From an uncultured Methanobrevibacter sp. (GTDB lineage: Archaea > Methanobacteriota > Methanobacteria > Methanobacteriales > Methanobacteriaceae): a stretch of DNA of 47,267 bases. A program made the translations under genes and the position numbers. The stretch covers positions 1 through 47,267 of the forward strand of contig NZ_CADAJR010000016.1 of the NCBI RefSeq assembly GCF_902788255.1, read 5' to 3'. Positions 1-47,267 of the stretch are shown here, in pieces; position 1 is the first letter of the stretch, and each line of letters starts with the position of its first letter. A model generated the notes under the pieces. The model was not told the DNA's origin and made no database searches. It worked only from the letters and a program-made list of their open reading frames with translations.

Positions 1-99
1 GGACCCCGGAGATTGCCTAGAAAACACTCAATAAACGATTGAGCAAATAAACATGAAAAATCTAGGAATCCTCGCCTTCTTCAAGGCGAGGTTGTTCAA
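1..99 (+). mobile_element. Right end of an IS200/IS605-type TnpB element (left copy)
   Basis: This is the 3' end of a tnpB gene plus the right-end DNA. Positions 1-99 match 47129-47228 on the other strand with a handful of differences, including one indel (a run of A) and substitutions such as A10 and G74. A perfect 9-bp hairpin lies at 70-78/83-91 with a CTTC loop. The shared sequence ends at ...GTTGTTCAA (91-99); beyond that the two copies differ, so 99 is the likely element boundary. In TnpB systems the right end is part of the omega/reRNA and the adjacent flank acts as guide. The left end of the element is outside the window. Confidence 0.8.
2..34 (+). CDS. tnpB: TnpB C-terminal fragment (5' end outside window)
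   Basis: Only the last ten codons and the stop are present, reading DPGDCLENTQ-stop. The same tail ends the longer fragment at 47195-47267, which includes the RDVNAA motif of the RuvC III region of TnpB. The assignment of this short piece therefore rests on its identity with that copy. TnpB is the RNA-guided endonuclease of IS200/IS605 elements. No transposase TnpA is visible. Confidence 0.75.
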   Translation, partial: DPGDCLENTQ

Positions 100-233
100 A
101 ATCCTATAAATCCTAATAACATTAAAACAACGAATATAACAATTGCTGCTTTTAAAAGGGTTTTTAAGTTTTTAATAACCGCATATACTATAAAAAATAA
201 AACAATTAATTTAAATATAAACAATAAGCTCAT
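96..233 (-). CDS. Small hydrophobic protein, 45 aa, C-terminus formed at the TnpB element boundary
   Basis: An ATG at 231-233 follows the MoaE stop by two bases and opens a 45-codon frame. The product is almost entirely hydrophobic, with two predicted membrane helices (about residues 3-20 and 29-45) joined by a short lysine-containing turn. The TGA stop (96-98) falls in the outermost bases of the TnpB right end, so the natural C-terminus may have been cut off by the insertion. Tight coupling to moaE and the clean reading frame support a real gene, but I do not recognise the family. A chance AT-rich frame is the alternative. Confidence 0.5.
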   Translation of the reverse strand: MSLLFIFKLIVLFFIVYAVIKNLKTLLKAAIVIFVVLMLLGFIGF

Positions 234-235
234 AT

Positions 236-673
236 TTAACCGCCTGCTAAGATGGTTTTAGTGCCTTCTTTTGATATTTCTTCTTTTTTGAATTCAACAT
301 CATATTTGACAGTTTCAATGACTTCTTTTAGTGCATCCAATGTTTCTCCACGATGTGCTCCTAAAACTGCCACTAAAAATAACATGTCTCCAGTGTAGAA
401 CTCTCCGATGTAGTGAACAACGGATATTTCATGAACGTTATATTTGATCTTTGCATTTTCCACGATTTTTTCAATTTCCGCTTGGGTCTTGTCCTTGTCC
501 GGGGTTGTTAAAATTAACTTCTCAAGGTTCATGTTTTCTTCTTTTCCACGTACAATTCCTTCAAATGTGAAAATTGCACCGGAATAGTCTACTTTTGTAC
601 TTTTTTTAAGTTCTGCGATTAAATCTGCAGTTGTTACTTTGTCTTCTTTTGCTTCGATTACTCTTACAACCAT
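236..673 (-). CDS. moaE: Molybdopterin synthase catalytic subunit MoaE
   Basis: MoaE is the large subunit of molybdopterin synthase, which inserts dithiolene sulfur from MoaD thiocarboxylate into precursor Z in the cytoplasm. The 145-aa length suits the family. The N-terminal half has the 'GAIFTFEGIVRG' strand region, followed by 'VVHYIGEF' and 'AHRGETLDALKEVIETVK', then the Lys-rich 'FKKEE' segment matching the family's active-site KKE. A GGAGATG Shine-Dalgarno precedes the start. It is the third gene of a minus-strand run (M14-like protein, nadM, moaE, small ORF). Methanogens use the product for molybdopterin or tungstopterin enzymes such as formylmethanofuran dehydrogenase. No moaD is in view. 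Confidence 0.88.
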   Translation of the reverse strand: MVVRVIEAKEDKVTTADLIAELKKSTKVDYSGAIFTFEGIVRGKEENMNLEKLILTTPDKDKTQAEIEKIVENAKIKYNVHEISVVHYIGEFYTGDMLFLVAVLGAHRGETLDALKEVIETVKYDVEFKKEEISKEGTKTILAGG

Positions 674-720
674 TATTTCATCTCCATGTAAATATTGTAT
701 CTAATTGTATATAACTATTG

Positions 721-1969
<1,249 letters not shown>

Positions 1970-2072
1970 AAAATGACCTAATTTTCGTTAATATATAAAT
2001 AATTATAAGTAAACTTATATTAAAGACTTTTTACTAAAAATATATTATATTAAATTATATGGAGTACTTTTA

Positions 2073-2738
2073 ATGGAAACTAAAAATATAATAATCATTG
2101 CCGCAGTAATTGTGGTAATCGCCATTGTTGGCGTTTTTGCTTCTGGAATGTTAAACAATAATAATGGACCTGCCGGTGAAACCACTCCATTTAAGACAGA
2201 TTTTATGGAAGGTACTTTCGCAGGTAAGGTAAAACTCGTTGATGACAATGAATCATACATGCGTTCATATGAGGATAAGGAAAACAAGATTACTTACAAC
2301 ATTTCTACCGTTGACGATTCTGAAGCACTGATGGATATTTACTACCTGCAGGGTGTGATGAATCCTGAAACCAGGTCATTCAATGGCAATGATTGGAACA
2401 TATACTTCTCACAGGCTGTAGAAGGAAACGACTCAAACTCCTCTGACAAGCCGATGAACATCATCATCTGCCAGTCACAGGGTGAAAAGCAGGGATATTT
2501 AATTTATATGATAATCGATGCTGATTCAAAAGTAAATGCAACATTGAACACATATGGTCAGTCATACACTGACTTTGTGGAACCGTTACTTAAAAGCATT
2601 ACCTTAAAGAAAAGTAATAATGTTCCAAAAATATATGAGCAATTTGGACTGACCGAGGATCAGTTTGCAGAACAAATGGAATTGATTCAACAGGTCAAAG
2701 CAGGTAATCAGACTGCTTTACAGCAGGTAGCAGGATAA
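2073..2738 (+). CDS. N-terminally anchored secreted protein of unknown function
   Basis: The 221-aa protein has an N-terminal hydrophobic helix (residues 5-26, ending in a short Asn/Gly linker) and a hydrophilic extracellular domain. A GGAGT ribosome-binding site precedes the ATG. I recognise no catalytic motif. The central part ('YEDKENKITYNIS') resembles in style the middle domains of the proteins at 11762-12487 and 38297-38827, suggesting one family of small surface-anchored domains. The C-terminus ends in a Gln-rich helix. It sits one base before tsr3 and is probably co-transcribed with it, but no functional link is evident. Confidence 0.7.
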   Translation: METKNIIIIAAVIVVIAIVGVFASGMLNNNNGPAGETTPFKTDFMEGTFAGKVKLVDDNESYMRSYEDKENKITYNISTVDDSEALMDIYYLQGVMNPETRSFNGNDWNIYFSQAVEGNDSNSSDKPMNIIICQSQGEKQGYLIYMIIDADSKVNATLNTYGQSYTDFVEPLLKSITLKKSNNVPKIYEQFGLTEDQFAEQMELIQQVKAGNQTALQQVAG

Positions 2739-2739
2739 T

Positions 2740-3258
2740 ATGAGAATTACAGTCTTTCATGCAAACGAGTGCGACAAGAAAAAGTGCACGGCCATAAAAC
2801 TGGCGAAGATGGGAAAATGCAGGCTGGTGGAAAACATCAACAAGATTCCGTCAGGTGCAATCGTTTTAAATCCCTATGCGGAAAAGGCTGTATCATATGA
2901 GGATTACCGTTATGTGCAAAGAAGGGGAATTGTTGGGCTTGACTGTTCATGGAATGAGGTGTCAAAGTCCAAAAAATTCTTTTCTTTATCTAAATACCAT
3001 CGCTCATTACCCTTTTTAATTGCAACAAACCCAGTAAACTATGGAAAGCCATGCATACTGTCCACCGTTGAGGCCATAAGTGCAACATTATACATTACAC
3101 GTTTCAAGGATGAGGCACGTGACATGATGGACGGGTATAAGTGGGGCCATACATTTCTTGAATTGAACCATGATCTTCTGGAGGCCTACAGTGAGGCAGA
3201 CACCAGTGCCGATGTTGTACGTGTTCAAAATGAGTTTCTTGAATCCAAGAATGAATGA
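2740..3258 (+). CDS. tsr3: 16S rRNA aminocarboxypropyltransferase Tsr3 (DUF367)
   Basis: Tsr3 transfers the aminocarboxypropyl group of SAM to a modified uridine of small-subunit rRNA during ribosome maturation. The 172-aa protein shows the family hallmarks: 'LDCSWN' in the middle, then 'LPFLIATNPVNYG' and 'LSTVEAISATLYI', in the usual order. The start lies one base after the stop of the secreted protein upstream. A T-rich stretch beginning just after the stop (3261-3300) could end transcription. The family is universal in archaea and eukaryotes, so the call is firm even though the function is inferred from homology. Confidence 0.9.
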   Translation: MRITVFHANECDKKKCTAIKLAKMGKCRLVENINKIPSGAIVLNPYAEKAVSYEDYRYVQRRGIVGLDCSWNEVSKSKKFFSLSKYHRSLPFLIATNPVNYGKPCILSTVEAISATLYITRFKDEARDMMDGYKWGHTFLELNHDLLEAYSEADTSADVVRVQNEFLESKNE

Positions 3259-3534
3259 CTTTTACTTTTTTTAAAATATTTTTTTAATCTTTCTTTTTTG
3301 GTAAAATTTTAAATTTTTTTGTATATCAAAAATTTATATACAGTTTTATAATATTTTTTTCATGTTCTGTTAATTTTTCCGATTTATGACAAAAATGGAT
3401 TACATTAATATTAGATTGTACATTAAAAGATGTTCTATAAAGAATTTCATTTATGCTTAAATATTTATCTTTCTATTTAAAAATATAATAACATTATTCA
3501 TTTTTAAAATGATTCATGTTTAGGGTGTTTAGTT

Positions 3535-6500
3535 GTGAAGATAAAAAGCATAATGTTGATAACGGTAATGTTGTTGACAATTTTGATTATGGGTGTCGTC
3601 AGTGCTGGTGACACGTCAGATTTTAATGGGAGTGCAATATTGGAAAATGACCGTTGCCTTGATGAACATGTAATTTATGCAGATAATATTTATTGTGATG
3701 ATTTATCACTAGAGGATGATCTTGAAGTTGAAAACACAGATTTTTTATCTAATGAGTATATGCCCAAGACTTCAAATGAAATTCAAAACTGTGTTGATGC
3801 GGCAAGTAACGGAGACACGATTATTTTTAATGGTTCATATCTGATTGAAAGCACAATTGAGGTTAATAAGGCAATAACATTCGTCGGTGTAAATGATGCG
3901 ACAATTGATGGAAATAATCTTGTTAGATTGTTTAGCGTGTCAGCATCTGGTGTGGTATTTAAAAATATCACGTTCAAGAACGGTAACTCTTTAATGACTG
4001 GTGGTGCTATTTATTCTACAAATGTCGAGTTCAACACTTCAGTACAAAACTCTAGGTTTGTAGATAATTTTGCTAAAAATTATGGTGGTGCGATTTATAA
4101 CGGTAATGCCTTGAATTGTACTTTCATTAATTCTTCAGTTTCCAAGAATGCTGGGGGTGTTATTTATAACGGTAATGCTTGGAATTGCAGTTTTATCAAT
4201 AATTCTGCTGATTCTGCCGGAGGTGCTATTTTTAGAGGTTCTGCTGTTGATTGTCGATTTGTAGGAAATAAAGTTTATAGAAAAAACGGAGGTGCCATTT
4301 GTGATTGTGATGCAATAAACTGCAGTTTTGTTAATAATTATGCTAATGATAATGGGGGTGCTATTTATAATGGAAATGCTTGGAATTGCACTTTTATTGG
4401 CAATACTGTTACCTCTTATGGTGGTGCCATGTATGGTGGTAATGCCTGGAATTGTAGTTTTTTAAATTGTTCATCCAGAAGCAGTGGCGGAGCTATTAGA
4501 GACACATATGCATGGAACTGCCGTTTTGTTAATAATTATGCTAAAAATTATGGTGGAGCTATATTATATGGGGGTGCTTTCAATTGCAGTTTCGTTGACA
4601 ATGTTGCTTATGCTGGTGGTGCAATTTTCTTTAATTGGGGCGATAATGCGGTGAACTGTACTTTTATTAATAATTCCGCATCAAACAATGGTTATGGTAG
4701 TGCAATGAATAATGGTAATGCTTTGAATTGTATTTTTATTAACAATTCTGCTCCTAAAAGTTGGGGTGGTGCTACAAACTATGTTTATGCTGTAAATTGT
4801 ATTTTTATTGAGAATTATGCATATATTGGTGGAGCTATGGCTAGAGGTTCTGCTGTAAATTGTAGTTTTGTTAGAAATGCTGCCAGTTATGGAGGTGCCC
4901 TACGTGACAATGATGCAATTAACTGTAGTTTTATTAACAATTCCGCTAAGGGTCATGGAGGTGCAATTTCATTAGTTGCTCAGAATAATGTAATTAATTG
5001 TTATTTTGAAGGAAACACTGCCAATTTTGGTGCAGTAATTAGGATAGAAAATGGATCTAATATTACTTTGGAAAATTTAACCTGCATAAATAATTATGCT
5101 GAAACATATGGAGGAGTCCTAGATGCAAAAGGCTCAAATTTAACAATAAAAAATTGTAATTTCACCGACTGTTACTGCAATCAAAATGAGGGAGGAGCCC
5201 TTTCTTTTGACACATTAAACAATTTAACTATTGTCAATTGTAATTTTAATGCATGCCATTCAAGAGCATATGGTGGAGCTATCAGAGTAGAGGCATCCAA
5301 TAATGTATTTATGGATAATTTAAGATTCATTGATTGTTATTCCCAAAGGGGAGGATCAGTTTATATTGGTGAAAATGATAAAAATGCTCACAGTTCAAAT
5401 ATTACTCTTTCCAACTGTAATTTTGTTAATTCATCATCCGATTATGGAGGATCGATCTCATGCATGGGCGAAACTAAAGATTTCAATTTATTGAACTCAT
5501 CATTTTGGAATAGTTCCTCAAATATTCACAGTGGTGCGGTTGACTGCTATAAAATTGCAAATGTCAATATTAAGGATTGCGAGTTTATCAATTCCAGTTC
5601 CGTTTCATCCGGAACAATACGATTATATTCAGTTAGTGGAGTGAAAATAGGATATTGTGAATTTGAAAATTGTTCCTCAACTAATGAGGGTGGTGCCATT
5701 TATGCCAATGAGGCTGAAAATCTAATGATTGAAGATTCCTCATTTAAAGATTGCACCTCATTTTATGGAGATTATATTAATATGGGTGATGTTTCGGATT
5801 ATTGTGTTGTTGATTGTATTTTTGATGTGATTCCGGAAGGTATAGACTATTATTATGATTCTATCATTGATGTTGATGATTTGTCCATTGTCCAGGGCGT
5901 TGATGCAATATTGGCCGTTAAGCTGTCAAATATTTTAGGTCCTCTTTCAAATAAAATCATAACATTTGCTATTGAAGGTGAAACATTTACAAAAAGAACA
6001 TTTTCCGACGGTTCAACCGTTTTCGATATCACTGATTATTTGCCTGGTTTGGGAAAATATAATGTGACAATTGGCTATGAAGGTGAAGGTAAATTCAAAT
6101 CAGTTTCAAAGACAATTGCTGTTCACATCAATACTCTCATAGCTAATTTGACTTTTGAAAAGATAGGTAAATATTATATGGATACTGTTTTGGCATTCAA
6201 ATTAACCGATTCAAAAACAGGCAATGGAATTGACCATGTTCCAGTCATGGCGACATTTTCCAATGGAAAGACTGTTCGTTTTTCAACAGATTCCAATGGT
6301 GAATATTCATATAGGGTGCCTTTCATTCCAGGTATATACGGGTTTAAGGCATTGGTGGATATGAATAATGTTGAGGTAAATGCTATTGGGTCGGATAATC
6401 TGAATATCGAGAAAATCGCCGGTGAAATTGATATAAGCTTTACAAAAGGCAAAAGGGACATAAATGTAATCTTATTCAATCCGATAAATTATGATTTCTA

Positions 6501-7596
6501 TAGGAATGTAAAGGTGATACTTGAGTTCAGTAACGGTGCATATACAGAAATAATAACCGGCAGTGATGGAATTGCAACTTATACAGTACCATTTGACATA
6601 GGCAATTATTCTGTTTTAGCTTATGTCGACGATGAGTATACAGAGTTTCCAATAACAGAATTCAATGGCATTGAAATTACTGAAGAGTCAGGTCCTGTTA
6701 ATTTAGATCCTTCTAAAATTAGTTTCGGAAACAATATAGTTTTTGATTATAAAAATTCAGGCTACACAACCTTTGCTACTGTCGGCTGCAGTATCCGTTC
6801 TGAAAATGTTTTAGTTGTAAATCATCCTGAAATCAGGCCGAAGATAGTAGGAAATAGGATTACAGTTTCAGGTTTGGATGTCGGAAATTATGTTTTGCGT
6901 GTGGTAACCACTCCAGATGAAGGATATTATTCTGTTATAGGCCAAATTAACATAACTGTCAACAAGATTTCAGCAGTTGGTAAGGCTTCAAAGCTCACAG
7001 TAGTGCTGAAAAAAGGCACTTTATGGACTGTTAAAATCACTGATTCTAAGACAGGCAAACCTATAGCTGGTCTGAAGCTTACATTGAAGGTTTACAGTGG
7101 TTCTAAATTCAAGACTGTAAGTGTTTCAACCAATTCCAAAGGTATAGCAAGCTATCAGACTAAGGGATTAACCAAAGGAAATCACAAAGTAGTTGTAACT
7201 TCCAATCAGGCAGGTTATAAGTTAAGGGATTTCACATCATTCATTAATGTTATAAAGCCAAAGGCTTTGAAGTTTAAACTTAAAAAGAATAATCCTACTA
7301 AAAAAGCCACCTTGATTTCTTTCCAGATTCTAGACAAGAAGACCAAAAAGGGTGTCAATGGTGTTAAAGTTAAAGTAAAGATTTACACTGGCAAAAAATA
7401 TAAAACTTTCACCCTCAAATCCAAAAAGGTCAGTAAGGTCAAAGGAATCATTGGATTTGCCACCAATGAGTTTTCCGCCGGAAAGCACAAGGTTGTAATC
7501 GAGCCTGTTTCCTTGAAATATAGTGGGTCTGGCAAAACCACGATGGTGATTAAGAAATCTGCTAAAAAATATCCTAAAAAGACATTTAAAGTATAA
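3535..7596 (+). CDS. Large adhesin-like surface protein, beta-helix plus Ig-like repeats, GTG start
   Basis: The 1353-aa secreted protein starts at GTG with AGGGTG seven bases upstream. A signal peptide (residues 1-24) ends at VSAG. Residues about 80-770 form a right-handed parallel beta-helix. About 14 successive coils of roughly 22 residues follow the pattern GGAIYNGNAxNCxFxNN, then longer coils follow. A cysteine recurs at the same place in almost every coil. Residues about 770-1150 are Ig-like Big-type repeats. The last roughly 200 residues are strongly basic and match the C-terminus of the next gene product. No membrane anchor or sorting signal is seen, so retention probably uses the basic module against the pseudomurein wall. 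Such proteins are typical of gut Methanobrevibacter and are thought to mediate adhesion. Confidence 0.9.
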   Translation: MKIKSIMLITVMLLTILIMGVVSAGDTSDFNGSAILENDRCLDEHVIYADNIYCDDLSLEDDLEVENTDFLSNEYMPKTSNEIQNCVDAASNGDTIIFNGSYLIESTIEVNKAITFVGVNDATIDGNNLVRLFSVSASGVVFKNITFKNGNSLMTGGAIYSTNVEFNTSVQNSRFVDNFAKNYGGAIYNGNALNCTFINSSVSKNAGGVIYNGNAWNCSFINNSADSAGGAIFRGSAVDCRFVGNKVYRKNGGAICDCDAINCSFVNNYANDNGGAIYNGNAWNCTFIGNTVTSYGGAMYGGNAWNCSFLNCSSRSSGGAIRDTYAWNCRFVNNYAKNYGGAILYGGAFNCSFVDNVAYAGGAIFFNWGDNAVNCTFINNSASNNGYGSAMNNGNALNCIFINNSAPKSWGGATNYVYAVNCIFIENYAYIGGAMARGSAVNCSFVRNAASYGGALRDNDAINCSFINNSAKGHGGAISLVAQNNVINCYFEGNTANFGAVIRIENGSNITLENLTCINNYAETYGGVLDAKGSNLTIKNCNFTDCYCNQNEGGALSFDTLNNLTIVNCNFNACHSRAYGGAIRVEASNNVFMDNLRFIDCYSQRGGSVYIGENDKNAHSSNITLSNCNFVNSSSDYGGSISCMGETKDFNLLNSSFWNSSSNIHSGAVDCYKIANVNIKDCEFINSSSVSSGTIRLYSVSGVKIGYCEFENCSSTNEGGAIYANEAENLMIEDSSFKDCTSFYGDYINMGDVSDYCVVDCIFDVIPEGIDYYYDSIIDVDDLSIVQGVDAILAVKLSNILGPLSNKIITFAIEGETFTKRTFSDGSTVFDITDYLPGLGKYNVTIGYEGEGKFKSVSKTIAVHINTLIANLTFEKIGKYYMDTVLAFKLTDSKTGNGIDHVPVMATFSNGKTVRFSTDSNGEYSYRVPFIPGIYGFKALVDMNNVEVNAIGSDNLNIEKIAGEIDISFTKGKRDINVILFNPINYDFYRNVKVILEFSNGAYTEIITGSDGIATYTVPFDIGNYSVLAYVDDEYTEFPITEFNGIEITEESGPVNLDPSKISFGNNIVFDYKNSGYTTFATVGCSIRSENVLVVNHPEIRPKIVGNRITVSGLDVGNYVLRVVTTPDEGYYSVIGQINITVNKISAVGKASKLTVVLKKGTLWTVKITDSKTGKPIAGLKLTLKVYSGSKFKTVSVSTNSKGIASYQTKGLTKGNHKVVVTSNQAGYKLRDFTSFINVIKPKALKFKLKKNNPTKKATLISFQILDKKTKKGVNGVKVKVKIYTGKKYKTFTLKSKKVSKVKGIIGFATNEFSAGKHKVVIEPVSLKYSGSGKTTMVIKKSAKKYPKKTFKV

Positions 7597-7621
7597 TGAG
7601 AATATAATTTTTCTCATTTTG
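7595..7621 (+). terminator. Stem-loop terminator after the large adhesin gene
   Basis: An 8-bp perfect inverted repeat (AATGAGAA at 7595-7602, TTCTCATT at 7611-7618) overlaps the stop codon and is followed by T residues. It probably separates this gene from the next adhesin gene. Confidence 0.5.
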
Positions 7622-7761
7622 TTTAATGAAAGCTTGATTTACTCAAAAATTTCCTTAAACTTTATTTCAAAGGCAATATATACTTAATAATGACATAAAA
7701 TTTAAATAAAGAATGATTCGAAGTTTCATATAAAAAATACTATACATTGGAGGTTTTATTT

Positions 7762-9726
7762 ATTAAGATTAAAAAATATCTCTGGGTTATATTGTTGGGT
7801 GTATTGTTTATATTGGCAATTGCATCGGTTAGTGCGGAGGATTTAAACGATACTGATGTAGAATTAATTTCCGATGAAGTGGCTGTTGATGAAGACATAT
7901 TTTTAAGTCAGGATAATCAAGACACAATATTGGAGATTGATGATGCTGAAAACAATACTTTAGAAGTTGTTGAGGGGGAAGTGTTGGCTGCCGAATATCA
8001 ATATTTTAGTGATATTCAAGAAAAAATTGACTCAGTTAGTCCTGGAGATACAATTTATCTAAATGGGACTTATTACGGTTTTGGAAATCCAATTATTATT
8101 AATAAATCCATTACTCTTAAGGGACTAGGTGATGGGGCTCAATTAAAGGCCAATATTAATACAAATCTAAAACAGTGCGCGATATATGTTAAACATTCGG
8201 ATGTTACTATTGATAACTTAAAGATAAGTAACGGATGTGATCAATGGGGAGGAGGCATTTTAATTTATTATAGTTCACCCTTGTACAAGAGAATCACAAT
8301 CACAAATTGTCAGATAAAGGATAACAGTGCTGATGGCAATTATGGTTATGGTGGAGGAATCTTTTTTTGGACAGAGGATTCCATCATAAATAATTGTACT
8401 TTCATCTCTAATCACTGCACAGATTTTGGAGGTGCAATATATACCAACGGACTGAACAATAAAATCATGAATAGTAAATTCAGTTACAATTATATTTCTA
8501 ATGAGCTATCTGGAGATGGACTTGAATATTTCAGAGGAGGTGCAGCAATATACAGTGACTGTCAAAGTTTAATAATTGATAACTGTACGTTTAGTGAAAA
8601 CTCTGCTCGTGAATCATATGGAGGTGCTCTCAGATTGGCAGCTTCAGGAATTGTCAGAAATTCAAATTTCAAAAGTAACATAGCGCTTTTAGCAAAAGGG
8701 ATATATGTTACAAATGATAATATCACTTTCAATGGAAATTCATTTTTCTTAGAATATAAAGAAGATCCAAATGCATTATTTGGAGGCATAACTGCAGACA
8801 AGTTAAAATCCTCAAATACTTTTAACAAGACAAGAATTGATACAAGTGTCAAATTCAGTGCGGAAATGATAATGGAATATTCCACATCAGGCTCAATTTA
8901 TGTGACTGTTGATGGTGGAGTCATAGATAAAACTGCCATCAAGGTTATAAATCATCCTGAAGCTAAAATATCTTTCATTGATAATGTTATCACTGTTTCT
9001 AATTTGAATGTGGGCAAGTACACATTATCCGTAACAACAATTCCTGATGATGACCATAAATCTGTAGACAGTACTTTACCTATCACCGTTAAAAAAGCAA
9101 CTGCAGTTATTAAGGCATCTTCTGCTACTGTTGTCCTTAAAAAAGGCACTGTTTGGGTAATTTCATTGGTCAACTCTAAAACAGGTAAACCAATCAGTAA
9201 TGTGGAATTAACATTAAATGTATATACAGGTAAATCCTATAAACCTGTAAAGGTTAAAACCAATTCCAATGGGATTGCTAGTTTTAAAACAAATATTTTG
9301 ACTAAAGGTACTCATAAAATTGTTGTGAGAGGCACACATGAGGGTTATAATTTTAATACTTTAACTTCCTCAATTAAAGTTATTAAACCAAAAGCTTTGA
9401 AATTCAGGTTACATAAGAAAAACAACAGTAAAAAAGGCTCTCTTGTTACTTATCAGGTTTTAGATAAAAAGACCAAAAAGGGAGTAAATGGCGTTAAGGT
9501 TAAAGTTCTCATTTATACAGGTAAAAAATTCAAAACAATTAATTTAAAAACTAAAAAAATAGGTAAATATAAGGGGATTGCAGGATTTTTCACCAATGAA
9601 TATTCAGTTGGAAAGCATAAGGTTGTCATTAAACCTATTTCGATCAAATATTCAGGTTCTGGCAAGACATCTATTATAATATTGAAATCCGCTAAAAAGT
9701 ATCCTGCAAAAACATCAAAAGCATGA
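7762..9726 (+). CDS. Adhesin-like surface protein, shorter beta-helix, apparent ATT start
   Basis: The secreted protein has about 654 residues: a signal peptide ending near VSAED, a short beta-helix region (residues about 75-330, with GGGI/GGAI coils), one linker Ig-like domain and a C-terminal basic double module. That module is closely similar to the end of the preceding protein, sharing 'VIKPKALKF', 'KKGVNGVKVKV' and 'KYSGSGKT'. The start is odd. The frame opens with TTG at 7747, but that TTG overlaps a strong GGAGGT ribosome-binding site. The codon 7 bases after the site is ATT (7762), aligned with the GTG-AAG-ATA start of the sister gene. An ATT start or a substituted ATG is therefore likely. 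Confidence 0.82.
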   Translation: MKIKKYLWVILLGVLFILAIASVSAEDLNDTDVELISDEVAVDEDIFLSQDNQDTILEIDDAENNTLEVVEGEVLAAEYQYFSDIQEKIDSVSPGDTIYLNGTYYGFGNPIIINKSITLKGLGDGAQLKANINTNLKQCAIYVKHSDVTIDNLKISNGCDQWGGGILIYYSSPLYKRITITNCQIKDNSADGNYGYGGGIFFWTEDSIINNCTFISNHCTDFGGAIYTNGLNNKIMNSKFSYNYISNELSGDGLEYFRGGAAIYSDCQSLIIDNCTFSENSARESYGGALRLAASGIVRNSNFKSNIALLAKGIYVTNDNITFNGNSFFLEYKEDPNALFGGITADKLKSSNTFNKTRIDTSVKFSAEMIMEYSTSGSIYVTVDGGVIDKTAIKVINHPEAKISFIDNVITVSNLNVGKYTLSVTTIPDDDHKSVDSTLPITVKKATAVIKASSATVVLKKGTVWVISLVNSKTGKPISNVELTLNVYTGKSYKPVKVKTNSNGIASFKTNILTKGTHKIVVRGTHEGYNFNTLTSSIKVIKPKALKFRLHKKNNSKKGSLVTYQVLDKKTKKGVNGVKVKVLIYTGKKFKTINLKTKKIGKYKGIAGFFTNEYSVGKHKVVIKPISIKYSGSGKTSIIILKSAKKYPAKTSKA

Positions 9727-9780
9727 ATATTTAAGTTAAATGAGTATATTTTAGAATAATCAGTAAATTGTGGTGTGTGA

Positions 9781-10869
9781 ATGTCTGAAAATAAGGCTAT
9801 TTTCATAAGTTATTCAAGCAAAAACACGGAAATTGCTGAAAAAGCCAGAGATTATCTTGAAGAAAATGGTCTAAATTGTTGGATGGCTCCAAGAGACATC
9901 AAGACAAGTGTCAGTTATGCTCAGGCAATCATGGATGGTTTAATCAATGCTAATATGGTTCTTTTGGTATTCTCAAAAGATTCTCATGATTCAAAATATG
10001 TCCGAGAAGAGCTGAACAATGCATTCATTAGGGACAAGCCAATCTTGCCATTTAAAATTGATGATACTCTTCCAAGCGGTAGGGTTGAGTTCTTTTTGAG
10101 AAATCAGCAGTGGCTTGATGCAAGTTCTGATCCTGAAAGCTTTTTTGATGAATTGCTTGAGGATGCAAATCGTATCTTGAAGGGTATTCCGTTATCTCCT
10201 GTTGAAATTTTATTGTCTGAAAAGTTAGGGTCCAATCTGGATTCTCCAGAAAAGATTGAAGGTTTATATCAAAATATAGGCAACGTATCAAGGGTGATAA
10301 TGAATTTTGATGGCATTGAGGATATGAGCGACGAGTTTGCATTGGAATACTTAAGTCAAAAGAAGAAAAAGAATTACGGCGTTATTGAGATAAACAGGTC
10401 TGAAAAAATCAAAAGGATTTTAAAAAATGTTTCATCTCCTCAGGAACCTAAAAAACGAAATATTCTGCCGTTAGTTGCAGTTGCAGCTGTAATACTTATT
10501 GCCGTTGTGTCATTTGTTGTGTTCAGCGGTAGCGGAAACGTTGATGAGGCCACCCCAACGGGAGTTGCAATTGACTATGTGCAGATGGATGATGACAGCT
10601 CAAAAGGATATGAGTGGAAATATTCATATTTCGTGTTTGGGTCTGTAACTGATGATATCGCCAATTCATCAGATTATAATGTGCATATAGAATTTTTGGA
10701 TGATTCGGGAAATGTACTTGAAAAGAATGATACAAAAGTCAACAGGATTGAGGAAGGAATCCTTGCTGTCGCATATCTCAATGAGGATAATGTGAAAAAG
10801 GTCACGGCCGAATTGCGTGACGGAAACGGTAATGTAATCAATTCTGCAGAATCCAATACTATAAAATAA
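9781..10869 (+). CDS. Membrane-anchored TIR-domain protein (TIR - TM - extracellular domain)
   Basis: The 362-aa protein has an N-terminal TIR domain (residues about 5-130): 'AIFISYSSKN', then 'CWMAPRDI', 'LLVFSKDS' and 'SKYVREEL'. E77 in the last motif aligns with the glutamate that SARM1-type TIR domains use to cleave NAD+ (E642 in 'WVHKE'). One membrane helix follows (about residues 222-243). The C-terminal domain of about 110 residues, with 'YSYFVFGSV' and 'EFLDDSGNVL', resembles FxLYD-type extracellular beta domains and would lie outside the cell. The topology thus puts TIR in the cytoplasm. The gene is followed after 18 bp by a paralogue. A role in signalling or defence is inferred; neither NADase activity nor a partner effector is shown by the sequence. 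Confidence 0.85.
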   Translation: MSENKAIFISYSSKNTEIAEKARDYLEENGLNCWMAPRDIKTSVSYAQAIMDGLINANMVLLVFSKDSHDSKYVREELNNAFIRDKPILPFKIDDTLPSGRVEFFLRNQQWLDASSDPESFFDELLEDANRILKGIPLSPVEILLSEKLGSNLDSPEKIEGLYQNIGNVSRVIMNFDGIEDMSDEFALEYLSQKKKKNYGVIEINRSEKIKRILKNVSSPQEPKKRNILPLVAVAAVILIAVVSFVVFSGSGNVDEATPTGVAIDYVQMDDDSSKGYEWKYSYFVFGSVTDDIANSSDYNVHIEFLDDSGNVLEKNDTKVNRIEEGILAVAYLNEDNVKKVTAELRDGNGNVINSAESNTIK

Positions 10870-10887
10870 GGAATGTTGGTGAGATAA

Positions 10888-11745
10888 ATGAGTCATGATG
10901 TTTATGTCTGTTATGATGATAAGAACCAGGAGATAGCGAACAAGATTTGCAATCATTTGGAAAAGAAGAGTTACCGTTGCTGGCTTAAAAGCAGAGATGT
11001 TGGAGTGGGAAACGTCATTGATGAAATGATGGAAGCCATTAACAACTCAATTTTAATGGTGCTGGTATATTCCGAAGACTCCAAGAGATCAAATTTTGTA
11101 AATACTGAAGTAGATTTTGCTTTTGGTGAAAACAAGCAGATAATAGTTTATAATATTGATGGTTCAAACTTGGACGGTGGTTTGGAGTTCCTTTTGAAAA
11201 ACAAGCTCATGATTGAAGCACATCCCAACCCTGAAGGAAAGTTTGGAGAGCTTGTTAGTGCAGTTAATGAAATCACCAAACCATATGTTCCTCCATTCTG
11301 GAAAAGATATAAGATTCCAATAATTGCAGTAGTTGCAATTGTTCTGATTGCGATGGTTGGAGCATTTATCTTCACATCATCCGATGGTGGAGGAGATTCA
11401 TCTGGAATGCAGGTAAATGCCGGTGATATTGCGATTAATGTCACAGACTTTCATGTGGATGACGTTACAAATGAGTCCTCCTCCTGGAACTATTCATACT
11501 TTGTAGGGGGAACCATTTCACCGAATCCAAGCAATCCCGATGACTGCAGAATCATTGTTGATTTTTATGACCAGTCCGGTGAATTGATAGATACAAGTGA
11601 AACAGTATTATCAGAGGCTCAGAAATTCAGCAGCGGATTCATTTTTGGATCTGCAGTGTCAGATACCAATAATATCAATAGGATAGATGTCCAATTGGTC
11701 AATTCCGATAATGTAATTTTAGCACAATGTGAATCTCAATTGTAA
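10888..11745 (+). CDS. Second membrane-anchored TIR-domain protein
   Basis: The 285-aa paralogue of the preceding gene has the same order: TIR (residues about 3-125; 'DVYVCYDDKN', 'CWLKSRDV', 'LVYSEDSKRSNFVNTEV'), a membrane helix (about 148-168) and a C-terminal extracellular domain with 'WNYSYFVGGT' and 'DFYDQSGEL' matching 'WKYSYFVFGS' and 'EFLDDSGNV' of the first. E74 occupies the putative catalytic position. The 'SY' of a classical TIR box 1 is changed to 'CYD', and the linker between TIR and membrane is much shorter than in its neighbour. The pair may form a heteromeric membrane receptor, which is inference. The start codon follows a GGTGAG-type site. Confidence 0.83.
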   Translation: MSHDVYVCYDDKNQEIANKICNHLEKKSYRCWLKSRDVGVGNVIDEMMEAINNSILMVLVYSEDSKRSNFVNTEVDFAFGENKQIIVYNIDGSNLDGGLEFLLKNKLMIEAHPNPEGKFGELVSAVNEITKPYVPPFWKRYKIPIIAVVAIVLIAMVGAFIFTSSDGGGDSSGMQVNAGDIAINVTDFHVDDVTNESSSWNYSYFVGGTISPNPSNPDDCRIIVDFYDQSGELIDTSETVLSEAQKFSSGFIFGSAVSDTNNINRIDVQLVNSDNVILAQCESQL

Positions 11746-11761
11746 ATGTGGGGAGTTAAAA

Positions 11762-12487
11762 ATGAATACAAAGCATATCATAATTGTTGTTGCAGTTGTT
11801 GCGGTTGTCGCAATTTTTGGAGCTTATTTCATGTTGGGTGAAAATCAAGAAATAACCTCAGAACAGGTTCCCATGCGTTTAAGCAAATCTGCATATATGG
11901 AGATTCCAGACAATCCTAATGCAACACTAGAAACAGACAAAAATGGGGTTTCCCGTTATTCTGATGAAAAAGATGACATTAACATCACTGTTGCATCAAA
12001 CCTGTCATTGTCATCAAGTAAAAATGAAATGGATAAGATTAAGGATTCGGTTGCTACAGGATCCAAAAAAATAGTGGAAGACAATGTTGTAATATATGAA
12101 AAGAATGGGACATATTCAGTTTTTGTTAAAAATACTCAATATAACGACACTGTACTTATTCAGTCTTCCAACAAGAACCTGCTACTTCAGTGCTTTAACA
12201 GCATTAAGTTCCATAGTCCTACGGATTCATTGAAATTCAATGATACTGGAAGTTCTAAAGGTTCAGACACTTCATCATCTAAAGTTGTTGATATTGCTCA
12301 GCAAACTCAGTCAACTGTCGAGAAATCAACCTCTTCGGCTTCTAGTTCCAGTTCAGTTTCTTCTTCAAGTTCCGGTAGCAGCTATGGAGACAGTTACAGT
12401 GATTATGTAAGCAGTTCAAGAGGTTCAGGATTAGGTGGTTCAAGTAGTTCCCATAGTTATGGTGACAGCTACGAGGATTTTGTCTAA
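11762..12487 (+). CDS. Ser-rich secreted protein in the TIR gene cluster
   Basis: The ATG at 11762 lies behind GGGGAGTT and directly precedes a hydrophobic helix (residues about 4-26), so I prefer it to an upstream in-frame ATG inside the previous gene. The 241-aa protein has an anchored N-terminus and a central domain of about 120 residues with no motif I recognise. Its C-terminal third is dominated by serine and ends in two copies of a YGDSY-x-D-x-V motif. The position 16 bp after the second TIR gene and before a good terminator suggests the three genes form one operon. The protein could be the external partner of the TIR receptors, but this is guesswork from context. Confidence 0.75.
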   Translation: MNTKHIIIVVAVVAVVAIFGAYFMLGENQEITSEQVPMRLSKSAYMEIPDNPNATLETDKNGVSRYSDEKDDINITVASNLSLSSSKNEMDKIKDSVATGSKKIVEDNVVIYEKNGTYSVFVKNTQYNDTVLIQSSNKNLLLQCFNSIKFHSPTDSLKFNDTGSSKGSDTSSSKVVDIAQQTQSTVEKSTSSASSSSSVSSSSSGSSYGDSYSDYVSSSRGSGLGGSSSSHSYGDSYEDFV

Positions 12488-12493
12488 ATCATG

Positions 12494-12526
12494 AAAGATT
12501 GTAATTTAACTTACAATCTTTTTTTA
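12494..12526 (+). terminator. Strong terminator hairpin closing the TIR operon
   Basis: An 11-bp perfect stem (AAAGATTGTAA at 12494-12504 and its complement at 12511-12521) with a 6-base loop runs into a run of seven T. Confidence 0.75.
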
Positions 12527-12670
12527 TTATTTTTTTCTATCAATTTTTCTTATTTTTACTCATTTTAACTAAACCTTTAAATACTATTAAGTTAAAATAA
12601 TTAATTAATAGTTATGGTATTCATAACGGTTTATTATTATTAATTTTCATGATTATAGGAGGAGTTATTA

Positions 12671-12817
12671 ATGGCAAGATTTGAAGAAGCAGAAAACAGA
12701 ATGTTCAATGTTAAAATCTGTTTAAAATGTAATGCTCGTAACCCTGCTGCTGCTACAACCTGCAGAAAATGTGGTTACAAAGGTTTAAGATTCAAAGCAA
12801 AAGAATTAAGAGGATAA
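12671..12817 (+). CDS. rpl40e: 50S ribosomal protein L40e
   Basis: This 48-residue protein starts [10 protein letters not shown] and contains one zinc finger of the form CxxC...CxxC ('CLKC' and 'CRKC'), with a basic tail 'FKAKELRG'. This is the archaeal L40e, the counterpart of the ribosomal half of eukaryotic ubiquitin-L40 fusions. An AGGAGG-type ribosome-binding site and an AT-rich promoter with TTTAAATACT (about 12575) lie upstream, so it appears to be its own transcription unit. GGGP synthase follows on the same strand. Confidence 0.93.
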
Positions 12818-12835
12818 TTTTAACCTCTTTTAACT
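12808..12835 (+). terminator. Short terminator after L40e
   Basis: A 6-bp stem AAGAGG/CCTCTT (12808-12813 and 12824-12829) overlaps the L40e stop and runs into T-rich sequence; a second T-run (12842-12848) follows. Confidence 0.45.
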
Positions 12836-12900
12836 TTACTATTTTTTTAATAAACATTAATTTAATATATTATTTTTAATAAAACTATTTTTAGATTCAT

Positions 12901-13653
12901 ATGAAAGACGTTGAAAATTATATCAGAGACATTTTAAAAACTAGGAAAATTCATTTTACATTAATAGATCCTGATGAACAGACACCAGAGGAAGCTTTAG
13001 AAATTGCCACTCAGGCCATTGAAGGTGGAACTGATGGAATCATGATTGGGGGGTCAACTGTCAACGGGGATGATGTCGACAACACCTGTAAGATATTGTC
13101 CGAAAACATTGCAGTGCCTATTATCATATTCCCTGGAAACACCAGCAGCGTAAGTAAATTCGCTGATGCAATCTTTTTCATGAGTTACGTTAACTCAACC
13201 AACCCTTACTGGATTAACGGTGCACAGGCACTTGCGGCACCTTCAGTAAAGGCATCCGGAATTGAAATTTTACCTATGGCTTATATGGTTGCAGAACCTG
13301 GTGGAACTGTTGGATGGGTCGGGGATGCAAAACTGGTACCGAGAAACAAGCCTAAAATACCGGCTATTTATGCAATGTCTTCTGAAATGTTCGGTATGAA
13401 ATTCTTCTATCTTGAAGCAGGTTCCGGTGCGGATAAACCTATTCCTCCTGAAATGGTTGCATACTCAAAAAGGGCAACTGATAACATGATAATTGTTGTT
13501 GGTGGCGGAATTCGTGATGCAAAAGCAGCATACACTGCAGCCAAAGCAGGTGGAGATGTTATCGTTACAGGTACAGTTGTTGAAGAAGTCGATGACATTA
13601 AAGCTAAAATTCAAGAATTAACCGGAGCAATCCTAAAAGCTTCACAAGAGTAG
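12901..13653 (+). CDS. Geranylgeranylglyceryl phosphate synthase
   Basis: GGGP synthase makes the first ether bond of archaeal membrane lipids, joining sn-glycerol-1-phosphate and geranylgeranyl diphosphate (EC 2.5.1.41). The 250-aa TIM-barrel protein shows 'HFTLIDPDE' at strand 1, 'GGTDGIMIGGST' near residue 45, 'FPGNTSSVS', 'YLEAGSGA' and 'VVGGGIRDAKAA' in the phosphate-binding region, and 'GGDVIVTGT'. These are the family motifs in order and the length is typical. Its stop codon lies inside the putative operator of the nurA-herA unit (13647-13667). No strong ribosome-binding site is seen before the ATG. Confidence 0.95.
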   Translation: MKDVENYIRDILKTRKIHFTLIDPDEQTPEEALEIATQAIEGGTDGIMIGGSTVNGDDVDNTCKILSENIAVPIIIFPGNTSSVSKFADAIFFMSYVNSTNPYWINGAQALAAPSVKASGIEILPMAYMVAEPGGTVGWVGDAKLVPRNKPKIPAIYAMSSEMFGMKFFYLEAGSGADKPIPPEMVAYSKRATDNMIIVVGGGIRDAKAAYTAAKAGGDVIVTGTVVEEVDDIKAKIQELTGAILKASQE

Positions 13654-13667
13654 TTACCAACTGCTCT
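13647..13667 (+). promoter_or_regulatory. Repair-regulon operator, site A (nurA-herA)
   Basis: The sequence is AGAGTAGTT-ACC-AACTGCTCT, an imperfect palindrome with 9-bp arms matching at 8 of 9 positions. It is identical at 20 of 21 positions to site D (28931-28951) and shares the core AGTT-N2-CAAMTGCTCT with sites B and C. It lies 48 bp before the nurA ATG, with a TATA-like TATTTAAAC at 13686-13694. It overlaps the GGGP synthase stop codon, so it could also act as that gene's terminator hairpin (a T-run follows at 13677-13683). Confidence 0.65.
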
Positions 13668-13715
13668 TACCAAATCTTTTTTTAATATTTAAACATAATA
13701 TATTAGTGTGATATT

Positions 13716-14789
13716 ATGTTAAATTCATTATATGAAAAGGCCATCGCTAGTAGAGGATTGATAATCGATATTGAATCGGACACTGATATCGAATCCCAAT
13801 TGGAACATAAATGGTTTAACAGGGACATCGGCGAAAGCCGTGCCGATTTTTCAATAGCCGCAGGGGACGGAAGTTTCAACAAGAAGAAATTCCTTACAAC
13901 CAACTTCTGTGCAGTGGGAGCGGAATCCATTATTTATGATGGCGAGATTAAAAAAATTGACGACTCGGACATATTCAATATTCCGCACGTGTCCTTTTTG
14001 GATGAGCTCTTAAGCAACTACATGGCAATCTATGAATTGAAATGTGCGCTTAGGACCCTTAGGGACTATGATGTTGACTATTACATGATTGACGGTTCAA
14101 TATTGGGAGATCTGCAGAATGCGTTTCCGAGGGGTGCAAAGCTGCCTTCCATAATAAGGGACAATCTGGACGATACATTATTGCATGAGTTTGAAAGCCG
14201 TTTGAAGACCCGGCATTATGGACTGCTCTTTCCGGAGATTAAAAGCAATTTGAAATTGATTGAAATGCCTAAAAGTGAGGATTCAACAATTCTTGAGGAA
14301 ATCAATCTGCAATTGGCGGCAGTTGAAAAGATCATTCTTTTAAAGGAGATTCTGCAATATAGAAAAAGAATCATATCAATATCAAAGACCTCCTCAGACA
14401 ATGACTTGTTTCACTGGAACATTCCTGACATAGCATTTCTTGACAAGTTCACCAAAAGGCAGGGAATGACAATAATAAAATACAGGACAGTTCATGAAAG
14501 CTTGCCTTTCCCATATTTCAAGGATTTCTTTACAAGTCTAACATTTACAGTATTTTATGTTCGTTTGCAGGATAATAAAAATGTATTGAAAGTTGAACTG
14601 CCTTACAAAGCAACTAAAGAGGAAGTATTTGAGATTTTACGAAAGATTAACGTTTTGTCTGTTCAGGGTTATCCGTACCTTCTAAACAAGGCCCACAATG
14701 ATGTGGTGATAACCGACAGGAACATGAAGGAATTGATGAAGATAGCTAAGATTTACGAGACAACAAACAGGGAAGTGATGTCATGGTAG
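13716..14789 (+). CDS. nurA: NurA 5'-3' nuclease
   Basis: NurA is the nuclease partner of the HerA hexameric translocase in archaeal double-strand-break end resection. The 357-aa protein has the first metal-binding aspartate in 'AGDGSF' (D51) and the second in 'MIDGSIL' (D126), as in the NurA RNase H-like core. The length is normal. Its last codons overlap the herA start by 7 bp (stop TAG inside ATGGTAG), indicating translational coupling. The operator-like site A and a TATA box lie just upstream. With herA, mre11 and rad50 following on the same strand, the whole resection machinery is together. Confidence 0.9.
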   Translation: MLNSLYEKAIASRGLIIDIESDTDIESQLEHKWFNRDIGESRADFSIAAGDGSFNKKKFLTTNFCAVGAESIIYDGEIKKIDDSDIFNIPHVSFLDELLSNYMAIYELKCALRTLRDYDVDYYMIDGSILGDLQNAFPRGAKLPSIIRDNLDDTLLHEFESRLKTRHYGLLFPEIKSNLKLIEMPKSEDSTILEEINLQLAAVEKIILLKEILQYRKRIISISKTSSDNDLFHWNIPDIAFLDKFTKRQGMTIIKYRTVHESLPFPYFKDFFTSLTFTVFYVRLQDNKNVLKVELPYKATKEEVFEILRKINVLSVQGYPYLLNKAHNDVVITDRNMKELMKIAKIYETTNREVMSW

Positions 14790-16285
14790 TAGGAATCTGT
14801 GTAGGAGAAACCAATTTAAATGAGGTAACATTTATTTCTAATAAAATGCCACAGGTTGGCCAATATGTAACAATTGAATACGATGGAAAAAAGGTGCTTG
14901 GAATGGTTGAAAACCTGGTAAGGGGAAACGATGCATTGAACGTTGACATCAATGACTTCAAGGCAATCCAGAAAATCTCCAAAATAGGTGTTGAGGACAA
15001 CTACATCCGAGGAAAGGTCAAGATCCTTGGGGATGTAAACGATCATCTGAGGCTTCCAAGAACACCTGTGCTTCCGGGAACCGAAATTAAACTGGCTGAT
15101 GCTGAAATCCTGAAGGAGATATTCAAGGTTACAAATCCGATTAAGCTGGGTACACTTGTAAATCAGAGTGATGTTGATGTAAACGTTGATGCAAATCCGG
15201 TTCTTTCAAGACACCTTGCAATCCTTGCGATGACCGGTGCGGGAAAGTCAAATACCGTTTCCGTTCTGATTGACCAATTGCTTGGATACAACGTTCCGGT
15301 ATTCGTGTTTGACATGCACGGTGAGTATAAGGGTGCGGAGTTTCCAAACGGTGATGTTAATGTTATAAAGCCAAAGATAAATCCTACTTACATGTCATTT
15401 CATGAGATTAAAAAGCTTGTAAACATTCCGACAAATGCGTACCTTCAGGAAAGGTATTTCAGAAAGGCGTTCAAGGAAGCCAAAAAGCAGGTCAGTGACG
15501 GAACTGCCCATGAAAACAACTTCCTGCAGCTGATGTATGACATTCTTGAAGTCGATTCACTTGAGGAAGGTTCAGACAAAAGGATAGTCGATGTCATGAA
15601 CAAGATTGACGATTCCATGGACAAGTACTCAAACCTCTTCGACCAGTACACAGGAAACATCCTCACAAGCATTAAAAAAGCCCATGTCAATGTCCTTGAC
15701 TTGAGTCAGGTTGATGAGGCTGTAGCGAGCGTTCTTGTAAGTCATATCCTTAGAAATTCACTTAACCGTTCCAAAAAGGCAGCTCACAGTGGAAACAAGG
15801 AGGAACTGTTTGAAAATTCCGTATTCTATATCCTTGAAGAGGCTCATATCCTTGCTCCAAACAAGCGTGACAGCGATTCCAAACGATGGATTCAGCGTGT
15901 CGCACGTGAAGGGCGTAAGTTCGGTCTGGGACTTTGTCTTGTAAGTCAGTCACCAAAGACAGTGGATCATGATGCACTCTCACAGATGAACAACATGATA
16001 ATCCTGAGGTTGGTGGAGCCTGAGGACCAAAGGCATGTCCAGTCAGCAAGCGAAAGCCTGTCACAGGATTTGGTCAACCAGTTGCCATCATTGAATGTCG
16101 GTGAGGCCATTGTTTTGGGTTTGATGACCAAGGTGCCTACATTGGTCAAAATCGATAAGTTTCAGGGCCGTACCCATGGGGATGATATGGACATTGTATC
16201 ATACTTTAAGGATTCAATAAAAAAGGAAGCTGAGGAAATCGAAAGGCAGGAAGATGAACTGATGGATATGGGATATAATTATTAA
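14783..16285 (+). CDS. herA: HerA DNA helicase/translocase
   Basis: HerA is an FtsK/VirB4-like hexameric ATPase that pumps DNA into NurA. The 500-aa protein has an N-terminal HAS barrel domain (residues about 1-90), Walker A 'TGAGKSNT' (151-158), 'FDMHGEY' just after the first core strands, Walker B 'FYILEEAH' (348-355) and an arginine-rich 'WIQRVAREGRKFG' region near 380. The C-terminus is acidic (about residues 485-500), which commonly mediates contacts. It overlaps nurA at its start. The following 314 bp lack a gene and carry their own promoter, so mre11-rad50 are transcribed separately. Confidence 0.93.
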   Translation: MVVGICVGETNLNEVTFISNKMPQVGQYVTIEYDGKKVLGMVENLVRGNDALNVDINDFKAIQKISKIGVEDNYIRGKVKILGDVNDHLRLPRTPVLPGTEIKLADAEILKEIFKVTNPIKLGTLVNQSDVDVNVDANPVLSRHLAILAMTGAGKSNTVSVLIDQLLGYNVPVFVFDMHGEYKGAEFPNGDVNVIKPKINPTYMSFHEIKKLVNIPTNAYLQERYFRKAFKEAKKQVSDGTAHENNFLQLMYDILEVDSLEEGSDKRIVDVMNKIDDSMDKYSNLFDQYTGNILTSIKKAHVNVLDLSQVDEAVASVLVSHILRNSLNRSKKAAHSGNKEELFENSVFYILEEAHILAPNKRDSDSKRWIQRVAREGRKFGLGLCLVSQSPKTVDHDALSQMNNMIILRLVEPEDQRHVQSASESLSQDLVNQLPSLNVGEAIVLGLMTKVPTLVKIDKFQGRTHGDDMDIVSYFKDSIKKEAEEIERQEDELMDMGYNY

Positions 16286-16599
16286 TGGTATCTCATTCAT
16301 TTAAGTTCAATTTTAACATGGGACCCAATATAGAGATATCAAAGATTCAAGTGTATTGGGTTTGAACAGTTAACTGAAATTACAATAAGTTAATATTTTG
16401 AAAAATATTTTCAAGTTGCTAGTGATTTGAAAATCATTTTTTCAAATACTATTTTTTACCGTCTAAAATCAATATTGATTAGTTTTCAAATGCTCTCTAG
16501 GCAAACTATTAAATATGGATTGGAATATACTATTACACATTAAATGCTTGTTAAAGTGTTTAAATTGGTTATATACAATAAAATTAAAAAGGTAATATA
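16286..16599 (+). other. Intergenic region before mre11 with promoter, operator and hairpins
   Basis: No gene is seen here. The 314 bp hold two AT-rich hairpins, TTGAAAA/TTTTCAA (16398-16414) and ATTTGAAAA/TTTTCAAAT (16425-16447), which could end herA transcription. They are followed by operator site B (16476-16496), a TATA-like TATTAAATAT (16507-16516) and an AGGTAAT ribosome-binding site before the mre11 ATG. Confidence 0.6.
16476..16496 (+). promoter_or_regulatory. Repair-regulon operator, site B (mre11-rad50)
   Basis: The sequence is TGATTAGTT-TTC-AAATGCTCT. The right arm is identical to sites C and D, and the left arm keeps 7 of 9 positions of site D. The 18 bases 16481-16498 are identical to the minus-strand sequence at 28760-28743 (site C). 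The TATA-like sequence begins about 10 bp downstream, and mre11 starts 103 bp downstream. Confidence 0.65.
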
Positions 16600-17841
16600 A
16601 TGAAATTTGCACATTTAGCAGACACTCATTTGGGTTATCGTCAATATGGTTTATTTGAACGGGAAAAGGACTTTTATGAAGTGTTTGATAAGGTTATAGA
16701 TAAGATAATAGAAGAAAAAGTTGATTTTGTAATACATGGTGGTGACCTTTTTGAAACCGCAAGACCTTCACCGATGGCACTTTTGACATTCCAGAAAGGA
16801 CTGCTTAAGCTTAAGGGTGCCGGAATACCTATGTATGCAATTGCAGGAAACCACGATGTCGTGATGAGAAAAGGATCCATCCCTCCACATGTAATATTTA
16901 AAAAGTTGGGCTTGAAGGTGATAAGCACTATCAATCCTACCTACCTTCATGGAGACATTTTCATTGCGGGGCTTCCATACTATCCGTCATCACATAAGAA
17001 GGCATTAAAAAACAAGTTGGCCGAGCTGTCTGAAAAGGCAACACACCATAAAAAGTCAATTCTTGTACTTCACCAGGGAATCGATCAGTATTTCAGTCTG
17101 AATTATGAATTGGAGCTTGGTGAAATTCCTAACAATTTCGACTACTATGCACTGGGCCATATCCACAAGTATGTAAACGATGCATACGGTAATGGAAGGC
17201 TTGTCTATCCTGGTTCGGGTGAAATATGGAAAACTTCCGAATTGCCGGACTATAGGGAGAACGGAAAGGGTTTTGTCGTTGTCGATTTTGATGGCACAAA
17301 ACCTTTAATAAAAAGGGTAAAGATTGATATTCCACGTGAATTCATTGAAAGGACAATCAACTACAATGATTTGGAAACAGGCATTCAGGCTATCAAGGAA
17401 ACAATCAAGGACTTTGATAAAAAGCCTATTTTAAGACTGACCATCAGGGAAGTTGAATCAGATACCAGCAGGGTTTATGAAATAATTAACGAGGAACTTG
17501 GTGAGTTGGCATTGATGATAAGGCCGACATTTGTCATGAAGGATGAGGATGTAACCATTCTTCCGACTGAAGGTGAAAGGATAGGTCCGGAACAGCTAAT
17601 AATTGAAAGCCTTAAGGGGTATGGCAACAGTGAAGTGACAGAACTCGCCATTGATTTGTACCGTCTGCTTTCAAAGGACAAGCTTGAGGAGTCTGAGGAA
17701 ATTATTAACCAATACTTTGATGGACACTACACCAATGTGGTTGAGGACACTGAATTCACTACCGAAGCAGTAGTTAAGGAACAACCTCCGGAGAAAAAAG
17801 AGGATGTGCAGTTAACATTTGGTAAGGAGGTTCAAGAATGA
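16600..17841 (+). CDS. mre11: DNA double-strand break repair nuclease Mre11
   Basis: Mre11 is the Mn-dependent nuclease of the Mre11-Rad50 complex, which trims and tethers broken DNA ends. The 413-aa protein shows all calcineurin-like phosphoesterase motifs: 'LADTHLG' (D8, H10), 'GGDLF' (D49), 'AGNHD' (N84-H85-D86), 'LHQGI' and 'GHIHK'. A C-terminal region of about 110 residues, acidic and helical, would bind the base of the Rad50 coiled coil. The stop overlaps the rad50 start (ATGA). Site B upstream suggests shared control with the other repair units in this window. Confidence 0.95.
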   Translation: MKFAHLADTHLGYRQYGLFEREKDFYEVFDKVIDKIIEEKVDFVIHGGDLFETARPSPMALLTFQKGLLKLKGAGIPMYAIAGNHDVVMRKGSIPPHVIFKKLGLKVISTINPTYLHGDIFIAGLPYYPSSHKKALKNKLAELSEKATHHKKSILVLHQGIDQYFSLNYELELGEIPNNFDYYALGHIHKYVNDAYGNGRLVYPGSGEIWKTSELPDYRENGKGFVVVDFDGTKPLIKRVKIDIPREFIERTINYNDLETGIQAIKETIKDFDKKPILRLTIREVESDTSRVYEIINEELGELALMIRPTFVMKDEDVTILPTEGERIGPEQLIIESLKGYGNSEVTELAIDLYRLLSKDKLEESEEIINQYFDGHYTNVVEDTEFTTEAVVKEQPPEKKEDVQLTFGKEVQE

Positions 17842-20585
17842 TTTTCACTAAATTAAAATTAAACAATTTCAAGTCTCATGAACACACTGTAATTCCATTC
17901 GATAAGGGAATCAGTGTCATTGTAGGTGAAAACGGTGCAGGTAAATCAACAATACTTGAGGCAATCAGTTTTGCATTGTTCAAACAGCATACTGCCAAAA
18001 AAATTGATGATTTGGTAAGAAACAATGCCAATGCAATGTCAGTTGAGTTGGAATTCACATCAAACGGTCGTGATTATAAAATCATCCGTGAAAAAAGATC
18101 CAATCTCAAATCATCATTATATAAAAGAACCTCCTCTCAGGGTGGATTTGTCCACATCTGTACCGGAGACAGGGAAGTGGCTAATGAAATTCGCCAAATC
18201 CTTGACATCGATTCTGATCTTTTCCTGAATGCAATCTACATCAGACAGGGTGAAATTGCTGAGCTGGTTGACAAGACTCCTGCAGAGAAAAAACAGCTTA
18301 TCGGTAAACTGCTCGGTATAGACTCCCTGGAAAAGGCATGGAAAAATCTTCTTCCTTACATTACAGGATATGAATCCCAGCGTTCTGAACTTAAGGGAAA
18401 ACTATATAATTCCTCTGAGCTTCTGGAAAAGTATACAAATAAGAAACAGGAACTTGAAGTCCTTAAGCAAAAGGGCCATGAACTCGAAGAGCAGTTAATG
18501 GATGTTGACGGATTGCTTAAAGAAATTTCAGAAAGCAAAAGGAATATGGAACGTGAAAAGGAAATTTATGAAACTCAGGTCATCAATTTGGAAAATGAAG
18601 AAAAGACCTTCGCCAAGCTTGAAGAGGAAAAACATAGGGTTCAGGAAGAATTGGATAAAATCCGTGAATCCGAAGAGGAAATTTCCAGACTTGAGAAATA
18701 TGTTTCAAAACTGGACATGTATCTTGACTTTGAAAAATCAGTTACAAGCATTCAAAGGCTAAAAGAGGATGAAAATGAGATATTGGAGAAATTGGATTCA
18801 ATTGCCAGTCAAAAGGAAATAGTTTCTGCTAAAAAAGAAGGATACAACAAATATCTTTCCTCTGATGAGGACATTAACAGGTTAACAGACCAAAAGAACA
18901 GTTATGAAAATGAACTGGCTACAATGGCAAAACTTGAAAAGGACAAAAAGGGCCTGTTAAAGAATATCGAAGATGAGCGTAATGATATTGAAAACTTCTT
19001 TTCAAGATCCAAAGATAAGCTTGATGATTATGGTCTCCATCAAGACAAATTGGCTGAAATTGATGATTTTAGCCATTTGGAAAAGTCAACAAATGAGTTC
19101 ATTGATGAGATTTCTACCAAAATAGAAGATTTGGGCAATGAAATCATTACCAAAAATGAGGATATAGTCGTTTACAAACAGAATATCAAGGCATGTCAAA
19201 AACCTTTGGATGATTTGGAGGGAATTGACAATAAGTGTCCGGTCTGTCAATCAGACATCACTTCCTACAAGAAAAAGGAATTGACCAAACATTATAATGC
19301 TGAAATCAAGGATAATGAAAAGTTGATTGCACAGGAAGAGGAAAACGTTCGTCTGTTGACTAAAAACAAAAACAGTTTTGAAGAAAAGCATGAAAGCCTT
19401 ACTGAACTTTCCAAAAACATCATTGAATACAAGCACAAATTTGAGCATCTGCAAAATCAGCTGGTCAAATTGAACAAGATGGATGAGGATTTGGAAGGCA
19501 AGGAATTCATCAGCAATAAACTTGGTGAACTCATATTGGTCATTGCAAACAAGAAAGAGGAACGTGAGACATTTAAACAGGACCATGATACATATATCCA
19601 ATCCAAAGGAGCTTTGGAAGTTTTAGGAAGTGAAACTGAATCTCAATATAAATTAAAACAGGTTCAAAATGAAATAGACAACCATGTAACCAACATCAAG
19701 TTGGCTATTGAACAGGATCCTCACTTGAGTGGAGATATAGGTCCAAATGAACTTAAAAATCGTATTGATGATTTAAAGGAAAAAACTGAACTTTACAATC
19801 AGCTTAAAGGTTTTGTTCAAAACAAAAATTCATATATGACTCAATTGGATAATATCAAGGAGGATATTGGTGTTTCAATCAATCAAAAGGATATCATTGA
19901 AAACAAGATTAAGGCATCCCTATATGATGAGGAAAAATATGAGCAAATATTATATAACTTTGAAAGATATGAAAGAAGGAAATCTTCATTCAATGAAGAG
20001 CTTTTCACCATCAAGGGACAGGCCAAGGAATCTATTGTTGTTTTAAATGATTTGGCTGATAAAATCAAGACTGCATCTCAATTCAAACAGGAATATGATA
20101 ATGTTGATGATTATATCAATCTTTTAAAACATATCCGTGAATTGTACAGTCGTGGTGGAATTCAGAAAGAATTGAGAAATATTTCACGCCCTGCCATTCA
20201 AAAGCATACCAAAGAGTTTTTCAAGGAATTCAATTTCAACTATTCAGACTTGACAATTGATGATGACTATGAAGTGACTGTCTACGGTCCTGAAGGGGAA
20301 TCTTCAATAAGTATGGTCAGTGGTGGTGAAAAGATTGCTATTGCACTTGCCTTAAGATTGGGTATAACTCAGGCAATGGCAAACGGTGAATTGGATACTA
20401 TCCTGTTGGATGAGCCTACAATTCATTTGGATGCTTCAAGAAGACATGAATTAATTAATCTTTTGAAGGAAATGTCCACATTGCCTCAAATGATTATTGT
20501 AACTCATGAAGCGCATCTTGAAAATGCCGCTGACAATCTGATAAAAGTAGAAAAAGAAAATGGTATTTCAAAAGTAATAATGTAA
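17838..20585 (+). CDS. rad50: DNA double-strand break repair ATPase Rad50
   Basis: Rad50 is the SMC-like ATPase of the Mre11 complex. The 915-aa protein has Walker A 'GENGAGKST' (residues about 32-40), a long coiled coil interrupted by the zinc hook 'CPVC' (467-470), then the ABC signature 'VSGGEKIAIALALR', Walker B 'TILLDEP' and D-loop 'IHLDASRR' close to the C-terminus. The hook lies at mid-protein, as expected for a folded-back coil. A GGAGGT site lies inside the end of mre11, consistent with coupled translation. A strong terminator follows directly. Confidence 0.96.
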   Translation: MIFTKLKLNNFKSHEHTVIPFDKGISVIVGENGAGKSTILEAISFALFKQHTAKKIDDLVRNNANAMSVELEFTSNGRDYKIIREKRSNLKSSLYKRTSSQGGFVHICTGDREVANEIRQILDIDSDLFLNAIYIRQGEIAELVDKTPAEKKQLIGKLLGIDSLEKAWKNLLPYITGYESQRSELKGKLYNSSELLEKYTNKKQELEVLKQKGHELEEQLMDVDGLLKEISESKRNMEREKEIYETQVINLENEEKTFAKLEEEKHRVQEELDKIRESEEEISRLEKYVSKLDMYLDFEKSVTSIQRLKEDENEILEKLDSIASQKEIVSAKKEGYNKYLSSDEDINRLTDQKNSYENELATMAKLEKDKKGLLKNIEDERNDIENFFSRSKDKLDDYGLHQDKLAEIDDFSHLEKSTNEFIDEISTKIEDLGNEIITKNEDIVVYKQNIKACQKPLDDLEGIDNKCPVCQSDITSYKKKELTKHYNAEIKDNEKLIAQEEENVRLLTKNKNSFEEKHESLTELSKNIIEYKHKFEHLQNQLVKLNKMDEDLEGKEFISNKLGELILVIANKKEERETFKQDHDTYIQSKGALEVLGSETESQYKLKQVQNEIDNHVTNIKLAIEQDPHLSGDIGPNELKNRIDDLKEKTELYNQLKGFVQNKNSYMTQLDNIKEDIGVSINQKDIIENKIKASLYDEEKYEQILYNFERYERRKSSFNEELFTIKGQAKESIVVLNDLADKIKTASQFKQEYDNVDDYINLLKHIRELYSRGGIQKELRNISRPAIQKHTKEFFKEFNFNYSDLTIDDDYEVTVYGPEGESSISMVSGGEKIAIALALRLGITQAMANGELDTILLDEPTIHLDASRRHELINLLKEMSTLPQMIIVTHEAHLENAADNLIKVEKENGISKVIM

Positions 20586-20609
20586 CCACATTATTACTCT
20601 ATTTTTTTT
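20574..20609 (+). terminator. Terminator after rad50, possibly bidirectional
   Basis: A perfect 10-bp stem (GTAATAATGT at 20574-20583 and its complement at 20588-20597) with an AACC loop is followed by eight T (20602-20609). It includes the rad50 stop and reaches the stop of the convergent gene. Confidence 0.75.
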
Positions 20610-21006
20610 AGTCAATCATTTCGATTGCATCTTTGATGGAATCGACAATACAGTTTACATTCCATCCCACAATGGTTGCGGCTTTTTGTTCTAGTATTTC
20701 AGGAACCTCTTCAAGTCCGTATGGTCTTACAAGAACGATTGGTATGTTGTATTCGTCACTTGCTTTAAGTAAGTTTTCAAAAAGTTCCTTGTTGTCATTG
20801 TAAAGTCCGGCAAGCATTATGATTCTGTCAACATTTTTGTAGAATGATTCACCTGCAAGGGAATAGTCTCCTGACATTGATTCTTTCCATAGAAAATCAA
20901 CTTTGGAATAGAGTTTTTCTGTAAATTGGGCGTATTCTCCGGTTTTGTCAAAACCGTTAGTGATTATTAAATTGTAAATCTTGTCATTTCTTTCATCTTC
21001 AAACAT
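20608..21006 (-). CDS. TIR-like single-domain protein (MTH538/DUF1863-like)
   Basis: This 132-aa cytoplasmic protein has the flavodoxin/TIR-like pattern: strand 'NLIITNGF' at the N-terminus, helix, 'VDRIIMLAGLY' in the middle, 'NIPIVLVRPYGLEEVP', then 'AATIVGWNVNCIVDSIKDAI'. This matches my memory of the TIR-like family named after Methanothermobacter MTH538, which also sits close to the rad50/mre11 genes there. The residue corresponding to the catalytic glutamate of NADase TIRs is not present ('LFENLLKA'), so a binding rather than enzymatic role is more likely. An AAGGTGAT site precedes the start. It is convergent with rad50. The exact family needs a profile search. Confidence 0.6.
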   Translation of the reverse strand: MFEDERNDKIYNLIITNGFDKTGEYAQFTEKLYSKVDFLWKESMSGDYSLAGESFYKNVDRIIMLAGLYNDNKELFENLLKASDEYNIPIVLVRPYGLEEVPEILEQKAATIVGWNVNCIVDSIKDAIEMID

Positions 21007-21109
21007 TTAATCACCTTGCTTTTAATTTAATCGTAATGGTATAAAAATATTTATAAATTCTAAAATTTAATGTTTAACATAGTGATTTATTTTTTAGGAA
21101 TTATTTTTT

Positions 21110-22390
21110 ATGAAAGCGGCAGTTATTGGTTTGGGTGTAGAAGGTAAAAAGGCGGTTAATTCTCTTTTAAGACATGGTTGGGAAGTATATGCAACTGATT
21201 TGAACATTAATGTAGATTTAAACGGTTTGGATTTGCCAACATTGTCAGGAAGTATGATTGAGGATAAGCAGACCATTTCAATTGTTGGGGATAATATTAC
21301 TGTTGATTTGGGTTTTACCAACTCATTCGCTATTGAAACCTGTGATGCAATAGCCATCAGCCCTAGTATGTTCGGAGGCTCATTTGCCGAAAAGCTTCTG
21401 GAAAATGGAGAACTTTTATGTGATGTTGTATCCGGACACAAGGATCTCCTCACAATAGGAATTACCGGAACCAATGGTAAAACCACTACAGTTCATATGC
21501 TGAAATCTATTTTGGAAGATGCAGGCAAAAAAGTCCTGGTCGGCGGAAATGGTGGTGGTGGATTTTCAGGTTATTATGACCTGATTCTTGAAGCTGAAGA
21601 TGGTGATTATGACATCATGCTTGTTGAAGTGTGTGACATGACCCTGGATTTTGCCAATTACTGTTTTGATTTTGATATGGTTGGTTTGACCAATATTGGA
21701 AATGACCATATGGATGTCCACAAAACCATTGCCAACTATAAGAATTCCCTGGTAAGGTTTTTTACAGACAAAACCATTTTCACAGCTTTTGATCAGGATT
21801 TCAATTCCGATTTTAAGAATGCCGCAGAAAATACAATTCCCTATTTTGCCTATCAGGATGAACTGCAGTTGGTCGGGAAGTTCAATCTTTTAAATGCAGG
21901 TCTTGCAATGGCCATTGCCAGAGAACTAAAGGTATCCAAAACTCAAGTCAGGGAATCTTTGGCCAACTTCAAGGCTGTTGAAGGAAGACTGGATGTCTAT
22001 AAGATTAATGATGCACAGGTTTATGTTGGAAAGACAGATAACTCCGATGCCCTTGCATCAGTTTTGGCTGAAAAGGACTTTTATGCATTATTTATTGGAA
22101 CTCCAAGACATAATGAAACCCACAGGCTTGACATATTGGATGTTGCCGTCAACTACAATCCTGAAGTGATAGTGTTGTTCCCAGGTTTGGATGACACACT
22201 TGATATGGCAATATATAGGCTTAACTCATTAGGTTACATGGGAAATATCATCACTGTAAATACGCTAGACCAAATTATAGAATTGGTTGCAGAATATTCT
22301 CATGAGGAGGCCATTCTTATTGGAGGTAATGGTCAAGATACTATTATTGATATTCAAGAGAGAATTAAAGAAATTTCAGAAAAATTATAA
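21110..22390 (+). CDS. Mur ligase family protein (candidate coenzyme F430 synthase or pseudomurein ligase)
   Basis: The 426-aa ATP-dependent ligase has a MurC/D-type N-terminal Rossmann start 'VIGLGVEGKKA' (residues about 5-15), the P-loop 'GITGTNGKTTT' (about 120-130), 'GLTNIGNDHMD' (the conserved N-x-x-x-DHxD element) and a C-terminal ligase domain with 'EGRLDVY'. The length fits MurD-like enzymes. In methanogens this shape is found in CfbE, which closes a ring of coenzyme F430, and in ligases of pseudomurein peptide synthesis. I cannot separate these by eye. The next gene encodes a cell-surface protein, which mildly favours a wall role; the lack of other pseudomurein genes mildly favours CfbE. 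Confidence 0.75.
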   Translation: MKAAVIGLGVEGKKAVNSLLRHGWEVYATDLNINVDLNGLDLPTLSGSMIEDKQTISIVGDNITVDLGFTNSFAIETCDAIAISPSMFGGSFAEKLLENGELLCDVVSGHKDLLTIGITGTNGKTTTVHMLKSILEDAGKKVLVGGNGGGGFSGYYDLILEAEDGDYDIMLVEVCDMTLDFANYCFDFDMVGLTNIGNDHMDVHKTIANYKNSLVRFFTDKTIFTAFDQDFNSDFKNAAENTIPYFAYQDELQLVGKFNLLNAGLAMAIARELKVSKTQVRESLANFKAVEGRLDVYKINDAQVYVGKTDNSDALASVLAEKDFYALFIGTPRHNETHRLDILDVAVNYNPEVIVLFPGLDDTLDMAIYRLNSLGYMGNIITVNTLDQIIELVAEYSHEEAILIGGNGQDTIIDIQERIKEISEKL

Positions 22391-22459
22391 CAATTTTAAT
22401 AACCTTTTTATAATAGTTGTAATTATAATTATATATTGTATATTTTATAGGTGTATGAA

Positions 22460-23644
22460 ATGAGTAGTTGGAGAAAGATTTCTATTGCAATATTAATAGC
22501 ATTACTTGCGTTATGTGTATTCATAGCCGTTGTTGGTTCTGCAAGTAATCATTATACTGCTGAATCCGTAGCTACTGACTATAATCTTCCAATTGGCCAA
22601 TCCATGTTTGAAAATCAGTCTATTGTAGGTACAACTGACCCGGTTGTTGTTCCTTTAGCATCACATATAGGATTTTTAGCACATGAGCTTCAGGCATTTG
22701 ATTTACAGGGAATGCTGATTGCTGCATCAACAGGTATGATTCCATTTGATTTTTCAACTGTTGCAGGTGAAGGTATAGATTCCTACGGAAATGTGGTTGA
22801 TGTTCAAGGTCCAGGATTTTTGACTTTTTCCGGAGACAAACTGGTTGTAAAATCACCGGATAACTATGTATGGGCTTACAGTGCTCCATATAAATGGTTA
22901 CAGAAAACCGAATCTGGTGTGGATGTTTATGAAAATGGTACAAAAATAAAATCTGTACCTGCAGATCAAATTCGTGAATTAGAATATCATAATGATTATT
23001 ATAACGCTTCAACAATTGCAAGCTGGTATAATTATGATGCACAAGTGGGTTCCACATTCACATTGGAAAAGGGAATGGTTGGTCTATCTGATGGAAGAAA
23101 TAATGTTTCTGCAGCTGATGTTCCTAAGATATTTGGTCAGGACACTGTAGACTATGCATCTGAATATCCTACCGGATCTTCCATATTGTTGTATGCGGGT
23201 AATTACACAGAACAAGCAGGTGAAGCTTACGGTACTGATTTAGGTTCCCACCCAGAATATGGAGATTCTATCAGGGAAATTAATGCAAGACAATTCGTTG
23301 ATGCATGGAATGGAACTATAATTCCTCCAAATTCAACCGGAACAGGTAAGGATTATGTGTACTTCGAGTCTGCAAGTGATTCACAGGCTCCTGGTGGAAG
23401 TGCTGCACACGGAGTATGTCCTTCTGCAAGGGCATTAAGGGCTGCTGTTACCTCTGAAGGATTCGATCTTCCAGTAGGTATGTGTTGGGATGAAGATGCA
23501 GTTCTTTTCGGTTATAACCCTGCCCGTGATATTGTAGTGACTAATAATCATGACTATCCTGTACAGATTAAAATGTGGACCGAGGGTGAAGGTACTGGAA
23601 TGGGTATCTATGCCCAAATAGTAAGATATATTCCTAATGATTGA
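22460..23644 (+). CDS. Exported, membrane-anchored protein with VanW-like C-terminus
   Basis: I start at the ATG at 22460, six bases after AGGTG, instead of the in-frame GTG at 22451. The protein of about 394 residues has one N-terminal membrane helix (about 6-28). No catalytic motif is clear. The last roughly 100 residues ('GGSAAHGVCPSARALR', 'DEDAVLFGYNPARDIVVTNN', 'YPVQIKMW') resemble the VanW-like pattern of a Gly/Cys stretch followed by a beta domain with 'NxxxYPxxI'. That similarity is by eye only. It follows the Mur-ligase gene by about 70 bp on the same strand. A role in cell-wall handling is possible but unproven. Confidence 0.6.
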   Translation: MSSWRKISIAILIALLALCVFIAVVGSASNHYTAESVATDYNLPIGQSMFENQSIVGTTDPVVVPLASHIGFLAHELQAFDLQGMLIAASTGMIPFDFSTVAGEGIDSYGNVVDVQGPGFLTFSGDKLVVKSPDNYVWAYSAPYKWLQKTESGVDVYENGTKIKSVPADQIRELEYHNDYYNASTIASWYNYDAQVGSTFTLEKGMVGLSDGRNNVSAADVPKIFGQDTVDYASEYPTGSSILLYAGNYTEQAGEAYGTDLGSHPEYGDSIREINARQFVDAWNGTIIPPNSTGTGKDYVYFESASDSQAPGGSAAHGVCPSARALRAAVTSEGFDLPVGMCWDEDAVLFGYNPARDIVVTNNHDYPVQIKMWTEGEGTGMGIYAQIVRYIPND

Positions 23645-23668
23645 ATATATCTTTAATTAACTTTTTTT

Positions 23669-24322
23669 ATGTCTATTTCTACTATCATTACTGCTGCGGG
23701 CAAGAATTCCCGTATGCGAAAAGATCAAATTTCTCGCGGCATTGAACTAACCAACAAACTTATTTTACCGTTCAATGAAAAGACCGTTATAGAGACCACC
23801 ATTGATAATGCACTATCCTTAAATATAGACGAATGCATTGTGGTACTTGGGCATTATGCTAATGAAATAAAGGAAGCTATTTTTGATAATTACAAAGATG
23901 ATGTAAAATTCATAGAAAACAATCCGGTTGATGTAGGTCTTTCAACATCATTGTATAATGGACTGTCAAATACTGGCTCTGATTTTGCATTGTGCATCAC
24001 TGCCGACCAGCCGACAGTTCTTCCTGAAACCTTTGAGAAAATGATTGAAGTTTCCCAAAATTCAGAAAATCCTTTTAAAACAATATCTATATTGAGAAGA
24101 AGAAAGACAGGTCTTTTGGATACCGCTGAAGGTCTGGGAATGCCTTTTGTTGCGCCTCGTCAGAATCTTATGAGATATCTTGAAAATGAGGATGACAATC
24201 TTAATCCGATTTTAAGAAAGATATTTGATGATGGATACACATTCTATGGAATAAAAGAAAAAAATGAAAAAGAGTTATTGAATATTAATCATTATGATGA
24301 TTATCTTCAGCTTCTAGACTGA
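23669..24322 (+). CDS. MobA/MocA-like nucleotidyltransferase
   Basis: The 217-aa protein has the NTP-transferase Rossmann start 'IITAAGKNSRM' with a following lysine ('TNKLILPF'), then 'KTVIETTIDNAL', 'ECIVVLGHY', and the metal-binding strand 'ALCITADQPTVLP' (D in the AD pair). The later 'MPFVAPRQ' and 'LNPILRK' segments are typical of MocA-like enzymes, which attach CMP or GMP to molybdopterin. Presence of moaE in this genome makes a cofactor role plausible, but other sugar or cofactor substrates cannot be excluded. No ribosome-binding site is evident; the leader is T-rich. Its end overlaps the convergent DUF169 gene by 9 bp. Confidence 0.75.
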   Translation: MSISTIITAAGKNSRMRKDQISRGIELTNKLILPFNEKTVIETTIDNALSLNIDECIVVLGHYANEIKEAIFDNYKDDVKFIENNPVDVGLSTSLYNGLSNTGSDFALCITADQPTVLPETFEKMIEVSQNSENPFKTISILRRRKTGLLDTAEGLGMPFVAPRQNLMRYLENEDDNLNPILRKIFDDGYTFYGIKEKNEKELLNINHYDDYLQLLD

Positions 24323-24988
24323 ATCGAGACCTGAGATAACATCTTCTATTTTTGCTTTGCTGATACCTACAATCATTTCATTGTCCATGATGTCCGCATA
24401 GCCTCTTGAACCGCTACAGCCTAAAGTGAAGTTCACGCCATCGCTTATGTATGGATTTGCAAAAGCGTCTCCACATAATGATTGGATACCTGCAAATGAA
24501 GGTTTCATTTTCGCACCGGTTTTATAGACGATACTTTGTGCAAGTTTCATTCCTCCGACCGGTTCGGTTATGACCTGAATCACGTCAGCTTCAAAATCTG
24601 CTTCATCTAAAGGAGCATATATGATTCCCCAGTGGATGTCCTTAACGATGGATAGTTCTGAAGTCAGTTTTTTAGCGGTTTCAAGGTCCTGGAATCTTCC
24701 AAGTGAAAAGTATTTTTCACCGTTTGCCAATTTTTCTGGCATGTCCCTTAAACCGATTGCACCTGCTCCTCCAAGGCACATTTGCTGGTCGACGGTGGAG
24801 TAGAAAGTGCTTCCCAGGGATGCTTTTCTAACCATTTCACAGTGTCTTATTTTTTCGCCAATCAGGTCAATGCCTTCAGGAAGTTCATCTTCTGTTTTAA
24901 TCAATTTCATTGCTACAGGTTTTGCATCGAGATTGATTTTTTCTTCGATGGTTTCACAATATTTTTTGTTTAATTCTAAATTAGTCAT
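24314..24988 (-). CDS. DUF169 family protein
   Basis: The 224-aa cytoplasmic protein is of the DUF169 family, common in methanogens and anaerobes. Recognisable segments are 'KPVAMKLI' near the N-terminus, the Cys-containing 'RHCEMVRKA' and 'QQMCLGGAGAIGL', and 'SLCGDAFANPY...TLGCSGSRGYAD' in the C-terminal half. The conserved cysteines suggest a metal or Fe-S cofactor, but the function is unknown. GGTGAT precedes the start. It lies downstream of the nuclease-helicase pair on the same strand (26 bp), though a functional link is not evident. Confidence 0.85.
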   Translation of the reverse strand: MTNLELNKKYCETIEEKINLDAKPVAMKLIKTEDELPEGIDLIGEKIRHCEMVRKASLGSTFYSTVDQQMCLGGAGAIGLRDMPEKLANGEKYFSLGRFQDLETAKKLTSELSIVKDIHWGIIYAPLDEADFEADVIQVITEPVGGMKLAQSIVYKTGAKMKPSFAGIQSLCGDAFANPYISDGVNFTLGCSGSRGYADIMDNEMIVGISKAKIEDVISGLDSV

Positions 24989-25014
24989 ACAATCACCTTA
25001 AATTGTTATTTGTA

Positions 25015-26247
25015 TTAGGGAATTTTAATATCTTTTGTTTTAACACTGTTATTTTTACAGAATGTCTTGAAATCACATGCTTTGCAGGTTCTCTCGTCAG
25101 ATTCGCCTTTCCAAGCGTCCTGAATTTTACATCCTTTAATCTCCTGAATCAATGAGCTTTCAATATCAAACACCACCTTGTCAAATTTGTCAAGGGATTC
25201 GTCAATCAGTGCATCGTCAATATTTATTATTCGAATTGATCTTGCAATCTTGAACTCATCACTTAACTCAGGTGCCTTTTCATCCTCATTCCAGTTCATG
25301 ATGCGTTCGACATCATCGACAAATTGTGAATAGTCGATTTCATCATCTGTAAGGTCATGTGCAATTTCGTCCTGAATTAAAAGCAAATCCTCCTTTGATG
25401 GAACAAGTTCGTTTAGATAAAATATTATTCCCGCAAAAATAGGTTTTGCGTCTTCCTGTTGTTTTCGAAGCCATGAATATGTTAAAATTTGCTGTTCATG
25501 ATTTTCCCAAGGGTTATTGATTCTGTCAGGGCTTTCTGCAGCAGGTCTTTTCATGCCCTTGTAGTCAATGATGATTTCATATTCGTCCCCATCGGTGAAA
25601 TCGCTTATTTTTCTTGCAAATTCAGGGTCCTTTTTTAGAAATTCAATGATTCTGTTGTTGTAGTTGTCAAGATTGGTTTGACTCAGGTTGCTGTTAATCT
25701 TCAGGGAACTTAAAACATCAACAATACCGTTTATTCCATAATAATTTGACCTGCTGACATTTTTCTCATAATGGGGCATCTGCCTTATTCCCTTAATCGT
25801 AAGTTCAGTCGAATCAATCAATGGAAACAGATGAGGTCCCCAAACGTTAATTGCCTTTTCAGCCCTTGCACTTGCCAGTTTCTTATGGTCATGTTCATTC
25901 AAATCATCAATGGTCAAATCAGTGTTTAAAATACTGTAAAACAGATCCTCATCATATGGGTACAGTCCATCAACCTGCAGCCTCACATCAATCATATCCT
26001 CTATCGGTCTGATGTCCTCTTTCCAGTCCCATGGAAACTGCTTGTTGTCTGAATCCCACTGAAGATATGCCTCCTCCATAACTCCGTGGATGAATTCCCC
26101 AAACCATCTTTGAACAGGCCTTGAGGGTGGTAGGGTACCCTTGTTCTGGTAGCGGTACTGAAGATTGCAGTTTAAAAATGACAGCAAATCTCCGGTCAGG
26201 CTGTATTCGGGAATCATATATGCTTTTGATCTTGAAGGTAATTTCAT
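25015..26247 (-). CDS. RecB/Cas4-like PD-(D/E)XK nuclease with probable Fe-S cluster
   Basis: The 410-aa protein has an N-terminal 'LLSFLNCNLQYRYQ' motif (C27), as in RecB/AddB/Cas4-type nucleases. It has the nuclease core 'YEIIIDYKG' (D-x-K) with upstream acidic residues and the 'HEQQILTYSW' glutamine motif, then 'CKACDFKTFC' near the end (C388, C391, C397). C27 and the last three cysteines would form the Fe-S cluster known in AddB and Cas4. It starts 9 bp after the UvrD-like helicase gene, whose stop overlaps its GAGGT ribosome-binding site. The pair resembles AddAB/AdnAB helicase-nucleases. A Cas4 role is unlikely because no CRISPR genes are present. Confidence 0.82.
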   Translation of the reverse strand: MKLPSRSKAYMIPEYSLTGDLLSFLNCNLQYRYQNKGTLPPSRPVQRWFGEFIHGVMEEAYLQWDSDNKQFPWDWKEDIRPIEDMIDVRLQVDGLYPYDEDLFYSILNTDLTIDDLNEHDHKKLASARAEKAINVWGPHLFPLIDSTELTIKGIRQMPHYEKNVSRSNYYGINGIVDVLSSLKINSNLSQTNLDNYNNRIIEFLKKDPEFARKISDFTDGDEYEIIIDYKGMKRPAAESPDRINNPWENHEQQILTYSWLRKQQEDAKPIFAGIIFYLNELVPSKEDLLLIQDEIAHDLTDDEIDYSQFVDDVERIMNWNEDEKAPELSDEFKIARSIRIINIDDALIDESLDKFDKVVFDIESSLIQEIKGCKIQDAWKGESDERTCKACDFKTFCKNNSVKTKDIKIP

Positions 26248-26256
26248 TTTCTAACC

Positions 26257-28692
26257 TCATATTAAATATATCTCATTAAATCCAATGTAATTTTCATCTC
26301 TGCTCCATCCAAGCGCCACATTCGGAATATTGAAGTGGTCCTTTTTGCGAGAATATCCTTCTATTGCGGAGTTCAGTCCTACAAGTAACAGGACACTTTC
26401 CGCCCTTGAAAATGCAACAAAATACAGTCGTGTCAGGTCATCGAATGCACGGTCCTTTTCACTTCTCTCGGATTGTCCAAGTTCACTGTATTGACGTATG
26501 CTGTCTTCAATAGTGATGTTTTTAGGTTCCTTTTTAGGAAATCTCAGATGTCGGGTTTTAATATGGTTGTCATTGAATTTCGAACCCACATCAACAATAA
26601 CCAATGGAAATTCCAATCCCTTTGACTGATGGATTGACAGGACATTCACCCTGTCATCAGGCAATGTGTCAAGCAGGGATTCGTCAATCTGTATTCCTCC
26701 GGTTGCAAGAGGTATGAATATGTTCCAGATTGCTTCAAGGATTGATTCCGTTTCAAGTTTCTTGTTTTCAAATGATATGTGTGAATAGTATTTGCTGAAG
26801 AATCCGGTTTGTGTAATGGACTTTGTAATCGCTTCAAGATATACTATTCCCTCAACGTCTTCCTGCAGTTCGTCAATCCATGTAATCAGCTTGTATGCAA
26901 GTTCCATAAGACTTGCCTTTTTGGGCCATTTGTCAACTCCTCTTGGAATTCTGTTCTGCCAGTAAAGGACGAATTGACTCAGGTTTATCGGTTCATGAGG
27001 TTCGGGGTTCAATTTTATATATTCGCGTGCCTTGACCCTCCATTTTGTCATGGTCACCTTTGCCAGATTAGGAATGCTTTTATCTGAAAGCTGAACTTTT
27101 CCTTCAGGGTCGATACATTCTAGAATCAATCCGCAGAATATCTCCACAATCTCGACTTTCTGAAGTTCTATTCCCCTTGGATTGAAGACCTCAATTGGTG
27201 TTCTTTGATTTTTAAGACTTTTTCTCAAATAGAATAGGAATGTGTTCTTTCCGAACTGCTGTTCTTTTGGGGAATAAGAAAGAATGGCAATGTCTGAGGC
27301 TGATCCGTATTCTGTGTCCAGCTTAAGTGTAATCCTTTCGATGCTTTTTCCCTGTCTTTCCCTTTCCGCATTCATCTGCTGCAGTTGGGCAATGTCAATG
27401 TCATTTAACTTGTTGAAGTAATCCTCATCAAGAACCTTGAGAACCTTAGGGCGGACCTCCCCCTCATTGATAAGTTTGGAAAGCAGCCTTGCAAGGTCAT
27501 TTGAAAGCATCTTCACGTTGTTTCTGAACAGTCCCAATATGGGCATCTTGTCCTTTTCAAAATCAGGGGCTATGATTTTAGGCTTATTCTTAACCCTTGC
27601 ATGCTGATATTCACCATCCAGTTCGACAAACCTGTTGCACAGGTTGATAATGTTTTCTGTTGAACGGTAATTTGTCTTTAGGTTGATTTCCTCTACATCA
27701 ATTCCCAATTTTTCCTTTACCCTTTGCTTATAATTGGTAAACAGGTCAACTGTGGCTCCCCTAAAGCGATAAAGTGACTGGTCATCGTCACCTACAACTG
27801 TGATGTTTCCATTGTTTTTTATTGCGGATTCTGCAATTGTGAAGTAAATCTCTTCCTGAATCAGATTGGTGTCCTGGTATTCATCGATCAATACAAGGCG
27901 GACGTTGTCTAAAAATAGGTCCAGCTTTCCGTCTTTCAGGAATTTCAGGAATCTGGATTCAAGCATTGTGAAATCCATAGTGTTTCTGTTTTTAAGGATT
28001 TCTTCATATCTTTTGATGCATTTAAGAACAATCTGCATTCCTGTATCATGTTTGGCTTGTTGTAGCAATTCATCGACATCCAGTTTGTCCTGATATATTC
28101 TGTCCTTGATTTCAAGCAGTGTTCCACTCATTTTAGAAGGTTCATCAAGCTTTTCCTTACCTGTCAGGAATTTAAGATACTCCTGCAGGCTTTCATTCTT
28201 GTATAACTCATTTTCACTCAATACCTTTATCATGGCTGAATTGGCCACGAACTCTTCAATAACTATCGGATGATTTTGTCCTGGCTGTTTGTGCTGTCTC
28301 ATTATCTCTTCAGCTAGTTTATCAATTGTACCTACATTGATTTGATTCAAATCGATTCTGATTATTTTCCCGATTGTATCGAAGTCATCGGTATCTTCAA
28401 GTATGTGGGTTTTTATTTCATCTCCCCAGCCAAGAATCCTGGAATAGAGTTCTTCTGCAGCTTTTCTTGTAAAAGTTGTTGCAAATATCTCATCAGGGTT
28501 AATGTCATCTACAAAAATGTATTTTAATATTTTCAAAACCATTACGGTGGTTTTTCCGCTTCCAGGTCCTGCTACTAAGAATAATGATTCGGTTGTTTTT
28601 GATAAAATTGCCTTTCTTTGGTCTTCGTTTGAAGAAATGTCCCTTTCAAGTACATTCACTATTATTTCTTCAAATTCCTTTTGTGAAATCAT
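26257..28692 (-). CDS. UvrD/PcrA-family (superfamily 1) DNA helicase
   Basis: The 811-aa SF1A helicase has a Q-motif-like 'NEDQRKAI' (residues about 22-29), Walker A 'GPGSGKTT' (42-49), motif Ia 'ATTFTRKAA', motif II 'LIDEYQDTN' (about 265-273), motif III 'VVGDDDQSLYRFRGA', motif IV 'TNYRST', motif V 'SIHQSKGLEFPLVIV' and motif VI 'RLYFVAFSRA'. It is co-transcribed with the Fe-S nuclease downstream, a combination that in bacteria resects double-strand breaks. The GAGGTGA ribosome-binding site, TATA-like TTAATATATTAA (28728-28739) and operator site C lie directly upstream. It diverges from the MrfA-like helicase gene. Confidence 0.92.
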   Translation of the reverse strand: MISQKEFEEIIVNVLERDISSNEDQRKAILSKTTESLFLVAGPGSGKTTVMVLKILKYIFVDDINPDEIFATTFTRKAAEELYSRILGWGDEIKTHILEDTDDFDTIGKIIRIDLNQINVGTIDKLAEEIMRQHKQPGQNHPIVIEEFVANSAMIKVLSENELYKNESLQEYLKFLTGKEKLDEPSKMSGTLLEIKDRIYQDKLDVDELLQQAKHDTGMQIVLKCIKRYEEILKNRNTMDFTMLESRFLKFLKDGKLDLFLDNVRLVLIDEYQDTNLIQEEIYFTIAESAIKNNGNITVVGDDDQSLYRFRGATVDLFTNYKQRVKEKLGIDVEEINLKTNYRSTENIINLCNRFVELDGEYQHARVKNKPKIIAPDFEKDKMPILGLFRNNVKMLSNDLARLLSKLINEGEVRPKVLKVLDEDYFNKLNDIDIAQLQQMNAERERQGKSIERITLKLDTEYGSASDIAILSYSPKEQQFGKNTFLFYLRKSLKNQRTPIEVFNPRGIELQKVEIVEIFCGLILECIDPEGKVQLSDKSIPNLAKVTMTKWRVKAREYIKLNPEPHEPINLSQFVLYWQNRIPRGVDKWPKKASLMELAYKLITWIDELQEDVEGIVYLEAITKSITQTGFFSKYYSHISFENKKLETESILEAIWNIFIPLATGGIQIDESLLDTLPDDRVNVLSIHQSKGLEFPLVIVDVGSKFNDNHIKTRHLRFPKKEPKNITIEDSIRQYSELGQSERSEKDRAFDDLTRLYFVAFSRAESVLLLVGLNSAIEGYSRKKDHFNIPNVALGWSRDENYIGFNEIYLI

Positions 28693-28744
28693 TTTTCACC
28701 TCTAATTTAATTTATTAATTCTTATAATTAATATATTAATTGAG

Positions 28745-28765
28745 AGAGCATTTGAAAACTGAATG
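28745..28765 (-). promoter_or_regulatory. Repair-regulon operator, site C (UvrD-like helicase)
   Basis: Read on the minus strand the sequence is CATTCAGTT-TTC-AAATGCTCT. The right arm is identical to sites B and D; of the left arm only the AGTT half is kept. It is followed by CTCA, as in site D. The TATA-like palindrome starts about 5 bp downstream and the helicase start codon about 52 bp downstream. Confidence 0.6.
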
Positions 28766-28833
28766 TTCAATTTCGTTAGGTATTTTTTTTGAATACAAAA
28801 ATTTTATAAATATTTATGGACATAATAAAACAT

Positions 28834-28900
28834 ATGGGAGAAAAATCTTCCATAATATGTATAAGTTAGAGGCAATTTTGCTTCTAACTAAATTCTTTTT
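28834..28900 (+). ncRNA. Candidate small RNA of about 65 nt
   Basis: A TATA box TTTATAAATA (28803-28812) is centred about 26 bases before a possible start at 28834-28836. Hairpin 1 is ATGGGAGA/TCTTCCAT (28834-28841 and 28846-28853, one G-U, AAAA loop). Hairpin 2 is a 12-bp stem (28864-28875 and 28878-28889, one G-U) with a very short loop. The U-rich TTCTTTTT (28893-28900) follows. This promoter-hairpin-hairpin-U-tract layout is what a short archaeal RNA gene would look like. No known RNA family is recognised, and expression is not shown. Confidence 0.45.
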
Positions 28901-28930
28901 AAACAATATTTCTCCAATTTTCATTTTCAA

Positions 28931-28951
28931 AGAGTAGTTACCAAATGCTCT
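28931..28951 (+). promoter_or_regulatory. Repair-regulon operator, site D (MrfA-like helicase)
   Basis: The sequence is AGAGTAGTT-ACC-AAATGCTCT. The arms match at 7 of 9 positions as a palindrome, with a 3-bp centre. It differs from site A at a single position. TATA TTTAAATA lies 9 bp downstream (28961-28968), and the helicase ATG is 61 bp downstream. Confidence 0.65.
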
Positions 28952-29012
28952 CTCATTTGATTTAAATACTAATTAGATTAATATAGTATTATAATTAATT
29001 TTAGCTGATATT

Positions 29013-31871
29013 ATGTCTGATGTGGAAAATATTGATATGTTTAAAAATGATGTAAGATATAGGGAAAACATTGCCCATATTGAGACAATACCAGCTAAAA
29101 AAGCTAGTTTTAAGAAAGTCGATAACTTAAATAAAAAGATAACTGATTATCTTGACTCAAAGGGTGTCAAACTATATGAACACCAGGCGGAAACATATGA
29201 GGCAATACAGGATGGTGAAAATGTCATCATCACCACTCCGACGGCTTCAGGAAAAACTTTGGCATTTAATCTTCCCATTATGGAGACAATGATTGAGGAT
29301 GAGGATGCTACTGCACTTTATATTTATCCTGCAAAGGCATTGTCAAACGACCAGTTGCATGTTCTCGAAAACCTTGAAAATGAATTGAAAATCAAAATCA
29401 AGCCCCGAACCTATGATGGGGACACTCCAAGGGAGGACAAACGCGGAATACGTGAAAAGTCCAGAATTGTTCTGACAAATCCATATCAGCTGCATCTTAT
29501 TCTGTCCTGGCATCACCAGTGGTCAAGGTTTTACAAGAACCTGAGATATATTGTCATCGATGAATCACACTACTACAAGGGTGTTTTCGGTTCAAATGTT
29601 GCATTTCTAATCAAGAGACTGAAAAGGATTGCAAACTTTTACGGATCATATCCTCAGTTCATTTTATCCTCTGCAACACTTGCAAATCCTCTGGAGCTTG
29701 CAAATCGTCTGACCGGTGAGGATTTCAAGCTTGTTGACAATGACACCTCACCAAGCGGTGAAAAGGACTTTATCCTATACAATCCATTCAAGAATTATGT
29801 CAGAAAGAAAATCAACACTCAGAACGCCCCTTCAGTTCACATGGAAACAGAAAACATATTCCTCTACATGATGCTTAAAAACATCCAGACATTATGCTTC
29901 ACCGTTTCAAGAAAGACAACCGAACTGATAGCAATGTGGGCTAAAAATGACATGACACAAATCAAGGGTCAGCTTGCCCACAGGATAGCCGCATACCGTG
30001 CAGGTTATCAGGCATCTGAAAGGCGTGAGATTGAAGAGGGACTGAAAAGCGGAAAATATCTTGGAGTGACCTGTACCAATGCATTGGAATTGGGAATTAA
30101 TATTGGGTCTCTTGATGCGGTTATCATTTCAGGATATCCCGGCACCATGATTTCAACATGGCAGCAGGCAGGAAGGGCAGGAAGAAGCAATCAGAAATCA
30201 CTTGCAGTACTAATTGCCTTTGAAAATCAGCTTGACCAGTATTTCATGAACAATCCTAAATTCTTCTTTGACAAGGCTCATGAAAATGCCATCATCGACT
30301 TGACAAACCCTATTCTTCAGGAGGCTCATCTTCTGTGTGCGGCCAAGGAACTGCCTTTGCAGAGGGGTGAGGCGGAAAAGTACTTCAACATTTCACAGAA
30401 TGTTGTTGATGAACTTGTATCCAAAAAGGATTTGCATGAAAACCATAAGGGAGATTTTATCTATCCTTATGATGACAATCCTGCAATGGACCATTCCCTT
30501 GATCAGATTTCTTCACAGGAATTCAAGGTAATGAACAATGGAAAGCTACTTGAAACAATGGAGAAGTCACAAGTATATCGTGAAGCCCATGAAGGTGCTA
30601 TTTTAATCAATAAGGGGGACACTTATGTTGTCGACAGCGTAAGCTTTAAAAATGGCTTTGTAAATGTAACAAGAAAGGATGTGGACTATCATACTATGGT
30701 TTTAAACCAGACAGATATCAGCATCAAAAAGAAACTGTCCAAGACAAAGTACGGCAAGCTAAGCATCCATTTCGGTGAGCTTACAGTAAGCGAGGACTAC
30801 TTCAAATACAAGAAGATGCAGTTTTCAAAGTCAGTGGGCACCTATCCGCTGGATTTACCTCCACTGAAGTTCAATACCAAGGGACTGTGGTTTACAATAC
30901 CTAAGCAGGTAAAGGACACATTGGAAGACATGTTTCCAAATGAGGAGGAGGTATTCGCAGGAGGTCTGCATGGTGCCGAACATGCATTGATAGGTCTTTT
31001 CCCACTTCATACGATGTGTGACAGGTTCGATATTGGAGGTCTTTCAACCAATTATCATGAGGATACTCAGGAAGCAACCATTTTTATCTATGACGGTTAT
31101 GAGGGAGGAATAGGTATCTGTGAAAAGGCTGTTGACGTATTTGTTGAGATGTTGGATTCAACAATAGACCTTTTAAACAACTGCCAATGTCAAAGCGGAT
31201 GTCCTTCATGCATCTATTCTCCGAAATGCGGAAACGATAACAAGCCTTTGCACAAGAATGCAACCAAATATATCCTTGAATACATGAGGAAAATGATTTC
31301 TAAGGATGATTTGGAGGTTGAAGCTGAAGTCATTGTCGAAAATGAGATAATTCCTGATGAATTTGACGAAGCTTATGAACTGTATAAGAAAGGGGATTAT
31401 TCCGCTTCAAAGGATGTCTTAAACAGTATCATCAGTAATGATAAAAACCATTCTAAGGCATTGGCTTTGATGGCTCAGATATTATATGAACAGGATCAAA
31501 AGGATATAGCGCTGATGTTTACCAAAAAGGCACTTTCATGTGACAGGTCTAATGAAATGGCAAATGAGCTTGAGGTTCTTCTTACAAACAAGCAACCAAA
31601 AGAGACTATTGAACTCAATTCATTGGATGACATTGATGTTCTTTATGAAGAGGCCTATGATCTGTATGAGCAGGGGGATTTGGCAACCTCATCTGACATA
31701 CTGGAGAAACTTCTGGACTTTGATGATAAAAACTCAGATGCCTTGGCATTAATGGGTTTGATATATTATCACTCAGGCATCTTTCCAAAGGCTGTCGAAT
31801 ATTACAGAAAGGCATCAAAAATAAATAAAAATGGTGAAATGGTTCGTGAATTGAAGATGAGGGTTTCCTAG
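29013..31871 (+). CDS. MrfA/YprA/Hrq1-like DEAD/DEAH helicase with C-terminal TPR extension
   Basis: The 952-aa superfamily 2 helicase has 'TTPTASGKTLAF' (motif I, about residues 74-85), 'LTNPYQLH', 'VIDESHYYKG' (motif II, DESH), 'LSSATLANP' (motif III), 'TNALELGINIG' and 'QQAGRAGRS' (motif VI). A DUF1998-type cysteine cluster lies near 725-740 ('CQCQSGCPSC', then 'KC'). This domain set is that of MrfA (YprA), a mitomycin-lesion repair helicase in Bacillus, and of yeast Hrq1. After about residue 785 the protein continues with tetratricopeptide-like repeats ('YELYKKGDYSASKDVL' and 'YDLYEQGDLATSSDIL' are clear copies). That extension is unusual and probably recruits partners. Operator site D controls the promoter region. 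Confidence 0.88.
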   Translation: MSDVENIDMFKNDVRYRENIAHIETIPAKKASFKKVDNLNKKITDYLDSKGVKLYEHQAETYEAIQDGENVIITTPTASGKTLAFNLPIMETMIEDEDATALYIYPAKALSNDQLHVLENLENELKIKIKPRTYDGDTPREDKRGIREKSRIVLTNPYQLHLILSWHHQWSRFYKNLRYIVIDESHYYKGVFGSNVAFLIKRLKRIANFYGSYPQFILSSATLANPLELANRLTGEDFKLVDNDTSPSGEKDFILYNPFKNYVRKKINTQNAPSVHMETENIFLYMMLKNIQTLCFTVSRKTTELIAMWAKNDMTQIKGQLAHRIAAYRAGYQASERREIEEGLKSGKYLGVTCTNALELGINIGSLDAVIISGYPGTMISTWQQAGRAGRSNQKSLAVLIAFENQLDQYFMNNPKFFFDKAHENAIIDLTNPILQEAHLLCAAKELPLQRGEAEKYFNISQNVVDELVSKKDLHENHKGDFIYPYDDNPAMDHSLDQISSQEFKVMNNGKLLETMEKSQVYREAHEGAILINKGDTYVVDSVSFKNGFVNVTRKDVDYHTMVLNQTDISIKKKLSKTKYGKLSIHFGELTVSEDYFKYKKMQFSKSVGTYPLDLPPLKFNTKGLWFTIPKQVKDTLEDMFPNEEEVFAGGLHGAEHALIGLFPLHTMCDRFDIGGLSTNYHEDTQEATIFIYDGYEGGIGICEKAVDVFVEMLDSTIDLLNNCQCQSGCPSCIYSPKCGNDNKPLHKNATKYILEYMRKMISKDDLEVEAEVIVENEIIPDEFDEAYELYKKGDYSASKDVLNSIISNDKNHSKALALMAQILYEQDQKDIALMFTKKALSCDRSNEMANELEVLLTNKQPKETIELNSLDDIDVLYEEAYDLYEQGDLATSSDILEKLLDFDDKNSDALALMGLIYYHSGIFPKAVEYYRKASKINKNGEMVRELKMRVS

Positions 31872-33016
31872 GGTGAGCCTGTAAATGGGCTGAAACCTTC
31901 CTGGAAGTGTTCGCATACATTTTCAAGCTCTTCAGGAATGTCTATTTTTTGGGTGCAGAAATCTATACATGTTCCGCAGAATGTACAGTTTTCAGCAGGC
32001 ACCTTTTCGAGGGCCAGTTTGTCATAGTATAATCTGTATATGTTTGACTCCGGCTGATTTTTATGGGTATTGTAGAGGTGGAAATATTCAGGAATTGGAA
32101 TTTCCTCTGGGCATTCCTTCAGGCAATATCCGCATTCGCTGCATGGCACCGCCAGATTTTCCTTAAGTTTCAATGCCATTTCGGATAAAAACTCATTCTC
32201 CTCATCACTTATCACTTCAAAATTCTCAAAGGTGTTGCAGTTGTCCTCCAAATCACTCATTTTGCTCATGCCGCATAAAACCATTTTGACATGTTCAAGT
32301 GACGCGCAGAACCTTATGGCAAAACTTGCAACTGATTTGTCCGGATTGAATTTTTTGAATTCCTGGTTGATTTCATCGGATTGGTTTACGATAACCCCTC
32401 CCTTAAGGGGTTCCATCACGTAAACGTCAATTCCATGTTTTACGCATAAATCATAACACTTGCGGGATTGGATTGAGGTATCCTCCCAGTCGAGGTAGTT
32501 AAGCTCCAGCTGGACAATGTCGATTAAATCCCCGTATTTCTCAAGGACCTTTTCAAGCAGGCTTGCATGGTCATGAAAGCTGAAACCGATCTTTCGTGCA
32601 ATCCCATCCTCTTTCATCTTTTTTATAAATTCAAATGAGTCATGCTTTTCTGCCAGTTTGAACCATGGTGTATTAATGTTATGGATGAACAGAACGTCAA
32701 AATAATCGATTCCCAGTCTTTCAAGCATTTCTTTTGTAAACTTTTCATTGTCATCTTTGCTTGTCAGAGCCCATGTTGGAATCTTGTCACATATCTTGAA
32801 TGATTCACGTGGGTATCTCTCCACAACGGCCTTTCTTATTGCAATTTCACTCATTCCGTTGTGATATGCATATGATGTATCGAAATAGTTAAAGCCTTTT
32901 TCCATATATATGTCAACCATCTGGTTGAATAATTCTTGATTTATTGATGTTGGGTCGTTTTTATCGGTTTGTGGAAGTCTCATGCAACCGAAACCGAATT
33001 TGGATTTGTAAGTCAT
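31868..33016 (-). CDS. Aldo/keto reductase with C-terminal ferredoxin domain
   Basis: The 382-aa protein has an aldo/keto reductase barrel: 'FGFGCMRLP' at the start, 'YFDTSYAYHNG' with catalytic D46 and Y51, 'IDYFDVLFIHN' and 'KIGFSFHDH'. A C-terminal 4Fe-4S region follows, with 'CSECGYCLKECP' and 'CTFCGTCIDFC'. This architecture is widespread in anaerobic archaea and probably oxidises or reduces carbonyl compounds using ferredoxin-linked electrons; the substrate is unknown. GGAGA precedes the start. Its 3' end overlaps the end of the convergent helicase gene by four bases. Confidence 0.88.
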   Translation of the reverse strand: MTYKSKFGFGCMRLPQTDKNDPTSINQELFNQMVDIYMEKGFNYFDTSYAYHNGMSEIAIRKAVVERYPRESFKICDKIPTWALTSKDDNEKFTKEMLERLGIDYFDVLFIHNINTPWFKLAEKHDSFEFIKKMKEDGIARKIGFSFHDHASLLEKVLEKYGDLIDIVQLELNYLDWEDTSIQSRKCYDLCVKHGIDVYVMEPLKGGVIVNQSDEINQEFKKFNPDKSVASFAIRFCASLEHVKMVLCGMSKMSDLEDNCNTFENFEVISDEENEFLSEMALKLKENLAVPCSECGYCLKECPEEIPIPEYFHLYNTHKNQPESNIYRLYYDKLALEKVPAENCTFCGTCIDFCTQKIDIPEELENVCEHFQEGFSPFTGSP

Positions 33017-33065
33017 AATAATTGTCTCCTTTAACTATTATTTATATAAGAATATTATTTAAATG

Positions 33066-33081
33066 TTGTTAATATCAACAA
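33066..33081. promoter_or_regulatory. Imperfect 16-bp palindrome upstream of the aldo/keto reductase
   Basis: TTGTTAATATCAACAA is symmetric at all but one pair of positions. It lies 50 bp upstream of the reductase start in the intergenic region shared with hypA, next to AT-rich TATA-like sequence. A transcription-factor site is possible; no regulator is known to me. Confidence 0.35.
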
Positions 33082-33143
33082 TTATGGATAATCATTATTG
33101 ACCTTTAAGTTAAATCCAGACCAATTTATTTTTTTAATATTAA

Positions 33144-33180
33144 AAGTATTACTTACAAATGACTACAATAGTAAATACTT
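33144..33180. promoter_or_regulatory. Long-spaced inverted repeat upstream of hypA
   Basis: AAGTATTACT (33144-33153) and AGTAAATACTT (33170-33180) form an inverted repeat, allowing one extra base, separated by 16 bases. It lies 57 bp upstream of hypA. The arrangement recalls operators of dimeric metal-responsive regulators. The sequence does not clearly match the known NikR consensus. Confidence 0.35.
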
Positions 33181-33236
33181 TTATTAATAAAAAATACTAA
33201 AATTATAATATTAATATTTAATTTAGGAGTAGTAAA

Positions 33237-33614
33237 ATGCACGAATTATCTATGGCTCAAGGCATTATAAATGCAGTTCTTGAAACTGCAGAGGCAAATA
33301 ATGCAACTGAAGTTAATGAAGTTGCCGTTGAAGTTGGAAGATTGGCTATGATAAATCCTGAACAGTTGGAATTCATATTGGGAATTTTGATTGAAAACAC
33401 TATCATGGAAGATGCGGAAATTAAATTTGAAGAGATTCCTGCAGAGATTAAATGTCATGAATGTGATTTTCAGGGTGAGGCCATTCTGGATGACAGTGAT
33501 CATTACGCTCCACTTGTTAAATGTCCTGAATGTGACAGTTTAAATGTAGAAACCTTAAACGGTAAAGATATTGTTGTTAAAAATATTGTTATAGAAAAAC
33601 CTGATGACAGTTAA
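33237..33614 (+). CDS. hypA: Hydrogenase nickel-insertion protein HypA
   Basis: HypA delivers nickel to [NiFe]-hydrogenase precursors together with HypB. The 125-aa protein starts MHELS (H2 is the N-terminal nickel ligand of the family). It carries the zinc site as two CxxC pairs, 'CHEC' and 'CPEC', in the C-terminal half. Length and order are standard. The GGAG ribosome-binding site is good. hypB follows after 12 bp. Methanogens need this for F420-reducing and other [NiFe]-hydrogenases. Confidence 0.95.
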   Translation: MHELSMAQGIINAVLETAEANNATEVNEVAVEVGRLAMINPEQLEFILGILIENTIMEDAEIKFEEIPAEIKCHECDFQGEAILDDSDHYAPLVKCPECDSLNVETLNGKDIVVKNIVIEKPDDS

Positions 33615-33626
33615 GGAGATGAAAAT

Positions 33627-34277
33627 ATGCACCAAGTAGCTGATGTGGAAGTAGCAAAAAATATTATGGATGCTAATAAAAGGTTAGCAAACAAAAACTT
33701 GAAAAATTTAGAGGAAAAGGATATCTTCTGTGTTGATTTTGTAGGAGCAATCGGTTCCGGAAAAACAACACTTGTAGAGGAAATCATTGACAATACTGAT
33801 TATAAGATTGGTGTTTTGGCAGGAGATGTAATCTCCAAATTCGATGCAGGACGTATAGAAAAGCATGATGTTCCTGTTGTAGGTTTAAATACAGGTAAAG
33901 AATGTCACTTAGATGCACACCTTGTCGGTCATGGACTTGAAGACCTGCCATTGGATGACCTTGACATGGTAATAATTGAAAATGTAGGAAACCTCATTTG
34001 TCCTGTTGACTTTGATTTAGGTTCACACTTAAGAATCGTTGTCGTCAGTGTAACTGAAGGTGACGATACCGTTGAAAAACATCCAATCATATTCCAGACA
34101 TCTGATGTGGTCGTAATCAATAAGGTTGACCTTGCGGATGCAGTTGGAGCAGATGCAGACAAGATGGTTGCAGACGCTCAAAGATTAAACCCTAACGTTA
34201 AGGTTATCAAATCCAGCCTTAAACAGGGAATTGGACTTGATGAAATCATCAAAGTAATTGAAGATGCAATGAATTAG
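33627..34277 (+). CDS. hypB: Hydrogenase nickel-incorporation GTPase HypB
   Basis: HypB is the GTPase that drives nickel transfer in hydrogenase maturation. The 216-aa protein has 'GAIGSGKTT' (P-loop, residues about 38-46), the 'GKECHLDAHLV' metal-binding Cys-His segment, 'IIENVGNLICP' and the guanine-specificity motif 'INKVDLAD'. It lacks a histidine-rich N-terminus, as in other archaeal HypB. AAGGAG precedes the ATG. Operon with hypA; the DUF354 gene follows after 18 bp. Confidence 0.95.
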   Translation: MHQVADVEVAKNIMDANKRLANKNLKNLEEKDIFCVDFVGAIGSGKTTLVEEIIDNTDYKIGVLAGDVISKFDAGRIEKHDVPVVGLNTGKECHLDAHLVGHGLEDLPLDDLDMVIIENVGNLICPVDFDLGSHLRIVVVSVTEGDDTVEKHPIIFQTSDVVVINKVDLADAVGADADKMVADAQRLNPNVKVIKSSLKQGIGLDEIIKVIEDAMN

Positions 34278-34295
34278 ATTTATTTGGGTGGTATG

Positions 34296-35327
34296 ATGAA
34301 GATATGGATTGATATTTCAAATGCGCCTCATGTAAGGTTCTTTAAGGATGTAATCAAATACCTTGAGGCTGAAGGTGAGGATGTCATTGTCACAGCAAGG
34401 CAATTTGGTGATATCCATAAGCTGCTTGATATGTATGATATTGATTTCATTTCCGTTGGAAAACATGGGGTAAGTCTATATGACAAGCTCCGCGAGAGTA
34501 CACAGAGAGTATACAATCTTGTAGACATTATTCATGGTGAAAGGGTTGATGTCGCCCTTAGCAAGCATTCCATTGAACTTCCAAGAATTTCTTTCGGTCT
34601 TGGAATTCCAAGCTTGTATGTTCTTGACAATGAAAAGGCCTTGGCTGCCAATAAGCTTACACTCCCGCTATGTGACAGAATCATCGCTCCAAACAGCATA
34701 GATTTCTGGCAACTGATGAAATTCGGTGCAGATCCAAACACTATCATTCCATATAACGGTACCTCTGAACTGATGCATTTTAAAAGCTTTGAATATAACG
34801 ATAACATTTTTGAAGATTTAAATCTGGATTTAAAACATTCAAAAACCATACTTATGAGGCCTGAACCTTCATTGGCATCATATCTTGATGTTGACTGCAG
34901 AAAGTCAGTCCTCTCACCTATCGTTGACGAGTTAAAGAATATTGCCAACATATTGATTCTTCCAAGATTCAAGGAACAGTCCGAGATATTTGAGGGAATT
35001 GAAAACGTTTCAATACTAAAACCTCCAGTTGATACATCAAGTATCATCAAGAAATGTGACCTTGTAATCGGTGCCGGAGGAACTATGAACAGGGAAGCTG
35101 CAATCCTTCAGACTCCTGTCATTTCATGCTATCCTGGTGAAACATTGTCCGTTGACCAGTATTACATCAACAAAGGCTTGATGTACAGGTCAAACAATCC
35201 AGATGATGTTATTGAAAAGGCACTCGATTTAATTGTCAATCCTGGTGAAAAAATTGAGATTGAAACCGATGATTTGTTCCAGGTGATAATTGACAATTTA
35301 TATGATTTGGCCAAAAATGGTAAATAG
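34296..35327 (+). CDS. DUF354 family protein (GT-B glycosyltransferase-like)
   Basis: I start at the second of two adjacent ATGs (34296), because GGGTGGT lies at the right distance and the family begins 'MKIWIDISNAPHVRFF'. The roughly 343-aa protein has a two-lobed GT-B-like pattern with 'DVALSKHSIELPRISFGLGIPS' in the first half and 'VIGAGGTMNREAAILQTPVIS' in the second, the latter resembling the nucleotide-sugar binding loop of UDP-GlcNAc epimerases and GT-B transferases. DUF354 proteins are archaeal and uncharacterised; a sugar-transfer role is inferred. A tRNA gene follows. Confidence 0.85.
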   Translation: MKIWIDISNAPHVRFFKDVIKYLEAEGEDVIVTARQFGDIHKLLDMYDIDFISVGKHGVSLYDKLRESTQRVYNLVDIIHGERVDVALSKHSIELPRISFGLGIPSLYVLDNEKALAANKLTLPLCDRIIAPNSIDFWQLMKFGADPNTIIPYNGTSELMHFKSFEYNDNIFEDLNLDLKHSKTILMRPEPSLASYLDVDCRKSVLSPIVDELKNIANILILPRFKEQSEIFEGIENVSILKPPVDTSSIIKKCDLVIGAGGTMNREAAILQTPVISCYPGETLSVDQYYINKGLMYRSNNPDDVIEKALDLIVNPGEKIEIETDDLFQVIIDNLYDLAKNGK

Positions 35328-35374
35328 TTTTTTATACTAATACATTCATATAATAATAATGTACTTTATTTTTT

Positions 35375-35447
<73 letters not shown>

Positions 35448-35478
35448 TTTTTTAAATAAATGAATTTGTGATTATAAT

Positions 35479-36561
35479 ATGTTGTTAATTGCTCAAAACC
35501 ACTTACAATTAATTGTAGAAGTAGGAATAATGCTATTTGTTACAATGGTATTTGCTCTTAACCTGATTCCATTATCACTCAGTGTCGTAACCTTTTTATC
35601 ATTGTTTCTCATGGGAGGTTTCACACTTATTTTTGGAGCGGACATTGCTCTTTTGGTAATTTCTTCAAGTCAGGCAGAGTTTACACACCCGTTCGGTCCG
35701 ATAGCATTGTTAGGTACTGTTGCAGCTTTAGCATCGCTGAAGGTGATGAAGGAATCGGGCGTTGATATACGGCCGCTTAGACGTTTTGTAATTTTATTTT
35801 TAATAGGTATCACTGTATTCGGTGGATTGATGCACAGGTCCTTTTTGATATTGTGGGTAATCGGTCTTTTCTTCGGATATCTGATGATTTCCAAATCATT
35901 CAGAGAAAAATCCATTTTCACCTTTAAAAGAATTATCGGATTTTTAGGTGTAATTGGAGTCGGTTTCGTTCTTCTTGAGGTCATAGCAAGAGTTACCGGA
36001 ATGACAATTTTCTCACCTATGCTTAGGTTTGGAAGGATTGAGCAATATTCCCTATCAAGTATCAAGACAGTACTTCAAAATATTCAGTTGATTGGTCACA
36101 ATGCACAGGCATCCTATTGGGGAGCGGAAGGTACAGCATTCGCTGAAGGTTATATCACATTGCCAATGCAGCTGGTACTTTTCTTCGGTCTTCCTTTCCC
36201 GATGTTTTTCGGTATACTTGTAAACCAGAAGGATACAATCGACTATATGCTTCCAGGTATCTTCGGATACGGTTTTGATTTCGGTATACTCGGATTGGCA
36301 GGTTTGATGCTGTTTGTAGTTGGAACCATTGTAATTGGTTTTAAGGTATTGAATAAATACAGAGAGAAAAGAGAAAAGAATAATAAAAAATACTTGGGAA
36401 GAGAAGTATTGTTAACAGGAGCATTAGCTTCATTCTGTGCACAATCTCTTATTGGACTATTTGTGTTCAACAGGACAATCAATGGTATGGCATTGCTGAC
36501 ATTCATATTCGTTGGCGCATTGATTCTAGCTAATGTCGTTACACTCAAAACAAGATCATAG
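35479..36561 (+). CDS. Polytopic membrane protein of unknown function
   Basis: The 360-aa protein has about nine hydrophobic helices with basic loops ('KYREKREKNNKKY' near residue 300). No transporter or enzyme motif is recognised. A conserved-looking hydrophilic stretch ('NAQASYWGAEGTAFAEGY', residues about 210-227) lies between helices and could be functional. It is the first gene of a tight run with DUF1890, DUF1894 and the methionine synthase. GTGAT precedes the start; the tRNA lies 31 bp upstream. Confidence 0.75.
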   Translation: MLLIAQNHLQLIVEVGIMLFVTMVFALNLIPLSLSVVTFLSLFLMGGFTLIFGADIALLVISSSQAEFTHPFGPIALLGTVAALASLKVMKESGVDIRPLRRFVILFLIGITVFGGLMHRSFLILWVIGLFFGYLMISKSFREKSIFTFKRIIGFLGVIGVGFVLLEVIARVTGMTIFSPMLRFGRIEQYSLSSIKTVLQNIQLIGHNAQASYWGAEGTAFAEGYITLPMQLVLFFGLPFPMFFGILVNQKDTIDYMLPGIFGYGFDFGILGLAGLMLFVVGTIVIGFKVLNKYREKREKNNKKYLGREVLLTGALASFCAQSLIGLFVFNRTINGMALLTFIFVGALILANVVTLKTRS

Positions 36562-36572
36562 AGGGTAGTTTT

Positions 36573-37031
36573 ATGAAAGCTTTAGTATTACTTGGATGTC
36601 CTGAGACTCCATCACAAACTCCACTGGCAGTTTATGTTTTTAACAAATTGACAAATTTAGGTTATGATACAACAATTGCGGCAAATCCTGCGGCTAAAAA
36701 ACTGGTTAAGATATCTGACCCTGAAGATTATTATCATTTGAACCTGGTTGATTTGGAAAGACTTTTAGGTGATATAAATCCGGGTGATTTTGATTTGCTT
36801 GTAGGTTTTGTTCACAAGGATGCGGCAGCATCATTTTTCGTAACATTTGAGCAAATATTGCAGTGCAAATCTCTTGCATTGGTATTTTCAAGAGATGCCG
36901 ATGAAGTTGCGGAATTTGTCAGTATGATAGAAGAGAGCGGAAGTGACGCAAGTATTGCAGCCGTTAGGGCTTTCCATAATCCTTCACCGATTAAAGTTAA
37001 ATTTGACAGAGCAATCAAGGAGATGGAATAA
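36573..37031 (+). CDS. DUF1890 family protein
   Basis: The 152-aa protein is specific to methanogens. It has a Rossmann-like start 'KALVLLGCPETPSQTPLAVYV', then 'DTTIAANPAAKKLVKISDP' and 'FDLLVGFVHKDAAASFFVTF'. It shares one base with the next gene (TAATG) and lies 11 bp after the membrane protein, so it belongs to this operon. The function is unknown; presence in methanogens suggests a link to C1 or cofactor metabolism, in keeping with the metE gene downstream. Confidence 0.85.
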   Translation: MKALVLLGCPETPSQTPLAVYVFNKLTNLGYDTTIAANPAAKKLVKISDPEDYYHLNLVDLERLLGDINPGDFDLLVGFVHKDAAASFFVTFEQILQCKSLALVFSRDADEVAEFVSMIEESGSDASIAAVRAFHNPSPIKVKFDRAIKEME

Positions 37032-37345
37032 TGTCTTTTTGTTTAGATACTTACTTACAACAGTCTGACAATTATGAAATCCATGCCTCAAAAGCAGGTT
37101 TTAAGGACTGTGCAATGATTATAAGATTCAAGGCTGATGATTTGGTCTACATCAAACCTGGTGATGAGGTGTTGGGTGTTCGCGTCATTGGAATTCCTCC
37201 GATACCAATAGGTTTTGACCATGAAAAGGGAACCGTGTTCCTGCCTTATACAAAACCTTGTCACGGAACTTCCGTTGTGGAATTGCCGATTGATGAGGAA
37301 GAAGTTGAAAAAATCAGAAAACTCGACACCGGTAAAGGCAAATGA
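37031..37345 (+). CDS. DUF1894 family protein
   Basis: The 104-aa protein is the usual neighbour of DUF1890 in methanogens. Visible segments are 'SFCLDTYLQQSDNYEIH', 'IKPGDEVLGVRVIGIPPIPIG' and 'VVELPIDEEEVEKI'. It is probably a small beta-rich soluble protein. Its stop overlaps the metE start by four bases (ATGA), indicating translational coupling. The function is unknown. Confidence 0.85.
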   Translation: MSFCLDTYLQQSDNYEIHASKAGFKDCAMIIRFKADDLVYIKPGDEVLGVRVIGIPPIPIGFDHEKGTVFLPYTKPCHGTSVVELPIDEEEVEKIRKLDTGKGK

Positions 37346-38286
37346 AATCAACAGTCGTTGGAAGCTTTCCCGTTGAAGTCAAAAAGGACACTTCAACTAA
37401 AAATAAATTATTAAGTGCTCTTGGAGCATATGATCCTTTTAAGCAATCCATTAAGGATAGTGTCATCGCTCAGCTTGATGCAGGAGTTGATATAATCTCC
37501 GACGGTCAGGTTAGAGGTGACATGGTTTCTATTTTTACAGAATTTATTCCCGGAATGAAGATTGTGGACGGTAACACTGAAATCATCTCAAAAATCAGAA
37601 AGCCGACTCAGGAAATTTCAATCAAGGACCTTCAATATGCAAAAAAGGTCATGAAGGATTATTATAATGGAAATATTCCTGAAGGATGCGGTGTAAAGGG
37701 AATTATCACTGGTCCAAATACTATTGTGCATTCCTCAAGGATTCAGGGATTTTATAAAAACAAGGAGGATGCCATAATCGATTTGGCACATTCACTGAAA
37801 TTTGAGGTTGAGGCAATCGTAAAAAAGGTTGAGCCGGTTTACATACAAATCGATGAGCCGTTTTTATCCACAGGAATGGTTGACATGAAAACCGCACGTG
37901 AGGCAATAGACATTCTCCATGACGGTCTTGATGTGCCTTTGGCGATGCATGTCTGCGGTATTTTAAAGGATGCCTTCAGTGACATTTCCAGATTCAATGT
38001 TGAAATACTTGATTTTGAATTTGCAGGAAACAATGTCAATCTGGATGTTTTGGAAAAGAACTATTCACTGGTTTCAGGCAAAAAGATAGGTTTCGGATGT
38101 GTTGATTCATCAGTTAACACTGTTGATGATAAAAATGATGTCGATGAGCTTGTCCAGAAGGCCATTGAAATAGTCGGAAGGGATAATCTGTTGCTTGATC
38201 CGGACTGTGGTCTTAGAAGGGCACCGAAGGACGTTGCATTCGATAAGCTTAAACTGATGAACCAGATTAAAGATAAATACAGCTAA
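37342..38286 (+). CDS. metE: Archaeal methionine synthase (MetE C-terminal-like)
   Basis: The 314-aa protein corresponds to the catalytic barrel of cobalamin-independent methionine synthase; in archaea this short form uses methylcobalamin or a methylated corrinoid protein as methyl donor (shown for Methanothermobacter MTH775). Motifs: 'TVVGSFPV' at the start, 'ISDGQVRGDM', 'IQIDEPFLS', zinc ligands in 'MHVCG' (H, C), and the later 'DPDCGLRR' cysteine. It lacks the N-terminal half of bacterial MetE, as expected. It is the last gene of the DUF1890-DUF1894 operon. Confidence 0.88.
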   Translation: MKSTVVGSFPVEVKKDTSTKNKLLSALGAYDPFKQSIKDSVIAQLDAGVDIISDGQVRGDMVSIFTEFIPGMKIVDGNTEIISKIRKPTQEISIKDLQYAKKVMKDYYNGNIPEGCGVKGIITGPNTIVHSSRIQGFYKNKEDAIIDLAHSLKFEVEAIVKKVEPVYIQIDEPFLSTGMVDMKTAREAIDILHDGLDVPLAMHVCGILKDAFSDISRFNVEILDFEFAGNNVNLDVLEKNYSLVSGKKIGFGCVDSSVNTVDDKNDVDELVQKAIEIVGRDNLLLDPDCGLRRAPKDVAFDKLKLMNQIKDKYS

Positions 38287-38296
38287 TTTTGATTTT

Positions 38297-38827
38297 ATGA
38301 CTAGATTTTGTCCAAATTGCGGTGAGCCATTAAAGGAGGATGCCTTGTTTTGTGCCAACTGTGGTGAACAGGTTTCCCCAAAGAAATCTTTTAGAAACTA
38401 TCTGATTTTGGCAGCCATTGTTGTCATTTTGGTTGTAGGTGTATCAGCTATTTTTTTAACCAATCAGACTCAAACCGTTACCGTTGACAATGTGCAATTT
38501 AAAATTCCCTCAGATTATGAAAAGGAACCCTTAAGAACAGATGTTAATTTTGATAAGAATGTCAAGTCAAGTTCCATGGGATGGAGCAATGACAAGCACT
38601 ATATAGAAATTGGTGTTTCAAGAACTCCTGGTGAGGGTGTAAACAGCGAAAAGGTCGCAGCAGGTTTGGGCGGAACACCGACTAAGATGTTGGGATATTC
38701 AGGTTATCTTTTGGAATTTGAAAATGAGGGTTATGCGTTCATTTTTGGTCTGAGGGATGAGGTTGTAATGGTATATGTCAACGATTATGATGCATTTGGC
38801 GATGTTGGGGTCGTTGGTCAAATTTAA
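38297..38827 (+). CDS. Zinc-ribbon, membrane-anchored protein
   Basis: The 176-aa protein begins with a double zinc ribbon 'CPNCGEPL' and 'CANCGEQV' (residues 5-24) in the cytoplasm, followed by one membrane helix (about 32-55) and an external domain of about 115 residues. That domain includes 'FKIPSDYEKEP', 'YIEIGVSRTPG' and 'YSGYLLEFENEGYAFIFGLRD', similar in style to PsbP/Mog1-like surface domains. The function is unknown. It shares domain style with the anchored proteins at 2073 and 11762. Confidence 0.75.
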   Translation: MTRFCPNCGEPLKEDALFCANCGEQVSPKKSFRNYLILAAIVVILVVGVSAIFLTNQTQTVTVDNVQFKIPSDYEKEPLRTDVNFDKNVKSSSMGWSNDKHYIEIGVSRTPGEGVNSEKVAAGLGGTPTKMLGYSGYLLEFENEGYAFIFGLRDEVVMVYVNDYDAFGDVGVVGQI

Positions 38828-38843
38828 ATTGATGGTTTGATTC

Positions 38844-38871
38844 CTCAAAAATCATGTCTATGACTTTTGAG
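38844..38871. terminator. Stem-loop between convergent genes
   Basis: A 7-bp stem CTCAAAA/TTTTGAG (38844-38850 and 38865-38871) lies between the zinc-ribbon gene and the convergent methyltransferase gene. It may end transcription from both sides. Confidence 0.4.
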
Positions 38872-38892
38872 AAAACCGGTATTTTTCAAACT

Positions 38893-39645
38893 TTAACGGT
38901 ATTCATGTTTAAAGTTTTTGTCATATAGCTTAGATGCATTAAACTCACCTGGGTCTAAGACATCTCCCACCACAATCATTGCAGTCTTTGTTATATTGGC
39001 ATCTTTAACTTTTCCTGCAATATCTGCGAGGGTTCCTCTAATTATTTGCTGGTCTGGCCAAGTTGCCTTTTTGACCACTGCCACAGGGGTAGTTTCCTCA
39101 TACCCTACAAGCAGTTCATCGACCACCTTGTCAATCATGCCTATGCCCAAGAAGATGCACATTGTAGCATGATGCTTTGAAAAGCTTGAAATGCTTTCTC
39201 CGGATGGTTTTGGAGTTCTTCCCTCAGGACGGGTGATAATGACACTCTGTGAGATTTCAGGTAGTGTCAATTCAGCTTCCAAAACGCTGGCGGTACCAAA
39301 CAGTGAACTTACGCCAGGAATGATTTCATATTCGATATCATGTTTTTTCAGCTCACGGATCTGTTCTGCTATTGCGCCGTATATTGAAGGGTCTCCTGTA
39401 TGTACACGTGCAACAAGTTTTCCTTCGTTTACCGCTTCAGTGATAATTCCGTCGGTTTCCTCAAGATTGAGGTATGCGCTGTTGTGAATTTCACAGTCTT
39501 CACGGGCAGGACTCAACACGTCCTTGTTTACAAGTGAACCTGCATAGATGATGACATCTGCCTCTTCAATGACTTTACGTCCTTTCACTGTTATTAAATC
39601 GGGATCTCCCGGTCCGGCACCAATAAAAATTACTTTTCCTTTCAT
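38893..39645 (-). CDS. cbiF: Cobalt-precorrin-4 C11-methyltransferase CbiF
   Basis: This SAM-dependent uroporphyrinogen-III-methylase-family enzyme acts in anaerobic cobalamin synthesis. The 250-aa protein shows 'VIFIGAGPGDPDLITVKG' at the N-terminus, 'DVIIYAGSLVN' (the 'AGSLV' element typical of CbiF/CobM), 'VARVHTGDPSIYGAIAEQ', 'EIIPGVSSLFGTASVLEAELT', then 'ATWPDQQIIRGTL' and 'AMIVVGDVL'. I start at the ATG at 39645; the in-frame TTG nine bases upstream is weaker. Its product supports corrinoid-dependent methyl transfer such as MtrA and the MetE reaction. Confidence 0.92.
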   Translation of the reverse strand: MKGKVIFIGAGPGDPDLITVKGRKVIEEADVIIYAGSLVNKDVLSPAREDCEIHNSAYLNLEETDGIITEAVNEGKLVARVHTGDPSIYGAIAEQIRELKKHDIEYEIIPGVSSLFGTASVLEAELTLPEISQSVIITRPEGRTPKPSGESISSFSKHHATMCIFLGIGMIDKVVDELLVGYEETTPVAVVKKATWPDQQIIRGTLADIAGKVKDANITKTAMIVVGDVLDPGEFNASKLYDKNFKHEYR

Positions 39646-39742
39646 GTAAATCAATTTGTTTTTAGTATTATTTAACGATTTTGTATCAATATTGACTTTT
39701 GTTTAGAGTAAACTTTATTAATTTCTAAGATAATTAAAAAAT

Positions 39743-40135
39743 ATGGATAATAAAGGTTTTATTTCAATAGAATATTTGTTTTCATTATTTATTCTTGTCA
39801 TTATTGCTTTAGGCTTGTTATTTTTCGCATCCTCTTCAATATCATCAAGTTTAAATATTGAAGATAGTGTTGCTCACAGGCTGATTCTTGATGATGTGGC
39901 AAATCAGATTGCCCAGGTTGACTCGAATGGTGTGGGGTACTCAAAAATCCTGAAATTGCCTTCAGACAGGGGATATTATGAAATAACTGTCGACAAGAAC
40001 AGGATGACAATGAAATTTTCAGACAAGAAGGGTGAATCGATGCTTATTCTTGCAGATATTGGCTCGAAATATACATTGGTCAGTGGAAGGAGTTATATGA
40101 TTTCAAAAACGTCAAAAGGTGTTGTGATATCATGA
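39743..40135 (+). CDS. Class III signal peptide protein, pilin-like (first of pair)
   Basis: The 130-aa protein starts MDNKG-FISIEY followed by a hydrophobic helix of about 20 residues. A glycine before the cut site and glutamate at position +5 are the hallmarks of archaeal type IV pilin-like/class III signal peptides cleaved by EppA or FlaK-type peptidases. The rest is a short hydrophilic domain with beta character. The leader is AT-rich with no clear ribosome-binding site. It overlaps the next pilin-like gene by four bases. It may form or prime a surface filament. Confidence 0.72.
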   Translation: MDNKGFISIEYLFSLFILVIIALGLLFFASSSISSSLNIEDSVAHRLILDDVANQIAQVDSNGVGYSKILKLPSDRGYYEITVDKNRMTMKFSDKKGESMLILADIGSKYTLVSGRSYMISKTSKGVVIS

Positions 40136-40629
40136 TTGACAATACGGGACAGGTTTCAGCCGAGTTTCTGTTTGTATTTGGTGTTTTGATATTGATTGTC
40201 ATGTTGAGTATAGTGTTTGTAAGTGACCAGCAGGAACTGAACATTGCAATGTCTGCGGCCCGAAGCGGTGCAATCGAAGGAGTGGGCACATCATCTTCAG
40301 CAATCTATCCGGAAGACACGTTCAGGGATTATTCGTATGATAAGGAATCCTTGCTCATGCCATATGATGTTAGAATAGTCAATGTGTCATATAATGATTT
40401 GGGATATGACGTAAACTATGAAAAGAATTGGATACGGTTTGAGGTTTATGCAAAAACCTCCGACCGCTTCGATAGCGATGAGCTGGTATCAATCGGTGAC
40501 AGGATTAACTATAACCTAAGAAAATCACTTGCGCTGAGCTTCAATTCAACCGCTTCGACAAACAAATTATATAATCCCGTTTTCTCCAATCATTATGTCT
40601 ACACAACCGCTAATGTTAAATGGGTTTAA
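40132..40629 (+). CDS. Class III signal peptide protein, pilin-like (second of pair)
   Basis: The 165-aa protein starts MIDNTG-QVSAEFLFVFG, giving a glycine at -1, Q at +1 and E at +5, followed by a long hydrophobic helix (about residues 11-30). The downstream domain of about 130 residues is polar with several NxS/T sequons ('NVSY', 'NSTA'), consistent with glycosylated surface pilins. It starts inside the end of the preceding gene, so the two are translationally coupled minor pilins or a heterodimer. No assembly ATPase or platform gene is in the window. Confidence 0.74.
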   Translation: MIDNTGQVSAEFLFVFGVLILIVMLSIVFVSDQQELNIAMSAARSGAIEGVGTSSSAIYPEDTFRDYSYDKESLLMPYDVRIVNVSYNDLGYDVNYEKNWIRFEVYAKTSDRFDSDELVSIGDRINYNLRKSLALSFNSTASTNKLYNPVFSNHYVYTTANVKWV

Positions 40630-40645
40630 GTATAAACTAATCATC

Positions 40646-41017
40646 ATGTCTAGATATGAAAAAGGTAAAAAAACTCTTGAAAGTATTCAGAACCGTTCAG
40701 TTGAAGAGATATTCAAGGAATTGGAGGATATTGCACCGGACCTCTCAAGGTTTGTGGTCGAGTTTCCATATTCTGAAATATACACACGCCAAGAGCTTGA
40801 CTTGAAGACACGTGAAATCTGTACAGTTTCAGCACTTACTGTTCTTGGAACAATTCCTCAATTGAAGGAACATATCAACGCCGCATTGAATGTGGGAAAC
40901 ACTCCAACAGAGATTGTTGAGATAATAATGCAGATGAGTGCATATTGCGGTTTTCCAAAATCCATCAATGCAATGATGGCTGCAAAGGAAGTTTTTGCTG
41001 AAAGGGATTTGCTTTAA
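40646..41017 (+). CDS. Carboxymuconolactone decarboxylase (CMD) family protein
   Basis: I start at the ATG at 40646 because the upstream frame overlaps the pilin gene and lacks a ribosome-binding site. The 123-aa all-helical protein shows the CMD pattern 'TREICTVSALTVLG', 'LKEHINAALNVGNTPTEIVEII' and 'AYCGFPKSINAMMAAKEVF'. The CxxC redox pair of AhpD-type alkylhydroperoxidases is absent (only isolated Cys), so a peroxidase role is unlikely and a decarboxylase or binding role is possible. It follows the pilin-like pair on the same strand. Confidence 0.85.
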   Translation: MSRYEKGKKTLESIQNRSVEEIFKELEDIAPDLSRFVVEFPYSEIYTRQELDLKTREICTVSALTVLGTIPQLKEHINAALNVGNTPTEIVEIIMQMSAYCGFPKSINAMMAAKEVFAERDLL

Positions 41018-41025
41018 GTGATAAT

Positions 41026-41280
41026 ATGTATGAACTTGACGGTTATGACATTTCCGATACCAATTATGATAAGATATGTCTGAACTGCCAGTTTTGGGAA
41101 TCAAATGTGCAGCTGTACGGTGCGGCTCAGGGAGTCATGTGCACAAGGGGAATGGGCCAGACAGGACCGAATGATTCCTGCAGCATGTTCCTGCCGAATA
41201 CCAGTGCAAGCGAACAGGACCTGAACAGATATTTTGAAAAGCAACAGAATTTGCATGTCTGGAAACGATCGAGGGATTGA
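41026..41280 (+). CDS. Small Cys-containing protein, 84 aa
   Basis: A short cytoplasmic protein with four cysteines ('CLNCQFWES', 'VMCTRGM', 'DSCSMF'), a spacing that could bind a metal or an Fe-S cluster. I do not recognise the family. A GTGAT site precedes the ATG, eight bases after the CMD gene. Its end overlaps the next gene. It may be an accessory of the CMD protein. Confidence 0.65.
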   Translation: MYELDGYDISDTNYDKICLNCQFWESNVQLYGAAQGVMCTRGMGQTGPNDSCSMFLPNTSASEQDLNRYFEKQQNLHVWKRSRD

Positions 41281-41596
41281 AATTACAGAAGAGACATTCG
41301 ATGCTATTGCATCAAAGCTACAGGATGATTTGGCTGAAGCCATCCAGGGTAAAAAACAGATTAGCGAGTATGAGCTCATTGTCTACAAGTACGTGTTCAT
41401 TTCAGAGCTGAAGATGCCTTTATTTGATGAAATGGAAATGGAAATCACCTCTGACTCATTTATAATTCATCTTATACCTGATGGTTTAATGTTATCTCAA
41501 CTGAAAAAACTGGACGAGGCATTTGACAGATTCAAGATTAGTTTTTTACCAAATTCATACAATCTTATCAAATTGAATTTCAAATTGTGTGATTAA
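41255..41596 (+). CDS. Small protein of unknown function, first of two tandem paralogues
   Basis: I choose the ATG at 41255 over an upstream TTG at 41234; it overlaps the previous gene by 26 bases. The roughly 113-aa product has an N-terminal helical part and a C-terminal part ('MEITSDSFIIHLIPDGLMLSQL', 'YNLIKLNFKL') that aligns by eye with the end of the next protein ('VKIDRNQFTIFLNDSLLDYHL', 'DVLINLNFIL'). No known domain is recognised. The ATG of the next gene follows directly. Confidence 0.6.
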   Translation: MSGNDRGIEITEETFDAIASKLQDDLAEAIQGKKQISEYELIVYKYVFISELKMPLFDEMEMEITSDSFIIHLIPDGLMLSQLKKLDEAFDRFKISFLPNSYNLIKLNFKLCD

Positions 41597-41965
41597 ATGT
41601 ATAGTGAAAAAGAAAAACAGGAACTTATGGATAATCTGGTTGAAATGGAAACCTTCAGAGTCGATACCGGCGATGAGGGCAAAATCCTTCAGGAAGATTT
41701 GAAAAAATACTTCATCAACGGTGAAGGTGATGTGGAGGATTTGATTTTCAGGATTGAACTCTACTTCTACGCCTTCAAACTGTTCTGCAGAAAACAGGTG
41801 AAAATAGACAGAAACCAGTTCACAATATTTTTAAATGATTCTCTTCTTGATTATCATCTGATTAATTTGGTAAAACAAGATTTGACCGAGTTTCAATTGG
41901 AAATTGAAGCGGTCAAGGAAAACAATGATGTTCTGATTAATCTGAACTTCATTTTACATTTCTAG
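41597..41965 (+). CDS. Small protein of unknown function, second tandem paralogue
   Basis: A 122-aa acidic protein with a helical N-terminus ('EKEKQELMDNLVEME') and the same C-terminal pattern as its neighbour. It starts directly after that gene's stop, so the pair is probably co-translated. It overlaps the convergent tatD gene by four bases. The family is unknown. Confidence 0.65.
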   Translation: MYSEKEKQELMDNLVEMETFRVDTGDEGKILQEDLKKYFINGEGDVEDLIFRIELYFYAFKLFCRKQVKIDRNQFTIFLNDSLLDYHLINLVKQDLTEFQLEIEAVKENNDVLINLNFILHF

Positions 41966-42723
41966 ATTTTAAATATTTTGCGGGCGTTGGCGGTGGTTAT
42001 CTCATCAACTTCGCTGACACTCATATCTTTTATTTCAGCAATTTTATGAACTGCCTTAACGACATTTACAGGTTCGTTTCTCTCTTCTTTTGTCATTGCA
42101 AGATATGGGCTGTCTGTTTCTGTTAGGACATAATCAAGATCTATTTTTTCTATCAAATCCTGATGATGCTTTGAATAACAGAGCATTGTGGAAAAGCTCA
42201 TGTATGAATCGTCACGGTTCATGATACGTTTTGCGGTTTTTAGGCTTCCTCCATAGCAGTGGAAAACGAAATAGGGGATGTTGTCATAGTCTTCAATGAT
42301 GTTCACGGCTTTTTTCTCACAGTCCCTTACATGCATCACTATCGGTACCTTATATTCATCCGCCAGTTTTAAAAAGCTTCTGAAAATCTCCTGCTGTCTT
42401 TCACGAAGTGTTTTATCTGTGACATAGTAGTAGTCCATGCCCACTTCTCCGATTGCAACGATGTCATCCAGATGTCTGCGGATGTTGTCATGTGCAATTT
42501 CGATATCTTCCTGTGTGGCATTCTGTGAGCTTACCGGATGAAAACCAAAAGTAGGATAGATGAATCCTTCATAATCCTTTGAAAGTTTTAGAACGTCCAT
42601 GTTGCTGTCATTGCTGTAGCCTGAAACAATTACGTGATTCAGTTTGTCCTTTGCTCTTGCAATGACCTCCTCACGGTCATGGTCAAAATCTTCAAAATCA
42701 ATGTGGCAATGTGTATCTATCAT
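41962..42723 (-). CDS. tatD: TatD-family metal-dependent hydrolase
   Basis: The 253-aa amidohydrolase-fold protein has 'MIDTHCHIDF' (H5, H7 metal ligands), 'AIGEVGMDYYY' (E), 'IVMHVRDCEKK' (H), 'FHCYGGS' (H) and 'TETDSPYLA' (D). TatD proteins are Mg-dependent DNA 3'-5' exonucleases or deoxyribonucleases involved in DNA repair and turnover. The length is normal. It begins directly after the stop of the cis-prenyltransferase gene (TAG-ATG), with which it is co-transcribed. No repair-operator site is visible upstream of this operon. Confidence 0.93.
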   Translation of the reverse strand: MIDTHCHIDFEDFDHDREEVIARAKDKLNHVIVSGYSNDSNMDVLKLSKDYEGFIYPTFGFHPVSSQNATQEDIEIAHDNIRRHLDDIVAIGEVGMDYYYVTDKTLRERQQEIFRSFLKLADEYKVPIVMHVRDCEKKAVNIIEDYDNIPYFVFHCYGGSLKTAKRIMNRDDSYMSFSTMLCYSKHHQDLIEKIDLDYVLTETDSPYLAMTKEERNEPVNVVKAVHKIAEIKDMSVSEVDEITTANARKIFKI

Positions 42724-43488
42724 CTAAACACCAAATCTACGTTCCCTTTCCTGATATGATCTGATTGCCCTTATAAAATCAACTTTTCTCAGTTCAGGCC
42801 ATAGGGTTTCACAGAAATAAAGTTCTGAATATGATGACTGCCACAGTAAAAATCCGCTTAGACGTTCCTCTCCGCTGGTACGGATAATGAGGTTAGGATC
42901 TTCCAGTCCCTCGGTGTAGAGGTTTTTGCTTATAAGGTCCTCATCAACGTCATCGATACTAATTTCTCCTGCCTGTACCTGTTCGATAATCTTTTTAACG
43001 GAGTCTATGATTTCCAGACGTCCGTCATAACCAATAGCTATATTGAATAATCTTTTATTGTAGTGTGCAGTTGCGTCTTCTGCTTCCTTAATTGCATCAC
43101 GAACGCTTTCAGGTATCAAATCAAGTTTGCCGACCACTTTGACCTTCACTTCGTTGTTGTGAATTTTTGGATGGTCAACCAATCTCTTGAAGTTTTTTAC
43201 AAACAGGTTCATCAAACCTTCAACCTCATGTTCTGGTCTGTTAAAGTTTTCGGTTGAAAAAGCATAAACTGTAATTATTTCAATTCCAAGTTCGATACTC
43301 CAGTCAAGAACTTTCTCTAGGGTGTCAACACCTATTTCATGGCCTTTAACAACGTCAATGTTTCCCTGCAGTTTGGAGTATCTTCTGTTACCGTCCATGA
43401 TTATGGCAACATGTTTTGGCATTTTTTCTGGTTTTAAATCACGTGTAATGTACCATTCATATAATCTATAAAGTATATTTTCTGCCAT
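42724..43488 (-). CDS. uppS: Polyprenyl diphosphate synthase (cis-prenyltransferase)
   Basis: The 254-aa enzyme elongates isoprenoid diphosphates with cis double bonds to make the lipid carrier for glycan and pseudomurein precursors. '[12 protein letters not shown]' holds the catalytic D32, followed by '[15 protein letters not shown]', '[18 protein letters not shown]' and '[11 protein letters not shown]', the canonical motifs in order. In archaea the product is usually tritrans,polycis-undecaprenyl or longer. An AGGGAT ribosome-binding site lies between it and mtxX; tatD follows without a gap. Confidence 0.94.
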
Positions 43489-43497
43489 TCTAATCCC

Positions 43498-44211
43498 TTA
43501 TTCTGATAAATCGCTAGCTAATGTTAAACTACGGACATAACCATCAATGCTTTGATCTCTACTTGTGTCGATATATACTCTATCCATTCCAAATGTTACT
43601 GCACCATAACTTGGCCAGGAACTGAGCAACACAAGTGTTCTGAAAATGATGTTTCCCACTCTTCCGTTTGGGGCGATAATAACGTTGGATTTGTTGTTAA
43701 TTGCCTTTTCGATTAAAATGAAATAGTTGGTCACTTCTTCAGAAGTATTTTCCTTAAGAAGTTTTGTTAGTTTTTTGCTGTCGATTATTGAATTGGATAC
43801 TTCTTTTCCTCTTCCGAAATCATCCTCTCTTCCTTCAGCAAGAATTGCAACTTTAGGTTTTTTACCTACTTTTTTGAGAAAATCAATACAGTTTAAGGCG
43901 ATTTCATATCTCTCTTCAACGGTCCTGCCCTCATCAATTCCAACAGGTGACAGGAGAAACTCAAAGTCTTCCCCATTGACATATGTTGCCCTTGACAGTT
44001 TAGGATAGCGCTGTTTGAGTTCTTGCATGATATTTGATGCCGGAAGGGAACCACGTACTACTGCATCAACATTATTATCTAAAACTGCTTTAATTAAGTC
44101 TGCATCACTATATATTAGTTTTATATCCGTTTTTGGGTGTTTTTCTTTAAAAATATGACACGCTTGTATTATATTTTCATTTTCTCCAACACCGATAGCT
44201 ATCGTTTTCAT
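43498..44211 (-). CDS. mtxX: MtxX (methanogenesis marker protein 4)
   Basis: The 237-aa protein is the methanogen-specific MtxX, a distant relative of phosphotransacetylase/PlsX-like folds. Segments: 'KTIAIGVGENENIIQA', 'VDAVVRGSLPAS', 'SPVGIDEGRTVEERYEIALNCI', 'AILAEGREDDFGRG', 'IIAPNGRVGNIIFRTLVLL'. The name comes from a gene next to methyltransferase genes; the function is not established. It is the first gene of the mtxX-uppS-tatD operon. The upstream region is AT-rich and leaves room for a promoter. Confidence 0.9.
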   Translation of the reverse strand: MKTIAIGVGENENIIQACHIFKEKHPKTDIKLIYSDADLIKAVLDNNVDAVVRGSLPASNIMQELKQRYPKLSRATYVNGEDFEFLLSPVGIDEGRTVEERYEIALNCIDFLKKVGKKPKVAILAEGREDDFGRGKEVSNSIIDSKKLTKLLKENTSEEVTNYFILIEKAINNKSNVIIAPNGRVGNIIFRTLVLLSSWPSYGAVTFGMDRVYIDTSRDQSIDGYVRSLTLASDLSE

Positions 44212-44323
44212 TAATTTAATTATATGTATTTCATTATAAATTAAAGTTTTCTAATTTTTAATGTAGATGTTAAATTTTTAAGGTCGTAATTCTAAAATAT
44301 TATTATCTTGTGGGGATGTTTTT

Positions 44324-45517
44324 ATGGTAAGTGAGATTCAAAATTTATCAAAGTATAGTCTGAATGATTCCGAAAAGATGAGTTTAATTGATGATGTTCT
44401 GGAGGAATTCCGTGAAGTTCATGTTCTGCGCGCTCCAGAACTCAGATTTGATTATAAAGCTGAGTATAGTTTTCAGGAGGACTCCATACCATGTGATGAG
44501 AAGGCAGTTTTATTAAAAGATTCAGATTTATTAGAAGAGCCTGCAAAGTACTGTCCTGAATGTGGCAGGAAGTATCCCGAAGGCGAAAATGTATGCTTTG
44601 ACTGCCTGGTACACTTAAAAAACATATCCGATAAAATTGAAATCTCACAAATCGAATACGCTCCACAATTCACCTTTAAGGGCAAACATTCATTTGACGC
44701 TTTTGATGAACTATTGAGTATGGACAATCTCTCTAAAATCAATCAATTCAGATTCTCAATTGAGGATTATTCACAAATCATCCATTCAATTAAGCTTCAG
44801 GCATTAAAGAACTTTGATGATATTGTCAAATCCAATGAAATAGACTTTGACGAGCTGGCAATCCTTGATAAAATCATTCTTTTTGCAAAATCATTTGTCA
44901 ATGTAAAATACAAATCATCAGGTCCCCAGCTGGGATACTTTGAAGACAACACCATTTTCATTGATGACCGGCAAACAGACTCACTTCAGATAACAACCCT
45001 GATTCACGAGCTGTCACATTTCATAATTCAGGAGATCCTGGTGGGGATTGTGTGTAAAATCCTGGACGCTTCAAGATGTGACTTCATAGAATCCGTTGTC
45101 TCATTCATACTGTCATACACTCCATTCACTCAACTGATTGATGAGTATTCGGCCCACAATGTAGAGGGAAGATTTACGATTTTCGGTTTTCAGGACTATT
45201 CATCCTATCTTCAGATTGAAAGTGAGCTTGACGGTGAGATGAGCCGTGAGGAAATCGAGATAACAAAATCTATCGGAAACACCTTTGCAATCACAATCAA
45301 GGAGGTTCTTGAATCACTGATTGACAGGGAGTTGAGGGAGGACATTAAGGACCAGTTCCTGAGTGACGTCTTGGACAGGCCGAACTATGCCGCACTGAGA
45401 ATGGAAAACTGTCAAATCCTAAATGATGAGGGTTTCATCAAATCCATCTGGCTGATTTTAAATGACGGTTTTGAGGTTGCCACTTCAAACATGGATTATT
45501 TTACCAAAAACTTATAA
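44324..45517 (+). CDS. Predicted zinc metallopeptidase with zinc ribbon (HExxH)
   Basis: The 397-aa protein has a zinc ribbon at residues 77-94 ('CPECGRKY...CFDC') and an 'IHELSHF' segment giving HExxH (H228, E229, H232). 'DEYSAHNVEGRF' follows about 42 residues later, where E274 could be the third zinc ligand as in gluzincins. No signal peptide or membrane helix is seen, so it would act inside the cell. I do not recognise a named family. A GGGGATG site precedes the ATG. Three unknown genes of the same strand follow. Confidence 0.62.
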   Translation: MVSEIQNLSKYSLNDSEKMSLIDDVLEEFREVHVLRAPELRFDYKAEYSFQEDSIPCDEKAVLLKDSDLLEEPAKYCPECGRKYPEGENVCFDCLVHLKNISDKIEISQIEYAPQFTFKGKHSFDAFDELLSMDNLSKINQFRFSIEDYSQIIHSIKLQALKNFDDIVKSNEIDFDELAILDKIILFAKSFVNVKYKSSGPQLGYFEDNTIFIDDRQTDSLQITTLIHELSHFIIQEILVGIVCKILDASRCDFIESVVSFILSYTPFTQLIDEYSAHNVEGRFTIFGFQDYSSYLQIESELDGEMSREEIEITKSIGNTFAITIKEVLESLIDRELREDIKDQFLSDVLDRPNYAALRMENCQILNDEGFIKSIWLILNDGFEVATSNMDYFTKNL

Positions 45518-45658
45518 ATGATTAAACTCAACTATTAAATAGAACAATCACCATTTTTGAGTTTCATTCGCCTAAATTTTGCTAAACCAAAGCAATTTTA
45601 CAGGTTCACAAAACTTTTTTTCAAAAATGTCTGATTGATTAGATCCATAGGTGTTAAT

Positions 45659-46516
45659 ATGAGCAAAGAAAAATGGGTAGAGTCATTATTGGATGATATG
45701 ATTGAAAGTCGATGGAGCGAAGACGTAATAAAACATGAGATTGAACGTTTAAGTGATATCTCAGATTTTGAACCTATAAATCAGTATTCAGATAAGGAAC
45801 TGGATGATTCAGAACTTATTAAAAACGATTTCAATACACAGATTGAAAATTTCTCCAAAAGCGACTATAAGAATTATCTGATTTCACAGGCAGTTGATGA
45901 AATTGGAGAGGAAATCGATTTCAGCAATGATTACCTTGAAGGATTGATTCGCCAGCATTTGGATGAGGAAAATGATTTTCTTGACAGGGTCATGAAGGAA
46001 GCCATTGCCGAAGACGACTATTTTCAAAAAACCATCGAACGGAAATTGGCTGAGGAAAGATACCATGAGTTTTATGACAAGGATGAATTGTATGTTGTCG
46101 AATATCCTGGCGAAAAGGAGATTTTTGATGATTTGGGCGATACCAGCTATATGGATCAGGGAATATTTGAAGGTGCAAACACAGACAGGTTTGAAGAGCC
46201 TTTTAAATATATGTACTATGAAAATCAATTTTTTGACGATGATTTGGTGGATTATAGTCCGGATGACATTATCATTTCCGATTATGATGCATCACAGGAG
46301 CACATTGATATCTCAGAGGCTCCGGATGACATCCTTTTAGATGAGCCTGCAGGTGAAAATCTTCAAGCTAAAATAACCGAAAGGCTGATTGAGGAGAAAT
46401 ATCTGGACAGGGTCTTTGTTGAGATAATCAAAAGGGACAGCTATTGGGATAATCTGATTGAGGAAAAATTGGCTAGTGATGGAAAATTAAATCAAAAGAT
46501 TGAAAAATTGCATTAA
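45659..46516 (+). CDS. Acidic repeat protein of unknown function
   Basis: I start at the ATG at 45659, five bases after GGTG, instead of the in-frame TTG at 45635. The 285-aa protein is very acidic and helical. Related helical units occur in both halves ('YLEGLIRQHLDEENDFLDRV' with 'YFQKTIERKLAEE', and 'YLDRVFVEIIKRDSYWDNLI' with 'EEKLASDGKLNQKIEKL'), suggesting an internal duplication around a low-complexity Asp/Tyr-rich middle (residues about 145-235). No enzyme motif is seen. It may be a scaffold for its neighbours, an inference from composition only. Confidence 0.68.
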   Translation: MSKEKWVESLLDDMIESRWSEDVIKHEIERLSDISDFEPINQYSDKELDDSELIKNDFNTQIENFSKSDYKNYLISQAVDEIGEEIDFSNDYLEGLIRQHLDEENDFLDRVMKEAIAEDDYFQKTIERKLAEERYHEFYDKDELYVVEYPGEKEIFDDLGDTSYMDQGIFEGANTDRFEEPFKYMYYENQFFDDDLVDYSPDDIIISDYDASQEHIDISEAPDDILLDEPAGENLQAKITERLIEEKYLDRVFVEIIKRDSYWDNLIEEKLASDGKLNQKIEKLH

Positions 46517-46548
46517 ATTACTTATAGGATTATAACAAATTATATTCT

Positions 46549-46842
46549 ATGAACATTAAGGATAGAATTTTAACCCTGAATACAGAACACACCGGCGAAA
46601 GTGCAGATATCAGTGATTTGCTTTTAACAATCGTAACCAAATTTCAGTTATTCGAGCCATGCACCTACCTTTCAGAGGACGATGAATGGTTGAGTGTGGC
46701 CATGATTTCCCTTGAGGACAATGATGTTTCACAGGCATTATCAATTAAAAAAAGCGAGATTACAGTATATGGTGTTTTCAATCGTGACGAAATAGATTTA
46801 AACATTTCACCTCAAAAGGGATCTGAGGATTTGTACCAATGA
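46549..46842 (+). CDS. Small acidic protein, 97 aa
   Basis: A short soluble protein with alternating hydrophobic pattern ('LLLTIVTKFQLFEP', 'EWLSVAMISLED', 'ITVYGVF'), probably alpha/beta. The family is not recognised. Its end overlaps the next gene by four bases (ATGA), so the two are co-translated. Confidence 0.6.
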   Translation: MNIKDRILTLNTEHTGESADISDLLLTIVTKFQLFEPCTYLSEDDEWLSVAMISLEDNDVSQALSIKKSEITVYGVFNRDEIDLNISPQKGSEDLYQ

Positions 46843-47132
46843 GGGAAATATATTTGGATGAGGATTTTGATGTTGATGAGGTTACCTCCCAAATCAATAA
46901 GGTAATGTCCAAGTGGTCAATTCAGCTTCTCGACATCAACGGTCCCAACTGGGTTGTCTATGACTATGATATGGATGTCAAATACCTATTTCAGTTTCAG
47001 GTTGACTTCAACGATATAGAAGTGCGCATAAAATTAGAGGATTTGAAACTTAATGTAATCCATCACATTGAATCCCTAAAGGATGAGACAACATATAGGG
47101 ACAATTTGGCTAATTCAGTTTTTATAAATTGA
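46839..47132 (+). CDS. Small acidic protein, C-terminus probably cut by the TnpB element
   Basis: The 97-aa frame starts in the stop of the preceding gene. It contains 'YDYDMDVKYLFQFQVDFNDIEVRIKLED', a beta-rich pattern, followed by a helix. The TGA stop (47130-47132) is built from the outermost bases of the TnpB right end, whose boundary is at about 47129. The last host-encoded residues are therefore near 'SVFI', and the original protein may have been longer. The function is unknown. Confidence 0.6.
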   Translation: MREIYLDEDFDVDEVTSQINKVMSKWSIQLLDINGPNWVVYDYDMDVKYLFQFQVDFNDIEVRIKLEDLKLNVIHHIESLKDETTYRDNLANSVFIN

Positions 47133-47267
47133 ACAACCTCGCCTTGAAGAAGGTGAGGATTCCTAGATTTTTTCATGTTTATTTGCTCAATCGTTTATTG
47201 AGTGTTTTCTAGGCAATCCCCGGGGTCCCACCGGTTAAGTATGTTTATGGCTGCGTTGACATCTCGA
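47129..47267 (-). mobile_element. Right end of an IS200/IS605-type TnpB element (right copy)
   Basis: This is a second copy of the element found at 1-99, in inverted orientation. It includes the imperfect hairpin (about 47138-47159), the tnpB stop, and at least 73 bp of coding sequence before the window ends. The copies differ at several positions, so they are distinct insertions. On the minus strand the flank beyond 47129 begins TTTATAAAAACTGAATTA and would serve as the guide of its right-end RNA. Confidence 0.82.
47195..47267 (-). CDS. tnpB: TnpB C-terminal fragment (5' end outside window)
   Basis: On the minus strand the frame reads RDVNAAINILNRW followed by DPGDCLENTQ and the stop at 47195-47197. 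The aspartate of 'RDVNAA' is the third RuvC catalytic residue of TnpB, the RNA-guided nuclease of IS200/IS605 transposons. The rest of the protein lies beyond the window, so whether it is intact cannot be judged. Confidence 0.85.
   Translation of the reverse strand, partial: RDVNAAINILNRWDPGDCLENTQ

Follow-up and report, generated by a model that had tools for sequence, protein, structure and literature searches.

A probable conserved, structured small RNA of Methanobrevibacter with predicted antisense pairing to the cbiM translation start

The window analyzed here is a 47,267-nucleotide stretch of an uncultured Methanobrevibacter sp. genome (GCF_902788255.1, contig NZ_CADAJR010000016.1). Among named genomes, its closest relatives belong to Methanobrevibacter; most are rumen and gut MAGs, and M. 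thaueri SIG19 is one of them. Two divergent helicase genes flank the element under study (Table 1). On the left is a UvrD/AddA-like gene, with a PD-(D/E)XK nuclease gene behind it; on the right, a DEAD/DEAH helicase gene encodes TPR repeats and an MrfA Zn-binding domain. This pair is present in most of the genus. The spacer between them holds a putative small RNA (sRNA) gene, and each helicase gene carries a putative repair-regulon motif outside it.

Table 1. Positions in the window of the sRNA, its parts and the neighboring features
Feature	Position	Strand	Basis or remark
Further putative repair-regulon motif site	16487-16500	+	
UvrD/AddA-like helicase gene, conserved left neighbor	26257..28692	-	domains and synteny
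Putative repair-regulon motif of the UvrD-like gene, outside the sRNA	28741..28754	-	
TATA box of the putative sRNA promoter, TTTATAAATA	28803..28812	+	sequence; TATA-like score peak in relatives
Putative sRNA gene	28833..28900	+	ends approximate; 5' end from TATA spacing, 3' end from T-run
Hairpin 1, TATGGGAGA/TCTTCCATA	28833..28854	+	9 pairs, one G-U
cbiM-pairing strand, CTTCCATAATATGTATAA	28847..28864	+	hairpin 1 3' arm and linker
Hairpin 2, GTTAGAGGCA/TGCTTCTAAC	28865..28888	+	10 pairs, one G-U
T-rich end, TTCTTTTT	28893..28900	+	sequence; T-rich stretch 3' of hairpin 2 in most relatives
Putative repair-regulon motif of the DEAD/DEAH helicase gene, outside the sRNA	28942..28955	+	
DEAD/DEAH helicase gene, conserved right neighbor	29013..31871	+	domains and synteny

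A preliminary description of this spacer had proposed a small RNA with a TATA box, two hairpins and a T-rich tail. The TATA box lies exactly where it had been placed, and the hairpins and the tail were located correctly, give or take a base. Each hairpin has its single G-U pair; the pair counts are 9 and 10 instead of 8 and 12, and A28864-T28889 could contribute one extra pair to hairpin 2. The plus strand of positions 28828-28902 folds with a predicted energy of -25.0 kcal/mol, compared with -8.4 ± 2.2 kcal/mol in shuffled sequences (n = 200, none folding as well; z = -7.45), and the minus strand folds more weakly (z = -3.5). Hairpin 2 with the T-run is the sole terminator-like site within the spacer, hairpin 2 being the probable terminator hairpin and TTCTTTTT the probable transcript end. 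The absence of worthwhile coding potential was borne out, as no credible ORF crosses the element: the 65-aa frame starting with TTG is not conserved, since relatives differ out of frame in their stems, their loops and a 4-nt linker insertion. We also rejected a short frame that begins at the ATG of the linker; in many relatives it is interrupted by stops and by the 4-nt insertion. Searching the window against Rfam at the gathering cut-off returned a single tRNA match and no family that fits the sRNA, and the chance-level matches obtained on five loci under relaxed settings (E up to 10) did not include the window's sRNA.

Covariance-model searches recovered a single copy of the element per genome, located in this spacer, in 40 of 67 Methanobrevibacter genomes. 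The two models used (R1, built on 4 sequences, and R2, built on 35) match positions 28833-28898 in the window. Outside the genus, only borderline R2 matches appeared (E 0.002-0.01), which we took as chance. The two-hairpin element is kept in many genomes while the remaining spacer barely aligns, and both stems show the compensatory changes that the preliminary description had proposed looking for: among 35 sequences, 13 of 18 pairs changed on both sides and 96.6% of cells were paired, compared with about 50% of cells and 0-6 such pairs in a control with slid partners. Covariation exceeded all shuffles (n = 500). Both-side changes affect 4 of the 8 modeled pairs of hairpin 1 (96.1% of cells paired) and 9 of the 10 pairs of hairpin 2 (97.0%). 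G-U pairs outnumber A-C pairs in the stems by 59 to 8, which identifies the plus strand as the RNA. Across 35 relatives, the TATA-like score is maximal 28-30 nt upstream of hairpin 1, and from the usual archaeal TATA-to-start spacing we infer a transcript start at or just before that hairpin. Whereas the stems vary with compensation, the 3' arm of hairpin 1 and the linker (CTTCCATAATATGCATAA) are nearly invariant and make up the most conserved part. At the level of sequence comparison, these data show that selection acts on a structured RNA and reveal which strand encodes it and where its promoter lies; the fixed TATA distance, covarying stems, T-rich end and strand bias strongly support the proposed small RNA, and the small structured RNA gene is very probably real.

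When presence and absence were mapped on a helicase tree of 54 genomes, five changes were required, compared with 14.5 when labels were shuffled. Genome G006 carries the sRNA though it adjoins 13 sRNA-less genomes in this tree, G011 and G039 are without it, and decayed copies occur in G032 (L064) and G062 (L027). The sRNA is old within Methanobrevibacter, yet dispensable: it was lost several times and is therefore not essential.

The nearly invariant segment CTTCCATAATATGCATAA is the exact reverse complement of the cbiM translation start TT-ATG-CAT-ATT-ATG-GAA-G. In the window's genome, the strand CTTCCATAATATGTATAA, which includes the hairpin 1 3' arm CTTCCATA, complements cbiM from -2 to +16 (G000:C5:13152-13169 = L228:1653-1670) with one G-U pair. 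A search of the 67 genomes with TTATGCATATTATGGA, allowing at most one mismatch, found one recurrent site besides the sRNA itself, and a reversed control was near zero. The recurrent site coincides with the start of a single gene, GGAGG...TT-ATG-CAT-ATT-ATG-GAA-GG, with the protein beginning MHIMEG[YF]LP, and in the window's own genome that gene is cbiM (TIGR00123, 337.6 bits), the head of the cobalt transporter operon cbiMNQO, with cbiN, cbiQ and cbiO behind it. In a pattern search of the same genome (2.2 Mb, 69 contigs), the cbiM start is the only perfect 18-mer match, the next non-self sites having three mismatches, and the predicted duplex energy is -23.4 kcal/mol at cbiM versus -12.6 kcal/mol for the runner-up among 115 ORF starts. 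Gene and target are unlinked, on contigs C16 and C5 here and separated by 336 kb in G008, a genome in one contig. The locus shows three sequence-level hallmarks of a trans-encoded base-pairing sRNA acting at the ribosome-binding/start site, namely a structured RNA encoded apart from its target, conserved complementarity to an mRNA translation start region, and a promoter and terminator of its own as judged by sequence (a TATA box at fixed distance and a terminator-like end). Other candidate matches were discarded as chance: the further one-mismatch sites that were examined (TTATGCATATGATGGA, TTATGCAGATTATGGA, TTATGCATATTATGGT and others) do not coincide with starts of long frames, and none of 14 matches to the 17-mer TTCCATAATATGCATAA in viral contigs is RNA-like in fold (best 18.4 bits, E 0.12).

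We further examined whether the pairing itself is selected. Over -2 to +16, 32 cognate sRNA-cbiM pairs, one per genome, contain 9 mismatches in 576 cells. Substitutions in the pairing strand of the sRNA are for the most part C>T and A>G, changes that preserve G-U wobble opposite the fixed codons of cbiM. At the cbiM start, the codons are kept by the protein sequence, even in sRNA-less genomes, and most of the duplex therefore tests sRNA-side conservation only. The region upstream of the start codon is free of this constraint. There, from -1 to -8, pairing reached 246 in cognate combinations versus 160 ± 16 in swapped ones, with 0 of 5000 swaps as good; shared ancestry remains in this test, and single compensatory events therefore weigh more. 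In G006, cbiM has AC instead of TT at -2,-1 and the sRNA has GU instead of AA, giving two compensated positions, and in G001, which has an extra T in the cbiM leader, the linker still pairs with the leader out to -10. Species with the leader ATTATTTATG mostly have a longer linker (e.g. CATAAATAA), extending the duplex to about 22 bp. Unpaired positions near the linker end occur in G038, G055, G026, G013 and G029. A full-length close cbiM was not found in seven sRNA-bearing MAGs (G033, G037, G044, G051, G053, G057 and G058), and only a divergent paralog was found in G021. As read from these alignments, the complementarity to cbiM is both conserved and covarying.

The cbiM leader is itself conserved in sRNA-bearing genomes (88% mean column identity across 31 leaders, alignment A5), with the layout TTATCAATAAAACTTTA...TTTTTATTGA, a TATCAAA..TTTGATA hairpin and then GGAGG; the leaders of sRNA-less clades are unrelated. 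G011 and G062, which lost the sRNA recently, retain the conserved leader, and G032 retains only part of it. In G032, most of the conserved leader is gone and the sRNA copy is decayed, hinting at joint loss. In the leader at L228:1561-1654 and the other cbiM leaders of the alignment, two possible stems share TTTTTATTGA, whose partner is the upstream TCAATAAAA or, in some folds, the GGAGG region, and on these predicted folds the leader may be a switch of its own. A tentative and rather doubtful extension is a two-RNA circuit, in which the structured leader and the start-codon sRNA, largely kept and lost together, would jointly sense cobalt or corrinoid where bacteria use a B12 riboswitch.

We consider it highly likely, from the sequence comparisons, that the element acts in trans as an antisense sRNA, occluding the start site of cbiM and lowering CbiMNQO synthesis. 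Transcription from a TATA promoter of its own would yield an RNA of ∼70 nt, with hairpin 2 and the U-run as terminator. Its exposed linker would serve as a toehold that contacts AUGCAU at the cbiM start codon, and pairing would then open hairpin 1, because the 5' arm of that hairpin and the cbiM codons compete for the CUUCCAUA strand. A duplex of 18-22 bp would zip from about -8/-2 to +16 on the cbiM mRNA, beside the Shine-Dalgarno GGAGG, hiding the start codon from the ribosome, and less of the cobalt transporter CbiMNQO would be made. In predicted duplexes, the 3' arm of hairpin 2 may also pair with GGAGG, a tentative contact. The sRNA would most likely tune cobalt import through this translation block, with repression as the expected sign and an inducing signal that is presumably the cobalt or corrinoid state.

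The same RNA and target could also work in the opposite direction, activating or stabilizing cbiM by freeing the ribosome-binding site from leader structure or by protecting the mRNA. The conserved and structured leader, with GGAGG in a stem in some predicted folds, is compatible with this, and positive archaeal sRNAs are known, including sRNA132, which acts on phosphate transporters (PMC6560208), and sRNA154, which stabilizes mRNAs (PMC5867862). Activation is nevertheless unlikely in our judgement: the duplex covers the start codon itself and would have to re-open for initiation, and GGAGG is free anyway in most predicted leader folds. It is extremely unlikely that the locus holds no RNA gene and is instead a DNA element, or a terminator separating the divergent genes. 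Hairpin 2 and the T-run do resemble a terminator, and in most relatives the linker includes a palindrome, ATGCAT, but both flanking genes point away, so that neither needs a terminator there; the excess of G-U over A-C pairs and the constant TATA distance also speak against this explanation, as does the linker, which would be superfluous for a terminator but is the best conserved segment and matches cbiM.

The preliminary description had instead connected the sRNA with its neighbors, as co-regulated with the repair genes or acting on their mRNAs, which now appears very unlikely. The two flanking genes do carry the repair motif, and in the window and some relatives eight linker nucleotides (CATAATAT) could base-pair with ATATTATG at the helicase start; however, this match is lost in other relatives (GCTGTTATT, GCTGAGATT, GCTGGTACC), and we rejected the pairing as not conserved. 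The helicase also falls outside the best five of 115 ORF starts in duplex energy, and the conserved strand matches the start of a cobalt-uptake gene rather than a repair gene. Co-regulation likewise found no support. In the window, the repair motif CAAATGCTCTCT is missing from the position immediately upstream of the sRNA TATA box, and it holds no constant place in relatives. Operator positions shift while the RNA stays: in many relatives (L010, L011, L013, L014, L017, L018, L025, L080), the helicase-side operator is absent or elsewhere and the sRNA is kept.

The proposed antisense occlusion of cbiM resembles the action of sRNA162 of Methanosarcina mazei. The single-stranded linker of that RNA masks the ribosome-binding/start region of an mRNA encoded in trans, blocking its translation (PMC3510493). 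Both are intergenic methanogen sRNAs with linker pairing at the ribosome-binding site or start, a likeness in way of working alone: sRNA162 belongs to an unrelated genus and targets a transcription-factor mRNA, whereas the pairing predicted here spans 18-22 nt, is nearly perfect and is conserved over about 40 species, with a single conserved target in a metal-transport operon. The sRNA132 of Haloferax volcanii shares two stems with a linker of about 13 nt and a link to nutrient ABC transporter operons, but its predicted binding is in the 3'-UTR and its effect is positive under phosphate starvation, and target, site and lineage all differ (PMC6560208). The sRNA154 and sRNA41 of M. mazei are also trans-acting archaeal RNAs that partly block ribosome-binding sites, but they are nitrogen-linked and have several targets, and sRNA154 pairs by loops (PMC5867862). 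RNA-based control of the same operon has a counterpart in the B12-element (cobalamin riboswitch), as in Geobacter, where cbiMNQO lies within a B12-regulated cbi cluster (PMC545781); that element is a cis-acting, ligand-binding leader, in contrast to the separate antisense RNA proposed here.

Targets are known for very few archaeal sRNAs (PMC5867862, PMC6560208). Neither Methanobrevibacter nor metal comes up in a review of these RNAs (PMC5867862), and in the open-access literature we found no sRNA reported for Methanobrevibacter or for archaeal cobalt uptake. Here, comparative analysis of genomes yielded an RNA together with its strand, its promoter, its target and the region through which they would pair, and it revealed compensatory changes between the two molecules. 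Cobalt is used by all sequenced methanogens (PMC2667541), and the predicted pairing bears on how gut methanogens control their cobalt supply.

Outside the sRNA, the motif CAAATGCTCTCT/TTAGTTTTCAAATGCTCTCTCA, with a TATA box within about 5-10 nt downstream, occurs at about two dozen sites in the genome (L154-L183). Judged by eye from their N-termini, many of the genes bearing it resemble repair or replication genes, among them Hjc, Hef, UvrA, XPD, TopoVI-B, RPA, Mre11, Hel308 and a XerC-like gene, and the set of CAAATGCTCTCT sites looks like a repair regulon. Because the motif sits just upstream of the TATA box, its arrangement suggests that the regulator is an activator. In the genomes of L025 and L080, the repair operator and TATA box on the helicase side precede the sRNA by about 120 nt instead of following it. 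A DtxR-like palindrome at some sRNA promoters (TTTAGGTTAACCAAA, TTTAGGCATGCCAAA, TTAGGTTGACCTAA) was set aside as sporadic; absent in most genomes, it is found beside the sRNA TATA box at L002, L025, L080 and L076 (TTTAGGTTAACCAAA, TTTAGGCATGCCAAA, TTTAGGCATACCAAA, TTAGGTTGACCTAA), where its form is possibly that of a metal-regulator site.
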